Source of the DNA: Clostridia bacterium
Lineage (GTDB): Bacteria; Bacillota; Dehalobacteriia; Dehalobacteriales; Dehalobacteriaceae
Assembly: GCA_012838175.1 (NCBI GenBank)
Contig: DUPU01000169.1
Location: 1-52,565, forward strand
Direction: 5' to 3'
Length of the DNA stretch: 52,565 bases
Shown here: positions 1 to 52,565 of the stretch, in pieces
How positions within the stretch are numbered: position 1 is the stretch's first letter
Layout: every line of letters starts with the position of its first letter
The notes under the pieces: model-generated
What the model was told of the DNA's origin: nothing
Seen by the model: only the letters and a program-made list of their open reading frames with translations
Databases searched by the model: none
Position numbers and translations under genes: made by a program

Positions 1-417
1 GTTATTTGGGGTGCCGTTCAGTCAGATTTGTCCAGTGCTATTTATGTTATGCTTGACATGTTTCCCATTGCAGCGCTGACAGCGCCGGTATTGCTGTTTG
101 TATCCTTTACCTTCTTTGTGGTTTCGGCTGACTCCGCTACCATCGTTTTGGGCACATTGTCCAGTGGTGGTACTGACCCGAAAACCAGCTTAAAGATTCT
201 TTGGGGCGTACTTATGGCAGCAGCAGCCGGAGCTTTGCTTATTGCCGGCGGTTTGAATGCTGTACAAGCAGCTTCCATTGTGGGAGCACTGGCTTTCACC
301 ATCGTAATGCTTTTCCTCTGCTACTTAACTCCGAGAATTCTTCGGGAAGATTATTTACATGAGATACCTGTGAAACAGGTTTATATTCCTGCCTCTAAGG
401 AAGGTGCTTCCCTTTAA
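1..417 (+). CDS. BCCT-family betaine/carnitine/choline transporter, C-terminal part
   Basis: This is the 3' end of a secondary transporter of the BCCT family, which imports trimethylammonium compounds such as glycine betaine, choline or carnitine across the cytoplasmic membrane. The reading frame is open from base 1, so the start lies outside the window; 138 codons are visible. They hold the last membrane helices and the family-typical stretch SADSATIVLGTLSSGG, followed by a charged tail. The substrate cannot be read from this fragment. The gene lies about 15 kb from two MttB-type methyltransferase genes and next to a CODH/ACS cluster, so import of a methylated amine as methyl donor is a reasonable inference. 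It converges on two tRNA genes and ends before a shared hairpin terminator. Confidence 0.85.
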   Translation, partial: VIWGAVQSDLSSAIYVMLDMFPIAALTAPVLLFVSFTFFVVSADSATIVLGTLSSGGTDPKTSLKILWGVLMAAAAGALLIAGGLNAVQAASIVGALAFTIVMLFLCYLTPRILREDYLHEIPVKQVYIPASKEGASL

Positions 418-454
418 GCGAGTTATCAATTAAAAATTCAAACCAAAACAAAAA

Positions 455-479
455 AGGGATCGGAAAAATTCCGATCCCT
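455..479. terminator. Bidirectional terminator between the BCCT gene and the tRNA pair
   Basis: A perfect 11-bp stem (455-465 with 469-479) and a 3-base loop lies between convergent genes. A T-run follows on the + strand, and on the - strand the hairpin runs into six T residues, so it can stop both transcripts. Confidence 0.85.
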
Positions 480-487
480 AATTTTTT

Positions 488-562
488 TGGCTGGGGTAGC
501 TGGATTCGAACCAACAAATGGCGGATCCAGAGTCCGCTGCCTTACCGTTTGGCTATACCCCA
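488..562 (-). tRNA. tRNA-Gln (anticodon CTG)
   Basis: The - strand folds as a cloverleaf: acceptor TGGGGTA pairs with TACCCCA, the T loop is GTTCGAATC, and the anticodon loop CTCTGGA gives CTG, reading glutamine CAG. The 3' CCA is encoded at 488-490. It lies downstream of tRNA-Pro in the same transcript. Confidence 0.95.
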
Positions 563-578
563 ATGAATGAAATTCTAG

Positions 579-655
579 TGGTCGGGACGACAGGATTTGA
601 ACCTGCGACCACCTGATCCCAAATCAGGTGCGCTACCAAGCTGCGCTACGTCCCG
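579..655 (-). tRNA. tRNA-Pro (anticodon TGG)
   Basis: The - strand gives a full cloverleaf with acceptor CGGGACG/CGTCCCG, D arm GCGCAGCTTGGTAGCGC, anticodon loop TTTGGGA (anticodon TGG) and T loop GGTTCAAATCC. The CCA end is encoded at 579-581. It is first in a two-tRNA transcript. Confidence 0.95.
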
Positions 656-669
656 AAGAAGCAAAATTT

Positions 670-698
670 ATTATAACGAATATAGAGCAGGAAGTCAA
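670..698 (-). promoter_or_regulatory. Sigma-A promoter of the tRNA-Pro/tRNA-Gln operon
   Basis: On the - strand a TTGACT -35 box (693-698), a 17-base spacer and a perfect TATAAT -10 box (670-675) lie 15 bases upstream of the mature tRNA-Pro 5' end. Confidence 0.8.
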
Positions 699-740
699 CA
701 AAAACTTTTACCCTTGTGTTTATCTCATGCTTCCGGTCCA

Positions 741-770
741 TTGACTTTGGGGACCAATATGTAATATTAT
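741..770 (+). promoter_or_regulatory. Sigma-A promoter of degV
   Basis: TTGACT (741-746), an 18-base spacer and TATTAT (765-770) form a good promoter. It implies a leader of about 140 bases before degV that contains a 7-bp stem CCTCTTT/AAAGAGG and a later AGGGA/TCCCT pairing followed by a T-rich run. Confidence 0.65.
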
Positions 771-915
771 GAAGTTCAGAATTAAATTTCTTCTTTCAAA
801 ATCATAGCTTTAAAAAGGACAACCTCTTTGAAGGGCAAAAACTGAAAGAGGGAATAGGGATTAAAAGCGCGTCCCTTTTGTTGTTTTTTATTGTGGGGAC
901 TAAAGGAGGTTGAAT

Positions 916-1770
916 TTGGGAATTAAAATTGTGACTGACAGCACTGCTTATTTATCCCCTGCTGTATTAAAAAAATGTCAAATTTCCGAAGTATCTTTAA
1001 CAGTCAATTTTGGCAAAGATAGTTTCCTTGAGGGAGCGGTAAAAGATTATCATGATTTTTATCAAAAATTAAGAAATTCTCAAATATTTCCCACTACTTC
1101 CCAGCCATCAGCAGGTGATTTTCTAAGTGTTTACCAAAAATTGACGGAAGACGGATCATCGGTAATTTCCATTCATATTTCCGGTCTGCTCAGCGGTACG
1201 GTTCAATCTGCTCGGACTGCGGCAGGAATGCTGGAAGGCCGGGATATTTGTGTGGTTGATTCCTTGTTTACCGCAGCTGCTTTGGGATATATGGTGGAGG
1301 AAGCGGGGGAAATGGCTTGCTCCGGAAAAAGCAAAGAAGAAATTTTAGCGAAAATTGAATATTTGAAGAAAAACACATATTTTCTTTTACTGGTTGATAC
1401 CTTAGAGTATCTTCATCGGGGAGGGCGTATCGGGGGAGCGGCTGCTCTCTTTGGCAACTTATTTCAAATTAAACCTATTCTATATCTTAAAGACGGGGCA
1501 GTAGATGTTTTAACTAAGGTGCGCACGAGGGAAAAAGCCATCCGTCAACTGGTTAAAGAAGCAGAAGAACGAATGGGGGACTCTTGGGAGAATGCCAGGA
1601 TTGGGGTATTACATGTGGATAATCCTACCGGAGCCCGTCATTTAACGGACTTGCTGAAAGAAAGGTATCCTGGTATTAATCCGGAAGTAGGTCAAGTCGG
1701 TCCTGTCTTGGGAAGTCATGCCGGTCCGGGGGCTACAGCCATAGTTATTAAAAAGGACAGCCCTTTTTAA
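916..1770 (+). CDS. DegV family fatty-acid-binding protein
   Basis: DegV proteins bind a single fatty acid. The FakB members hand it to the FakA kinase to make acyl-phosphate for phospholipid synthesis. The 284-residue product has the usual length and landmarks: the IVTDSTAYL start, a PTTSQPS loop, HISGLLSGT, a conserved Arg in RTREKAIRQL, and GSHAGPGATAI near the C-terminus. I chose the TTG at 916 because AAAGGAGG ends at 909, seven bases before; the in-frame TTG at 910 abuts the ribosome binding site. It appears to be a single gene with its own promoter. The lipid and the partner kinase cannot be inferred here, since no fakA is visible. Confidence 0.85.
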   Translation: MGIKIVTDSTAYLSPAVLKKCQISEVSLTVNFGKDSFLEGAVKDYHDFYQKLRNSQIFPTTSQPSAGDFLSVYQKLTEDGSSVISIHISGLLSGTVQSARTAAGMLEGRDICVVDSLFTAAALGYMVEEAGEMACSGKSKEEILAKIEYLKKNTYFLLLVDTLEYLHRGGRIGGAAALFGNLFQIKPILYLKDGAVDVLTKVRTREKAIRQLVKEAEERMGDSWENARIGVLHVDNPTGARHLTDLLKERYPGINPEVGQVGPVLGSHAGPGATAIVIKKDSPF

Positions 1771-1880
1771 TACATTTTAATATATGAATGTGTTGCTTTA
1801 TAAATTGATGGTTCTGAATTAAAGATTAAAGGGATCTGTTCCTTAAAAAGAACTTGTCCCCATTAAAGGAGGAAATCAGT

Positions 1881-2504
1881 GTGAAAAAGCTTATCATTGG
1901 GGTGTTTATACTACAAATTATTATTTTAGCTTATCTGGGCATACCGGCGGGGGGAGCAGCTAATGCCGTCTGGAGAGATGCGCAAACAGGTCTTGTGGTA
2001 AGGCAGGATAATCCGACTCATACGATTGAATCTTACCGCAACCTGGTGAAGCATGAGTCTTATGATGCAGCGGTGCTTTTGTTTGAGCCGGCAGTTCAGA
2101 AAAGTATCAACGGGGACCTTTTAAGGGCATCTGAGGAATTTACCGGTCAGAACAAGGCAGAATTAGTAAAGGTCATATCGTCTAATGTGATCGGATATTA
2201 TGCGGTGGCGGCAATGATCCAGATTTTGGAGAGTGCTCCCGAGCAACCGGTGATTTCACTGCTTACCTTAAGACAGGCAGAAGGAAAATGGGAAATCGTG
2301 CAGGATATGTATAATGCAGATCTGAATGAAATTCAACAGGTTTTCGAAAGAGCTATTGAAGTCTGCCAAACTATTATGAAAGAGCCTTTTGCCAATCTCA
2401 CGGAAACCCAAAGGGCGAATCTGATGATGCAAGCGGGAATAGGCAGCCAGTATATTGAGGCAAATCTACAACAGTTAAATGAAATGATGCGCAGCACAAA
2501 ATAA
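1881..2504 (+). CDS. Unknown membrane-anchored protein
   Basis: I do not recognise this 207-residue protein. It begins with Lys-Lys and a strongly hydrophobic segment (about residues 4-20), which acts as a signal peptide or membrane anchor with the rest outside. There is no lipobox cysteine. The outside part starts with a tryptophan-containing stretch and then looks mixed alpha/beta, with a helix-rich C-terminal third; an NTF2-like fold is possible but only a guess. The start is the GTG at 1881, eight bases after AAAGGAGG at 1865-1872. A start further upstream would place the ribosome binding site inside the gene. It lies between degV and the CODH/ACS operon and ends at its own terminator, so no functional link to either neighbour is shown. 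Confidence 0.7.
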   Translation: MKKLIIGVFILQIIILAYLGIPAGGAANAVWRDAQTGLVVRQDNPTHTIESYRNLVKHESYDAAVLLFEPAVQKSINGDLLRASEEFTGQNKAELVKVISSNVIGYYAVAAMIQILESAPEQPVISLLTLRQAEGKWEIVQDMYNADLNEIQQVFERAIEVCQTIMKEPFANLTETQRANLMMQAGIGSQYIEANLQQLNEMMRSTK

Positions 2505-2538
2505 TAAAGTTTAATTCTTTGTCAATCTGATAATTATC

Positions 2539-2569
2539 AAAAGGGTCCTTTTAAAACAAGGACTTTTTT
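2539..2569 (+). terminator. Rho-independent terminator
   Basis: A short stem GTCCTT/AAGGAC (2545-2550 with 2558-2563), flanked by A and T runs that extend the pairing, is followed by six T residues. It separates the unknown gene upstream from the CODH/ACS promoter. Confidence 0.7.
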
Positions 2570-2588
2570 GTTTTGCACAATTTTTTTT

Positions 2589-2619
2589 ATTTAGCAACAA
2601 AACAAACATTTAGCAACAA
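2589..2619 (+). repeat. Tandem 12-base direct repeat upstream of the cooC promoter
   Basis: ATTTAGCAACAA occurs exactly twice, at 2589-2600 and 2608-2619, with starts 19 bases apart. The second copy ends eight bases before the -35 box. This is the position expected for an activator or co-regulator binding site. Confidence 0.6.
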
Positions 2620-2626
2620 TTTAACC

Positions 2627-2656
2627 TTGTGAATAAATGAACTAATAAAATATAAT
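2627..2656 (+). promoter_or_regulatory. Sigma-A promoter of the CODH/ACS operon
   Basis: TTGTGA (2627-2632), an 18-base spacer and a perfect TATAAT (2651-2656) lie about 130 bases upstream of cooC. The -35 box is weaker than the -10 box, which suits an activated promoter, and the tandem repeat lies directly upstream. Confidence 0.7.
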
Positions 2657-2784
2657 ACAGATGAAGCTGTATATCAGAAAATATCATCTGATGGCAAAAA
2701 TTGTCTATTGGGATATTGTATACAGTATGCAACACTGAACAGGCATCTTTATTCCCTATATCCAATTAGGAAAGAGGTGATATA

Positions 2785-3549
2785 ATGAAAATCGCTGTTT
2801 CAGGAAAGGGCGGAGTGGGTAAGACCACCATCTCTGCTTATTTTGCCAAAAAATTCGCTCAAGAAGGCTACCAGGTTTATGCAGTCGATGCTGATCCGGA
2901 CCTCAGTTTGGGCACAGTGCTGGGTATTGAAAGCAATGAGATCCAAAATCTCAAGCCCATTGTGGATATGAGGGATGTTGTTGCCTCCAAAAGTAACGGA
3001 GGAGGAGCATTTTATTCATTGAACCCAGATGTGGACGATATTTTAGATGAATATGCCATTACTTTAGGAAAGATTAAATTTTTCAAAATGGGTGCAGTGA
3101 AACAGGGAGGTTCAGCCTGTTATTGTCGTGAAAATTCTTTCTTAAATTCCTTAATGAATGCATTGCTTTTAAACAAAAAAGATGTAGTTGTTTTGGATAT
3201 GGGTGCGGGTATCGAACATCTCACCAGAGGAACTTCCAAAGGGGTAGATTGTATTGTTGTCGTGACAGAACCAACCCTAGTAAGCCTACAGACAGCAAAA
3301 GTGGTAAGCAAGCTGGCTCAAGAGTTGGAAATAAAAGACGTTAAATATATCGGCAACAAAATTCGCCGACCGGAAGAAAAAGATTTCTTGCTCAAGCATC
3401 TTCCTCAAGATGATCTACTTGGTTTTGTAAGTTATAACAATCACATGTTGGATGCAGCGCTGGGCATTGAATCATCAGAAGGTACGGTAGAGTTTGACAG
3501 AGAAATGGATTTAATATTTAAAAACCTAATAAAAAGTTTAGTTAACTGA
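2785..3549 (+). CDS. cooC: CooC-type nickel-insertion ATPase for CO dehydrogenase
   Basis: CooC is a cytoplasmic P-loop ATPase of the MinD/NifH class that binds nickel as a dimer and helps load the C-cluster of CO dehydrogenase. The 254-residue product has the deviant Walker A motif KGGVGKTT (residues 8-15), the DADPD motif (35-39) and the metal-binding Cys-x-Cys pair C112/C114 in ACYCREN. Length and layout are normal for the family. Start: ATG at 2785 with AAAGAGGTG just upstream. It is the first gene of the operon, 85 bases before acsA, matching the order in Moorella-type clusters. A second, related ATPase (acsF, 11.3 kb) lies further down the operon and probably serves acetyl-CoA synthase instead. 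Confidence 0.9.
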   Translation: MKIAVSGKGGVGKTTISAYFAKKFAQEGYQVYAVDADPDLSLGTVLGIESNEIQNLKPIVDMRDVVASKSNGGGAFYSLNPDVDDILDEYAITLGKIKFFKMGAVKQGGSACYCRENSFLNSLMNALLLNKKDVVVLDMGAGIEHLTRGTSKGVDCIVVVTEPTLVSLQTAKVVSKLAQELEIKDVKYIGNKIRRPEEKDFLLKHLPQDDLLGFVSYNNHMLDAALGIESSEGTVEFDREMDLIFKNLIKSLVN

Positions 3550-3634
3550 CTATTAATCCAGCAAGGGATAAAGTCAGGTTTTGTGCTTTCCGCACCAAAA
3601 ATATATGAACATCAAGGTGAAGGAGGTTTAATGT

Positions 3635-5662
3635 ATGCCAAGATTTAGAGAAACATCTCTCAAATCAACTCCGTCCGTACCTCGTAAGGAACGGATAAAG
3701 GATCCTAAAAATGTGATGCGTTCTGTGGATCCTGCAGCTTTATTAATGTTGGAAAAGGCCAAAGAAAAGAATTTAATTTCTTCGTTTGACCGGTTTGCAG
3801 CCCAACAGCCGCAATGTGCTTTCGGTTATGAGGGGATCTGCTGTCGTATTTGTTTCCAGGGACCATGCCGTATTAAAGCGGAAGTAGGTCCGGGAAGCAA
3901 GGGTATTTGCGGTGCCACCGCTTATACTATTGTTGCTCGTAACGTTACCCGGATGATGGCCGGCGGCGCTTCCGCCCACTCCGACCACGGCCGGCATATT
4001 GCCCATGCCCTTCTCCATGCCGCAGAAGGAAAGATTGACGATTTTAAAGTAACTGATGTGGAAAAATTAAAAAGAGTAGCTGATAGAGTAGGAATCAGTA
4101 CAGAAGGAAAAGATGCCAACCAATTAGCCAAGGAAGTTTCCCTGGCAGCTTTGGAAGATTTCGGGCGTCAAACCGACGAGCCATGCCGCTGGTTATGGGC
4201 TTATATCACTGAAGGCAGAAGGAAAAAATTTGAGGATTGCAACATCGCTCCTACTTCCATAGACAGAGCGGTGGTCTCCATGTTGCATCAGACTCATATA
4301 GGAACTGACGCCGACCCGGTAAATATTATTTTCGGCGGTTTAAAAACTTCCTTAGCTGACTACACCGGGATGCATATTTCCACCGACTTGTCGGATGTGC
4401 TTTTCGGCACCCCGAAACCTGTAGTGACAGAAGCTAACTTAGGTGTATTGAAGGCTGATAAAGTAAATATTATTGTACACGGCCATAATCCGATTTTAAG
4501 TCAAACAGTGGTTAATGTAGCCAGAGAAATGGAAGATGATGCGAAGGCGGCCGGTGCTGCCGGGATTCAGCTTTCCGGAATCTGCTGTACCGGTAATGAA
4601 GTTCTCATGCGTTCCGGTGTACCTATTGCCACTAACTTTTCCTCCCAGGAACTGGCTATTATGACCGGGGCCGTTGATGTCATGGTGGTTGATGTGCAGT
4701 GTATTATGCCCAGCATTAGAGCGATTTCCGAATGCTACCATACTAAAATTGTTACTACCATGGATAATTCAAAAATTCCCGGCTCTTATCATTATGCTTT
4801 TGATGAAAAGCATGCCGTGGAAAGTGCGAAAGAAATTATTCGTTTAGCCATTGAAGCTTACAAAGAAAGACAAGGCAAGGAATGCGATATTCCTCAAATC
4901 AAAAACAAGGTCATCGCCGGTTTCAGTTTGGAAGCTTTACTGGACCTGTTCTCAGCCATTGATCCGGAAACTCCCATTAAAGTTTTAACTGATGCTATAG
5001 AAGCAGGGGAAATTGCCGGTGTGGCTCTTCTTTGCGGATGCAACAACTTAGAATCGGTTCATGATAACAACCACTTAACTATTGCTAAGGAATTGGCAAA
5101 AAACAACGTATTTCTGATTGGCACCGGATGCGCCGCTCAAGCTTTGGCCAAAGCCGGACTTCTGGCTCCGGAAGCCGTAGAGGAATACGCGGGAGAAGGT
5201 TTGAAGAACTTCCTGCATAGATTGGCTGATGCCAACAAAGATAAATTAGCGGATGGACTGCCCTTACTGTTCCATATGGGTTCCTGTGTGGATAATTCCC
5301 GGGCCCACGACCTGTGCACCATGATGGCGGAACAGTTGGGTGTGGATATTCCTAAAGTTCCCTTTGTGGCGGCTGCTCCGGAAGCCATGAGCGAAAAAGC
5401 TGTTTCTATCGGCGGCGGGGCTGTAGCAATGGGTATTCCCACTCTCGTGGGCACCATGCCTCCCATCGAAGGAAGCTCCCTGGTTTACGGTATTGCCACG
5501 CAAATTGCTTTCGACGTATACGGCGGTTACTTTATTTTTGAAACCGATCCTATGGTCGCAGCAGAAAAATTAAATGCTGCCCTGGAATACCGAACCTGGA
5601 AACTGGGTATTCATAAGCAAGTAGCAGAAAAGTACGGAACCAGATTATGTGAAAACTATTAA
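3635..5662 (+). CDS. acsA: CO dehydrogenase catalytic subunit of the CODH/ACS complex
   Basis: AcsA reduces CO2 to CO with ferredoxin electrons and sends the CO through an internal tunnel to acetyl-CoA synthase. The 675-residue protein has the N-terminal cysteine cluster for the B and D iron-sulfur centres (CCRICFQGPC, about residues 68-77, then GICGA). It also shows the C-cluster ligand segments: HGHNP, GICCTGNE, VQCIMP, GCNN, GTGCAAQ and MGSCVDN. All expected cysteines appear present and the length is typical of bacterial CODH. Start: ATG at 3635 after AAGGAGG; the ATG four bases earlier reaches a stop after five codons. It is followed after 45 bases by acsB, its structural partner, so an alpha2beta2 complex is expected. 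Confidence 0.96.
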   Translation: MPRFRETSLKSTPSVPRKERIKDPKNVMRSVDPAALLMLEKAKEKNLISSFDRFAAQQPQCAFGYEGICCRICFQGPCRIKAEVGPGSKGICGATAYTIVARNVTRMMAGGASAHSDHGRHIAHALLHAAEGKIDDFKVTDVEKLKRVADRVGISTEGKDANQLAKEVSLAALEDFGRQTDEPCRWLWAYITEGRRKKFEDCNIAPTSIDRAVVSMLHQTHIGTDADPVNIIFGGLKTSLADYTGMHISTDLSDVLFGTPKPVVTEANLGVLKADKVNIIVHGHNPILSQTVVNVAREMEDDAKAAGAAGIQLSGICCTGNEVLMRSGVPIATNFSSQELAIMTGAVDVMVVDVQCIMPSIRAISECYHTKIVTTMDNSKIPGSYHYAFDEKHAVESAKEIIRLAIEAYKERQGKECDIPQIKNKVIAGFSLEALLDLFSAIDPETPIKVLTDAIEAGEIAGVALLCGCNNLESVHDNNHLTIAKELAKNNVFLIGTGCAAQALAKAGLLAPEAVEEYAGEGLKNFLHRLADANKDKLADGLPLLFHMGSCVDNSRAHDLCTMMAEQLGVDIPKVPFVAAAPEAMSEKAVSIGGGAVAMGIPTLVGTMPPIEGSSLVYGIATQIAFDVYGGYFIFETDPMVAAEKLNAALEYRTWKLGIHKQVAEKYGTRLCENY

Positions 5663-5707
5663 TAAATTATAAGAATAGGCAACCTAGGGATTGAAAGGAG
5701 GAAGAGT

Positions 5708-7885
5708 ATGTCTAACTTTGATCAGATTTATGAAGGCGCCATTCAAGAAGGCAAGGAACCGAAGAAGATTTTTAAACAAGCCTATGATGGTGCTATTATT
5801 GCTACAAGTTATGCCGAGATTCTGTTGAATAAGGCCATTCAAAAATATGGGCCGGAACAAGAGATCGCTTATCCCGATACCGCTTACTATCTTCCTGTGA
5901 TTCGTTGTTTAAGCGGGGAGCAGATAACAAAACTGGGTGATCTTCCGCCTATTTTGAACAGAAAGAGAAACCAGATCAAAGAAGAATTAACATTTGAAAA
6001 CGCCCGCCTGGCGGGAGAAGCTACTGTTTATGCGGCAGAAATAATTGAAGCTCTGAAGTATATTGAAGGTAATCCTTATCCTGAACCGTGGACCGGTTTT
6101 ATCGGTGACCCGGTAGTTAGAAAATACGGGATTAAAATGGTGGACTGGACCATTCCCGGAGAAGCTGTAATTGTCGGCCGGGCAAAAACACCGGAACTGG
6201 CCAAGAAAATTGTTTCCGACTTAATGGGTAAGGGCATGATGCTCTTCTTAAGCGATGAAATTATTGAACAGCTCTTTGAAGTTAACGTAAAGCTGGGTTT
6301 GGACTACATTGCATACCCACTGGGGAATTTTACCCAGATCGTGCATGCCGCCAACTATGCCCTGCGGGCCGGGATGATGTTCGGAGGTATTCAGCCCGGA
6401 CTTACGGAAGCCCAGAGAGATTATCAAAGACGGCGTATTATGGCCTTTGTACTCCAATTAGGAGAAAGAGACGAAGTTAAAACTGCTGCGGAACTGGGTT
6501 GTATTTACTTGGGATTCCCGGTTATTACAGACCAGCCCCTGGATGAAGATGAAATCATCCCCGATTGGTATATTTCCGAGCCGGATTATGACAAAATAGT
6601 AAAGATAGCTATGGAAATCCGGGGTATTAAGTTAACCAACATTGATATTGATATTCCCATTAACCATGGTCCGGCCTTTGAAGGAGAAACCATTCGGAAA
6701 GCCGATACCTATATTGAAATGGGCGGCGGTAGGACGGAAGCTTTTGAGCTGGTAAGAATGGTTGGTCCCGATGAGATTGAAGACGGTAAAATTACTGTGG
6801 TAGGACCGGAAATTGACGAATTCAAAGAAGGTGACAAGGTTCCCTTCGGTTTGGTCATTGATATTTACGGACGAAAGATGCAGGAAGACTTTGAAGGTGT
6901 GCTGGAGCGTCGGGTGCACTACTTCATTAACTATGGGGAAGGCTTGTGGCACGTTGCGCAAAGAGACCTGTGCTGGCTTAGAATCAGTAAGGAAGCCGCT
7001 AAGAATGGCTTTAAGTTTAAACACTACGGCGATCTGCTTATTGCCAAGTATAAGTCTGAATTCCCTGCCATTGTGGACCGGGTACAGGTTACCATTTACA
7101 CCGATCCGGAAAAAGTGTCCGAGTGGCATAAAGTAGCGAAAGAGACTTATGCCCGCCGTGATGACCGGATGAGATCTTTGACGGATAGTTCTACGGATAC
7201 TTTCTACTCTTGCCTCCTGTGCCAGTCCTTTGCACCGAATCACGTTTGTATTGTCACACCGGAACGGGTGGGTCTGTGCGGTGCGGTAAGCTGGCTGGAT
7301 GCAAAAGCGTCTTATGAAATTAATCCGAAAGGACCGAACCAGCCTATCTTAAAGGGACCGGCCATTGACGAAGAAAAAGGTATGTGGCAGAGTTGTAATG
7401 ATTACATCTATATAAATTCAAACCGCACATTAGAAGAAGTAAATATTTATACCATGATGGATCGACCCATGACATCCTGTGGATGTTTTGAAGCGATTAT
7501 GGCCATTGTTCCGGAATGTAACGGGATTATGATTACCACCCGTGAGCATACGGGGATGACCCCCTCCGGTATGACCTTCTCCACCTTAGCCGGAATGTGC
7601 GGCGGTGGGGTGCAAACACCCGGATTTATGGGAATCGGCCGCTCCTATATTGTAAGTAAAAAATTCATTCCTGCTGACGGCGGTTTGGCCAGAATTGTTT
7701 GGATGCCGAAAGAATTAAAAGAATTTTTACGGGAAGACTTTGTAAAAAGAAGTGTGGAAGCAGGATTAGGGGAAGACTTTATTGATAAGATTGCCGATGA
7801 AACCGTGGGCACAAGCGCAGAAGAAATTCTCCCCTTCCTGGAAGAAAAAGGTCACCCGGCCTTGACCATGGATTTCATGCTTTAA
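5708..7885 (+). CDS. acsB: Acetyl-CoA synthase subunit of CODH/ACS
   Basis: AcsB joins a methyl group from the corrinoid protein, CO from AcsA and CoA to form acetyl-CoA at its nickel-nickel-[4Fe-4S] A-cluster. The 725-residue protein is full length for the bacterial type and keeps the N-terminal CODH-contacting domain that archaeal versions lack. The A-cluster ligands are all visible: C502, C505, C514 and C524 (spacing Cx2C-x8-C-x9-C), and the Cys-Gly-Cys pair C591/C593. These lie four residues before the Moorella positions as I recall them (506, 509, 518, 528, 595, 597). Start: ATG at 5708 after GAAAGGAGG. It is third in the operon, and the 98-base gap to acsC contains no clear terminator. 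Confidence 0.96.
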   Translation: MSNFDQIYEGAIQEGKEPKKIFKQAYDGAIIATSYAEILLNKAIQKYGPEQEIAYPDTAYYLPVIRCLSGEQITKLGDLPPILNRKRNQIKEELTFENARLAGEATVYAAEIIEALKYIEGNPYPEPWTGFIGDPVVRKYGIKMVDWTIPGEAVIVGRAKTPELAKKIVSDLMGKGMMLFLSDEIIEQLFEVNVKLGLDYIAYPLGNFTQIVHAANYALRAGMMFGGIQPGLTEAQRDYQRRRIMAFVLQLGERDEVKTAAELGCIYLGFPVITDQPLDEDEIIPDWYISEPDYDKIVKIAMEIRGIKLTNIDIDIPINHGPAFEGETIRKADTYIEMGGGRTEAFELVRMVGPDEIEDGKITVVGPEIDEFKEGDKVPFGLVIDIYGRKMQEDFEGVLERRVHYFINYGEGLWHVAQRDLCWLRISKEAAKNGFKFKHYGDLLIAKYKSEFPAIVDRVQVTIYTDPEKVSEWHKVAKETYARRDDRMRSLTDSSTDTFYSCLLCQSFAPNHVCIVTPERVGLCGAVSWLDAKASYEINPKGPNQPILKGPAIDEEKGMWQSCNDYIYINSNRTLEEVNIYTMMDRPMTSCGCFEAIMAIVPECNGIMITTREHTGMTPSGMTFSTLAGMCGGGVQTPGFMGIGRSYIVSKKFIPADGGLARIVWMPKELKEFLREDFVKRSVEAGLGEDFIDKIADETVGTSAEEILPFLEEKGHPALTMDFML

Positions 7886-7983
7886 AGTTAGATTTTGGGC
7901 CCCAAATCCGGTGGGAGGTGACCGCCTCTCACCGGGTAAAATAAATTCATGTAAACATGTAAAAAAGAAAGGAGTTGTTTTTA

Positions 7984-9324
7984 ATGGGCTTAACAGGTTT
8001 AGCAATTTTTAAAGAGCTACCCAAAAAAAACTGTGGTGAATGTGGAGTTCCAACCTGTCTCGCATTTGCTATGGCATTGGCAGCAGGGAAAGCTTCCTTG
8101 GAATCCTGCCCATACGTAACGGAAGAAGCAAAAGAGGCATTGGGTTCTGCTTCTGCTCCTCCCATCAAATTGATTAAAGTTGGTGCCGGAGACAGCAAAG
8201 TTGTGGAATTAGGTGATGAAACGGTAATGTTCCGTCATGACAAAACCTTCTATCATCCCACCGGTATTGCCTTTGAAGTGGAAGATACTTTAGATGAGGG
8301 TGCTTTGGCAGCTCGTTTGGAACAAATCAACGGTTTGGAATTTGACCGGGTTGGTTTGCATTATACCGTCGATCTGGTGGCTATTAAAAATACTTCCGGC
8401 AACGCTGATACATATGCCAATGTGGTAAAAAAAGTTGCCGACAATACTAAACTTGCTTTAATCCTTATGTCTGATGATTCTGCAGCAATGGAAAAGGCTT
8501 TGGAAATTGTCACAGCCCGGAAACCTTTGGTTTATGCAGCTACTGCCGACAACTATGAAGCCATGACAGCTGTTGCTAAGAAATATGAAGCTCCTTTAGC
8601 GGTAAAAGGTGCTAATCTTGATGAATTGGAAGATGTGGTAAATAAGGTTGTGGCCTTAGGACACAAAGATCTGGTCATTGATCCGGGCAGCAGAGAAACT
8701 GTGGAAGTGCTGAAGGACCTCACCCAAATCAGAAGAATGTCCATTAAAAAGAAATTCCGTCCTTTCGGCTATCCGGTTATAGCCTTCACTACGGAAACCG
8801 ATCCCATGGATGAAGTTTTGCAGGCTCAGGTTTATGTTTCCAAATATGCCAGCTTGGTTGTTATGAAAACTGTGGAAAAACAATTTGTGCTACCCCTTCT
8901 TTCCTGGAGACAAAACCTTTATACCGACCCGCAGAAGCCGATTCAAGTGGAGTCTAAGATCTATGAAATCGGTGCGGTTAATGAAAACTCTCCTGTTTAT
9001 ATTACCACCAACTTCTCCCTGTCTTATTACAGCGTAGAAGGTGAAGTTGAAGCTAGTAAGATTCCCTCTTATATTATCCCCATCGATACCGACGGGACTT
9101 CAGTGTTAACAGCTTGGGCAGCAGGTAAATTCGGTGGAGACAGAATTGCTGAAGTAATGAAAGAACTGGGCATTGAACAGAAAGTCAGCCACAGAAATGT
9201 GGTTATTCCCGGTTATGTAGCCGTAATCGCAGCCAAATTAAAAGAAGAATCCGGTTGGAATGTAATTGTCGGACCGAGAGAAGCTGCAGGGATCTCTGCT
9301 TTTGCTCGGGCAAACTTCTCATAA
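7984..9324 (+). CDS. acsC: Corrinoid iron-sulfur protein, large subunit
   Basis: AcsC is the gamma subunit of the corrinoid iron-sulfur protein, the methyl carrier between AcsE and AcsB. The 446-residue product opens with the low-potential [4Fe-4S] domain, ligands C17, C20, C25 and C42 in NCGECGVPTC...SCPYV. A TIM-barrel domain follows, and the C-terminal domain (about 330-446) binds cobalamin together with AcsD. I chose the ATG at 7984, nine bases after AAAGGAG (7968-7974). The in-frame TTG at 7975 directly touches the ribosome binding site and would add only three residues. It is followed after 10 bases by acsV, whose product reactivates this protein. Confidence 0.95.
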   Translation: MGLTGLAIFKELPKKNCGECGVPTCLAFAMALAAGKASLESCPYVTEEAKEALGSASAPPIKLIKVGAGDSKVVELGDETVMFRHDKTFYHPTGIAFEVEDTLDEGALAARLEQINGLEFDRVGLHYTVDLVAIKNTSGNADTYANVVKKVADNTKLALILMSDDSAAMEKALEIVTARKPLVYAATADNYEAMTAVAKKYEAPLAVKGANLDELEDVVNKVVALGHKDLVIDPGSRETVEVLKDLTQIRRMSIKKKFRPFGYPVIAFTTETDPMDEVLQAQVYVSKYASLVVMKTVEKQFVLPLLSWRQNLYTDPQKPIQVESKIYEIGAVNENSPVYITTNFSLSYYSVEGEVEASKIPSYIIPIDTDGTSVLTAWAAGKFGGDRIAEVMKELGIEQKVSHRNVVIPGYVAVIAAKLKEESGWNVIVGPREAAGISAFARANFS

Positions 9325-9334
9325 GGTGAGTTAA

Positions 9335-11236
9335 ATGAAAAAATATTCTGTGGTTTTTATACCGGATAATTTAAAAATTGAAGTTGATGCCGGCACGACT
9401 CTTTTAGAAGCGGCACAACAAGCGGGCATTCATGTAAAAAGCACCTGTGGCGGAAAAGGCACCTGCGGAAAGTGTACTGTGAAAGTGCTCAATGGAGTGG
9501 TTTCCGGAGGGCAGGGAAATATTCCTCAAAGGCTTAGGGAGCAAGGTTTTATTTTGGCCTGTACTGCTGTGGTGGAAAGTGACATTGAAGTTGAAATCCC
9601 CATGGAATTTCGTTTGCACGAACATCAGGTACTGTTGGATGATAATGTTGAAAATGAAGGACTACTGGCAGAAGGAAAACTAGATATCTTAGGGGATTAT
9701 CCTTTAGACCCTTTAGCTCAAAAATTTTATGTGGAATTATCCCCTCCTAATCTCATGGAGAATGCCAGTGATTATTCCCGGTTAATCACAGAATTAAAAA
9801 AACATGTTCCTGCTAAATGGCTGAATATTTCCAATGATGTTTTAAAAACTCTGCCGGATATTTTACGGGCCGGTGATTGGAAAGTTACCGTAACTGTGGC
9901 TTTTTATGAAGGCGGGGGAGAAATAGTTCGGATTACCCCGGGTAAAGACGATTTTCCGGCCTACGGTATAGCCGTTGATGCAGGCACAACCACAGTTGTT
10001 GTTGCTTTAATCGATTTGTCTACCGGAAAAGTACTGGCTAAGCAAGGCACATATAATCGACAGGCTGATTATGGAGACGATGTCATATCTCGGATAATTT
10101 ATGCAGATGAATTTAAGGGACTGGAAAAACTCCAAAAAGTGGCCATTGATACTGTTAATGACCTTTTGGATAAGGTTTTTGAAGAGTATCATGTGAGTAT
10201 TGAGGAGATACCGGTAATGGTAGTGGCGGGAAATACCACCATGACCCATTTATTCTTAGGAATTAACCCCAAATATATCAGGCTGGAACCTTATATTCCT
10301 TCGGCGAATCATTATCCGGTGGTAAAAGCCAAGGAAATCGGTCTAAAAATCAACCCTCAGGGACTGGTATTTAATCTCCCCTCTGTGGCAAGCTATGTGG
10401 GCGGGGATATTGTATCCGGCGCTCTGGTGGCCGAGCTGGATAAAAAAGATGAAATTACTCTTTTTATTGATATCGGGACAAACGGAGAAATGGTTTTAGG
10501 CAATAAGGATTGGTTGATGTGCTGTGCATGCTCGGCAGGACCTGCCTTTGAAGGGGGAGGCATCTCTTTCGGTATGAGAGCCATGCCCGGAGCCATTGAA
10601 CGGGTTTATATTGACAAGAATACCTACGAAGTAAAATACAAAACCATTGGAGATAAAGCTCCCATGGGGATCTGCGGTTCCGGACTGATTGACTGCCTGG
10701 CCAAACTCCGGGAAGCGGGGATAATCGACCGCTCCGGAAAGATTCAGGACGTGGACACTCCCCGAATCAGAAAAGGTGATGACGGCCCTGAATACATATT
10801 AGCCTTTGCCCAGGAATCCGGTATTAATAAAGACATTGTGATTACGGAAAGTGATATTAAGAACTTAATCCGGGCCAAAGGAGCCATTTTTGCCGGAGTC
10901 CGGATTATGTTGAGTATGGCGGATTTGCCCATTGAAGCTATTGATAAGATTCTCATTGCCGGAGGGTTCGGAAACTATTTAAATGTTCCGGATGCCATAC
11001 GCATCGGTCTTTTGCCTGATTTGCCCCAGGATAAATTTGATTTTATCGGAAACAGTTCCTTAAAAGGGGCCCATTTGGCCCTGCTATCCCGGGAGGCTTT
11101 GGGTTTTGCTGACAATTTAGGCCGCAGTATGACATATTTGGAGCTTTCCATAGGCAATGCCTTTATGGATGAATATGTTTCCGCATTGTTCCTGCCTCAT
11201 ACGGATCTGTCCCTGTTTCCTTCGGTCACAGAGTAG
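9335..11236 (+). CDS. acsV: Reductive activator of the corrinoid protein (RACo/AcsV)
   Basis: AcsV uses ATP to push an electron onto the corrinoid protein when its cobalt has oxidised from Co(I) to inactive Co(II). The 633-residue protein has an N-terminal plant-type [2Fe-2S] domain, with ligands C38, C44, C47 and C76. A linker and middle region follow, then a large C-terminal ASKHA-type ATPase domain, seen in VDAGTTTVVVALIDL, VAGNTTMTHLFLG, DIGTNGEMVLG and LIAGGFGNYL. The length fits family members from Carboxydothermus and Moorella. It starts 10 bases after acsC with a GGTGAG ribosome binding site and is clearly co-transcribed. No key residue looks missing. Confidence 0.93.
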   Translation: MKKYSVVFIPDNLKIEVDAGTTLLEAAQQAGIHVKSTCGGKGTCGKCTVKVLNGVVSGGQGNIPQRLREQGFILACTAVVESDIEVEIPMEFRLHEHQVLLDDNVENEGLLAEGKLDILGDYPLDPLAQKFYVELSPPNLMENASDYSRLITELKKHVPAKWLNISNDVLKTLPDILRAGDWKVTVTVAFYEGGGEIVRITPGKDDFPAYGIAVDAGTTTVVVALIDLSTGKVLAKQGTYNRQADYGDDVISRIIYADEFKGLEKLQKVAIDTVNDLLDKVFEEYHVSIEEIPVMVVAGNTTMTHLFLGINPKYIRLEPYIPSANHYPVVKAKEIGLKINPQGLVFNLPSVASYVGGDIVSGALVAELDKKDEITLFIDIGTNGEMVLGNKDWLMCCACSAGPAFEGGGISFGMRAMPGAIERVYIDKNTYEVKYKTIGDKAPMGICGSGLIDCLAKLREAGIIDRSGKIQDVDTPRIRKGDDGPEYILAFAQESGINKDIVITESDIKNLIRAKGAIFAGVRIMLSMADLPIEAIDKILIAGGFGNYLNVPDAIRIGLLPDLPQDKFDFIGNSSLKGAHLALLSREALGFADNLGRSMTYLELSIGNAFMDEYVSALFLPHTDLSLFPSVTE

Positions 11237-11288
11237 TAAGTAGAAAGTAAATCATTAATTTGGAAATATTTGAAAGGTGGTTGGTGCT

Positions 11289-12041
11289 ATGTCAAAACAT
11301 ATTGCTGTTGTAGGGAAGGGAGGAACCGGGAAAACAACTTTTTCTGCCTTAACCGTTCGCTATCTGGTGGAAAAAGACCGCGGTTCAGTTTTAGCAGTTG
11401 ACGCAGACCCTAATGCCAATTTGAATGAAGCACTAGGCATGGAAGTTACCACCACTATTTCGCAACTTGTGGAGCAGACGAAGGACCCGAAAGCAATACC
11501 CGTAGGCATGTCCAAAGAGACATTTATCCAGTATAAATTGCAGCAGTCCTTGGTGGAAACGAATAAGGTGGATTTATTAGTCATGGGGGGGCCTCAGGGG
11601 CCGGGTTGCTATTGTTATCCTAATGATTTGCTCAGAAGACATATGGAGCTTTTGGAACGGGGATATGACTTTATGGTAATTGACAACGAAGCGGGAATGG
11701 AACATATCAGCAGGAGAACAATTCAAGATGTGGATACCCTTTTCTTAATCAGTGATGCCTCAGTGAGAGGAATTCGCACCGCCGGCAGGCTGGCTCAACT
11801 GGTGAAATCCCTTAAAATCAAGGTCAACCAAATGCATTTAGTAGTTACCAAGGGGACACCGGAGATTATGGAAGAGTTAAAGGAAGCCATTGAAGAAACC
11901 GGGGTGCCCATGATTGGTTGGATTCCTTATGATGAGACAGTGATTAAATACGATGCGGAAGGAAAACCCCTCTTTAAACTTCCTGCAGATTCTCCGGTGG
12001 TAAAAGGGGTTTACGAGATTTTGGAAAAAGCAAAAATATAG
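11289..12041 (+). CDS. acsF: AcsF, CooC-like ATPase for acetyl-CoA synthase maturation
   Basis: AcsF is a MinD-like ATPase related to CooC that is tied to nickel activation of acetyl-CoA synthase. The 250-residue product has Walker A GKGGTGKTT (residues 9-17), DADPNANL (38-45) and a Cys-x-Cys pair C107/C109 in GPGCYCYPN. The CYCYP context, instead of the ACYCREN of the cooC product, separates this paralogue from the first one in the operon. I chose ATG 11289, eight bases after AAAGGTGG. The GTG at 11277 would lie inside that ribosome binding site. The gene lies between acsV and acsD, as in other ancestral-type acs clusters. Confidence 0.88.
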   Translation: MSKHIAVVGKGGTGKTTFSALTVRYLVEKDRGSVLAVDADPNANLNEALGMEVTTTISQLVEQTKDPKAIPVGMSKETFIQYKLQQSLVETNKVDLLVMGGPQGPGCYCYPNDLLRRHMELLERGYDFMVIDNEAGMEHISRRTIQDVDTLFLISDASVRGIRTAGRLAQLVKSLKIKVNQMHLVVTKGTPEIMEELKEAIEETGVPMIGWIPYDETVIKYDAEGKPLFKLPADSPVVKGVYEILEKAKI

Positions 12042-12074
12042 GGTGAATTTGAGGATAAGAAAGGAGAGAAAAAA

Positions 12075-13040
12075 ATGGCTGTTCAGCTTTTAAAAGAAAG
12101 ATATGCTAGTGAAGTGGGCACCGTAGTCTTAGGTGCCACCAAAGAACAAGGGGGAACCCGGTCTGTCAGTCTGACAGTGGGCGGTGAAGCTGCTTTACCT
12201 TTCCAGCACTATGAAGGCTCAATTCCCAACCGGCCCATAATTGCCATAGAAGTTACCGATGTGGAACCGAACTGGCCGGAACCCTTGAAAGAAGCCTTGG
12301 GAGATGTTATTAAAGACCCGGTAGCTTGGGCAAAAAAATGTGTAGATGAGTGGGGCGCCGATGCTATCTACGTAAAATTAGACGGGGCAGATCCGGACGG
12401 AGCAAACAGAACTCCGGAAGAGTGTGCCAAAACCGTCAAAGATATTTTGGCCGCTGTGGGTGTACCTTTAATCGTAGTTGGTTGCGGTGATGTGGAAAAA
12501 GACCATGAAGTTATGGTAAAAGTGGCCGAAGAAACTGCAGGAGAAAAATTACTTATGGGCGTTGCCGAACAGGAAAACTACAAATCCCTGGTAGCGGCTT
12601 GCCTGGGGAACGGGCACAGCGTAATTGCCAGATCTCCGCTGGATATTAATATCTGCAAACAATTAAACATCCTTATTTCGGAAATGAATATGCCGACTGA
12701 CCGCATTGTAATTGACCCCATGATTGCCGGATTAGGTTACGGAATTGAATACGGTTACTCCATTATGGAACGTGGCCGGATGGGAGCTCTGCAGGGAGAT
12801 AAAATGCTGGCCATGCCTATGATCTGTACCGTAGGATTTGAAGCTTGGAGAGCTAAAGAAGCCTGGGCCAGCGAAGCCGATTTCCCTGGATGGGGTGCCC
12901 AGAAAGACAGAGGCCCGGCATGGGAAGCTATGACTGCGGCAGCTTTACTTCAAGCCGGTGCAAATATTCTCTGCATGAGACACCCTCAAGCGGTGAAAGC
13001 AGTGAAGAAGAATATTGAACAGTTAATGGAAACAAAATAA
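12075..13040 (+). CDS. acsD: Corrinoid iron-sulfur protein, small subunit
   Basis: AcsD is the delta subunit of the corrinoid iron-sulfur protein. It is a TIM-barrel protein that pairs with AcsC, helps bind cobalamin between the two subunits and takes part in docking the methyltransferase AcsE. The product has 321 residues, normal length, without cysteine clusters, as expected because the [4Fe-4S] centre is in AcsC. Recognisable family segments include [24 protein letters not shown] and the C-terminal [13 protein letters not shown]. Start: ATG at 12075 after AAAGGAGAG. It follows acsF by 33 bases and precedes acsE by 35 bases, within the operon. Confidence 0.95.
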
Positions 13041-13072
13041 TATAAAAAGATTTAGAAAATAAGGAGGTTTGA

Positions 13073-13864
<792 letters not shown>

Positions 13865-13887
13865 TACGTGTTATAAATTTATTTAAG

Positions 13888-13912
13888 AACCCTGCCTGAT
13901 GGCGGGGTTTTT
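13888..13912 (+). terminator. Terminator of the CODH/ACS operon
   Basis: A 9-bp stem AACCCTGCC/GGCGGGGTT with one T-G pair (13888-13896 with 13901-13909) and a TGAT loop runs into five T residues. It lies 24 bases after the acsE stop. Confidence 0.9.
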
Positions 13913-14010
13913 GTATTCAAAGGGAAAAGCACATCAAGCAAAGTATTCAGGAACCATATGGATTTCTATTAAACTACCCATACTAAAAACTATAATTATA
14001 AAAATAGGGT

Positions 14011-14034
14011 TATTTATTGTTAAGACAATAAATA
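14011..14034. promoter_or_regulatory. Perfect palindrome upstream of the metF-metV fusion gene
   Basis: A 10-bp inverted repeat TATTTATTGT-TAAG-ACAATAAATA lies about 145 bases upstream of the methylene-THF reductase gene, in the 315-base gap after acsE. Its form suits a dimeric repressor or activator. No T-run follows, so it is not a typical terminator. The rest of the gap is AT-rich and holds a weak -10-like TAGAAT near 14135, but no open frame I would call. Confidence 0.5.
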
Positions 14035-14179
14035 CTTTCAATAATAAATAAATTGGAAAAAAAATTAAACAAATAGCAAAATATTAAAGTTATAACAACA
14101 AATTAACATATTAAATGTTGATATTTTTGTGTTAGAATTAAATCAAAAGGTTATTATTGATGGGTGAGGAGGAGAAGAA

Positions 14180-15763
14180 GTGGAAAACCGTTTTAAACAA
14201 TCGTTGCTCGATCCTAATACCTTTTCTGTAACCTGGGAATTAGTACCGGGAAGAGGAGCCCGGGAAAAGTCTCAGGAAAGCGCTATTGCCGCGGCAGAAC
14301 AAGCTGCAAAAGGGGGCAAAGTTCACGCGCTTACCATTACAGATAATCCGGGGGGCAATCCGGCCATGCTGGCGGATTATCTGGGAGCTGAAATATTAAA
14401 AATGGGAATTGAACCACTGGTGCATTTTACCTGCAAAGATAAAAACCGGAACCAGATGGAAAGCCAATTATATGCCTTGGATCGTGCTAACGTACGTAAT
14501 CTTCTGGTGATGACCGGTGATTATCCGGTAACCGGTTTTAAAGGACGGCCTAAGCCGGTATTTGATATCGATCCTACCCATGCTTTACAGCTGATACAGG
14601 AAATGAATAAGGGTTTGGAATATCCGGGTTTGAAAGGAACTATTAAACATCAAGCCAGTGATTTCTTTGCCGGAGCGGCGGTTTCTCCTTTTAAAGCTAC
14701 GGAAGCTGAGCTTATGGTGCAGTATTTTAAGCTGAAGAAGAAAATCGCCTCAGGTGCTCAGTTTATTGTACCCCAGTTGGGTTATGATGCCCGGAAATTC
14801 CATGAATTGATTCAATTTATGCGGCTGAATGATCTAAATGTACCTGTGGTAGGCAATGTTTATATTTTACCCTATGGTGCGGGACGTGCCATGAACCAAA
14901 ACCAGGTTCCGGGTTGTGTTGTGACGGATAAACTCCTGGCAGTACTGGACAAAGAACGACAGGCTCCGGATAAGGGTTTGGGTGCACGTCTTTTAAGAGC
15001 GGCTAAAATGTATGCCTTTATGAAGGGAATGGGCTTTGCCGGTGTTCATATCGGAGGACACAATATTAAATATGAACAGGTTGAATATATTATAGAAAAA
15101 GGGGAAGAGCTGAGTAAAAATTGGATGGATTATATCCATGAGTTTGATTTCCCCATGGAGAACGGTTTTTATTATTATCAGAAGGACGAAAAAACCGGAT
15201 TAAATACGGAAATTCCCACCGAACGGAAAGGACGCCCCTTGGATACCAAGGTGGAATTCACTTATCGTTTATCCCGGGTGGTGCATAGTTTGATTTTTGA
15301 ACCCGGAAAGAACTTCTTTGGTTTGATGAAAGGAATTTCAAAAGCCGTTGAAGGCAAGAAAATTGAAAAACTCTATCATGGCATTGAGCATTTAGGCAAG
15401 GTAGCCATCTATGATTGCAAAGATTGCGGAGATTGTGCTTTAATTGACTTGGCTTATGTTTGCCCGATGTCCCAGTGTCCTAAGAACCAGCGAAACGGTG
15501 CCTGCGGAGGAAGCTATAACGGCTGGTGTGAAGTTTACCCCGGGAAGAAAAAATGCGCTTATGTAAGAGCATATTCCCGTTTGAAGAATTATAACCAGGA
15601 AAGTGAGTTAGATTCTTACCAGGTAGATCCCTGTAACTGGGATCATTACCAGACTTCCGGCTGGATCAACTACTATACCGGAAAAGACCATTCCGCAGAG
15701 CGGCTGGGCTTGAATAAAGATAGGAAAAAGGCACCGTCCGACGGAAAATCAGTAAGCAAATAA
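14180..15763 (+). CDS. Methylene-tetrahydrofolate reductase, MetF-MetV fusion
   Basis: This 527-residue protein combines two acetogen polypeptides. Residues about 1-310 are MetF, a TIM-barrel FAD enzyme that reduces 5,10-methylene-THF to 5-methyl-THF (VTWELVPGRGAREKS, HALTITDNPGG, LLVMTGDYP, FAGVHIGGHN). Residues about 320-500 are the MetV-like domain with its cysteine-rich core, CKDCGDC...CPMSQCPKNQRNG and CGGSYNGWCEV...KKCAYVRAYSRL, which probably binds zinc or an iron-sulfur cluster. Moorella-type acetogens carry metF and metV as separate genes. Start: GTG at 14180, after GAGGAGGAGAAGAA. It lies outside the CODH/ACS terminator with its own upstream region, so it may be regulated apart from the operon. 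No HdrABC or electron-bifurcating subunit lies beside it. The electron donor is unknown. Confidence 0.88.
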   Translation: MENRFKQSLLDPNTFSVTWELVPGRGAREKSQESAIAAAEQAAKGGKVHALTITDNPGGNPAMLADYLGAEILKMGIEPLVHFTCKDKNRNQMESQLYALDRANVRNLLVMTGDYPVTGFKGRPKPVFDIDPTHALQLIQEMNKGLEYPGLKGTIKHQASDFFAGAAVSPFKATEAELMVQYFKLKKKIASGAQFIVPQLGYDARKFHELIQFMRLNDLNVPVVGNVYILPYGAGRAMNQNQVPGCVVTDKLLAVLDKERQAPDKGLGARLLRAAKMYAFMKGMGFAGVHIGGHNIKYEQVEYIIEKGEELSKNWMDYIHEFDFPMENGFYYYQKDEKTGLNTEIPTERKGRPLDTKVEFTYRLSRVVHSLIFEPGKNFFGLMKGISKAVEGKKIEKLYHGIEHLGKVAIYDCKDCGDCALIDLAYVCPMSQCPKNQRNGACGGSYNGWCEVYPGKKKCAYVRAYSRLKNYNQESELDSYQVDPCNWDHYQTSGWINYYTGKDHSAERLGLNKDRKKAPSDGKSVSK

Positions 15764-15823
15764 TCTTTCAGAGGGTAAAACAGAGGAAAACGCTAGAATA
15801 AAGAAACAGACGCAGAAAAAGGG

Positions 15824-15856
15824 TAGGGGACTGACCATTATTTGGTCAGTCCCCTA
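15824..15856. terminator. Bidirectional terminator between metF-metV and the MttB operon
   Basis: A perfect 14-bp stem TAGGGGACTGACCA/TGGTCAGTCCCCTA (15824-15837 with 15843-15856) separates convergent genes. A CCCTTTTT tail follows on the - strand, and AT-rich sequence follows on the + strand. Confidence 0.85.
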
Positions 15857-15873
15857 TTTACTTTAATAATAAT

Positions 15874-17340
15874 TTATAGGGTATTCTTCAGGTTTCTGTT
15901 GGCCCGTTCCACAATTTCCTTGATTTTTCTTTGCACATCTTGCGGCAAAGGCTCCGGTTCATAGTTTTCTATTATATCTCTTACCTTTTCATTGGCAACT
16001 TGAGTCAAAGTTTTGCCGCCGGCAGCCTGCCAGTCCCGGTAATTCTGGCGATTTAACAAAGCCGGCTGCCAGATTTCCTCTTCTTTAAACAACGAAGTGT
16101 GCGCACTGTTTTTATAATTTCCGCCGGGACCTATTTCATCTATAAGGTCGACAGCCAATCTTTCATCGTCAATTTTAATACCCCGGACAAAACGTCTGGC
16201 CATACCGATAATATCGTCGCAGATAGTTAAAAGTTCCAAACTGGCGGTGCTCCCGTATTCCACATAGCCGACATCGTGATTTAAATTGGGCCCGGAAATA
16301 GCCGTAGATAAAATGGATAAGGACGCTTCTAAACCGGCTTGTTCGTCGGGAATACAGGAGTCACTGCACCCACAGGTGCCAAACATGGGAAGTTCTAGGT
16401 AATGGGCCATATCGGCCAGGGCATCCATGAGCAGGTTGAATTCGGGAGAACCATAGGAAAAGATGGTGGTACCCATATCCATAACGGTAAACACCCCGCC
16501 CATAATAAAGGGGGCGCCTTCCCTGGTATTCTGGTTCAAAACCAGGCCGCTTAAACTTTCCGCCAAACCGTTGGTGAGTACTCCGGCCATGGTGGAGGGA
16601 ACGGTACCTCCGGCCATGACGCAAGGAGTATAAACTACAGGCAACGCTTTCTTCGCGGCCAATATTAGCTTGGAAGCAGCTTCCCAGGCATGCTGGAGGG
16701 GGGAGATGGGTTCAGCATAGAGAGTCATAAAGGGATTCTTTCTCAGTTCTTCTGCTCCTCCGGCGATAATTTCACACATTTCAATAATATCGGCAAATCC
16801 GTAAATGTCATGGGCAGTGGTAACAATGGGTTTTCCGGTATTTAGTACCTGTGCTTCAAACTGGTAACGGTCGGAAATTCGGAGGGGCACATTTTGTACA
16901 ATGCCCAAAGACATGACAAAATCAATATTGGGCAGAGCATCAATCACTTTACAAGCCCAGCCTACAGACTCGATACCGCTTCTTTTCCTTTCTCCGGTAT
17001 AGGGATCAAGATAAAAGGGTGTATCAGAACCTGTCCCAAAATATGCATTGTTTCCTTCCAGCAGCACATCCCGGGAACCGGTGCGGCTATTGCACAGAGT
17101 AACCCGGTGTGGTACAGTTCCTAAAGCCCGGTCTACCAGATAGGAAGGGATCCTCACCCGGTTACCTTCCACAAAGCAGCCTGACTTTTTCATAATTTCC
17201 AAAGCTTCATCATCATACATGGTGACACCGGTTCTCTCCAGTACTTCTTGAGCCGCCTGATAGATTTCACTGCATTGATCGGGGGAAAGTACATTAAAGA
17301 CAGACCCGGCATTGCCTTGATAATTGCTTCTGGTTTTCAT
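15874..17340 (-). CDS. MttB-superfamily methyltransferase, non-pyrrolysine (copy 1)
   Basis: This 488-residue protein belongs to the trimethylamine methyltransferase superfamily (COG5598). Members move a methyl group from a quaternary or tertiary amine to a corrinoid protein. True MttB needs pyrrolysine at an in-frame UAG. This gene has no internal stop, so it belongs with the non-Pyl group that includes glycine betaine methyltransferase MtgB. Family segments include CRVTLCNSRTGSRDVLL-like and NNAYFGTGSDTPFYLD stretches near 78-110 and EIGPGGNYKNSAHT near 410. At M319-Q334 it reads MFGTCGCSDSCIPDEQ, with three cysteines and Cys329 where its neighbour has Lys. It is second in a two-gene operon, 41 bases after copy 2, with AAAGGGGAG before the ATG. 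No corrinoid protein gene is adjacent. The substrate is unknown. Confidence 0.85.
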   Translation of the reverse strand: MKTRSNYQGNAGSVFNVLSPDQCSEIYQAAQEVLERTGVTMYDDEALEIMKKSGCFVEGNRVRIPSYLVDRALGTVPHRVTLCNSRTGSRDVLLEGNNAYFGTGSDTPFYLDPYTGERKRSGIESVGWACKVIDALPNIDFVMSLGIVQNVPLRISDRYQFEAQVLNTGKPIVTTAHDIYGFADIIEMCEIIAGGAEELRKNPFMTLYAEPISPLQHAWEAASKLILAAKKALPVVYTPCVMAGGTVPSTMAGVLTNGLAESLSGLVLNQNTREGAPFIMGGVFTVMDMGTTIFSYGSPEFNLLMDALADMAHYLELPMFGTCGCSDSCIPDEQAGLEASLSILSTAISGPNLNHDVGYVEYGSTASLELLTICDDIIGMARRFVRGIKIDDERLAVDLIDEIGPGGNYKNSAHTSLFKEEEIWQPALLNRQNYRDWQAAGGKTLTQVANEKVRDIIENYEPEPLPQDVQRKIKEIVERANRNLKNTL

Positions 17341-17381
17341 AAAAAACTCCCCTTTCTCATATATTTGACCTGAATAATTGG

Positions 17382-18782
17382 CTAAAACAGAATGGCATTT
17401 ATTTTTTCCAAAACCGTCTCCGAGAGAGGCTCAGGTTTGTGATTGCTTAAAATTTTGGCACCCTTTTCCTTTGCCTTTTGAGCAAAGGTTTTTTCCCCGG
17501 CTTTCACCCAATCGGCATGACGCAGACGGTTAATAATGGTAGGCCACCAAGTTTCCTTTCTAAAATGGCGCATGGTATGCTCCGATCCCAGGAAATGGCC
17601 TCCCGGCCCGACTTCATCAATAGCATCAACAGCCAAGGTGTTGTCATTTACCTTAATCCCTCTTAAAATTCGTTTTACCATGCCAATAATTTCGTCATTC
17701 ATCACCATTACATCTAAGGAAGATGTCTGTCCATATTCCAGCATATTGCACCCGACTACCAGATTGGATCCAATCAGACCACCGGCCAAAAGGGAAAAAG
17801 CCGATTCTATGCCGGCCTGAGCATCAAAAATTTTGGCATCGGCAATACCGCCGGTAATGAAACTGGGCAGGCGGAGATAGCGGGAGATATTGGCCATCCC
17901 GGCAGAAATTAAACTATGTTCCGGGACACCTAGAGTCTTTGCATCCGCGCCTTGGCCTTCTCCAACCATGGATACTCCGAGAATAAAGGGGGCTCCTTCA
18001 TGCACCAGTTGGCTGATGATCAGTGCTGCCAAGGAATCAGCTAAAGTAAGGGCCAGGTATCCGGCCAGGGAAACGGGAGCTTGATCCCCGGCCATGGCAT
18101 TACAGCAATAAATTAGAGGAATTCTCTTCTTTGCGGCAAAGGCTACCTTATCCCAGGTATTGCCGGGAGCAAGGGGGATGGCAGACTCTACCAAATAAGC
18201 AAAGAAAGGTTTTTGCTGTAGCATCTTTTCCCCGCCCACTAGAACTGCACCGATATTAATGGTTTTTTCACCTTCGGACAGGTCAGAAAAAATATGAATC
18301 ATAGGTTTAGAAGTAACATTAATTAATTCAGCCACAGAACCGGTAACAAAATCAATATTTGACAGACCGTCGGATAATAGGGCTGTTTTTTTCCGGTCTT
18401 CCCCTGTGGTTTCTCGTCTTTCTCCTGTGTCCGAATCTAAAATATAGGGAGTATGGGTATTAGTGCCATAGTAAATATTATGTGCTTCCAGGAATAACGA
18501 ACGTTTACCTTGCCGATTGGTTAGTACTACCCGGCAGGGAGCGGACTTCAATGCCCATTGGACTGAAGATGCAGGAATACGTACCCGGTTGCCGTCTATC
18601 CAACAATTTTTTTCACCATAAAGCTCCAGTAATTCTTTGTTATCTACAATCACCCCGGTTCTTTCTAATATTTCCAGGGCATTTAAAAAGATCTCTTCAC
18701 ACTGATCGTTGCTTAGCATTTTGAACTGAGGAGTTTTGTTAACCTGGTAATTGGCTCTCACATATAAACTCTTACTGGTCAT
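17382..18782 (-). CDS. MttB-superfamily methyltransferase, non-pyrrolysine (copy 2)
   Basis: This is the upstream gene of the MttB pair and encodes 466 residues of the COG5598 TIM-barrel methyltransferase family. It shares the layout of copy 1 (N-terminal LSNDQCEEIF, CRVVLTNRQGKRSLFL, YGTNTHTPYILD, DEVGPGGHFLGSEHT, C-terminal NHKPEPLSE) but is clearly a diverged paralogue and not a recent duplicate. The segment around K317 reads GGIADAKIFDAQAG, the more usual form. There is no in-frame UAG, so pyrrolysine is not used. I chose ATG 18782, preceded by AAAGGAGCGG on the - strand; the TTG two codons earlier is less likely. A sigma-A promoter lies about 120 bases upstream. Methyl transfer from an amine toward the Wood-Ljungdahl pathway is the natural inference; the substrate is not readable. 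Confidence 0.85.
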   Translation of the reverse strand: MTSKSLYVRANYQVNKTPQFKMLSNDQCEEIFLNALEILERTGVIVDNKELLELYGEKNCWIDGNRVRIPASSVQWALKSAPCRVVLTNRQGKRSLFLEAHNIYYGTNTHTPYILDSDTGERRETTGEDRKKTALLSDGLSNIDFVTGSVAELINVTSKPMIHIFSDLSEGEKTINIGAVLVGGEKMLQQKPFFAYLVESAIPLAPGNTWDKVAFAAKKRIPLIYCCNAMAGDQAPVSLAGYLALTLADSLAALIISQLVHEGAPFILGVSMVGEGQGADAKTLGVPEHSLISAGMANISRYLRLPSFITGGIADAKIFDAQAGIESAFSLLAGGLIGSNLVVGCNMLEYGQTSSLDVMVMNDEIIGMVKRILRGIKVNDNTLAVDAIDEVGPGGHFLGSEHTMRHFRKETWWPTIINRLRHADWVKAGEKTFAQKAKEKGAKILSNHKPEPLSETVLEKINAILF

Positions 18783-18900
18783 AAACAACCGCTCCTTTCT
18801 TTTTTCATATTAGATTATCTGATTCAAGAAACAGCAGTAAAGGCAAATCCTCCTTTCAATGTTTTTTCAAGATTACCCCATGAATACGATATGTTTTGTT

Positions 18901-18929
18901 ATAGTAGACTAAAAGTAATTTAATGTAAA
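18901..18929 (-). promoter_or_regulatory. Sigma-A promoter of the MttB operon
   Basis: On the - strand TTTACA (18924-18929), a 17-base spacer and TACTAT (18901-18906) lie about 120 bases before the first MttB start. The leader contains an extra AAAGGAGG near 18850 without a convincing open frame. Confidence 0.7.
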
Positions 18930-19204
18930 GTTCGTTATAAAATAGAAAAACCCTTCTTGTTTTTCAGAAAAGTCCCTATATTAAAATTACCTGTACATTC
19001 AAATTATTAAATTATTATTTAGAAAGAGAAATTTAACCAGCTTCATTTTTTTAGCCTGTTTTAACAAATGGCTGCCTGTATGGTAAATAGACCCAGGATG
19101 GAAAAAAGTCACGAAAATTTGATTATCTCCATAATAATAAGTAAAATATGCACCGCAAAGGTGATTTTCCAAAATTTTTTTGGAATTATATTGATATCCG
19201 TTCA

Positions 19205-19233
19205 TTGACACCGACGGATAACAATGTTAGAAT
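19205..19233 (+). promoter_or_regulatory. Sigma-A promoter of the T-box operon
   Basis: A perfect TTGACA (19205-19210), a 17-base spacer and TAGAAT (19228-19233) lie about 20 bases before the T-box leader. A near-consensus constitutive promoter is usual where control is by transcription termination. Confidence 0.85.
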
Positions 19234-19254
19234 TATGCCAATTGCATATTTGAG

Positions 19255-19501
19255 TGTAAACCCGATGAACGGAAAAGTAGGATGATGCAGGGCTTAAAGA
19301 GAGCCGGTGACGGTGGAAATCCGGCAGACTGATCTTCTGAACAGCCATCCCGGAGGGGGGAATGAAAGAAAGCTTAAGTTCTTCCGGGTAAACCCGTTAT
19401 CCTGTCAAGTGCATCGTACTTGGCTTTTTCATAATCCTGTACGATGAATTAGGGTGGTACCGCGAGCCTCTCGTCCCTTAGCAGGGACAGGGGCTTTTTT
19501 T
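19255..19501 (+). ncRNA. T-box riboswitch leader
   Basis: T-box leaders sense uncharged tRNA and let transcription continue only when the amino acid is scarce. Visible parts: basal stem I GATGAACGG with CCGTTATC, the AGTA loop-E strand, the AGAGAGCCGG region, an 8-bp stem III CATCGTAC/GTACGATG (19412-19419 with 19439-19446), the T-box core AGGGTGGTACCGCG (19451-19464), and a terminator AGCCTCTCGTCCCT...AGGGACAGGGGCT with a T-run (19465-19501). The tRNA-end bulge TGGT pairs with an ACCA end, so the sensed tRNA should carry discriminator base A. I could not assign the specifier codon: at 19386-19395 the 3' strand reads GGGTAAACCC and not the usual GAA-codon-A order. It controls the Lrp-type regulator and aminotransferase downstream. 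Confidence 0.93.
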
Positions 19502-19619
19502 AATTCTGTCAGAAGATAACTTCTTGACAGAACAAAGTTGGGCCTATGCTGTAGATATGCACGCCGGGGCTAGGTCCAATTGCTTTCTTTAGTTAAACTA
19601 ATTTGGGAGGTAATTTGTA

Positions 19620-20102
19620 ATGAAAAACAAAGTGTTAAAACTTTTAGAATGTAACGGCCGGATTTCTTTTGAACAAATGGCTGTGATGCTGGACACTACC
19701 GTGGAGGAAATTGAGGCCATTGTCAAAAAATTGGAGGAAGAAAAAATTATTTTAAAATATTCTGCTGTGATTAACTGGGAAAAGGCAGGTGTGGAAGAGG
19801 CCGTCGCTATTATTGATGTAAAGGTTTCTCCCCAAAGGGAGGTAGGTTTTGATGCCATAGCCCAAAGGATTTATCGGTTTCCCGAGGTACGTTCCGTATC
19901 ATTAATATCGGGGGAGTACGATCTTTCTGTTTCCATTGAAGGCAAGAGCATGAAAGAAGTGGCCATGTTTGTGGCACAAAAACTTGCTACCATTGACCAT
20001 GTTTTAAGCACCAGGACCCATTTTATCTTAAAAAGATATAAAATGGCCGGGGTAATTTTTGAAGACGAGGAAGTGGATCGGAGAGAGGTGATTACTCCAT
20101 GA
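19620..20102 (+). CDS. Lrp/AsnC family transcriptional regulator
   Basis: This is a 160-residue feast/famine regulator. Residues about 3-60 form the DNA-binding winged helix-turn-helix (LLECNGRISFEQMAVMLDTT), and residues about 68-145 form the RAM ligand-binding domain. Such proteins oligomerise and respond to amino acids. Start: ATG at 19620, nine bases after GGGAGG. It is first after the T-box terminator and overlaps the aminotransferase start by four bases (ATGA), so the two are translationally coupled. Likely role: control of amino acid metabolism, perhaps of its own operon. The effector should be related to the amino acid of the tRNA sensed by the T-box, but which one cannot be read. Confidence 0.9.
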   Translation: MKNKVLKLLECNGRISFEQMAVMLDTTVEEIEAIVKKLEEEKIILKYSAVINWEKAGVEEAVAIIDVKVSPQREVGFDAIAQRIYRFPEVRSVSLISGEYDLSVSIEGKSMKEVAMFVAQKLATIDHVLSTRTHFILKRYKMAGVIFEDEEVDRREVITP

Positions 20103-21277
20103 CCTTTCATCCGGAAGACTTTATTAATCCCTTGGTACGGGATTTGCCCCCCTCAGGAATCAGAAAATTTTTTGATTTGGTTTCGGAAATGAAAGATGTG
20201 ATTTCCCTAGGAGTGGGAGAACCGGATTTCATTTCTCCTTGGCATGTCCGAGAAGCCTGTGTTTATTCCTTGGAAAAAGGCTATACCATGTACACTTCCA
20301 ATTTCGGCCTGCCGGAACTGAGATACGAAATTGCCAAGTATTTAGATCAAAGGTTTGGTGTTCCCTATAATGATCAAAAAGAAATTATTGTCACCGTGGG
20401 GGCCAGTGAAGCAGTTGATATGGCCCTTAGGACAATTTGCGGCCCGGGAGATGAGGTTATCATCCCGGAACCTTGCTACGTATCTTATAAGCCCTGTGTT
20501 AGGTTGACCGGTGCCGAACCTGTAGCGGTACCTACTTATTTTAAAGACGAATTCAAGTTAACACCGGAAATTTTGGAATCATATATTACTCCAAAAACTA
20601 AGGCCATTGTTTTAAGTTATCCCAATAATCCTACCGGCGCAGTACTGACCCGGGAAGAATTGGCCGCTATCAGCAAGGTGATTATCAAATATAATTTGGT
20701 GGTAGTATCCGATGAAATTTATGGGGAATTAACCTATGAAGGAACTCATACCTGCATTGCCGGCCTTCCCGAAATGAGAGACCGGACCATTTTAATCAGC
20801 GGGATGTCAAAAGCCTTTGCCATGACAGGATGGCGCATCGGCTATGTGGCTGCCCATGAGGACTTTATTAAGAATATGGTGAAGATTCATCAATATACCA
20901 TGCTTTGCGCTCCTATTATGGGTCAAAAAGCGGCCATAGAAGCTTTTCGTTCCTGCCATCATGAAGTTTCTCGAATGGTGGAGGAATATGACCAAAGAAG
21001 GAGAATAGTATATAAAAGAATGAAGGATATGGGCCTGGAGGTTTTTAAACCTCAAGGAGCATTTTATATTTTCCCGTCTGTCAAAAATACCGGCTTAAGT
21101 TCGGAAGAGTTTGCCCAAAAACTGCTGAAAGAGGAAAAAGTAGCGGTGGTTCCCGGCAATGCTTTTGCGGATTGTGGGGAAGGGTTTATCAGATGCTCCT
21201 ACGCTACCTCTGTGAAACAGCTGATTCAAGCTATGGACAGAATGGAGCGCTTTCTCAGTAAACAGTTTTCCAGCTGA
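20099..21277 (+). CDS. Class I/II pyridoxal-phosphate aminotransferase
   Basis: This 392-residue fold-type I aminotransferase moves an amino group between an amino acid and a 2-oxo acid using PLP in the cytoplasm. Features seen: GVGEPDF (residues about 38-44), VTVGASEAVD, the SYPNNPTGA motif, SDEIYGEL, the PLP lysine K238 in SGMSKAFAMTGWRIGY, and the carboxylate-binding Arg in FIRCSYA near the C-terminus. Length and motifs suit the aspartate/aromatic/alanine aminotransferase group (PatA-like). The exact substrate is undetermined. Its GTG/ATG context overlaps the lrp gene by four bases, so both are under the T-box. Amino acid scarcity would raise its expression, which favours a biosynthetic direction. 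Confidence 0.9.
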   Translation: MTFHPEDFINPLVRDLPPSGIRKFFDLVSEMKDVISLGVGEPDFISPWHVREACVYSLEKGYTMYTSNFGLPELRYEIAKYLDQRFGVPYNDQKEIIVTVGASEAVDMALRTICGPGDEVIIPEPCYVSYKPCVRLTGAEPVAVPTYFKDEFKLTPEILESYITPKTKAIVLSYPNNPTGAVLTREELAAISKVIIKYNLVVVSDEIYGELTYEGTHTCIAGLPEMRDRTILISGMSKAFAMTGWRIGYVAAHEDFIKNMVKIHQYTMLCAPIMGQKAAIEAFRSCHHEVSRMVEEYDQRRRIVYKRMKDMGLEVFKPQGAFYIFPSVKNTGLSSEEFAQKLLKEEKVAVVPGNAFADCGEGFIRCSYATSVKQLIQAMDRMERFLSKQFSS

Positions 21278-21344
21278 GAAAAGACCATCTTATCCTTTCA
21301 TCCGGAGCTTAGATGATAATCTTTTAGACAGAGATGAACGGGAG

Positions 21345-22904
21345 GTGGAGAATATTAAGCTTACTTTTTGTGGTGCGGCGCGAGTGGTAACCGGTTCATG
21401 CTATTTAGTGGAACATGAAGGTGTCAAATTTCTGGTTGATTGCGGCATGTTTCAGGGAAATAAACAGCTTAAAGAACGAAACTACGGAGATTTTCCTTTC
21501 TCTCCGGGAGAAATTGATTTTGTATTGCTGACTCATGCCCATATTGACCACAGCGGGTTACTGCCGAAACTTTATAAAATGGGTTTTTCCGGCCCGACTT
21601 ACGCTACTTCCGGAACGGTGGCATTATGTCAGGTCATGCTTCCGGACAGCGGGCATATTCAAGAAATGGAAGTGGAACGAAAAAACCGGAAAATTCAACG
21701 CTGCGGGGGAAAATTGCTCACACCCATTTATACCGCCTTGGAAGCTGAAGAATGTGTAAAATATTTCCGAAAGGTTAATTACGATCAAGAATTTTCTCCG
21801 GCAGAAGGAATTAATGTCACCCTGCGGGATGCAGGACATATTTTAGGATCTGCCATGGTGGAAATCAGGTACCTGGAGCAGGGTAAGAACAGAAAAATTG
21901 TTTTTACCGGTGATTTCGGCAGAAATAACAGACCGATCATCAACGATCCAACTATTATTAAGGAAGCCGATTTTCTGGTGATGGAGTCCACCTACGGCAA
22001 CCGGTTCCACGAGGATATCGTAGATAATAAAATTACTCTAACAGAGATTATCAATGAAACCTTTCAGCGGGGTGGTAATGTAATTATTCCTGCCTTTGCG
22101 GTGGACCGGACCCAGGATTTATTATATACCTTGAATAAGCTGATTGGCGCCGGAAAAATTGAACCAAAATCTATTTATATTGACAGTCCCCTGGCTATCG
22201 CCGCCACGGAAATATTCTGCAACCATCCCCAATATTACGATATGGAAACCAGGGAATTTATGGAAGACTACGGGGCATGTCCTTTTTTGCTTCCTAATTT
22301 GAACTTTTCCCGCACGGCTGATGAATCCAGGGCTTTAAATGAGATTAAAAAAGGAGCCATTATTATTTCCGCCAGCGGGATGGCGGATGCGGGACGGATT
22401 AAACACCATTTAAAGCATAACCTGTGGCGTAAAGAATGCACCGTGATTTTTGTAGGCTACCAGGCCTTAGGCACTTTAGGGCGCCGTTTGGTGGACGGAG
22501 AAAAAAAGGTAAGAATTCATGGGGAGGAAATCGCGGTCAATGCCCAAATTGTCATGTTGGAAGGGTATTCCGCCCATGGGGATCAAAATGAGTTATTAGA
22601 CTGGCTGGCAGGTTTTGACAGGTTGCCTACGAGGATCTTTGTTACCCACGGGGAGGAGGAAGCATCATTAAACCTGGCCCGCTTGATTCAAGAACGTTTT
22701 CAGGCGCATGTAACGGTGCCCTTTATAGGAGAATCCTTTGATTTAATGACTTTGGCAAGAGCTGAACCCTATCCGCTGCAGCCTACAGAGTCTGCCAGCG
22801 AATTGTATCATGAAATCAACAATTATCTCCAAAGTCTGCTGGAAGGACAATCTGTGGATAAGCTGGTGCAAATCAGGGAATACCTGCGCAATTTAAGCGC
22901 CTAA
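21345..22904 (+). CDS. MBL-fold beta-CASP RNA-metabolising hydrolase
   Basis: This is a metallo-beta-lactamase hydrolase of the beta-CASP/CPSF73 group (YsgA/exoribonuclease-like, COG1236), about 519 residues. The zinc motif THAHIDHSGLLP (about residues 64-75), GDFGRN, the ESTYGNR segment, SGMADAGR and the late EGYSAHGDQ and VTHGEEEA motifs are all present, so it should be an active metal-dependent ribonuclease acting on RNA ends. The start is uncertain. GTG 21345 is in frame but GGGAGG (21340-21345) runs into it. An ATT at 21354, eight bases after that site, would give a product opening with KLTFCGAARVVTGS, the usual family N-terminus. Both are given here as possibilities. It lies after the aminotransferase and before a REP-like pair. 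Confidence 0.85.
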   Translation: MENIKLTFCGAARVVTGSCYLVEHEGVKFLVDCGMFQGNKQLKERNYGDFPFSPGEIDFVLLTHAHIDHSGLLPKLYKMGFSGPTYATSGTVALCQVMLPDSGHIQEMEVERKNRKIQRCGGKLLTPIYTALEAEECVKYFRKVNYDQEFSPAEGINVTLRDAGHILGSAMVEIRYLEQGKNRKIVFTGDFGRNNRPIINDPTIIKEADFLVMESTYGNRFHEDIVDNKITLTEIINETFQRGGNVIIPAFAVDRTQDLLYTLNKLIGAGKIEPKSIYIDSPLAIAATEIFCNHPQYYDMETREFMEDYGACPFLLPNLNFSRTADESRALNEIKKGAIIISASGMADAGRIKHHLKHNLWRKECTVIFVGYQALGTLGRRLVDGEKKVRIHGEEIAVNAQIVMLEGYSAHGDQNELLDWLAGFDRLPTRIFVTHGEEEASLNLARLIQERFQAHVTVPFIGESFDLMTLARAEPYPLQPTESASELYHEINNYLQSLLEGQSVDKLVQIREYLRNLSA

Positions 22905-22911
22905 GGAAAAT

Positions 22912-22936
22912 GTGTCAGGGGACGGTTCTTTGACAC
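22912..22936 (+). repeat. REP-like palindromic repeat, copy A
   Basis: GTGTCAGGGGACGGTTCTTT followed by GACAC, an imperfect palindrome. The same sequence recurs inverted at 23008-23031 and again at 29476-29502. Confidence 0.8.
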
Positions 22937-22972
22937 GCTTTGCAAAAAGATAAAATTGAATCATTAAAATTT

Positions 22973-23000
22973 AAGCCTTTCATGTTTTGATGAAAGGCTT
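22973..23000. terminator. Hairpin between convergent genes, inside the REP pair
   Basis: A perfect 11-bp stem AAGCCTTTCAT/ATGAAAGGCTT (22973-22983 with 22990-23000) lies between the two inverted REP-like copies and between convergent stop codons. T-runs are short, so termination is plausible but not certain. Confidence 0.6.
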
Positions 23001-23002
23001 TC

Positions 23003-23857
23003 TCAGCGTGTCAGAGAACCGTCCCCTGACATGACCAACTTCACTCCGTGTATATCTACGGCGATTACGTGTAATGAGGTGATTTCCTCAATTCTTTCCT
23101 GAATAATCTTTTGCGCCTGAGCCATAACCTCAGGAAGATAGTACCCATATATCAAGGAAACATCTATATGCAGAAGAACGCCATGGTCTTTGTTTTCTAT
23201 TTCAGTTTTCAGTACTCGATCCAGACCGGAAACACCTACACAATAATGTTTAACGATTTGGACGATAACATTATTAGAGATATAAAACTTGCCCATGGCA
23301 CTAAAAGTAGGTCTGACTTCTGCTTGGTCTACCCACATGTCTTTAGTAGCTAAAGGGTGAGTACCCGGATTTTTCCTTTGGAAAAAGGATTTGATTGGCC
23401 TGAAAAAATTACCGGAAAACCTTTGTTTCACCTCAACCGTGGGAGCCGGAACCACATGAGAACCGGCATGTTCCCGGATATATCTCGCCTTATTGATAAT
23501 ATCAGGAGTTACCACATCCTCAATATTAATAATTACCTGGGGTTGGGGCAGATTAAGTCTGACGGCGATTTTTTCCACCATGCCCAAAGAAGTGCCTAAG
23601 ATAAGAATACGTTGGGGTTGTGTCTGAAAAATTTTATTATGTACTTCTGCTGCATGGGTTTTATCAGAAAAAAGAGCCGTTTTAATGGCACCTATTCTGG
23701 TGGGAGATCTTTTTGCAGAAACGCCGGCTAAAATCCTGCTTCCTCGAATTAATAATCCGTCATCGATAATCAAATCAATATGGTGTTCTTCTGCGACAAA
23801 GATAGCATGATGGCTTTTCCCCGTCCCGCTGGGACCGATAAAGGCATATGTTTCCAT
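23003..23857 (-). CDS. P-loop ATPase with C-terminal Asp23/Gls24-like domain
   Basis: This 284-residue protein joins two parts. The N-terminal half is a P-loop NTPase with Walker A GPSGTGKSH near residue 9 and a kinase-like layout (LIIDDGLLI, ILILGTSLGM). The C-terminal third, after about residue 175, looks like the Asp23/Gls24 (DUF322) domain of small envelope-stress and alkaline-shock proteins. The biochemical role is unknown; I know of it only as a conserved Clostridia-type architecture. I chose ATG 23857, with GGAG six bases upstream on the - strand. Its last nine codons (MSGDGSLTR and stop) lie within the REP-like repeat at 23008-23031, so the natural C-terminus has been replaced or extended by the repeat. 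Confidence 0.75.
   Translation of the reverse strand: METYAFIGPSGTGKSHHAIFVAEEHHIDLIIDDGLLIRGSRILAGVSAKRSPTRIGAIKTALFSDKTHAAEVHNKIFQTQPQRILILGTSLGMVEKIAVRLNLPQPQVIINIEDVVTPDIINKARYIREHAGSHVVPAPTVEVKQRFSGNFFRPIKSFFQRKNPGTHPLATKDMWVDQAEVRPTFSAMGKFYISNNVIVQIVKHYCVGVSGLDRVLKTEIENKDHGVLLHIDVSLIYGYYLPEVMAQAQKIIQERIEEITSLHVIAVDIHGVKLVMSGDGSLTR
23008..23031 (-). repeat. REP-like palindromic repeat, copy B, inside a coding end
   Basis: This is the inverted partner of copy A: GTGTCAGAGAACCGTCCCCT then GACA. It supplies the C-terminal codons of the P-loop/Asp23 gene. Confidence 0.8.
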
Positions 23858-23943
23858 GGTCAACTCCAATCAAAAAAAGCTTTCACAAGTATCAAGATAA
23901 TTTCCACAAAGCGTCCAAAAATAATAGCATAATTTTTCATTAT

Positions 23944-23971
23944 ATTATAACATAGTAAAGGATAGGAACAA
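23944..23971 (-). promoter_or_regulatory. Sigma-A promoter of the P-loop/Asp23 gene
   Basis: On the - strand TTGTTC, a 16-base spacer and TATAAT (23944-23949) lie about 87 bases before the start codon. The rest of the 300-base gap before trkA is AT-rich; its only visible structure is a 7-bp inverted repeat GTTCCGG/CCGGAAC (24031-24037 with 24106-24112). Confidence 0.55.
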
Positions 23972-24158
23972 ATTTATCAACGACAAATTTATTTATCCTT
24001 TATTTACAGTATTAAATCCTGTATCTAACAGTTCCGGCCCAAACTTATAATCCTAAATTATCCTTGAACATACCTTTTGCAGGCTTTTCATAACAGGAGA
24101 ATCCACCGGAACGAAAAAAGCGAAGATGATCAATTGTTGATAAAGAGGAGGATCTTAA

Positions 24159-25493
24159 TTGAAGGCAATAATTATCGGAGCGGGAAAAGTCGGTTTCAGT
24201 ATAGCCCAAATGCTTTCTTTTGAGGGACATGATGTGGTCGTGATTGACCGAAGTACAGAACGGCTTAAAACCATAGATGAACACTTAGACGTACAGGTTG
24301 TCAGCGGGAACGGGGCCAGCGTATCCGTGCTTAAGGAGGCTGGGGTCACCGAGGCGGATTTATTGGCTGCCGTAACTGAGTTGGATGAACTAAATATTGT
24401 ATCTTGCATCGTTGCCCGTTCCCTCGGGGTAAAAAGGACTATTGCCCGGGTACGCAATCCGGAATATGTTGATTTGGATAAGAATACTTCCAAAGAGGCC
24501 TTGGGCATCGATTTAATCATCAATCCGGAACGAGTAACCGCTATGGAGATAGCCAAATTAGCCACTAATGCGGAAGCACAGGTAGTGGAGTTTTTTGCCA
24601 ATGGAAAAATACAATTACTGGAATTTGAAATCACTTCTCAAAACCCTATTCCCGATAAAGAGTTAAAGGATTTGAACTGCCCTTATCCATTTTTGATTGT
24701 GGCTATTTTGAGGAACGGCAAGGTTATTATTCCTAAAGGCAATGATAAAATCAAATTTGGCGATATGATTTTTATTTTAGCCCAAACCAAAGATATGAAA
24801 GATGTTGAAAGGTTTTTCGGCCAACGCCGTATTAAACTGGAAAACGTGGTAATATTGGGCGGAGGCAGGATCGGGTATTATTTAGCCCAGCAACTGGAAT
24901 TAAGACATATCAATGTAAAAATTATTGAAAAGAATTTGACCCGCTGTCAGTTTCTTGCCGACAATCTTAATCGCACCCTGGTAATTAACGGGGACGGTGC
25001 TGATTTACAGCTGCTGGAAGATGAAAATGTAGGAGCCACAGATTTGTTTGTGGCTTTGACCGGGGATGATAAATTAAATATTTTGGTCTCTTTGTTGGCC
25101 AAGCACTTAGGGACCAAAAAAACCATTGCCCAGATTCGTCGGTCCGATTATAATCCTTTAGTGGAAAAGGTGGGTATTGACCGAGTGGTGAGTCCCAGGA
25201 AATTAACCGCCGGGGCTATCTTGGCATTTGTCCGTAAAGGCAAGATTATTTCTGTCACTTTATTAGATGATGCCGGGGCAGAAATTTCCGAATTAATTGT
25301 TCCGGAAACTTATCGGCACAGTGGTAAAGCTTTAAAAGATGTGGATTTTCCTTCCGGAGCGATTGTTGGTGGTTTAATGCGGGAAAATAAGGTGATAGTA
25401 CCCCGCGGCCATGATATAATTATTCCCGGAGACAGGGTAATTGTTTTTACGCTACCTAACTCTACCCAAAAAGTACAAAGGTTTTTTTCATAA
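24159..25493 (+). CDS. trkA: Trk potassium uptake regulatory subunit TrkA
   Basis: TrkA is the cytoplasmic gating ring of the Trk/Ktr-type potassium uptake system and binds NAD(H) or ATP. The 444-residue protein is the double form, with two RCK units. The first Rossmann motif is GAGKVG (residues 7-12) and the second is GGGRIGYY (about 233-240). Each is followed by a TrkA-C ligand-binding domain (about 135-215 and 360-444). Start: TTG at 24159, seven bases after GAGGAGG. trkH follows after 17 bases, so both form one operon and one transporter. No c-di-AMP (ydaO) riboswitch is recognisable upstream, although c-di-AMP control through the RCK-C domains is common in Firmicutes. Confidence 0.93.
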   Translation: MKAIIIGAGKVGFSIAQMLSFEGHDVVVIDRSTERLKTIDEHLDVQVVSGNGASVSVLKEAGVTEADLLAAVTELDELNIVSCIVARSLGVKRTIARVRNPEYVDLDKNTSKEALGIDLIINPERVTAMEIAKLATNAEAQVVEFFANGKIQLLEFEITSQNPIPDKELKDLNCPYPFLIVAILRNGKVIIPKGNDKIKFGDMIFILAQTKDMKDVERFFGQRRIKLENVVILGGGRIGYYLAQQLELRHINVKIIEKNLTRCQFLADNLNRTLVINGDGADLQLLEDENVGATDLFVALTGDDKLNILVSLLAKHLGTKKTIAQIRRSDYNPLVEKVGIDRVVSPRKLTAGAILAFVRKGKIISVTLLDDAGAEISELIVPETYRHSGKALKDVDFPSGAIVGGLMRENKVIVPRGHDIIIPGDRVIVFTLPNSTQKVQRFFS

Positions 25494-25510
25494 CCTGAGG
25501 AGGAAATTTT

Positions 25511-26956
25511 GTGCGGCTCACCCTTGTTTTCAGCAGCATTGGAAGGCTTTTAATAATTATCGGGGGATGTATGCTTTTCCCCCTTTTATGGTCTTTATAC
25601 TACCAAGAGTCCCATGTTTTGGCGATAATTTGTGCCATGCTGATTACCCTTTTAGCGGGAAGTATCATGACTTTTCTTTTTAAGTCCAAAGAAACTATCC
25701 GGCAAAGGGAAGGTTTCGCCATTGTTACATTAGGCTGGATTTTTGCTTCCGCTTTCGGTTCTTTGCCGTATCTTTTTTCCGGGACTTTTACTTCTTTTAC
25801 CGATGCTTTTTTTGAAACCATGTCAGGATTTACCACCACCGGAGCAAGTATTATCACGGATTTTGAAACCCTATCTTACGGCATTATGTTTTGGCGCTGT
25901 ATGACCCACTGGCTGGGGGGCATGGGAATCATTCTCCTCTTTGTAGCCCTGCTCTCGCAAATGGGGGGAGGGGGCTTGCAAATGTTTAAAGCTGAGGCTC
26001 CCGGGGGAAATTTGGCAGAAAAAATTAAACCCCGCATTCAGGAATCAGCTAAAATTCTTTGGATCACCTATGTACTATTATCCGGTATTTTAACGGTACT
26101 GCTTTTATGTGGAGGAATGAATTTTTTTGACGCTTTATGTCACGCCTTCGGCACCATGGCCACCGGAGGGTTTTCCACCAAAAACCTGAATATCGGGTAT
26201 TACGAAAGTCCTTACATCCAATGGGTATTAATAATTTTTATGTTTATCGCCGGAACCAACCTGGCCTTGTACTATCAGGCGATAATGAAAAGAAACAATA
26301 GTTTTTGGCAAAATGAAGAATTTAGACTTTACCTCTTAATTGCCCTCAGCAGTGTGGCATTAATTTTTTTTAATTTAATATTAAGTAAACCTTGGGGTGT
26401 GGAAGTAACAGCCCGGACTGCTGCTTTTCAGGCCATATCCATGCTTACTACCACCGGCTTTGCAACTGCAGACTATAATCAGTGGCCGGTATTTTCCCAA
26501 ATATTATTGATTTTGCTTATGTTTGTAGGGGGGTGCTCCGGGTCTACGGGAGGGTCCATCAAGGTGGGACGGTTGTTAATACTGATGAAACATACGGCAG
26601 TTGAAATATTTCGCCTGATTCATCCCCGCAGCGTAAAATTCATTAAAATAGATAATAAAACAGTCCCCGAAAGTATTGTGATAAACGTGTTGCAGTTTTT
26701 CTTTTTATATATAATGGTTTTTTTTATGGGGACAGCAATGATGGGGGCCCTGGGGTTAAGTATTATCGAAGCCATGACATCAGTGATTGCTTCCCTGTGT
26801 AATGTAGGATTTGGGTTGGGTGATGTGGGGCCTACCGGTAGTTTTGCTTTTATACCTCCTGCGGGAAAATGGGTTTTAAGTTTTTTAATGCTGCTGGGAC
26901 GTCTGGAAATTTACACTGTATTGGTATTATTCTTACCTGACGTCTGGAAAAAATAA
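25511..26956 (+). CDS. trkH: Trk potassium uptake channel subunit TrkH
   Basis: TrkH is the membrane pore for potassium entry, built from four repeated membrane-pore-membrane units plus extra helices. The 481-residue protein is hydrophobic throughout, and the selectivity-type glycines are seen in the segments [32 protein letters not shown] and SLCNVGFG, one per repeat. The [15 protein letters not shown] loop is typical of TrkH. Start: GTG at 25511, nine bases after GAGGAGG. It depends on TrkA, encoded 17 bases upstream. Length is normal, and nothing looks truncated. Confidence 0.93.
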
Positions 26957-27089
26957 GTTGAAGTCAGCTTTATTTCTCCAGGTTTACATAAAGGACCTGA
27001 TGGAGTATTAAAAACTGTCCGGGATTAAGGAGTTAGGGTCGGCCGGCAAGAGAAAACACGGTTATAGAATGAAATGGGAGGTGGGTGGA

Positions 27090-27815
27090 TTGACAAACAA
27101 CAAGTGGGAGAAAAGGTTTTTTTTCAGTGCCGGTGGGGAAGGTATTTTTGTACCCAATCTATTATTAAAGAATTTTCGTCAATTAGGTTTAACAGAAGGG
27201 GAATTAGTCTTTATTCTCCAGTTGTTAATGATCAACAAAAACGGTTGCCGTTCCGTCCCGGAAATCGCGGAATTACTTAATACAGAAGAAACTCAGGTAA
27301 AGCAAAACATAGCCTCCCTAATGGAAAAGGGGTTTCTGGTGATGGAAAACAGACCGGAATGGGGGAAAAATTTTTCCCATTATTTCTTTGACGGTTTGTA
27401 TGATAAATTGATTGACCTCTGGGCTTGTGAGTTGGCCGGGAAAACGGAGATGGCCGCAGGCAAAGAAAAAGATGATTTTCATAAAAAATTCGGCGAAATA
27501 TTTTCTACTATTGAAAAAGAATTCGGCCGTCCCTTAACAAATATAGAAAACGAGAAGATTATTGAATGGCTGGATCCTTTGGGATATCATCCGGATCTGA
27601 TATTAGAAGCCTTAAAAAGAGCGGTTTTAAGAGGAGTCTATAACTTGAATTATATAGATCGAATCTTGTTGGATTGGCATAAAGCAAATATTCGTACTTT
27701 ACATGAGGCAATAAACTATGAGAAACTAAAAATGAGCAAAAACAGAAGCAAATCAAAGAAGATAACTTTCTCCAAAACTCGGGAAAAAGATCTGAACGAT
27801 TTATATGAATTATAA
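27090..27815 (+). CDS. DnaD-domain replication protein
   Basis: DnaD-type proteins help DnaA open the origin and help load the replicative helicase in Firmicutes; some have phage-like roles. The 241-residue product has an N-terminal winged-helix part (about 15-85, GIFVPNLLLKNF to GFLVMENR) and a C-terminal DnaD/DnaB2 domain (about 125-200, FSTIEKEFGRPLTNIENEKI and NLNYIDRILLDWHKANIRT). The tail is very basic (SKNRSKSKKI) and could touch DNA. I chose TTG 27090, eight bases after GGGAGG; ATG 27069 lies before that site. It precedes the helicase loader gene by 14 bases, a common Clostridia pairing that supports a role at chromosome initiation. Confidence 0.85.
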   Translation: MTNNKWEKRFFFSAGGEGIFVPNLLLKNFRQLGLTEGELVFILQLLMINKNGCRSVPEIAELLNTEETQVKQNIASLMEKGFLVMENRPEWGKNFSHYFFDGLYDKLIDLWACELAGKTEMAAGKEKDDFHKKFGEIFSTIEKEFGRPLTNIENEKIIEWLDPLGYHPDLILEALKRAVLRGVYNLNYIDRILLDWHKANIRTLHEAINYEKLKMSKNRSKSKKITFSKTREKDLNDLYEL

Positions 27816-27829
27816 AGGTTGGATAATTT

Positions 27830-28627
27830 ATGGAAAAAATAGTACGTTATTTAAACCGAAGTCTGCTTAAAATCAAACCTGAACATAAAACTGATAAAAC
27901 GGAACAGATGCATTTTATCTGCCCTTTATGTCAGGATCAGGGATTAATTGTGAAAGGTGACCTGGCTTACCAATGTCAATGTGTAAAACAAAGGGCTGTC
28001 TTAAAAAAATTTTCCTCAGCCAATATGACCCCTTTTTTGGCTGCTCATACCTTTGATAAATTTGATTTCAGGTTTTATTCCCCTCATTTGCGGGTTGATA
28101 ATGATGGTCCCACTTACCGGGCTATGGCGGAAAAAGCTTTTGAAGGAGCCAAAATGTTTGTAGCCCACTATTTAGAAGAAAAGACCGGTCAAGGGATTCT
28201 CTTTGCCGGGACAGTCGGCAGCGGTAAAACTTTTCTTGCCGGTGCCATTACCAATGCCCTTTTGGAACATGAGAAACAAGTCCTTTTCCTGGTGGTGCCG
28301 GATTTTCTTGATGAAATCAGAGCAACTTATCAAAAACAAGGTGAATTTAGTGAAGCGGAATTGATGGATGCCGCCCGAAAAACGGAAGTCCTCATTTTAG
28401 ATGACTTAGGAGCTCATAATTTTACGGAATGGACCCAAAACAAAATCTTTTCTTTAATCAATTACCGGATGAACCACGGGCTGCCTTGCGTTATTACCAC
28501 AAACCTGTCTATCAATCAAATGAATGAGGTCATCGGAGAACGAACGGTTTCCCGAATCATAGAAATATGCAAAATCTATCGGTTGCATGTGGAAGAAGAT
28601 ATCCGGGTGGCTATGCGCAAAATGTAA
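27830..28627 (+). CDS. DnaC/DnaI-type helicase loader ATPase
   Basis: This AAA+ ATPase of 265 residues resembles DnaI/DnaC, which load the replicative helicase onto single-stranded DNA. An N-terminal zinc site is seen in C31, C34, C49 and C51 (CPLCQDQG and YQCQCVKQ). The ATPase has Walker A GTVGSGKT with K133, Walker B LILDDLGAH (about 188-196), sensor-like TTNLS and an arginine finger region RTVSRI. All elements are intact. Start: ATG at 27830 after AAAGGTTGG. It is paired with the DnaD protein upstream. Confidence 0.88.
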   Translation: MEKIVRYLNRSLLKIKPEHKTDKTEQMHFICPLCQDQGLIVKGDLAYQCQCVKQRAVLKKFSSANMTPFLAAHTFDKFDFRFYSPHLRVDNDGPTYRAMAEKAFEGAKMFVAHYLEEKTGQGILFAGTVGSGKTFLAGAITNALLEHEKQVLFLVVPDFLDEIRATYQKQGEFSEAELMDAARKTEVLILDDLGAHNFTEWTQNKIFSLINYRMNHGLPCVITTNLSINQMNEVIGERTVSRIIEICKIYRLHVEEDIRVAMRKM

Positions 28628-28648
28628 AAGCCGGCATAAATCTTGACA

Positions 28649-28715
28649 AAACAAAAAAGGAACCTATCCGGTCCCTTAGACTGATAATTTTTGATAAAAA
28701 AAGCCTTGCGGCTTA
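28649..28715 (-). terminator. Two hairpins ending the tRNA-Arg transcript
   Basis: On the - strand, after tRNA-Arg, the stem AAGCC-GCAA-GGCTT runs into seven T residues (28701-28714). Further on, GGGACC/GGTTCC runs into six T residues (near 28650-28672). The second may also serve the helicase-loader gene from the + side. Confidence 0.65.
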
Positions 28716-28723
28716 TAATCAAA

Positions 28724-28799
28724 TGGCGCGCCCGGCAGGATTTGAACCTGCGGCCTCCGGAATCGGAATCCGTCACTCTATCCACTGAGCTACGGGCGC
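28724..28799 (-). tRNA. tRNA-Arg (anticodon CCG)
   Basis: The - strand cloverleaf has acceptor GCGCCCG/CGGGCGC, D arm GCTCAGTGGATAGAGT, anticodon loop TTCCGAT (anticodon CCG, reading CGG) and T loop GGTTCAAATCC. CCA is encoded at 28724-28726. Confidence 0.93.
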
Positions 28800-28883
28800 A
28801 TATCTTCTTCACAATTAGTTATTTTAACGTAAAATATGCATTTAGTCAAATAATTTTTGGGACAATTAATAGGAGGGAAAGCA

Positions 28884-29498
28884 ATGGCAAATTTCAACCT
28901 TGACGTGACACTGGAAAAGGCATTGGAAGAGTTCAGCAAAAAAATACCGGAGGATATGGCTTGGAAAACCGGGGCGGAGTATCGAGACGGCAGTTTTTAT
29001 TTGGAATTTATGACCCAGCCCATTCAGGTAAGCTACCCGGAGGGAGTGGTCACAAATAAAAATTCGGGAAAAGAATTGGGATTGGTGGATAGAATTTTAG
29101 TGCTTCACTATTTCATTCACGCAGGAGGCAGCCCGTTACTCAATAAGAATATTTCTTTTAAAGAACTGCCTGGAGGAAGTATCTATATCGAGCCTTTTAC
29201 CAACAGGTGCATCCGGCCCCTGATACATTTATTCGGTAATGACCTGTCATTATTTCAAAAAGCCGCGGAAAAATGTGGAGGCACCAGAGAAAAGTACGGG
29301 GATATGAGCTATTGCTTTTATCCTTTTCCCCGGATTCCGGTTACTTTGGTGCTTTGGGCCGGAGATGAAGAATTTCCCCCAAATGCCAACATCCTTTTTG
29401 ACGCCTCTGCCGGTGATTACCTGCCTACGGAGGATTATGCCTTCCTGGGCGGGATGCTGGCAGGAAAACTAATAGCGTGTCAGGGGACGGTTCTCTGA
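28884..29498 (+). CDS. DUF3786 family protein
   Basis: This is a 204-residue cytoplasmic protein of the DUF3786 family, whose function is unknown to me. Members are seen in anaerobes, often those with acetyl-CoA or corrinoid metabolism. No catalytic motif or iron-sulfur cysteine cluster is evident. Recognisable conserved parts are DRILVLHYFIHAGG (about 72-85) and LWAGDEEFPPNANILFDASAGDYLPTED (about 155-185). ATG 28884 follows ATAGGAGGG by eight bases. The last six codons, CQGTVL plus stop, come from a REP-like repeat (29476-29502), so the C-terminus has been rewritten by that element. It precedes S-adenosylhomocysteinase on the same strand, but a 100-base gap makes co-transcription uncertain. 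Confidence 0.78.
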   Translation: MANFNLDVTLEKALEEFSKKIPEDMAWKTGAEYRDGSFYLEFMTQPIQVSYPEGVVTNKNSGKELGLVDRILVLHYFIHAGGSPLLNKNISFKELPGGSIYIEPFTNRCIRPLIHLFGNDLSLFQKAAEKCGGTREKYGDMSYCFYPFPRIPVTLVLWAGDEEFPPNANILFDASAGDYLPTEDYAFLGGMLAGKLIACQGTVL

Positions 29499-29502
29499 CA
29501 CG
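29476..29502 (+). repeat. REP-like palindromic repeat, copy C, inside a coding end
   Basis: CGTGTCAG and CTGACACG form 8-bp arms around GGGACGGTTCT. It matches copies A and B near 22.9-23.0 kb. It encodes the last codons and the stop of the DUF3786 gene. Confidence 0.8.
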
Positions 29503-29599
29503 AAGGTTTTTTTCAAAAAAGAAACAAAATACCGGGTCTATAAAAGTTAGGGTAGTTTATTCATGAACGATAAATTTCCATAACGGAGGTAAATAATTT

Positions 29600-30847
29600 A
29601 TGGAATCAATGATTAGAGACATCAATCTGGCTCCTAAAGGACAATTGAAATTGGACTGGGTACAAGCCCATATGCCGTTGTTGAACCTGATTCGGAAAGA
29701 CTTTGAGCGGGATTTGCCGTTCAAAGGAAAGAGAATTGCCATATGTCTTCATTTGGAGGCCAAAACAGGTTACCTGGGGAAAGTAATCCAAGCCGGCGGT
29801 GCCGATGTTTGTATGGTAGCCAGCAATCCCCTGTCAACCCAGGATGATGTGGTGGCGGCTCTCGTAAAAAGCGGTATTCACGTATTTGCCTGGTATAATG
29901 CCAGTGATGAGGAATACCGAGCCCACCTGAATCAGGCCTTGGATTTTCATCCGGACTTAATAATTGATGATGGCGGAGATTTGGTAGCCACCCTGCACGC
30001 GGAACGTCCCGGACAACTAAAGGAAATCTTAGGAGGTTGTGAAGAAACCACTACCGGAATATTAAGACTTCGGTCCATGGAAAAAGAAGGTACCTTGAGT
30101 TTTCCCATGGTTGCTGTAAATGATGCCTACTGCAAATACTTATTTGACAATCGTTATGGAACAGGACAATCCGTCTGGAACGGGATTAACAGAACCACCA
30201 ATTTAGTAGTTGCCGGAAAGACGGTAGTGGTTGCCGGCTATGGCTGGTGCGGCAAAGGGGTCGCTATGAGAGCCAAAGGTTTGGGTGCCCGGGTGATTGT
30301 GACGGAAATTGACCCCATCAAGGCCATTGAAGCAATTATGGACGGATTTTCCGTCATGACCATGGAAGAAGCCGCACCCTTAGGTGATTTCTTCATTACG
30401 GTGACCGGAAATCTGAACGTGATTAGAAAAGAACACTTGGCAGTAATTAAGGATCAGGCGATTCTTTCCAATGCAGGACATTTTGATGTGGAAATATGCA
30501 AAAAAGATTTGTCCGATGCGGCTGTTTCCCGCAGAAAGGTAAGGGATAATATCGAAGAATATGTTTTATCAGACGGAAGGAAAGTTTATCTTTTGGCCGA
30601 AGGCCGTTTGGTAAATTTAGCGGCAGGGGACGGCCATCCTGCGGAAATCATGGATATGACCTTTGCTTTACAAGCTTTATCTCTTAAATTTATTAATGAA
30701 AACTACACCCATTTATCTAACAAGGTATATGAAGTCCCGGAAGAAATTGATAAAAAGGTAGCCGAAATGAAACTGGAAACCTTGGGAGTCAAAATTGATC
30801 GGCTCACCCAAGAGCAAAAAGAATACTTAGCTTGTTGGAAAGAATAA
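29600..30847 (+). CDS. ahcY: S-adenosylhomocysteinase
   Basis: AhcY splits S-adenosylhomocysteine into homocysteine and adenosine with bound NAD and so removes the inhibitory product of SAM-dependent methylation. The 415-residue protein is the short form. The NAD-binding motif GYGWCGKG (residues 213-220), NDAYCKYLFDNRYGTGQS, the SNAGHFDVEI segment and the LAAGDGHPAEIMD C-terminal motif are all present. The GYGWCGKG sequence is closer to archaeal and Thermotoga-like enzymes than to the GYGDVGKG of most bacteria. Start: ATG at 29600 after ACGGAGG. It has its own terminator. In this window it is the only gene of the activated-methyl cycle, so its link to the one-carbon genes is general. Confidence 0.94.
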   Translation: MESMIRDINLAPKGQLKLDWVQAHMPLLNLIRKDFERDLPFKGKRIAICLHLEAKTGYLGKVIQAGGADVCMVASNPLSTQDDVVAALVKSGIHVFAWYNASDEEYRAHLNQALDFHPDLIIDDGGDLVATLHAERPGQLKEILGGCEETTTGILRLRSMEKEGTLSFPMVAVNDAYCKYLFDNRYGTGQSVWNGINRTTNLVVAGKTVVVAGYGWCGKGVAMRAKGLGARVIVTEIDPIKAIEAIMDGFSVMTMEEAAPLGDFFITVTGNLNVIRKEHLAVIKDQAILSNAGHFDVEICKKDLSDAAVSRRKVRDNIEEYVLSDGRKVYLLAEGRLVNLAAGDGHPAEIMDMTFALQALSLKFINENYTHLSNKVYEVPEEIDKKVAEMKLETLGVKIDRLTQEQKEYLACWKE

Positions 30848-30853
30848 CCATCA

Positions 30854-30880
30854 AAAAAAGCGCTCTAATAGCGCTTTTTT
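30854..30880 (+). terminator. Terminator of ahcY
   Basis: A stem AAAAAAGCGCT/AGCGCTTTTTT (30854-30864 with 30870-30880) with a CTAAT loop and terminal T-run lies seven bases after the ahcY stop. Confidence 0.9.
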
Positions 30881-30917
30881 GATTTTTTAAATAGTTCCGA
30901 TGGTTAAAAAGAGTTTT

Positions 30918-30947
30918 AATATTGCATCTCTTTTGGTAAATATTGCA
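30918..30947 (+). repeat. Helically phased 9-base direct repeat at the mutase promoter
   Basis: AATATTGCA occurs at 30918-30926 and 30939-30947, exactly 21 bases apart (two helical turns). The second copy overlaps the -35 box TTGCAC, which suggests a regulator site. Confidence 0.5.
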
Positions 30948-30970
30948 CACTATTAGATTCATGATATAAT
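30943..30970 (+). promoter_or_regulatory. Sigma-A promoter of the methylmalonyl-CoA operon
   Basis: TTGCAC (30943-30948), a 16-base spacer and a perfect TATAAT (30965-30970) form the promoter. It predicts a leader of about 255 bases before the mutase gene. Confidence 0.75.
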
Positions 30971-30977
30971 CATATTG

Positions 30978-31234
30978 GTACAATATAGCATAAAAGGGAA
31001 TTTTTTAATTTGATGTAATTTATTAAATAATTAAATTAATTTTGCAATTTCGAATATGGGCTTTTTCCTTTAATTCTTGAAGGACATAGCCTTTTCATGC
31101 AGAACTTATCCATCAGCAAGAAGAATTATACTTGCAGACGGCTGAGGCTAGTTAAAGCCAAAACCTATGGAGTTAACCCCACTTTAGTGGGATTAAACCT
31201 AAGACCAACATTATCATGTGAAGGGGGATTGGTT
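30978..31234 (+). other. Long structured leader of unidentified type
   Basis: This stretch between promoter and mutase start has no convincing coding frame: the in-frame extension from 31097 lacks a ribosome binding site. It can form several helices: a GGCT/AGCC hairpin near 31059-31096 with an inner CCTT/AAGG, a GGCT/AGCC hairpin near 31145-31160, and CCCACT/AGTGGG near 31178-31192. Short runs GTTAA, GTTAA and ATTAAACC recur near 31150, 31172 and 31192. I do not recognise a cobalamin, SAM, c-di-GMP or other riboswitch consensus in it. Confidence 0.45.
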
Positions 31235-32911
31235 ATGTTTAATGATGCCAAAATTAAAGAGTTGAAGACGAAAAAACAGGTTTGGACGGAAAAAGTTGAA
31301 GCTTCGATTCAGAAGCGACCGGAAAGAAAAAAAGAGTTTTCCACAGATTCTGAAATAACCATTAATCGTCTTTACACTCCGGAAGAATTGGGGGAATTTG
31401 ATTACGAGGAAAAGCTGGGTTTTCCCGGAGAGTATCCCTACACCAGGGGAGTACAGCCTACCATGTACCGGGGACGTCTTTGGACCATGAGACAATATGC
31501 CGGGTTTGGGACGGCGGAAGAAACCAATGAAAGATTTAAATATCTATTGAATCAAGGTCAGACCGGTTTAAGCTGCGCTTTTGACCTTCCCACCCAAATC
31601 GGTTATGACTCAGACCAGCCCCTGTCCCGAGGTGAAGTGGGAAAGGTCGGCGTCGCCATTGATTCTTTAAAAGATATGGAAATTCTTTTTGACGGCATTC
31701 CTTTAGACAAGGTAAGTACCTCCATGACCATAAATGCCCCTGCTGCCGTTTTGCTGGCCATGTATATTGCCGTTGCGGAGAAGCAAGGGGTAACCCCAGA
31801 TAAGCTGTCCGGAACCATTCAAAACGACATTCTCAAAGAATATGTTGCCCGCGGTACATATATCTTTCCTCCTGCCGAATCAATGCGGTTAATTACCAAT
31901 ATTTTTGATTATTGCTCAAAAAACGTTCCTAATTGGAATACCATCAGTATTTCAGGTTATCATATTCGGGAAGCCGGTGCCACGGCAGTACAAGAAATTG
32001 CCTTTACCCTTTCGGACGGTATTGCTTATGTGGATGCTGCCTTAAAAGCAGGCCTCAATGTGGATGATTTTGCCCCTCGTCTTTCTTTCTTCTTTAATGC
32101 CCATGTAAATTTTTTTGAAGAGATTGCCAAATTTAGAGCAGCGCGGCGTATTTGGGCGAAAATTATGAAAGAACGTTTCGGTGCGAAAAACCCGAAATCT
32201 TTAATGCTCCGTTTTCATACCCAAACGGCAGGAAGCACATTGACCGCTCAACAACCAGATGTTAATATTATGCGTGTAGCATTCCAAGCGCTCAGTGCTG
32301 TATTAGGCGGAACCCAATCCCTACATACCAACTCTCGGGACGAAGCATTGGCTTTGCCTACAGAAGAATCTGTATTAATTGCCTTAAGAACCCAACAGGT
32401 AATAGGTTATGAAATCGGTGTCACGGATACGGTTGATCCTTTAGGTGGTTCCTATTTTATCGAGGCTCTCACTAACGACATAGAAGCAAAGGTCTGGGAT
32501 TATATCAATAAAATTGATAATCTCGGGGGAGCCGTAAAAGCAATTGAACTGGGCTATATGCAAAAAGAAATTCAGGAAAGCGCCTACCATTATCAAAAAG
32601 CGGTGGAAAGTGGCGAGCAGGTGGTAATTGGTGTAAATAAATTCCAAATGAAGGAAGAAAAGCCTAAAGATCTGATGCGGGTAGATCCGGAGGTAGAGAA
32701 ATTTCAAGTGGAAAAAACTCAAAAGGTTAAAGAAGAAAGGAATAACCCTCAGGTGGAAAAATGTCTTACAGAACTGAAAGCGGCAGCTCGGACAGATACT
32801 AACCTAATGCCCTATATTTTAGATGCGGTAAAAGCCTATGCCACCTTGGGAGAGGTTTGCGGTGTATTAAGAGAAGTTTTCGGTGAATATCAGGCTGTAG
32901 CTACTATTTAA
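31235..32911 (+). CDS. Methylmalonyl-CoA mutase, large (catalytic) subunit
   Basis: This enzyme uses adenosylcobalamin to interconvert succinyl-CoA and (R)-methylmalonyl-CoA. The 558-residue product is the substrate-binding TIM-barrel part only; the B12-binding domain is encoded separately just downstream. The two residues that separate methylmalonyl- from isobutyryl-CoA mutase are both of the methylmalonyl type: Tyr88 in TMRQYAG and Arg206 in [12 protein letters not shown], 118 residues apart as in known mutases. Other family segments are [17 protein letters not shown] and [20 protein letters not shown]. The start is ATG 31235 after GAAGGGGGA. The operon continues with the B12 subunit 14 bases later. 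No MeaB-type G-protein chaperone is visible. Confidence 0.94.
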
Positions 32912-32925
32912 AGGAGGGAGATTAA

Positions 32926-33321
32926 ATGTCGGAAAAAAAGATAAGAGTATTGGTGGCAAAACCTGGCTTAGACGGTCATGACCGTGGAGCAAAAGTTATT
33001 GCCCAGGCATTAAGGGATGCCGGGATGGAAGTAATTTATACCGGTTTAAGACAGACGCCGGAACAAATTGTCGAAGCAGCTATTCAGGAGGATGTACAGG
33101 TAATCGGCCTCAGTATTTTATCTGGCGCCCACTTGCATTTATTCCCTCCGGTAGTGGAACTGCTTAAGAAACAAGGGATAGGGGATATCCTGGTAATCGG
33201 CGGGGGAATTATACCTGATGATGATATTCCTACCTTAAAAGCAGCGGGAATTTCCGAGGTTTTTACCCCGGGAACTTCCACTCAGGATATCATTGATTAT
33301 ATCAAAGCCAATGTAAAGTAA
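32926..33321 (+). CDS. Methylmalonyl-CoA mutase, B12-binding subunit
   Basis: This 131-residue protein is the cobalamin-binding half of the split mutase. It carries the base-off/His-on motif D16-G-H18-D-R-G21; His18 is the lower cobalt ligand. It also has the [12 protein letters not shown] and [11 protein letters not shown] loops that hold the nucleotide tail. It forms the active enzyme with the large subunit encoded just upstream. Start: ATG 32926, six bases after AAGGAGGGAG. The split arrangement is common in archaea and Clostridia, while many bacteria have a fused MutB. Confidence 0.94.
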
Positions 33322-33349
33322 GGTTATGATGAAAAGGAGGTCTGTTGGG

Positions 33350-33751
33350 ATGACCATCAAAGTTGACCATATCGGTATAGCTGTAAAAAGTATTGATGAA
33401 GCAAAAATATTTTGGGAAGATGCTTTAGGTGTTAAGCTAACCGGTGAAGAGGTTATTCCGGAACAAAAGGTGAAAGTGGGTTTCTTTCCCATGGGGGAAA
33501 GTGAAGTGGAATTGTTAGAGTCAACGGATCCGGACGGACCGGTAGCAAAGTTTATTGAGAAAAAGGGGGAAGGAATTCAGCATATAGCCTTCAGGGTGGA
33601 AAACATTGAAGAAACATTGGAAAATTTAAAAGCCAAAGGGGTAAAACTAATTGATGAAAAACCCCGTTACGGTGCCGGAGGAGCAAAAATTGCCTTTATT
33701 CATCCCAAGGCTACCTTTGGTACATTGGTTGAAATATGCCAGCGTGATTAG
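33350..33751 (+). CDS. mce: Methylmalonyl-CoA epimerase
   Basis: The epimerase interconverts the (R) and (S) forms of methylmalonyl-CoA, so that the mutase product (R) can be used by the decarboxylase (S). The 133-residue product is a vicinal-oxygen-chelate fold protein with two repeat halves. Likely metal ligands are His7 (DHIGIAV), the His in [11 protein letters not shown] and the Glu in GTLVEICQ near the end. ATG 33350 follows AAAAGGAGG by nine bases. The order mutase, B12 subunit, epimerase, decarboxylase matches a single pathway operon. Confidence 0.92.
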
Positions 33752-33770
33752 AGCTTAGGAGGTTGAGTTA

Positions 33771-35321
33771 ATGTCAAGAGAAGAAAAATTGGCCAAGTTA
33801 TCTCAAAAAAGAGACAAGGTGCTCGGTGGCGGCGGGCCGAAAAGAATTGAAAAACAACACCAGGCCGGCAAGCTGACTGCCCGGGAGCGAATTGATAAGC
33901 TTTTGGACAAAGGCAGTTTTGTGGAATTGGACCAGTTTGTGGTGCACCGGGGAGTAGAATTTGGCATGCAGGATGTGGAGGCCCCGGGAGAAGGTGTGGT
34001 AACAGGGTATGGGACTATTGACGGCCGGTTGGTTTATCTTTTCTCCCAGGATTTTACCGTTTTGGGAGGATCTTTAGGGGAAATGCATGCAGCTAAAATC
34101 TGCAAGGTAATGGATTTAGCGTTAAAAATGGGTGCCCCCTTCATTGGAATAAATGATTCCGGAGGTGCCAGAATCCAAGAAGGTATTGACGCTTTAAACG
34201 GGTATGGGGAAATATTTAAACGCAACACCCTGGCTTCCGGAGTAATCCCTCAAATTTCTGTAATTATGGGTCCATGTGCCGGGGGAGCAGTTTACTCTCC
34301 GGCTTTAACCGACTTTATTTTTATGACGGATAAAACCAGTCAAATGTTTATTACCGGTCCCCAGGTAATTAAGGCCGTAACCGGAGAAGAAGTAAGCTCT
34401 GAGGATTTAGGCGGGGCTTTAACCCACAACCGGGTAAGCGGCAACGCACATTTCTTCGCCGTGGATGAAGAAGATTGTTTCCATCAAATCAAAAGGCTTT
34501 TAAGCTATATCCCTTCTAATAATTTAGACCCGGTACCTGTGGTTAAAACAAACGATCCGGCGGAACGCATGGATGAAATACTAAAAACCGTAGTTCCTGA
34601 TGATGCCAATAAGGCTTATGACATGATGGATGTAATTACTGCCTTGGCGGATAACCGGGACTTTTTTGAAATCCAGCCTCATTTTGCCAAGAATATTATT
34701 ATCGGTTTTATGCGCCTGAATGGGATATCCGTAGGAGTAATCGCCAACCAGCCAAAAGTTATGGCGGGCTGCCTGGATATCAATTGTTCCGATAAGGCCA
34801 GTCGTTTTATTCGCTTTTGTGATGCTTTTGGGATACCTCTCCTTACCATTGTGGATACCCCAGGTTATTTACCCGGGGTAGGCCAAGAACATGGAGGTAT
34901 TATTCGGCACGGAGCGAAACTTTTATATGCTTATTCCGAGGCTACCGTACCCAAAATCCAATTAATAACCAGAAAAGCATACGGCGGTGCCTATTTGGCC
35001 ATGTGCGCCAAATCTTTGGGTGCGGATACGTCTATTGCTTGGCCCAGTGCTGAAATCGCCGTAATGGGGGCTCAGGGGGCTGCCAATATTGTTTTCCGGA
35101 AGGAAATTGCCAATGCGGAAAATCCAAATGAAAAGCGGCAAGAAAAAATTGCCGAATATGAAGAAAAATTCTCCAACCCATATTGTGCTGCAGCCAGAGG
35201 CTTTGCAGATTTGGTAATCGAACCGGAGAAAACCAGGTACTTTTTAATTAAGTCCTTAGAGTCTCTTCTTACCAAACGGGAGAGCCGCCCGGGCAAAAAA
35301 CACGGAAATATTCCGGTTTAA
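33771..35321 (+). CDS. mmdA: Methylmalonyl-CoA decarboxylase, carboxyltransferase (alpha) subunit
   Basis: MmdA moves the carboxyl group of (S)-methylmalonyl-CoA to biotin, the first step of a sodium-pumping decarboxylase, or the reverse as a propionyl-CoA carboxylase component. The 516-residue crotonase-fold protein has both carboxyltransferase halves, seen in GGSLGEMHAAKI, FIGINDSGGARIQEG, GPCAGGAVYSPALTDF and, in the second half, DTPGYLPGVGQEHGGIIRHGAKLLYA and KAYGGAYLAMCAKSLGAD. It lies with mmdD, mmdC and mmdB genes in the Propionigenium modestum order A-D-C-B. The presence of a membrane beta subunit and the absence of a biotin carboxylase here favour the sodium-pumping decarboxylase. 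Start: ATG 33771 after TAGGAGG. Confidence 0.92.
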   Translation: MSREEKLAKLSQKRDKVLGGGGPKRIEKQHQAGKLTARERIDKLLDKGSFVELDQFVVHRGVEFGMQDVEAPGEGVVTGYGTIDGRLVYLFSQDFTVLGGSLGEMHAAKICKVMDLALKMGAPFIGINDSGGARIQEGIDALNGYGEIFKRNTLASGVIPQISVIMGPCAGGAVYSPALTDFIFMTDKTSQMFITGPQVIKAVTGEEVSSEDLGGALTHNRVSGNAHFFAVDEEDCFHQIKRLLSYIPSNNLDPVPVVKTNDPAERMDEILKTVVPDDANKAYDMMDVITALADNRDFFEIQPHFAKNIIIGFMRLNGISVGVIANQPKVMAGCLDINCSDKASRFIRFCDAFGIPLLTIVDTPGYLPGVGQEHGGIIRHGAKLLYAYSEATVPKIQLITRKAYGGAYLAMCAKSLGADTSIAWPSAEIAVMGAQGAANIVFRKEIANAENPNEKRQEKIAEYEEKFSNPYCAAARGFADLVIEPEKTRYFLIKSLESLLTKRESRPGKKHGNIPV

Positions 35322-35334
35322 GGTGGTGCACTAG

Positions 35335-35724
35335 ATGTTAGAGTATTTTGAAGAAGGAATCCTGACTACTTTGATCGGTATGGGTGTGGTATTTTCCGTA
35401 CTGATTGTACTTTCTTTAATGATTAAATGGCTTAATTCCGGGGTAAATGCCGCAATGGGAAGAAAACCAAAGAACGAAGAAATAAATATCAGCCAATCTG
35501 AACAAGCTCCGGCAAAACCAGAAATGAAAAAAAACCAAAGCATTTCACCCGCAGTAGTTGCCGCTATTACTGCCACCATCTGTGCTTTAACGGGCAAAAC
35601 TGCGGAAGAGTTTAAATTTACTGAGATTCGTCGGGTTTCCCACAATAGACCTATCTGGTCCATTGCGGGCACCCAGGATATTATGTCAACCAGACAACGA
35701 TTTATCGAAAGGGGAAATAGATAA
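35335..35724 (+). CDS. mmdD: Sodium-pump decarboxylase small membrane subunit (OadG/MmdD-like)
   Basis: This 129-residue protein has one membrane helix near its start (about residues 10-32) and a long cytoplasmic tail, the pattern of oxaloacetate decarboxylase gamma and MmdD subunits. It anchors the carboxyltransferase and biotin carrier to the membrane pump. The tail (QAPAKPEMKKNQSISPAVVAAI to the C-terminal RRVSHNRPIWSIAGTQDIM) is typical for Clostridia members. It starts 13 bases after mmdA at an ATG with AAGGTGG upstream. Its stop codon overlaps the start of the biotin carrier gene by one base, so the two are tightly coupled. Confidence 0.88.
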   Translation: MLEYFEEGILTTLIGMGVVFSVLIVLSLMIKWLNSGVNAAMGRKPKNEEINISQSEQAPAKPEMKKNQSISPAVVAAITATICALTGKTAEEFKFTEIRRVSHNRPIWSIAGTQDIMSTRQRFIERGNR

Positions 35725-36131
35725 TGAGGAAATTTAATGTAATAGTTAATGGGGAAGCATTTGAAGTAGAGATTGAAGAAGTAGGAGGGAGTGCGCCCGC
35801 CGCTCCGATAAAAGAACCGGTTTCCGCAGATACTAAGCCGACGCCGCAACCTGCTGCACCTCCTGCTCCCAAATCAGAGGCCAAACCAGCAGTCTCAAAA
35901 CCGGTAGCGTCAGGAGCTGCCAATGAAGTGACCAGTCCGCTTCCCGGTACGGTGCTTAGTATTAACTGTAATGAAGGACAAACAGTTAATGCCGGTGATG
36001 TGGTGATGATTCTTGAAGCTATGAAAATGGAAAATGAAATTGTCGCCCCTCAAGCTGGAAAGATTACAGCTATTTACGTTAAAAAAGGTGATAATGTCCA
36101 AGCGGGAGATTTGCTGTTTGCTTTGGGTTAA
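35724..36131 (+). CDS. mmdC: Biotin carrier subunit of the decarboxylase
   Basis: This 135-residue biotin carrier shuttles the carboxyl group between MmdA and the membrane subunit MmdB. A short N-terminal beta part is followed by a flexible linker rich in proline and alanine (about residues 22-64). The biotinyl domain (about 66-135) contains the EAMKMEN motif, biotinylation expected at K101. The linker length is typical of sodium-pump decarboxylases. It overlaps the previous gene by one base and is followed by mmdB after a 41-base gap with GGGAGGGG. Confidence 0.94.
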   Translation: MRKFNVIVNGEAFEVEIEEVGGSAPAAPIKEPVSADTKPTPQPAAPPAPKSEAKPAVSKPVASGAANEVTSPLPGTVLSINCNEGQTVNAGDVVMILEAMKMENEIVAPQAGKITAIYVKKGDNVQAGDLLFALG

Positions 36132-36172
36132 AACAGATTCAAGGATAGATTCAATAAGGGAGGGGCTGGCTT

Positions 36173-37339
36173 GTGGATATTGGCGGTAGTTTAATTGAGT
36201 TTTTTCATACCACAGGTTTTGTAAATCTAACCTGGGGCCATATTTTAATGATATGCGTGGCTTGTATACTTTTATATTTGGCCATTAAAAAAGGATTTGA
36301 ACCTCTATTATTGGTGCCGATCGGTTTTGGCATGCTTTTGGCCAATATCCCCATATCGGGAATCACGGCACCGCCTGTGATGGAAATAGGAGAAGACGGG
36401 TTGCCTGTGGTGAAGGAAATAGGCGGTTTGCTCTATTACCTGTTTCAAGGAGATGTTTTAGGAATATTCCCTCCCCTAATCTTTTTAGGGATTGGAGCAA
36501 TGACGGACTTTGGGCCCTTGATTGCAAACCCGAAAAGTCTTTTATTGGGAGCAGCCGCTCAGTTAGGTGTCTTTCTCACATTTTGGGGAGCACTTTTCCT
36601 GAAATACAGCCCGGCGGAAGCTGCTTCCATCGGAATTATCGGGGGAGCGGACGGACCTACAGCCATATTTTTGGCTACCAGGCTGGCACCCCACCTATTA
36701 GGGCCTATTGCCGTGGCGGCATATTCCTATATGGCCTTGGTACCTATTATTATTCCGCCGGTAGCTAAATTATTAACTACAAAAGAAGAGCGAAAAATTG
36801 TCATGAAGCAACTGAAACCCGTCAGCAAAACCACCAAAATTCTATTTCCAATTGTAACAACGGTAGTAGTATCTTTAACCTTGCCTGCTGCTACGCCGTT
36901 GATCGGTATGCTCATGTTAGGCAACTTGTTTAAAGAGTGCGGGGTAGTGGAAAGATTGTCAGATACTGCGCAAAATGCCTTAATTAATATTGTTACCATT
37001 TTCCTTGGGGTTACCGTAGGAGCTACGGCCACAGCGGAAGCTTTTCTAAACTGGAAAACCATCGGTATTTTCCTTTTAGGGGCTTTAGCTTTTGCCTTTG
37101 GCGCAGGAGGAGGAGTGTTGCTGGCTAAACTGATGAACTTGTTTGTTAAAGAAAAAATCAATCCTCTCATCGGTGCCGCCGGCGTTTCCGCCGTGCCCAT
37201 GGCCGCCCGGGTTGTGCAAAAAATGGGCCAGAAAGAAAACCCCAGGAATTTCCTATTAATGCATGCCATGGGTCCCAATGTGGCAGGAGTTATCGGTACG
37301 GCAGTGGCAGCAGGAGTTCTGCTGACTCTATTCCAATAA
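36173..37339 (+). CDS. mmdB: Sodium-translocating decarboxylase beta subunit
   Basis: MmdB/OadB is the membrane subunit that removes CO2 from carboxybiotin and pumps sodium ions out; run backwards it uses the sodium gradient. The 388-residue protein is hydrophobic with about nine membrane segments. The sodium-site motif [13 protein letters not shown] is intact, with D160 at the position of the essential Asp of Klebsiella OadB. The late loop [15 protein letters not shown] and the [17 protein letters not shown] stretch are also typical. Start: GTG 36173 after GGGAGGGG. It ends the mutase-decarboxylase operon, followed by a strong terminator. Confidence 0.94.
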
Positions 37340-37412
37340 AAACAACGAAAAAGGTCGGTTTTTGTTTATTATAATCAGTGAAAAGAATAAACATATTTTC
37401 CTAAATTTTTGT

Positions 37413-37460
37413 AAAAAGTCTCCCGGATAGAGGTATTTTCCTCTATTTCGGGAGACTTTT
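37413..37460 (+). terminator. Terminator of the methylmalonyl-CoA operon
   Basis: A long stem AAAAGTCTCCCGGATAGAGG with CCTCTATTTCGGGAGACTTTT, small internal mismatch, lies about 75 bases after mmdB and ends in T residues. Confidence 0.85.
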
Positions 37461-37579
37461 CTTTAAAGTATGATAAAAAAGAAAATAAAATAAATAAAAG
37501 AAGGAAAAAGCAAAAGAAGTGAGAATATGTATGATATAGGGACATGGCAGAAAAGATATTATTTGAAAGGAGGTTTAAA

Positions 37580-38419
37580 ATGAGGGTAATTGATTATCAA
37601 GAAATTGTAGACGCTGTAGCCAAATTATGTATGGAAGGTAATTTTGATTTGGGGCAGGATGTTTTAAATGCTTTGCACAGAGGATATGAGACGGAAGCTT
37701 CTGCGCCCGGAAAAGATATTCTCAATCAATTAATTAAAAATGCTGAAATAGCCCGAAATGAGCAAGTACCTATGTGTCAGGACTGCGGCGTGGCAGTCGT
37801 CTTTGTTGAAATGGGCCAGGATCTCACCCTATCCGGAGGATATATCAATGATGCCATCACTGACGGAGTTATAAAGGGGTATGCTGAGGGCTATTTAAGA
37901 AAATCTATGTGTGATCCCTTTACTCGAAAAAACACCGGTAATAATGCTCCTCCTATTATCCACACGCAAATTGTGCCGGGAGAAAATCTGAAAATTACCG
38001 TTGCTCCTAAAGGTGGGGGCAGTGAAAACATGAGCGCCATTGCCATGCTGCCACCTTCAGCAGGAATTGAAGGAGCAAAACAGTTTATCATAGAAAGAGT
38101 TCGGCAAGCCGGACCTAATCCTTGCCCGCCTATTGTGGTTGGTGTAGGAATTGGAGGAAACTTTGAAACATGTGCCCTGCTGGCTAAAAAAGCTTTGCTC
38201 CGTGACATCGGAGAACCAAGTCCCATAAAAGAAGTCGCTGAAATTGAAGAAGACCTATTGAAAAGAATTAACAACTTAGGCATTGGCCCGGGAGGTTTGG
38301 GCGGCAGAATAACTGCTTTAGGAGTAGCAGTGGAAGTATATCCCTGCCATATTGCCAGCTTTCCTGTTGCTGTAAATATCAACTGCCATGCTGCCCGTCA
38401 TAAAAGTATAGTTTTATAG
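37580..38419 (+). CDS. Fumarate hydratase class I, alpha subunit
   Basis: This is the N-terminal half of the two-subunit iron-sulfur fumarase (TtdA/FumA-N type), 279 residues, cytoplasmic and oxygen-sensitive. It adds water to fumarate to give malate, or the reverse. Cluster cysteines are C66 and/or C69 in PMCQDCGVAVVF, with others in NFETCALLAKKAL and in the C-terminal YPCHIAS and INCHAARHKS segments. MLPPSAG and GVGIGGNFE segments are also typical. The start is ATG 37580 after GAAAGGAGG; the ATG 36 bases upstream has no ribosome binding site. Its partner is encoded 12 bases downstream. Confidence 0.9.
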   Translation: MRVIDYQEIVDAVAKLCMEGNFDLGQDVLNALHRGYETEASAPGKDILNQLIKNAEIARNEQVPMCQDCGVAVVFVEMGQDLTLSGGYINDAITDGVIKGYAEGYLRKSMCDPFTRKNTGNNAPPIIHTQIVPGENLKITVAPKGGGSENMSAIAMLPPSAGIEGAKQFIIERVRQAGPNPCPPIVVGVGIGGNFETCALLAKKALLRDIGEPSPIKEVAEIEEDLLKRINNLGIGPGGLGGRITALGVAVEVYPCHIASFPVAVNINCHAARHKSIVL

Positions 38420-38431
38420 GGAGGGAAAAAA

Positions 38432-38989
38432 ATGACGGTACATCATTTGACCACTCCTCTTACTGATGCTGATTTAGCAAATTTAAAAATAGGAGATCAG
38501 GTTTTGCTAAGCGGGGTAGTCTATACCGGCCGTGACGCCGCCCATAAACGTTTAGTGGATTTAGTAAACCAGGGAAAAGAATTGCCCATTGACTTAGAAG
38601 GTCATGTTATTTATTATGTGGGACCGGCACCGGCTAAGCCCGGTCAGGTCATCGGCTCAGCCGGACCGACCACCAGTTACCGGATGGATGCTTATGCTCC
38701 CACATTAATAGAGCAAAAAGGGCTTAAAGGCATGATCGGAAAAGGATCTAGAAATGATCAGGTTAAAGAAGCCATGGTAAAACATAAAGCCGTTTATTTT
38801 GGTGCTACCGGTGGAGCAGGAGCTCTGCTGGCGAAATGCATTAAATCTGCAGAAGTCATTGCCTATCCGGAGTTAGGTCCTGAGGCAGTAAGAAAACTGG
38901 TAGTGGAAGATTTGCCTCTAACGGTAATAAACGATATCTATGGCGGCGATTTATATGAAGAAGGTGTAAAAAAATACCGCATAGAGTAA
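38432..38989 (+). CDS. Fumarate hydratase class I, beta subunit
   Basis: This 185-residue protein is the C-terminal partner of the two-subunit fumarase (TtdB/FumA-C type). The family segments are GDQVLLSGVVYTGRDAAHKRL, IYYVGPAPAKPGQVIGSAGPTTS-type, GMIGKGSR and FGATGGAGALLAK. The partner alpha gene lies 12 bases upstream and malic enzyme 35 bases downstream, so fumarate, malate and pyruvate form one route. Tartrate dehydratase is the alternative for this fold; the fumarase call rests on the neighbour malic enzyme and methylmalonyl operon. Start: ATG 38462 is not needed; ATG 38432 has GGGAGGG upstream. Confidence 0.9.
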   Translation: MTVHHLTTPLTDADLANLKIGDQVLLSGVVYTGRDAAHKRLVDLVNQGKELPIDLEGHVIYYVGPAPAKPGQVIGSAGPTTSYRMDAYAPTLIEQKGLKGMIGKGSRNDQVKEAMVKHKAVYFGATGGAGALLAKCIKSAEVIAYPELGPEAVRKLVVEDLPLTVINDIYGGDLYEEGVKKYRIE

Positions 38990-39024
38990 AATAAAATATA
39001 GAGAAAAAGAGGAAGGAGTATTTT

Positions 39025-40257
39025 ATGGATATTTTTAAAGAAGCGCTTAAATTTCATGAGGAAAAACAAGGGAAGATTGAAGTAACCCCTTTGGCTCCTG
39101 TAACCAATGAAAAAGAAATGAGTTTAGCCTATACCCCAGGGGTAGCTGAACCTTGTAAGGTAATAAGCAAAGACGTAAATGCCGTAAACAAGTATACCCG
39201 TCGGTGGAATATGGTAGCCGTTGTTTCTGACGGTACTGCCGTTTTGGGTTTAGGAGACATCGGTCCGGAAGCAGGTCTCCCTGTGATGGAAGGAAAATGT
39301 GTTTTATTCAAGGCTTTTGGTGGGGTCGATGCTTTCCCTATTTGTGTGAATACTAAAGATGTGGATGAAATTGTTCAATTTGTGAAGCTTTTGGAACCTA
39401 CCTTTGCCGGGATAAACCTGGAGGATATTTCTGCTCCCAGGTGTTTTGAAATTGAACGACGCTTGAAAAAAGAAACCAATATGGCAATTTTCCATGATGA
39501 TCAGCATGGTACTGCTATAGTGACCATGGCCGGTCTGGTTAATGCTTTGAAAATTGTAAATAAAAAGCTGGAAGATATTAAAGTAATTACATGCGGAGCA
39601 GGAGCAGCCGGTATTGCCATTATTAAACTCTTAATTCATATGGGTGTAAAAGACGTCATCATGTGTGACCGTAGGGGAACCATCTATGAAGGCCGCACAG
39701 AGGGCATGAACCCGGAAAAAGAGGAAATTGCCAAAATCACCAATAGAGATATGGTAAAAGGCTCTTTAGCCGATGCCTTCAAAGGTGCCGATGTTTTCAT
39801 CGGAGTTTCCGGACCTGGTCTGGTCACCAAAGAAATGATAGCATCCATGAATAAAGGGGCTATTGTTATGGCCATGGCTAACCCCATTCCGGAAATAATG
39901 CCTGATGAAGCAAAAGAAGCAGGAGCAGCCGTTATTTGCACCGGACGTTCTGACTTCCCCAATCAGGTAAACAATGTTCTCGCATTCCCCGGGATATTCC
40001 GCGGAGCCCTTGATGTTGAAGCAACAGATATTAACGAAGAAATGAAAATAGCTGCTGCTTATGCGATTGCAGATCAAGTAAAAGAATCCGAATTGTCTCC
40101 GGAATTCGTAATTCCGAAAGCGTTCAATCCCGATGTGGGTCCGGCGGTAGCAGCTGCTGTGGCCAAAGCCGCCATGGAAAGCGGTGTAGCCAGAAAACAA
40201 GTTGATCCTGCTTGGGTTGAAAAGCATTGTCGAGAAATGTATACCATTGTTAAATAA
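39025..40257 (+). CDS. Malic enzyme (oxaloacetate-decarboxylating malate dehydrogenase)
   Basis: This 410-residue enzyme oxidatively decarboxylates malate to pyruvate and CO2 with NAD(P), or the reverse. It is the short bacterial type without a phosphotransacetylase domain. Features: LAYTPGVAEPC near the start with the catalytic Tyr, the catalytic lysine region in GKCVLFKAFGGVDAFPI, metal ligands in NLEDISAPRCFEIE and FHDDQHGTAIV, and a Rossmann motif CGAGAAGIAI. MANPIPEIMP is also typical. ATG 39025 follows GGAAGGAG. It closes the fumarase operon and is followed by a terminator. The cofactor preference is not readable with confidence. Confidence 0.94.
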   Translation: MDIFKEALKFHEEKQGKIEVTPLAPVTNEKEMSLAYTPGVAEPCKVISKDVNAVNKYTRRWNMVAVVSDGTAVLGLGDIGPEAGLPVMEGKCVLFKAFGGVDAFPICVNTKDVDEIVQFVKLLEPTFAGINLEDISAPRCFEIERRLKKETNMAIFHDDQHGTAIVTMAGLVNALKIVNKKLEDIKVITCGAGAAGIAIIKLLIHMGVKDVIMCDRRGTIYEGRTEGMNPEKEEIAKITNRDMVKGSLADAFKGADVFIGVSGPGLVTKEMIASMNKGAIVMAMANPIPEIMPDEAKEAGAAVICTGRSDFPNQVNNVLAFPGIFRGALDVEATDINEEMKIAAAYAIADQVKESELSPEFVIPKAFNPDVGPAVAAAVAKAAMESGVARKQVDPAWVEKHCREMYTIVK

Positions 40258-40270
40258 ATAGATAACTTCG

Positions 40271-40297
40271 AAAGACCTCCTGACGGGGGTCTTTTTT
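40271..40297 (+). terminator. Terminator after malic enzyme
   Basis: A 10-bp stem AAAGACCTCC/GGGGGTCTTT with a TGAC loop (40271-40280 with 40285-40294) runs into a T-run. Confidence 0.9.
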
Positions 40298-40422
40298 GTT
40301 GATAAAAATTGGTGCCTTAATGAAACTCGTGATAGCAATTCAACATACTTTCTTTTATTATGATAAGCAGGAATATGGCCGAAAAATGTGGAATCAACAC
40401 AGGGCGAAAGGAGTTCGATGGG

Positions 40423-43251
40423 GTGAATTATGTAGTTTTGGACTTGGAAACCACTGGACTTAACTGTGGAAAAGATCAGGTCATTGAAATCGGAGCGGTG
40501 CGCATTGCTCAAGGAACTTTGCAGGAAGAGTTTTCTACTCTCGTTAATCCCGGGTGCAGCATTCCCGAAGAAATTACAGAGTTAACGGGGATTGATGATG
40601 AGATGGTGAAAAATATGCCTTTCTTAACGGAGGTCCTTCCTCAATTGGATAATTTTCTTCAGGGAGCAGTGCTCATCGGGCATAATATTCAATTTGATTT
40701 AAGCTTTCTCAAATCCTATATTACTCTTCCCGAAAACTATTTGGATACGGTGGAAATGGCCAAAATCCTTTTTCCTTATGCCCCCGGCTATTCATTAGAC
40801 GAATTGGCATATTCCCTTGATATTGACCGTTCCTCTGCCCACAGGGCTTTAGGGGACGCCCGTACTACCGGATTGTTGTTTTTACGGTTGCAGCAAATTC
40901 TTAAAGATCTCGATTTTGTTGTGTTAGAAACCTTATTCCTTCTGAGTCAAAAAACAAAAAGCACTTTAAGCTGCTTATTCGCCCAGGTGTATAGACAAAG
41001 AATGAGTTCATTTCCCCGGGAAGGAATTAAATCCAGACAATTATATTCCCAGGGAGACATGAGAATGGGTATCTTTTCTTCTCATCCACAACCGGAGTTT
41101 ATTGAAGATTATGAAATTACCCCAGAAGAACTGGCCCCCATATTCCAACCGGGGGGAAGGATGGAAACCATGATCCAAGGCTTTAGATACCGGCCGGAGC
41201 AGGAAGAAATGGCCAAAGAAACCGCCAGATGCTGGAACCAAGGAGGATACCTTATTGTTGAAGCCGGAACTGGTATCGGCAAATCTCTGGCCTATCTGCT
41301 CCCGTCTGTTTTATGGAGCATAAATGCAGGTCATAAAGTTATCGTCAGCACTCATACTATTAATTTACAAGAACAATTAAAAAATAAGGATATTCCTTTA
41401 GCCGCCAAAATTAGCGGGAGAGATTTTTCCTCTTCTGTAATTAAAGGACGAAGCCATTATTTATGTTTGAGAAAGTGGGAACAATTTATCAATGAATCCA
41501 ACCAGGAAATACTACGGCTCATCATGCGTTTGGCAATCTGGCTGAACCAAACGGAAACAGGTGATATTGATGAATTAAATCTGAACAAAAAAGAAAAAGC
41601 TGATTGGCAGCATTTGGCTGCAGCCAGTGAGACCTGTTTAGGGATAAAATGCAAATTTTACCGGGGACAGTGTTTTGTATCCCGGGCCAGAAAATTGGCG
41701 GAACAATCTCAGATAATTATAGTTAACCATTCACTGTTATTGGCTAACGCTATGGCCAATGATAATATTCTTCCGGAATACAAATACCTGGTAATTGACG
41801 AAGCCCATCAACTAGAAAAAACAGCGGAAGAACAATTTACCATAGATATTAATTACTTTGCCCTATGGGCTGTTTTTCAAAAGTTAATTAAGGGTGGCAA
41901 TCCGTCATCACGAAATATATTAGAACATCTCACAAAGAAAATGGTTAATCACCCTAATTTGGATCAAGACTTGAGAGATGAATTGATAAGTTTACTGGAA
42001 GACATCGGTCTTATCGGAGAAGAATGTCTGAGCGCAGCAAGGGAGTTTTTTGGTGTTATTAGCGGAATTTTTTCTGCAAATTGGTCGGATAATATCCCTT
42101 ATACCCAAACGATGCGTATTCTACCCTGGCACAGAAAAGAAGATTATTGGCCGGGGATAGTTTCAGCCGGGGAAAATCTTATGATTAAGCTCAAGGGTTT
42201 AATTAAAAAACTTATTTCTTTAGGAGAAAAAACCGGCAGTATGGAAAATGAATACGGCATCGAAATTAATGAAGCCGCTGAGATTAACATGATTGTGTCA
42301 AACCTGCATCAGATTGTTACAGGTTTAGAAATCATTCTTATGGGCGACGAAGAAAACTTTGTCAGTTGGATGGAGTATCAAGGGAACAATAATTTTCTTC
42401 TTCTCCGTACTTCACCTATAGATGTAAAAGAACAACTATATCACTATCTTTTTTCCTCTAAGAAGGGGGTTATTCTCACCTCAGCTACCTTAACTGTGGG
42501 GGGGAAGTTTAATTATTTTACGGAAAGTATTGGTCTGGATTTAGCACCTTTTCCGTTAAAGACAATACAATTACCATCACCCTTTGATTATGAGGAAAAT
42601 GTACTGCTGGCCATCGCATCCGATCTTCCTGAACCAAGTTCTTCTTCGGAAATATTGTTTACAGATAGGATCTGCAAAACCTTAATCAAATTGATTAAGG
42701 CCGCTCAAGGCAGGACACTGGTGCTTTTCACTTCCCATTACCAGTTAAAAGATGTATACCAAAACATTAAGTCACCTTTGAATAAAGATGGGATTACCGT
42801 TTATGCCCATGGAGTTACAGGCAGCAGAACCAAGATTTTGGATGATTTTAAAAATAAAGAAAACAGCGTCATTCTTGGTGCTAATAGTTTTTGGGAAGGT
42901 ATCGATGTGGTGGGGGAAGCCCTGACTTTGGTTATCATTGTAAAACTGCCCTTCTGGCCTCCCACCATTCCAACGGTTTCTGCCCGTTTAGACCGGTATC
43001 AGGCTCTTAATCTAGACGGTTTCCGTTGGTACAGCCTTCCCCAGGCGATTATTAGGTTTAAACAGGGATTTGGACGTTTAATCAGGTCTCACTCTGATTA
43101 TGGAGCCATATGCATCCTTGATAAAAGGATTTATCAAAAGAAATATGGAGCCTCATTTATCAACTCATTGCCCAAGATGAAAACCATCATTGGACAGACA
43201 GATGAGTTGGCAGAGGACATCAGGAATTGGCTCAGGGCGAAAACAAAATAA
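40423..43251 (+). CDS. dinG: DinG-type exonuclease-helicase
   Basis: This 942-residue protein has an N-terminal DEDDh exonuclease domain of the DnaQ/epsilon type, seen in VVLDLETTG (residues about 4-12) and HRALGDARTT (about 135-145). A C-terminal XPD-like superfamily 2 helicase follows, with Walker A EAGTGIGKS near residue 280, DEAH box D459-E-A-H462 and a late QGFGRLIRS motif. Cysteines in SHYLCLRK and TCLGIKCKFYRGQC could bind an [4Fe-4S] cluster as in XPD; some Firmicute DinG proteins lack it. The start is GTG 40423, nine bases after AAAGGAG, giving MNYVVLDLETTG. A start at 40375 is less likely. A role in DNA repair or nucleic acid clean-up is expected. Confidence 0.9.
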   Translation: MNYVVLDLETTGLNCGKDQVIEIGAVRIAQGTLQEEFSTLVNPGCSIPEEITELTGIDDEMVKNMPFLTEVLPQLDNFLQGAVLIGHNIQFDLSFLKSYITLPENYLDTVEMAKILFPYAPGYSLDELAYSLDIDRSSAHRALGDARTTGLLFLRLQQILKDLDFVVLETLFLLSQKTKSTLSCLFAQVYRQRMSSFPREGIKSRQLYSQGDMRMGIFSSHPQPEFIEDYEITPEELAPIFQPGGRMETMIQGFRYRPEQEEMAKETARCWNQGGYLIVEAGTGIGKSLAYLLPSVLWSINAGHKVIVSTHTINLQEQLKNKDIPLAAKISGRDFSSSVIKGRSHYLCLRKWEQFINESNQEILRLIMRLAIWLNQTETGDIDELNLNKKEKADWQHLAAASETCLGIKCKFYRGQCFVSRARKLAEQSQIIIVNHSLLLANAMANDNILPEYKYLVIDEAHQLEKTAEEQFTIDINYFALWAVFQKLIKGGNPSSRNILEHLTKKMVNHPNLDQDLRDELISLLEDIGLIGEECLSAAREFFGVISGIFSANWSDNIPYTQTMRILPWHRKEDYWPGIVSAGENLMIKLKGLIKKLISLGEKTGSMENEYGIEINEAAEINMIVSNLHQIVTGLEIILMGDEENFVSWMEYQGNNNFLLLRTSPIDVKEQLYHYLFSSKKGVILTSATLTVGGKFNYFTESIGLDLAPFPLKTIQLPSPFDYEENVLLAIASDLPEPSSSSEILFTDRICKTLIKLIKAAQGRTLVLFTSHYQLKDVYQNIKSPLNKDGITVYAHGVTGSRTKILDDFKNKENSVILGANSFWEGIDVVGEALTLVIIVKLPFWPPTIPTVSARLDRYQALNLDGFRWYSLPQAIIRFKQGFGRLIRSHSDYGAICILDKRIYQKKYGASFINSLPKMKTIIGQTDELAEDIRNWLRAKTK

Positions 43252-43326
43252 AATTTTGCTTTCCCAGGTAATGAAAAGATGATACAATAATACATGAATT
43301 TAGAGAGGGAGGGATTATCCGCATCT

Positions 43327-43962
43327 ATGAATAATCTTCCTATAGCGAAGGAATCCTTTCCTTTCCTTCTGGTGAGCGGTATGATGACTTGGTTTTTATA
43401 TCGCTTTGACCCATGGCTGGGTTTGATTCCTGGAATTATTTTTTTGTTTTCCCTGTATTTTTTTCGGAATCCCCCGCGCAAAGTTATTACTTGTGGGAAT
43501 GTAGCTTTGTCTCCTGCTGATGGCGTCATCACTTCCGTCACCAGAGTAAAGGAGTCGGAGTTTTTGAATGAAGAAGTCTGGAAAATTACTATTTTTTTAA
43601 GTATCCTTGATGTGCATTTTAACCGGGCACCGATTACCGGTACGGTGGAACATGTGAAATATGTCCCGGGCAGTTTTTTCCCGGCCTTTAAAAGTCATGC
43701 CTCAGATAATAACGAAAGAAATTATTTAGTAATCAGTAATGGTTTTTACAAAGTAATGGTTTGTCAGATTACCGGTTTTATCGCACGGAGAATCGTCTGC
43801 TGGGCAAAGGCAGGAGAAAACCTGAAGCAGGGAGAACGTTTTGGAATCATTAAGTTTGGATCTTGCACGGAATTATATTTACCTTTGAATTATACCATAT
43901 TAGTGGAAAAGGGGAGTAAGGTAAGAGGCGGAGTTACGGTAATTGGGAGGTATACATCGTGA
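43327..43962 (+). CDS. psd: Phosphatidylserine decarboxylase, short type
   Basis: Psd converts phosphatidylserine to phosphatidylethanolamine at the membrane using a pyruvoyl group made by self-cleavage. This 211-residue product is the short (archaeal/Asd) type. Two hydrophobic N-terminal helices come first (about 10-50), then the ALSPADGVITSV segment, DVHFNRAP and the processing site FGSCTELYLP, cleaved before S179. The Gly-Ser pair needed for cleavage is intact. The start ATG 43327 gives the typical NNLPIAKES opening; GGGAGGG lies 13 bases upstream. An alternative ATG at 43294 has no ribosome binding site. Its stop overlaps the pssA start by four bases, so the two lipid enzymes are coupled. 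Confidence 0.85.
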   Translation: MNNLPIAKESFPFLLVSGMMTWFLYRFDPWLGLIPGIIFLFSLYFFRNPPRKVITCGNVALSPADGVITSVTRVKESEFLNEEVWKITIFLSILDVHFNRAPITGTVEHVKYVPGSFFPAFKSHASDNNERNYLVISNGFYKVMVCQITGFIARRIVCWAKAGENLKQGERFGIIKFGSCTELYLPLNYTILVEKGSKVRGGVTVIGRYTS

Positions 43963-44462
43963 ATATAAGGATTTTGCCCTCATTATTTACCGTGGGCAAT
44001 TTGATTTTTGGTATTATGTCCATCCTCTATGTTTTGTCGGAAGAATATGCTCTATCATCAATCATGATTATAATCTCTATGATTTTAGATGTTTTGGACG
44101 GGAGGATCGCCCGTAGATTTGACGTATCATCCGACTTTGGCAAAGAATTGGATTCATTGGCAGATGTAGTATCCTTCGGAGTTGCACCGGCGATTCTTCT
44201 TTATACCCAAGTATTATCGGAATATAGTGGGCTGGGCTTAGCAGCGATCCTTTGGTTTGCTGTAGCCGGTGCTCTTCGATTAGCCAGGTTTAATGTGAAA
44301 ACTACAAAAGGTTATTATCAAGGGTTGCCCATTACAGTTGCAGGATCTATCATCGCTGTTCTTAGTTTTATGGCCAATCTGATTCCGTCCCCGGTCTTTC
44401 TTATTTGTGCTGCAATCCTGGGGTATTTAATGATCAGTACGATCAGGATACCTAAAATATAG
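43959..44462 (+). CDS. pssA: CDP-diacylglycerol-serine phosphatidyltransferase
   Basis: PssA makes phosphatidylserine from CDP-diacylglycerol and serine in the membrane and feeds the decarboxylase encoded just upstream. The 167-residue product has the complete CDP-alcohol phosphotransferase motif D47-G-x2-A-R-x8-G61-x3-D65-x3-D69 and about five membrane helices. The start is the GTG at 43959, with GGGAGG eight bases upstream; it overlaps the psd stop (GTGA). The pair psd-pssA shows that the cell makes phosphatidylethanolamine. Other enzymes of this superfamily (PgsA) are less likely because of the partner gene. Confidence 0.92.
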   Translation: MNIRILPSLFTVGNLIFGIMSILYVLSEEYALSSIMIIISMILDVLDGRIARRFDVSSDFGKELDSLADVVSFGVAPAILLYTQVLSEYSGLGLAAILWFAVAGALRLARFNVKTTKGYYQGLPITVAGSIIAVLSFMANLIPSPVFLICAAILGYLMISTIRIPKI

Positions 44463-44472
44463 TTATTCAAGC

Positions 44473-44499
44473 ACCAAATTTCTTCTCCTGCATAAGATA
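44473..44499 (+). promoter_or_regulatory. Possible mother-cell sigma promoter of spoVM
   Basis: CATAAGATA (44491-44499) fits the CATANNNTA -10 pattern of sporulation sigma E/K, and an AC step lies 16 bases upstream (44473-44474). It lies 32 bases before the spoVM start. spoVM of Bacillus is expressed in the mother cell. Confidence 0.4.
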
Positions 44500-44530
44500 T
44501 TTTGAGTGAGATATAAAGGAGTGATAGACG

Positions 44531-44599
44531 GTGCGTATATATTTTATCAGACTTCCCAATTTTTTAAGAAAGGTATTAAAAAAAGCTCTCCGACAATAA
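44531..44599 (+). CDS. spoVM: SpoVM, amphipathic sporulation peptide (22 residues)
   Basis: This tiny gene encodes 22 residues, beginning MRIYFIRLPNFLRK, which matches the pattern of Bacillus SpoVM (MKFYTIKLPKFL at its start). SpoVM is an amphipathic helix that recognises the convex forespore membrane and anchors SpoIVA so that the spore coat and cortex can form. The proline at residue 9, needed for the Bacillus peptide's curved-membrane preference, is present. The start is GTG 44531, nine bases after AAAGGAG (44515-44520 region), and the stop TAA is 44597-44599. It is four residues shorter than the Bacillus peptide and lacks its C-terminal tail. A terminator follows immediately. It shows that the organism can probably form endospores. 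Confidence 0.85.
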   Translation: MRIYFIRLPNFLRKVLKKALRQ

Positions 44600-44628
44600 G
44601 AAGATGCGAATATGCCGCATCTTCTTTT
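44598..44628 (+). terminator. Terminator after spoVM
   Basis: An 11-bp stem AAGAAGATGCG/CGCATCTTCTT (44598-44608 with 44616-44626), loop of seven bases, then a T-run. It begins inside the spoVM stop codon. Confidence 0.88.
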
Positions 44629-44706
44629 TTGTTGTCATAAAAATCAAAGCCCGGTATTATGCTAAGTTAGAATCCCTTGTTGGCAAGTATGTGGAGGGAA
44701 AATACC

Positions 44707-45522
44707 ATGAAGTATTACCGCCTGATTTCCTTTTATCTTTTAATAAGCATATTAGGATTATTTACTTGGTGGTTTTCCACGGAGGATTTTTCAAAAAATG
44801 TACCTTCCCTAACCGTGGCAGAGCAAGATATCATGAAGGAGAATTACCAAGCACCTTTTAATATGGTTTTTCACTTTTATCAAGCTGTGGAGAATAACGA
44901 TTGGGAAAAAATCAGAACCTTGGTTACACCTGTCTGGTGGGGAGAAATGCACCGTTCCGGCTATAAACAAAAATGGGAAATAATGATAGAAGACGACCCT
45001 TCAATTAATTTTGTGATGTTTTTAGTTGCCGGTCAAAATATAGATATGGAAAAAGGTTATGCCTGGATAATGGGTAAGGCGGATTGGACTTCCGCACAAA
45101 GAAAAATGGATGATGAAAATGTTACAATTTTTCTCGTTAAACAAGACCAGGAGTGGAAAATTAGTTCTATCCGGATAAATATCCCGGTGGAAGTAGTGGA
45201 AGATTTTTACCAGACCATTAATGAGGGCCGATTTCGCCAACTACCGGCCTATTGCACTGAAAAATACTGGCGCAAACTGAAGGCAGGTGAGGTAATCGAC
45301 TCTTTAAGAGCAGATTGGGAAAAAAATAGAACGGGAGTATACTGTGTTTTTTATTTAAAAGATTTTGGAATCAGTCGGAATAAAGCTTGGGTGAAGGGTG
45401 ACGTTTTGTGGAATCCCTTAACGTCCCGGGCAAACGAAACACAGACCACGGTATTTTTAACTAATATCAATAACGGTTGGAAAATTGAGAAAATAACCGG
45501 TCATTGGGAAGGAGAGAAATAG
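44707..45522 (+). CDS. Unknown membrane-anchored protein with two similar halves
   Basis: I do not recognise this 271-residue protein by name. It begins with a short charged start and one hydrophobic helix (about residues 5-23), so it is probably anchored with the rest outside. The exposed part looks like two related alpha/beta units: the first about 45-155 (FHFYQAVENNDWEKIRTLVTP to FLVKQDQEWKISSIRI) and the second about 160-270 (VEDFYQTINEGRFRQLPAYCTE to FLTNINNGWKIEKI). Each starts with a helix followed by strands ending in a tryptophan-rich strand, an NTF2-like pattern. The role is unknown. ATG 44707 has GGAGGG upstream. A pair of hairpins follows. Confidence 0.65.
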   Translation: MKYYRLISFYLLISILGLFTWWFSTEDFSKNVPSLTVAEQDIMKENYQAPFNMVFHFYQAVENNDWEKIRTLVTPVWWGEMHRSGYKQKWEIMIEDDPSINFVMFLVAGQNIDMEKGYAWIMGKADWTSAQRKMDDENVTIFLVKQDQEWKISSIRINIPVEVVEDFYQTINEGRFRQLPAYCTEKYWRKLKAGEVIDSLRADWEKNRTGVYCVFYLKDFGISRNKAWVKGDVLWNPLTSRANETQTTVFLTNINNGWKIEKITGHWEGEK

Positions 45523-45525
45523 TAG

Positions 45526-45576
45526 AAAAAAGGGGGCTGTTGCAAAACGAACTAAAATGTTCGTAAGCAGCAGCCC
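45526..45576. terminator. Long interrupted hairpin, possible terminator
   Basis: GGGCTGTTGC/GCAGCAGCCC (45534-45543 with 45567-45576) encloses ACGAAC/GTTCGT (45547-45552 with 45559-45564). On the - strand it runs into six T residues, so it would end leftward transcription. Its GGGGCTGTTGCAAAA end also resembles some IS inverted ends. Confidence 0.6.
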
Positions 45577-45599
45577 TGTTATGTAGTTAACAGACTTAA

Positions 45600-45643
45600 A
45601 AAAGGGTATCGTTACTACTTCAAAAAGTAGTTTTACGATGCCC
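45600..45643 (-). terminator. Terminator of the TIGR04086-type gene
   Basis: On the - strand GGGCATCGT...ACGATACCC with an inner ACTACT/AGTAGT stem is followed by six T residues. It lies ten bases past the stop of the membrane gene. Confidence 0.75.
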
Positions 45644-45652
45644 CCGTAACTT

Positions 45653-46039
45653 TTATTTAACCCCGGAAATGCCCCCGATGGCAGAGGCTAATAAGGCATA
45701 AGCACTTTTTAAAGCTAAGGAAGACCAGGAAATGTCATGGGAACTGAACAAAGACATTATTATGGTAATCAAGATAAATATAATCCCGATGGTTAAACCA
45801 TGGATTAACCCTTTATTAACGGCTGCTTTAGCGGCAACACGCCCCCCAAAAAACAAGGCTATAGTAGTAATACCTGCTCCTATTGGATGCATCCACATTT
45901 CACTTAATGGAGTGAAGTAAAACAAAAGACCTGCTATTAAAGAAAGGATAGCGACAAGTAGATAAGAGACTACTAAACCGCGTAATATCGGTCCGGCTCC
46001 CCCAGGTAGTTTTATCGAAAATTTTTCTTTTATGGCCAA
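45653..46039 (-). CDS. TIGR04086-type small membrane protein
   Basis: This 128-residue integral membrane protein has four predicted helices (about 19-42, 50-68, 76-98 and 108-126) and matches the TIGR04086/YrzE-like pattern of Clostridia and Bacilli, seen in GAGITTIALFFGGRVAAKAAVNKGLIHG. The function is unknown. The start is TTG 46039, nine bases after AAGGAGG on the - strand; starts further upstream are not preceded by any site. It stands alone on this strand between an unknown gene and the queD operon and has its own terminator. The helix and glycine patterns suggest a small membrane-structural or transport-associated protein; no catalytic residues are visible. Confidence 0.75.
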   Translation of the reverse strand: MAIKEKFSIKLPGGAGPILRGLVVSYLLVAILSLIAGLLFYFTPLSEMWMHPIGAGITTIALFFGGRVAAKAAVNKGLIHGLTIGIIFILITIIMSLFSSHDISWSSLALKSAYALLASAIGGISGVK

Positions 46040-46127
46040 GATAAAACCTCCTTGTAAATAGAATTTGTACAATCTATGCGGAAATGGGAAAAATATGACT
46101 GGGAAAATTGGAATCAACGGGTTTTGC

Positions 46128-46156
46128 TTGACTGAGTTGGGTAAAATAAATACAAT
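46128..46156 (+). promoter_or_regulatory. Sigma-A promoter of the queD operon
   Basis: TTGACT (46128-46133), a 17-base spacer and TACAAT (46151-46156) lie about 165 bases before queD. The 160-base leader shows no preQ1 riboswitch pattern that I can recognise. Confidence 0.65.
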
Positions 46157-46318
46157 GAAATTGGCGCTTTCGGTCATATTTTGAAATTTTTTCTTTGCCC
46201 GTTTTTGCTATGATGAATTGGGGACATTATCAAAAAATGCACCCTCATTTTTTTTACCTTGGAAAGGAATCTCTATTTTAGATTGGATAGATTCATAAAA
46301 TTGACGGAGGAATAATAT

Positions 46319-46708
46319 ATGTACGAATTAACTGTCCGCAGCCATTTCGATGCTGCTCACTTTTTAAAAAACTATCAAGGCAAATGTGCCCATATTCATG
46401 GTCATACATGGCAGGTAGAAGTTAAAATAAGAGGTAATAACCTGGATGAAACCGGCATGCTGGTAGATTTTTCCCTGGTTAAAAAAAATTTGCGGGCTAT
46501 TGCCGGCCAATTAGACCACTCTTTGTTAAATGATTTGGCTTTTTTTAAAGATATTAATCCTACAGCCGAAAACATCAGCAAAATTATTTTTTATAAAATG
46601 GAAGAATCATTAAAAGAATACCCGGTTTCTGTTAATTCTGTGACAGTTTGGGAATCTCCCGGTGCGGCAGCTACCTTTATTAAAGATGAAGAGGAAGGGG
46701 GCGAATGA
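46319..46708 (+). CDS. queD: 6-carboxytetrahydropterin synthase
   Basis: QueD turns dihydroneopterin triphosphate into 6-carboxy-tetrahydropterin, the second step of queuosine (preQ0) synthesis. The 129-residue product is a T-fold enzyme of normal length. The zinc ligands are H14, H27 and H29 (HFDAAHFL and HIHGHTW), the catalytic cysteine is C23, and the second-site Asp-His pair is in LDHSLLND. Start: ATG 46319 after ACGGAGG. The next gene overlaps its stop codon. With QueE and FolE downstream it forms a short queuosine/folate operon. Confidence 0.92.
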   Translation: MYELTVRSHFDAAHFLKNYQGKCAHIHGHTWQVEVKIRGNNLDETGMLVDFSLVKKNLRAIAGQLDHSLLNDLAFFKDINPTAENISKIIFYKMEESLKEYPVSVNSVTVWESPGAAATFIKDEEEGGE

Positions 46709-47445
46709 TGGAAACAGAAATTCAAGAGATATTTTCCTCGATTCAAGGTGAAGGAATTTATGTGGGTGTAAGGCAGATTTTCCTCCGTTTTGTCGGTTGC
46801 AATCTGAGTTGCACCTATTGCGATACCAGGGAAACCCAAATTAAAGGAAAGGACATGTTTTGTATTGAAATAGAACCGGGGACAGGAAAACTTGAATATT
46901 ATCCCAATCCTGTATCTGTTGATGAACTAAAAAGAATAATTATGCCCCTTAAACCTGAAATTCATCATTCCTTAAGTTTAACCGGAGGTGAACCCTTACT
47001 ACAGGTAGATTTTTTATATGAATTTCTCCCCCGGTGGAAAAGGATATGCCCGGTTTTTTTAGAAACCAACGGCACCTTAACCCAGTCATTACGAAAGTTA
47101 TTGCCTCTGATAGATATTATCAGTATGGATATTAAACTGCCCAGTGCCACAGGGCTTGATTTGTGGAAAAAACATGAAGAATTCTTAAAGATCGCCAAAG
47201 AAAAAGAGATTTATGTAAAAACAGTTTTAACCGTGGATACAATCAAGGAAGAGTTGGCTCAAGTGGTTAGAATAATTGAGAGGGTTGATCCGTCTATTCC
47301 TTTAGTTTTGCAGCCTGTAACTCCTGTAGGAGGAGTAAAGGAAATGACTCCGGATAAAGTCATCAAGATTCAGGATTATTGTAGCACCGTCTTAAAAAAG
47401 GTTAGAGTAATCCCTCAAACTCATAAAATAATAAACCAATTATAG
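46705..47445 (+). CDS. queE: 7-carboxy-7-deazaguanine synthase (radical SAM)
   Basis: QueE is a radical SAM enzyme that contracts 6-carboxytetrahydropterin to 7-carboxy-7-deazaguanine. The 246-residue product has the cluster motif C32-x3-C36-x2-C39 in [11 protein letters not shown], the substrate segment [10 protein letters not shown] and the [10 protein letters not shown] motif. An insert after the cluster is of the Clostridia type. The ATG at 46705 overlaps the queD stop (ATGA); a second ATG at 46708 follows directly. QueC, which would act next, is not in the window, so it must be encoded elsewhere or be absent. Confidence 0.92.
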
Positions 47446-47459
47446 AAAGGATAAGGGAA

Positions 47460-48026
47460 ATGGATAAAGAACGAATAGAGCATGCTGTCAGAGAAATTCT
47501 GGAAGCAATTGGAGAAGATCCTCAGCGTGAGGGTTTAGTAGATACTCCCAAGAGAGTCGCCCGGATGTACGAGGAAATATTTTGCGGACTTCAAGAAGAT
47601 GCGAAAAAGCACTTAATGGTACAGTTTTTTGACGAAAAACATGAGGAAATGGTCCTGGTCAAGGATATTCCTCTTTATTCCATGTGCGAACACCATTTAA
47701 TGCCCTTTTACGGTAAGGCTCATGTGGCTTATATCCCGAGAAAAGGTAAAATAACAGGACTTTCCAAATTGGCCAGAACGGTAGAATGTTTCGCCAAAAG
47801 ACCTCAGGTACAGGAACGACTTACTTCTCAGATTGCCGATGCTATTATGGAAACATTAGAGCCCCGTGGGGTCTTAGTAGTAATTGAAGCGGAACACATG
47901 TGCATGACCATGAGAGGGGTAAAAAAACCCGGCTCTGCTACCATTACCTCTGCCGTACGAGGTACTTTTGCCTCAAATCAAGCTACCAGGGCGGAGGCCT
48001 TTTCGTTAATTAAAAGTAAAAGTTAG
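47460..48026 (+). CDS. folE: GTP cyclohydrolase I
   Basis: FolE makes dihydroneopterin triphosphate from GTP, the first step for both folate and queuosine. The 188-residue product has the zinc ligands in MCEHHLMPF and the late HMCMTMRGV segment, and the [12 protein letters not shown] opening. Tetrahydrofolate carries the methyl branch of the acetyl-CoA pathway, and the product is also the substrate of QueD upstream, so its operon position serves both. Start: ATG 47460 after GAAAGGATAAGG. Confidence 0.94.
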
Positions 48027-48036
48027 GAGGATGGAA

Positions 48037-48234
48037 ATGGAAGAGGGGAAAAGCTCATTGGAGACCAAAGGCTCGGGGAAGATGGAATTAATTGCCGTGA
48101 AAAATTTTCCTGCCTGGGAAAACATGTATAAGATTGTAGATTTTTTAAACAAAAGTTTAAAAGATCATCATTTAATGTTTGGCTTAAAAAGCGGAGAACA
48201 GGGAACAATGTCTATTACCATATATGAGGTTTAA
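48037..48234 (+). CDS. YpmA/DUF4264-like small protein
   Basis: This 65-residue cytoplasmic protein resembles the DUF4264 (YpmA) family of Firmicutes. The C-terminal part, NMYKIVDFLNKSLKDHHLMFGL, carries the family pattern. The function is unknown. I chose ATG 48037, six bases after AGGAGG (48025-48030); the ATG at 48031 touches that site. The ribosome binding site overlaps the folE stop, so translation may be coupled, and lepB starts three bases after its stop. Confidence 0.75.
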   Translation: MEEGKSSLETKGSGKMELIAVKNFPAWENMYKIVDFLNKSLKDHHLMFGLKSGEQGTMSITIYEV

Positions 48235-48237
48235 AAC

Positions 48238-48771
48238 ATGGGTGTTAAAGTTAATAAAGTGAAACATTTTATCATTGAAGCCCTGACTACTATTATTATT
48301 GCTGCGTTGATTACCATAGTACTGGAAGCTTTTGTTGTGGATAACCGGATCATTCCTACTTCGTCCATGTATCCTACAATCTATGCCGGGGATATGGTTT
48401 TAGTCAATAAATTTGTTTTTCGCTTTCAAACTCCTGAAAGAGGCGACATAATTGTTTTTGAACCTGATGAAAATATAAGTGAAGATGATTTGATCAAAAG
48501 AGTTATTGGCCTGCCGGGGGAAACAATTGAGGTTAAAAACCGGCAGGTATATATTGACGGGGAACCAATAGAAGAGCCATATTTAAATGAGGCTCCCCAG
48601 TATGATTTTGGCCCAGTTAAAGTACCGGAAGGACATTTGTTTGTTTTAGGGGATAATCGAAATTTAAGCTTTGACAGTCATCGCTGGCCTGATCCTTTTT
48701 TGGAAATTAAGTCTGTTAAAGGTAAAGCTTTTTTCCGGTACTGGCCTTTAAAAAGAATGGGAACATTGTAG
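48238..48771 (+). CDS. lepB: Signal peptidase I
   Basis: Signal peptidase I cuts signal peptides from exported proteins at the outer face of the membrane. The 177-residue protein has one N-terminal membrane helix (about 11-33). The catalytic Ser43 lies in IPTSSMYPT and Lys87 in LIKRVIGLPGE, with the later GDNR box. It is the short Gram-positive type. Start: ATG 48238, with GAGG nine bases upstream inside the end of the previous gene. The neighbour upstream is the small YpmA-like gene and surE follows after 18 bases. Confidence 0.93.
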   Translation: MGVKVNKVKHFIIEALTTIIIAALITIVLEAFVVDNRIIPTSSMYPTIYAGDMVLVNKFVFRFQTPERGDIIVFEPDENISEDDLIKRVIGLPGETIEVKNRQVYIDGEPIEEPYLNEAPQYDFGPVKVPEGHLFVLGDNRNLSFDSHRWPDPFLEIKSVKGKAFFRYWPLKRMGTL

Positions 48772-48789
48772 TTTAGGAGGTTAATTTAT

Positions 48790-49566
48790 ATGAAAATACT
48801 TTTAACCAATGACGACGGAATTCAGGCTGAAGGTATTCAAACATTAAGAAGGGCATTGAGTGAAATTGCCGATGTTACAGTTGTGGCACCTAGTTACGAA
48901 AGAAGTGCCACCGGTCATGGTATTACCGTACATAAACCTATTCGGGCAGAAAGAGTTAAACTAAAAGGTTCGGATAAGGAACACTGGTCAGTTGTAGGCA
49001 CACCGGCAGATTGTGTGAAACTGGCTTTAGAAACCTTGTTAAAGGAACCGCCTGATCTGGTTGTATCCGGCGTAAATCATGGGGCCAATTTGGGAACAGA
49101 CGTTTTGTATTCCGGAACGGTTTCCGCAGCCATTGAAGGAATGATTAACGGGCTTCCTTATGTGGCTGTATCTCTGTATGATGATTCATTTGTGGATTTT
49201 ACTTTTGCGGCGCAATTTACTGCAAAACTGTGCACTTTACTTCGCTTAAAAGGATTCCCCCCGTCTACCTTGCTAAATGTAAACATCCCGGGAAGTCAAG
49301 CCCATGACATTAAAGGTGTACGGGTCACCAAACTGGGTTCAAGGCACTATATTAATACGGTGGAATGTCGGAAAGATCCCAGAGGCCGGGAATATTTTTG
49401 GCTGGCAGGAGATGTGGTTAATGTAGAAGGTGACGGGGATACAGACGTGGATGCGGTAAGAAATAATTATGTCTCTGTAAGCCCTATTCATTTTGACTTA
49501 ACCAATTATCAAGTGATAGATACGGTTAAGTCCTGGGGATTCGAATCACTCCTTAAAGAAAATTAA
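48790..49566 (+). CDS. surE: 5'-nucleotidase SurE
   Basis: SurE is a metal-dependent phosphatase that removes the phosphate from nucleoside monophosphates and other small phosphates in the cytoplasm. The 258-residue product has the metal-site motif TNDDG (D8 and D9), SYERSATGHGIT, GTPADCVKLAL, and the SGVNHGANLGTDVLYSGTVSAA stretch. Start: ATG 48790 after TAGGAGG. It lies 18 bases after lepB. Its stop codon overlaps the stop codon of spoVB on the other strand, so no terminator separates the two convergent genes. Confidence 0.93.
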   Translation: MKILLTNDDGIQAEGIQTLRRALSEIADVTVVAPSYERSATGHGITVHKPIRAERVKLKGSDKEHWSVVGTPADCVKLALETLLKEPPDLVVSGVNHGANLGTDVLYSGTVSAAIEGMINGLPYVAVSLYDDSFVDFTFAAQFTAKLCTLLRLKGFPPSTLLNVNIPGSQAHDIKGVRVTKLGSRHYINTVECRKDPRGREYFWLAGDVVNVEGDGDTDVDAVRNNYVSVSPIHFDLTNYQVIDTVKSWGFESLLKEN

Positions 49567-51110
49567 CTAAACCATTTATTGAAGACAGGCAATCTCTTAA
49601 TGGTAGATGTGGGCAAACCTCCGATGAAAAAGAGTAAAATAAAATAAAGAACATAAGAAAGGAGGACAGAAATAATCATAGCCAGAAGGAGATTTCCGTA
49701 GAATAAACGTAGTTGTTCATCTATAAATTTAAGGGCAAAAAAAGACAGCAGCCCTATGGTGACAGGCTTTATCAGAATTTTGGACAAAGGCAGGCTGATT
49801 TGAGCATTTCTGGTTAAATAAAGAAGATTAAATGAACACCCAATAAAGTAACTTAAGCTTAAAGCAAGAGCAGCACCTTTTATTTCCAGACCCTTAACCG
49901 GGGTGAGGAGCAGGATGCCCCCGATAAAACAAATCCCGGAACAGATATTATTAAACAAAAGCATTTTTACCCTGCCCATACCTTGCAGAATACTGGTCAG
50001 GGTTTGCTGGAGGTAACAGAAAATCCCGCCCAGGGCAAGAATTCTTAAAGGTTCTCCGGCGGGAGGGGCATGGAAAATTAAAGTGCACAACTCGCCGGCA
50101 TAATAGTAAAGAACCACCATACTGGGGACCGAGAATACGGAAGTGATCCAAAGAGCCTCACTAATCCGGTGTTTTAACAGTTTTTTGTTGGTTTTTCCGG
50201 ACAGTTCTGCTACAGCCGGCATAATGGATACGGACATCGACATGGTAATAATACTGGGCAGGTGTAAAAGAGATAAAGCCACTCCGGAAAAACGTCCATA
50301 AATTTCTGTGGCAGTTCTCAAATCATTTCCGGCTAACATTAATCCCCTAGGAATTAATGATGCTTGCAGAGTCATGAGAAAACTTGCTAAAAGCCGGGTA
50401 AGGGTAACAGGGATGCCAAAGGTATATAACCTTTTAATTAATATCCAAAAACCGGTGGAAGGGGAGAATTGGGCTTTTACCTTTTTTCTCTTATATCTGG
50501 CAACCATAAACAATAGACCGGCCAACTCTCCCGCAACGGAAGCCAGGGACACTGCTACTATGGCTATTTCCAAGCCGTATTTTTTGAGTTTTATTGCTAA
50601 GGTAATACCTACCAAAACCCGCACGATTTGCTCCACAGTCTGCCCGAAACCAATGGCGGAAACCTGTTTGATTCCTTGAAAATAAGCGCGAAAAGCAGAG
50701 CAGGATGAAATGATAAAAACTGCCGGTATCATAGTGACAAAACAGAAATAAATGCGCCGATCCGAAACAAAGTGTTCCATAATCCAAGGAGCAAAATTTA
50801 TAACCAAAAAAGTAGTAATCATCCCGGAAGTGATTAGCAAAAATAAGGTCAAGCGAAAGGTTCTTTGTACATTGCCCCAATTTCCTTTGGCCATTTCTTC
50901 CGCTAATATTTTGGACATGGCCAGGGGTATACCCCAGGTGGTGATAACAATAATAAAGGTATAAAAGGGAGTTACCATTTCAATTAAACCGATACCCTCA
51001 GTACCTAAAACTCTGACTAAAAATACGCGGTAAAAAAAACCTAAACACTTTATTAAGAAGTTTGACATTAAAAGAATTATGGTTCCGTAGAGTAGACCTT
51101 CCCTATTCAT
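49563..51110 (-). CDS. spoVB: SpoVB-type polysaccharide/lipid flippase
   Basis: This 515-residue membrane protein of the MVF/MOP superfamily has about 14 helices and is close to SpoVB, a lipid-linked precursor flippase needed for the spore cortex; MurJ and other Wzx-like flippases are the alternatives. The opening GTIILLMSNFLIKCLGFFYRVFLVR and the segment ILALGGIFCYLQQTLTSILQGMGR are SpoVB-like. The ATG at 51110 is preceded by GAGGTAATA on the - strand. It faces the EF-G-like gene. The adjacent spoVM and the lipid genes fit a spore-forming organism. The stop overlaps the surE stop by two bases. Confidence 0.88.
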   Translation of the reverse strand: MNREGLLYGTIILLMSNFLIKCLGFFYRVFLVRVLGTEGIGLIEMVTPFYTFIIVITTWGIPLAMSKILAEEMAKGNWGNVQRTFRLTLFLLITSGMITTFLVINFAPWIMEHFVSDRRIYFCFVTMIPAVFIISSCSAFRAYFQGIKQVSAIGFGQTVEQIVRVLVGITLAIKLKKYGLEIAIVAVSLASVAGELAGLLFMVARYKRKKVKAQFSPSTGFWILIKRLYTFGIPVTLTRLLASFLMTLQASLIPRGLMLAGNDLRTATEIYGRFSGVALSLLHLPSIITMSMSVSIMPAVAELSGKTNKKLLKHRISEALWITSVFSVPSMVVLYYYAGELCTLIFHAPPAGEPLRILALGGIFCYLQQTLTSILQGMGRVKMLLFNNICSGICFIGGILLLTPVKGLEIKGAALALSLSYFIGCSFNLLYLTRNAQISLPLSKILIKPVTIGLLSFFALKFIDEQLRLFYGNLLLAMIISVLLSYVLYFILLFFIGGLPTSTIKRLPVFNKWFS

Positions 51111-51371
51111 TATTACCTCGCCCTTAATTTCTTTTTTACTTTGTCCGGCTTGTTCTTAGGATAGAAATATGCTTTTCCCGGGTATTATAGTACCAATAAA
51201 TGGGGAAACTGTTAGAGATAAGGAATTAGATAGGTAATTCATTAAAAAAAGTTTTAGGTTAAGAAGGGTTTTTTAGGATTTGGGGCTAATATATAGTGAT
51301 ACGATAAAAATAATCCATTATAATCTTTAGTAAGAGCAACAAAATTATTTCGGAACTGAAGGAGGATACAC

Positions 51372-52565
51372 ATGAAGGTTTACCCAACTCAAAGTATTAG
51401 AAACATAGGTATTGTCTCGCACCAAGGAGCAGGAAAAACATCATTGACTGAGGCGATGCTGTTTAACACCGGGGCAACCAATCGTTTAGGGAAGGTTGAC
51501 GAAGGCAATACTGTAGCTGATTATCATGCCGAGGAAATCAAACGTAAAATAACTGTAAATACATCTTTAATAGCATGCGAGTGGCAGGGTACTAAAATTA
51601 ATATACTTGATACACCTGGTTTTTCCGACTTTTTTGGTGAAGTTAAAGGAGTACTCCGGGTATCAGATTGTTTGTTAATGGTGCTTGATGCTGTTGCCGG
51701 GGTAGAGGTGAGCACAGAAATTATTTGGGAACTGGCTGACCAAAACAATATACCCAGAATAGCTATTATCAATAAAATGGACCGGGAAAATGCTAATTTC
51801 CTGAAAGCTTTAGATTCCATGAAAGAAAAACTGACGAAACAAATAGTTCCCATCCAGCTTCCCATCGGCGCAGAAGCAAACTTTAGCGGCATAGTAGATC
51901 TGATTGAAATGAAAGCGTATAAATATGACGGAAACGGCAAGTCCAGCGAAACTGCAATTCCTGATGATTTACTGTCCGATGTGGAAACTTACCGGGAAAT
52001 GTTGATTGAAGCAGCCGCCGAAGGTGATGATGACCTTACTATGAAATATCTTGAGGGAGAAGAATTAACTAATGAGGAAATCATCATCGGTTTAAAAGCC
52101 GGAATTAATGCTGCCAAAGTGGTACCTGTTTTATGTGGTTCCGCATTGAAAAATATCGGTGCTGACCGTTTGCTGAATGTATTAAAGGATTACGCTCCTT
52201 CACCCTTAGATCGGACAGAAGATAAAGATATTGAATCTAAACCTTTAGCTGCTCTGGTGTTTAAAACCATGGCCGACCCTTATGTAGGCCGGATTAATTA
52301 TTTCAAAGTTTTCCAGGGGACATTTAAGAGTGATTCCTATGCTTTCAATACCGGAAAAGAAGCAGAAGAAAAGATCAGCCAATTATTCACCATGCAGGGC
52401 AAAAACCAAATTCAAATTCCTGAATTTAAAGCCGGTGACATCGGGGTTGTGGCTAAATTAGCTCAGACCAATACCGGAGATACTTTAACTGTAAAAGGTA
52501 GCGGAATCGTTTTGGACGGGATTGATTTCCCTGTTCCTACCCTTACTGTGGCCATTGAGCCCAAA
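51372..52565 (+). CDS. EF-G-like translation GTPase, 5' part
   Basis: This is the first 398 codons of an elongation-factor-G-like GTPase; the gene runs off the window. The G1 loop reads SHQGAGKTS in place of the AHIDAGKT of standard EF-G, followed by DTPGFSDFFGEV (G3) and INKMDRENANF (G4). The switch I region EIKRKITVNTSLIACEW lacks the ERGITI core of normal EF-G. These changes point to the FusA2/EF-G-like paralogue group, whose role is less clear, and not to the housekeeping factor. ATG 51372 is seven bases after GGAGG. A TATAAT box near 51319 could serve as -10, with only a weak -35. Confidence 0.85.
   Translation, partial: MKVYPTQSIRNIGIVSHQGAGKTSLTEAMLFNTGATNRLGKVDEGNTVADYHAEEIKRKITVNTSLIACEWQGTKINILDTPGFSDFFGEVKGVLRVSDCLLMVLDAVAGVEVSTEIIWELADQNNIPRIAIINKMDRENANFLKALDSMKEKLTKQIVPIQLPIGAEANFSGIVDLIEMKAYKYDGNGKSSETAIPDDLLSDVETYREMLIEAAAEGDDDLTMKYLEGEELTNEEIIIGLKAGINAAKVVPVLCGSALKNIGADRLLNVLKDYAPSPLDRTEDKDIESKPLAALVFKTMADPYVGRINYFKVFQGTFKSDSYAFNTGKEAEEKISQLFTMQGKNQIQIPEFKAGDIGVVAKLAQTNTGDTLTVKGSGIVLDGIDFPVPTLTVAIEPK

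Follow-up and report, generated by a model that had tools for sequence, protein, structure and literature searches.

A conserved pair of MttB-superfamily genes with no pyrrolysine codon, beside the CODH/ACS operon of a Clostridia bacterium, as a candidate betaine-pathway methyltransferase

The window analysed here, the whole 52,565-nucleotide stretch of contig DUPU01000169.1 from a Clostridia bacterium, carries two neighboring minus-strand genes, A (15874–17340, 488 residues) and B (17382–18782). As an earlier note on this DNA had proposed, both are diverged members of the MttB superfamily (42% identity to one another), with whole-length matches to PF06253/COG5598 (PF06253 E-values of 4e-94 for A and 2.7e-81 for B); the possibility that either was frame-broken was rejected, as both ORFs are intact. 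B comes first, its ATG at 18782 lying behind an AGGAG Shine-Dalgarno sequence (the ORF listing extends to a TTG at 18788), and A follows after 41 nt with a ribosome-binding site of its own and, 3′ of it, a terminator-like stem-loop (15856–15824, minus strand) with a 14-bp stem and then a T-rich tail. The spacing, ribosome-binding site and terminator fit the operon that had been claimed, the promoter being a consensus match only. The statement that neither gene has a UAG held for the pyrrolysine position but not for the end of B, whose stop codon is a UAG (17384–17382) followed by a TGA 15 codons further, in a genome that encodes PylS; occasional read-through there (17382–17384) could append a short tail.

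The CODH/ACS genes, including those for AcsV, AcsE and a MetF-type protein, lie at 2785–15763 on the plus strand, convergent with the A/B pair and beside it as described before. No MttC-type corrinoid gene was found in the window and its sole pterin-binding methyltransferase gene is that for AcsE, in agreement with the earlier observation that no MttC- or MtxA-type gene is adjacent. On the other side of the pair, a plus-strand T-box leader (RF00230, 110.8 bits) at 19256–19481 precedes genes for an Lrp/AsnC-type regulator and an aminotransferase; regulation of the pair by the T-box or the Lrp gene (19256–20102) was rejected, as strain DCMF has a T-box-like sequence and an Lrp gene but no A/B pair in its metF–lrp interval. 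The BCCT piece at the contig edge (1–417) holds the 3′ end of a gene whose remainder lies on contig C216, the two contigs overlapping by 21 nt. No other BCCT gene was found in the genome, and the C216 part of this one carries a frameshift, due either to mutation or to an error of assembly. The transport link once drawn from this fragment to the pair is weak, given the 15 kb between them, the contig edge and the frameshift.

Pyrrolysine MttB was recognized by an in-frame UAG at the position of Pyl334 and a TIGR02369 (pyrrolysine MttB equivalog) score above 525 bits, and with scores of 397 and 377 bits the pair falls below this cut-off. The AlphaFold model of A (pLDDT 82; the model of B has the same value) shares the fold of MttB (7xcl and 7xcn, TM 0.90–0.91), with its TIM barrel and dimerization loop; unlike A and B, which have Cys325 and Ile, respectively, at the corresponding position, MttB carries pyrrolysine there and is a homo-hexamer (PMC9842639). 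MtgB (2qne, 9yce) is likewise of the superfamily and of the same fold (TM 0.88) but is only 27% identical, has Leu at the pyrrolysine position and belongs to a separate clade. In a tree that included MtgB and pyrrolysine MttB, as the earlier note had suggested for MtgB, the A-type (79 sequences) and B-type (50 sequences) proteins formed sister clades apart from both and from C39:69; a true MtgB relative does occur elsewhere in this genome, on contig C39. The Eubacterium limosum proteins MtpB, MtcB, MtyB and MthB were compared by description: they too are non-pyrrolysine MttB-family members, but their substrates are carboxylated quaternary amines or phosphocholine, and the published accounts we found describe no pair. 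As a single corrinoid protein, MtqC, serves MtpB, MtcB and MtyB (PMC8604678), a missing adjacent corrinoid partner is not unusual.

The same pair occurs in strain DCMF (NZ_CP017634.1, a 6,441,270-base chromosome) at 1,183,961–1,187,548, in the gene order A, corrinoid protein (CoP), B, URO-D. This order matches that reported for 111152–111155, and the pair stands some 80 ORFs ahead of the mec cassette (111230–37), as expected. Judging by order, composition and gene spacing rather than record labels, Ga0180325_111152 and _111154 are the apparent DCMF orthologues of A and B; in that strain these are the two proteins with the strongest induction by glycine betaine (PMC9768040). The authors of that study suggested dimethylglycine as a possible substrate for the 111152–111158 cluster; we found in it no description of a heteromer, of the loss of the B active site or of a Cys-Cys-His site. 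The DCMF proteins are 84% (A) and 51% (B) identical to those of the window, but in their locus A and B are separated by a corrinoid gene and accompanied by URO-D methyltransferase genes, both of which the window lacks. A related pair, A′/B′, is found with CoP, HydA, MtgA, MtgB and BCCT in the DCMF betaine cluster Ga0180325_114734–42 and in clusters of the Sporomusa/Frackibacter type; the lengths in the DCMF cluster (210, 494, 210, 488, 668, 265 and 471 residues, plus a transporter) agree, start-codon choices aside, with those given for Ga0180325_114734–41 in Table 2 of PMC9768040. Identity to A′/B′ is 60–62% for window A and 46–47% for window B, A′ has Pro-Cys where A has Ser-Asp, and the window locus has neither CoP nor HydA. 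A second A/B pair in DCMF (L106:9618–18459) has no corrinoid gene between its members and lies upstream of glycine cleavage genes; five further loci likewise have gcv genes close to A.

The genome itself (2.41 Mb, 232 contigs, 96% complete) contains 31 MttB matches, so that an MttB pair is not unusual here, and it holds PylS and several pyrrolysine-type MttB genes. A further tandem MttB pair lies on contig C90 (L042:3108–6052), one member of which was scored with an in-frame TAA by the profile search. The genome-wide search for MttC and MtxA partners that had been recommended identified corrinoid proteins on contigs C39 and C206 (87% and 77% identical, respectively, to the DCMF protein encoded between A and B), and on C206 an MtgA with 92% identity to that of the DCMF betaine cluster. 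Contig C39 also encodes a paralogous A′/B′ pair of the DCMF betaine-cluster type, a hydantoinase-like protein and an MtgB 80% identical to that of DCMF, and contig C75 a sarcosine reductase GrdF/GrdG (88% and 90% identical to the DCMF proteins). DCMF takes betaine to dimethylglycine and then to sarcosine, followed by reductive cleavage, and it demethylates dimethylglycine (PMC8163858); based on the matching CoPs, MtgA, MtgB and GrdF/GrdG, this published route looks to be present in this genome as well.

A scan of the genome contig collection with protein B gave no match, and alignment of the A clade identified A-type genes in 80 named loci (Desulfosporosinus, Sporomusa, Syntrophaceticus, Halanaerobiales, Spirochaetes, Eggerthellaceae and others). 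All 45 loci testable for pairing, that is, those with 2.5 kb of sequence upstream of the A-type gene, have a B-type gene directly upstream of A on the same strand, and in 25 of them a corrinoid gene lies between the two. MtgA was found within 6 kb in 38 of 57 loci, and a hydantoinase-like gene directly 3′ of A in 60 of 67, although it is absent from the window locus; its hydantoinase/oxoprolinase-like product (e.g., L112:12466–14469) could possibly activate the corrinoid protein in an ATP-dependent manner or act on an N-methyl intermediate. Both clade and B-then-A adjacency place the window pair in the betaine-cluster A/B type; A′/B′ pairs occur within betaine clusters, not all of which have MtgB close by. 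The trees of A and B mirror each other (r=0.90, reached by 0 of 2000 permutations), and the B proteins of the window and DCMF group with B′ (0.99 in the tree), which could reflect one loss or long-branch attraction. With pairing conserved in this way and close corrinoid and MtgA partners elsewhere in the genome, the description of the pair as an orphan is accurate only locally.

Gly110, Thr111, Met249 and Tyr364 form part of the pocket around Pyl334 in the MttB of M. barkeri (PMC9842639). All 79 A-type proteins have Cys, Cys and His at MttB positions 249, 334 and 364, and at positions 110–111 they have Ser-Asp or Pro-Cys, position 111 thus being Asp or Cys in 79 of 79. In the A protein of the window these residues are Asp106 (codon at 17023–17025, MttB position 111), Cys240 (16621–16623), Cys325 (16366–16368) and His355 (16276–16278), all encoded on the minus strand. 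Asp or Cys, two Cys and His are common zinc ligands, and for this reason the four conserved residues of A may form a metal site, e.g., for Zn2+. We found no descriptions of zinc, cysteine or a heterodimer for MttB in the openly accessible literature; the Asp/Cys-Cys-Cys-His set of A-type proteins is new here, as is the A/B conservation asymmetry set out below. Two paralogues in this genome (L048:205–1701 and L047:9723–11225) have Asp111, Cys334 and His364 in MttB numbering with Gly at 249, so that the non-pyrrolysine MttB proteins include a wider Cys-His subfamily. The presence of Cys and His at 334 and 364 in C222 and C28 paralogues, where 249 is not Cys, weighs against the metal reading.

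The Cys-Cys-His triad is kept in 28 of 50 B-type proteins. Those of the A′/B′ type mostly have Lys-Ala-His, DCMF B shows Arg/Gln-Cys-Gln, and none of the three residues survives in window B, which reads Asn (minus-strand codon 18099–18101) at position 249, Ile (17844–17846) at the pyrrolysine-equivalent position and Val (17754–17756) at position 364. The B proteins of the window and of DCMF have a deletion in common, located after the NIDF motif; window B has a 17-column gap in its barrel region and a shortened C terminus.

In MttB the corrinoid protein enters the barrel of one subunit and is held there by loop 396–452 of the dimer partner (PMC9842639). The counterpart of this dimerization and corrinoid-docking loop in B, approximately at 17490–17660 on the minus strand, is the most conserved part of the protein. 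If B were non-catalytic its loop should be conserved while its core drifts, with the reverse in A. In the 21 loci where B has lost the triad, mean loop-minus-core identity is +0.10 in B vs −0.22 in A, and B lies above A in 10 of 10 comparisons (Wilcoxon p=0.002), these being disjoint pairs rather than fully independent lineages; in the 28 loci with intact B the value is −0.10 for both, and B lies above A in 7 of 14 such comparisons (p=1.0). A scan of the B-lost group by 57-residue stretches, with DCMF in place of L129 as the counterpart of the window pair, revealed that each stretch before the loop favors A by at least 0.10 and that none outside the loop favors B. Between the window and DCMF, identity in A is ~90% in the core and 60% in the loop, and in B ~45% and 72%, respectively. 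As the loop of B is conserved and that of A relaxed only where B has lost its triad, we infer that B acts mainly as a docking partner of A. Pairing and asymmetry together strengthen the guess of a heteromer made in the earlier note, which we now regard as probable. We consider it somewhat probable, if by no means assured, that A and B are an obligate subunit pair, a corrinoid-dependent betaine-pathway methyltransferase in which A would hold the active site and B would dock a corrinoid protein supplied in trans.

Two separate homo-oligomeric methyltransferases with different substrates (e.g., betaine and dimethylglycine, or with one acting on sarcosine) would be in keeping with MttB being a homo-hexamer (PMC9842639), with the many cassettes in which one corrinoid gene precedes B and a second separates B from A, and with the Cys-Cys-His residues kept in over half of the B proteins. 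We find this rather unlikely in light of the strict pairing (45 of 45), the complementary conservation of B loop and A core that is confined to loci where B lost the triad, and a window B with a gapped barrel and none of the three residues; in lineages with intact B, A and B could have separate roles. The degeneration of window B could also mark it as a decaying relic beside an A that works alone as an ordinary homomer: of the 70 conserved B columns, 10 are altered in it (vs 1 of 153 for A), and it sits on a long branch (0.65 vs 0.13 for A), in addition to its barrel deletion and shortened C terminus. However, its reading frame is unbroken and preceded by a good ribosome-binding site, its loop is 72% conserved, and the DCMF orthologue, which shares the deletion and the loss, appears to be the protein most induced by betaine, all of which makes decay an improbable explanation.

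Adjacency to CODH/ACS was seen in one of 78 loci, that of the window. In DCMF, with which the window is otherwise largely collinear (1.19–1.24 Mb), the pair lies ~43 kb from the CODH/ACS operon, and the 536-nt gap between metF and lrp has sequence matching the T-box region of the window and no pair, from which we conclude, judging by this sequence comparison, that the location beside CODH/ACS is a lineage-specific insertion relative to DCMF. It is consequently very improbable that the pair gives methyl groups directly to the neighboring AcsCD, as physical adjacency might suggest, the more so as relatives keep MttC-type corrinoid genes with 87% and 77% matches in this genome. The idea of a distant or shared corrinoid protein is thus upheld through the C39 and C206 proteins, but AcsCD is an unlikely candidate for it, and functional coupling of the pair to CODH/ACS finds no support.

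Under the preferred reading of an A/B subunit pair, A and B would assemble as a heteromer on the MttB plan, and a corrinoid protein supplied in trans from the C39 or C206 gene would insert its cofactor into the barrel of A, with the C-terminal loop of B holding that protein over the pocket of A. A would bind the amine, and Asp106, Cys240, Cys325 and His355, in place of the residues around pyrrolysine, may hold a metal that activates the amine nitrogen; B, having no active-site set, would serve mainly to dock the corrinoid protein onto A. Co(I) would then take the methyl group, and the C206 MtgA would hand it to tetrahydrofolate, from where it would enter the Wood-Ljungdahl pathway by the ordinary route. 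The most likely step for the pair is the conversion of N,N-dimethylglycine to sarcosine, the second step of the betaine pathway; dimethylglycine is the likeliest substrate because MtgB can perform the first step from betaine, though A and B could instead act on betaine itself or on a different amine. In the literature searched we found no biochemistry of A- or B-type proteins. In its most specific form, that of an asymmetric heteromer with A as the dimethylglycine demethylase, using a metal held by Asp/Cys-Cys-Cys-His, and B as a pseudoenzyme for docking the corrinoid protein onto A, the proposal is offered only tentatively and is open to considerable doubt. The broader claim of the earlier note, that the pair of different non-pyrrolysine paralogues is connected with the demethylation of methylated amines and so with methyl supply to the acetyl-CoA pathway, is supported.

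For the thousands of members of the MttB superfamily few substrates are known, and pyrrolysine is thought to be needed for the activation of tertiary amines. Anaerobes such as DCMF and Sporomusa take dimethylglycine to sarcosine, and to our knowledge no enzyme is firmly assigned to this step. A conserved pair with Cys and His at the pyrrolysine site and with relatives that betaine strongly induces makes both the dimethylglycine step and the need for pyrrolysine testable. If the proposed function is true, the pair would represent pyrrolysine-free tertiary amine activation and supply the missing second step of anaerobic betaine demethylation, and a pseudoenzyme subunit serving solely to dock a B12 protein would be a new arrangement in the MttB family.
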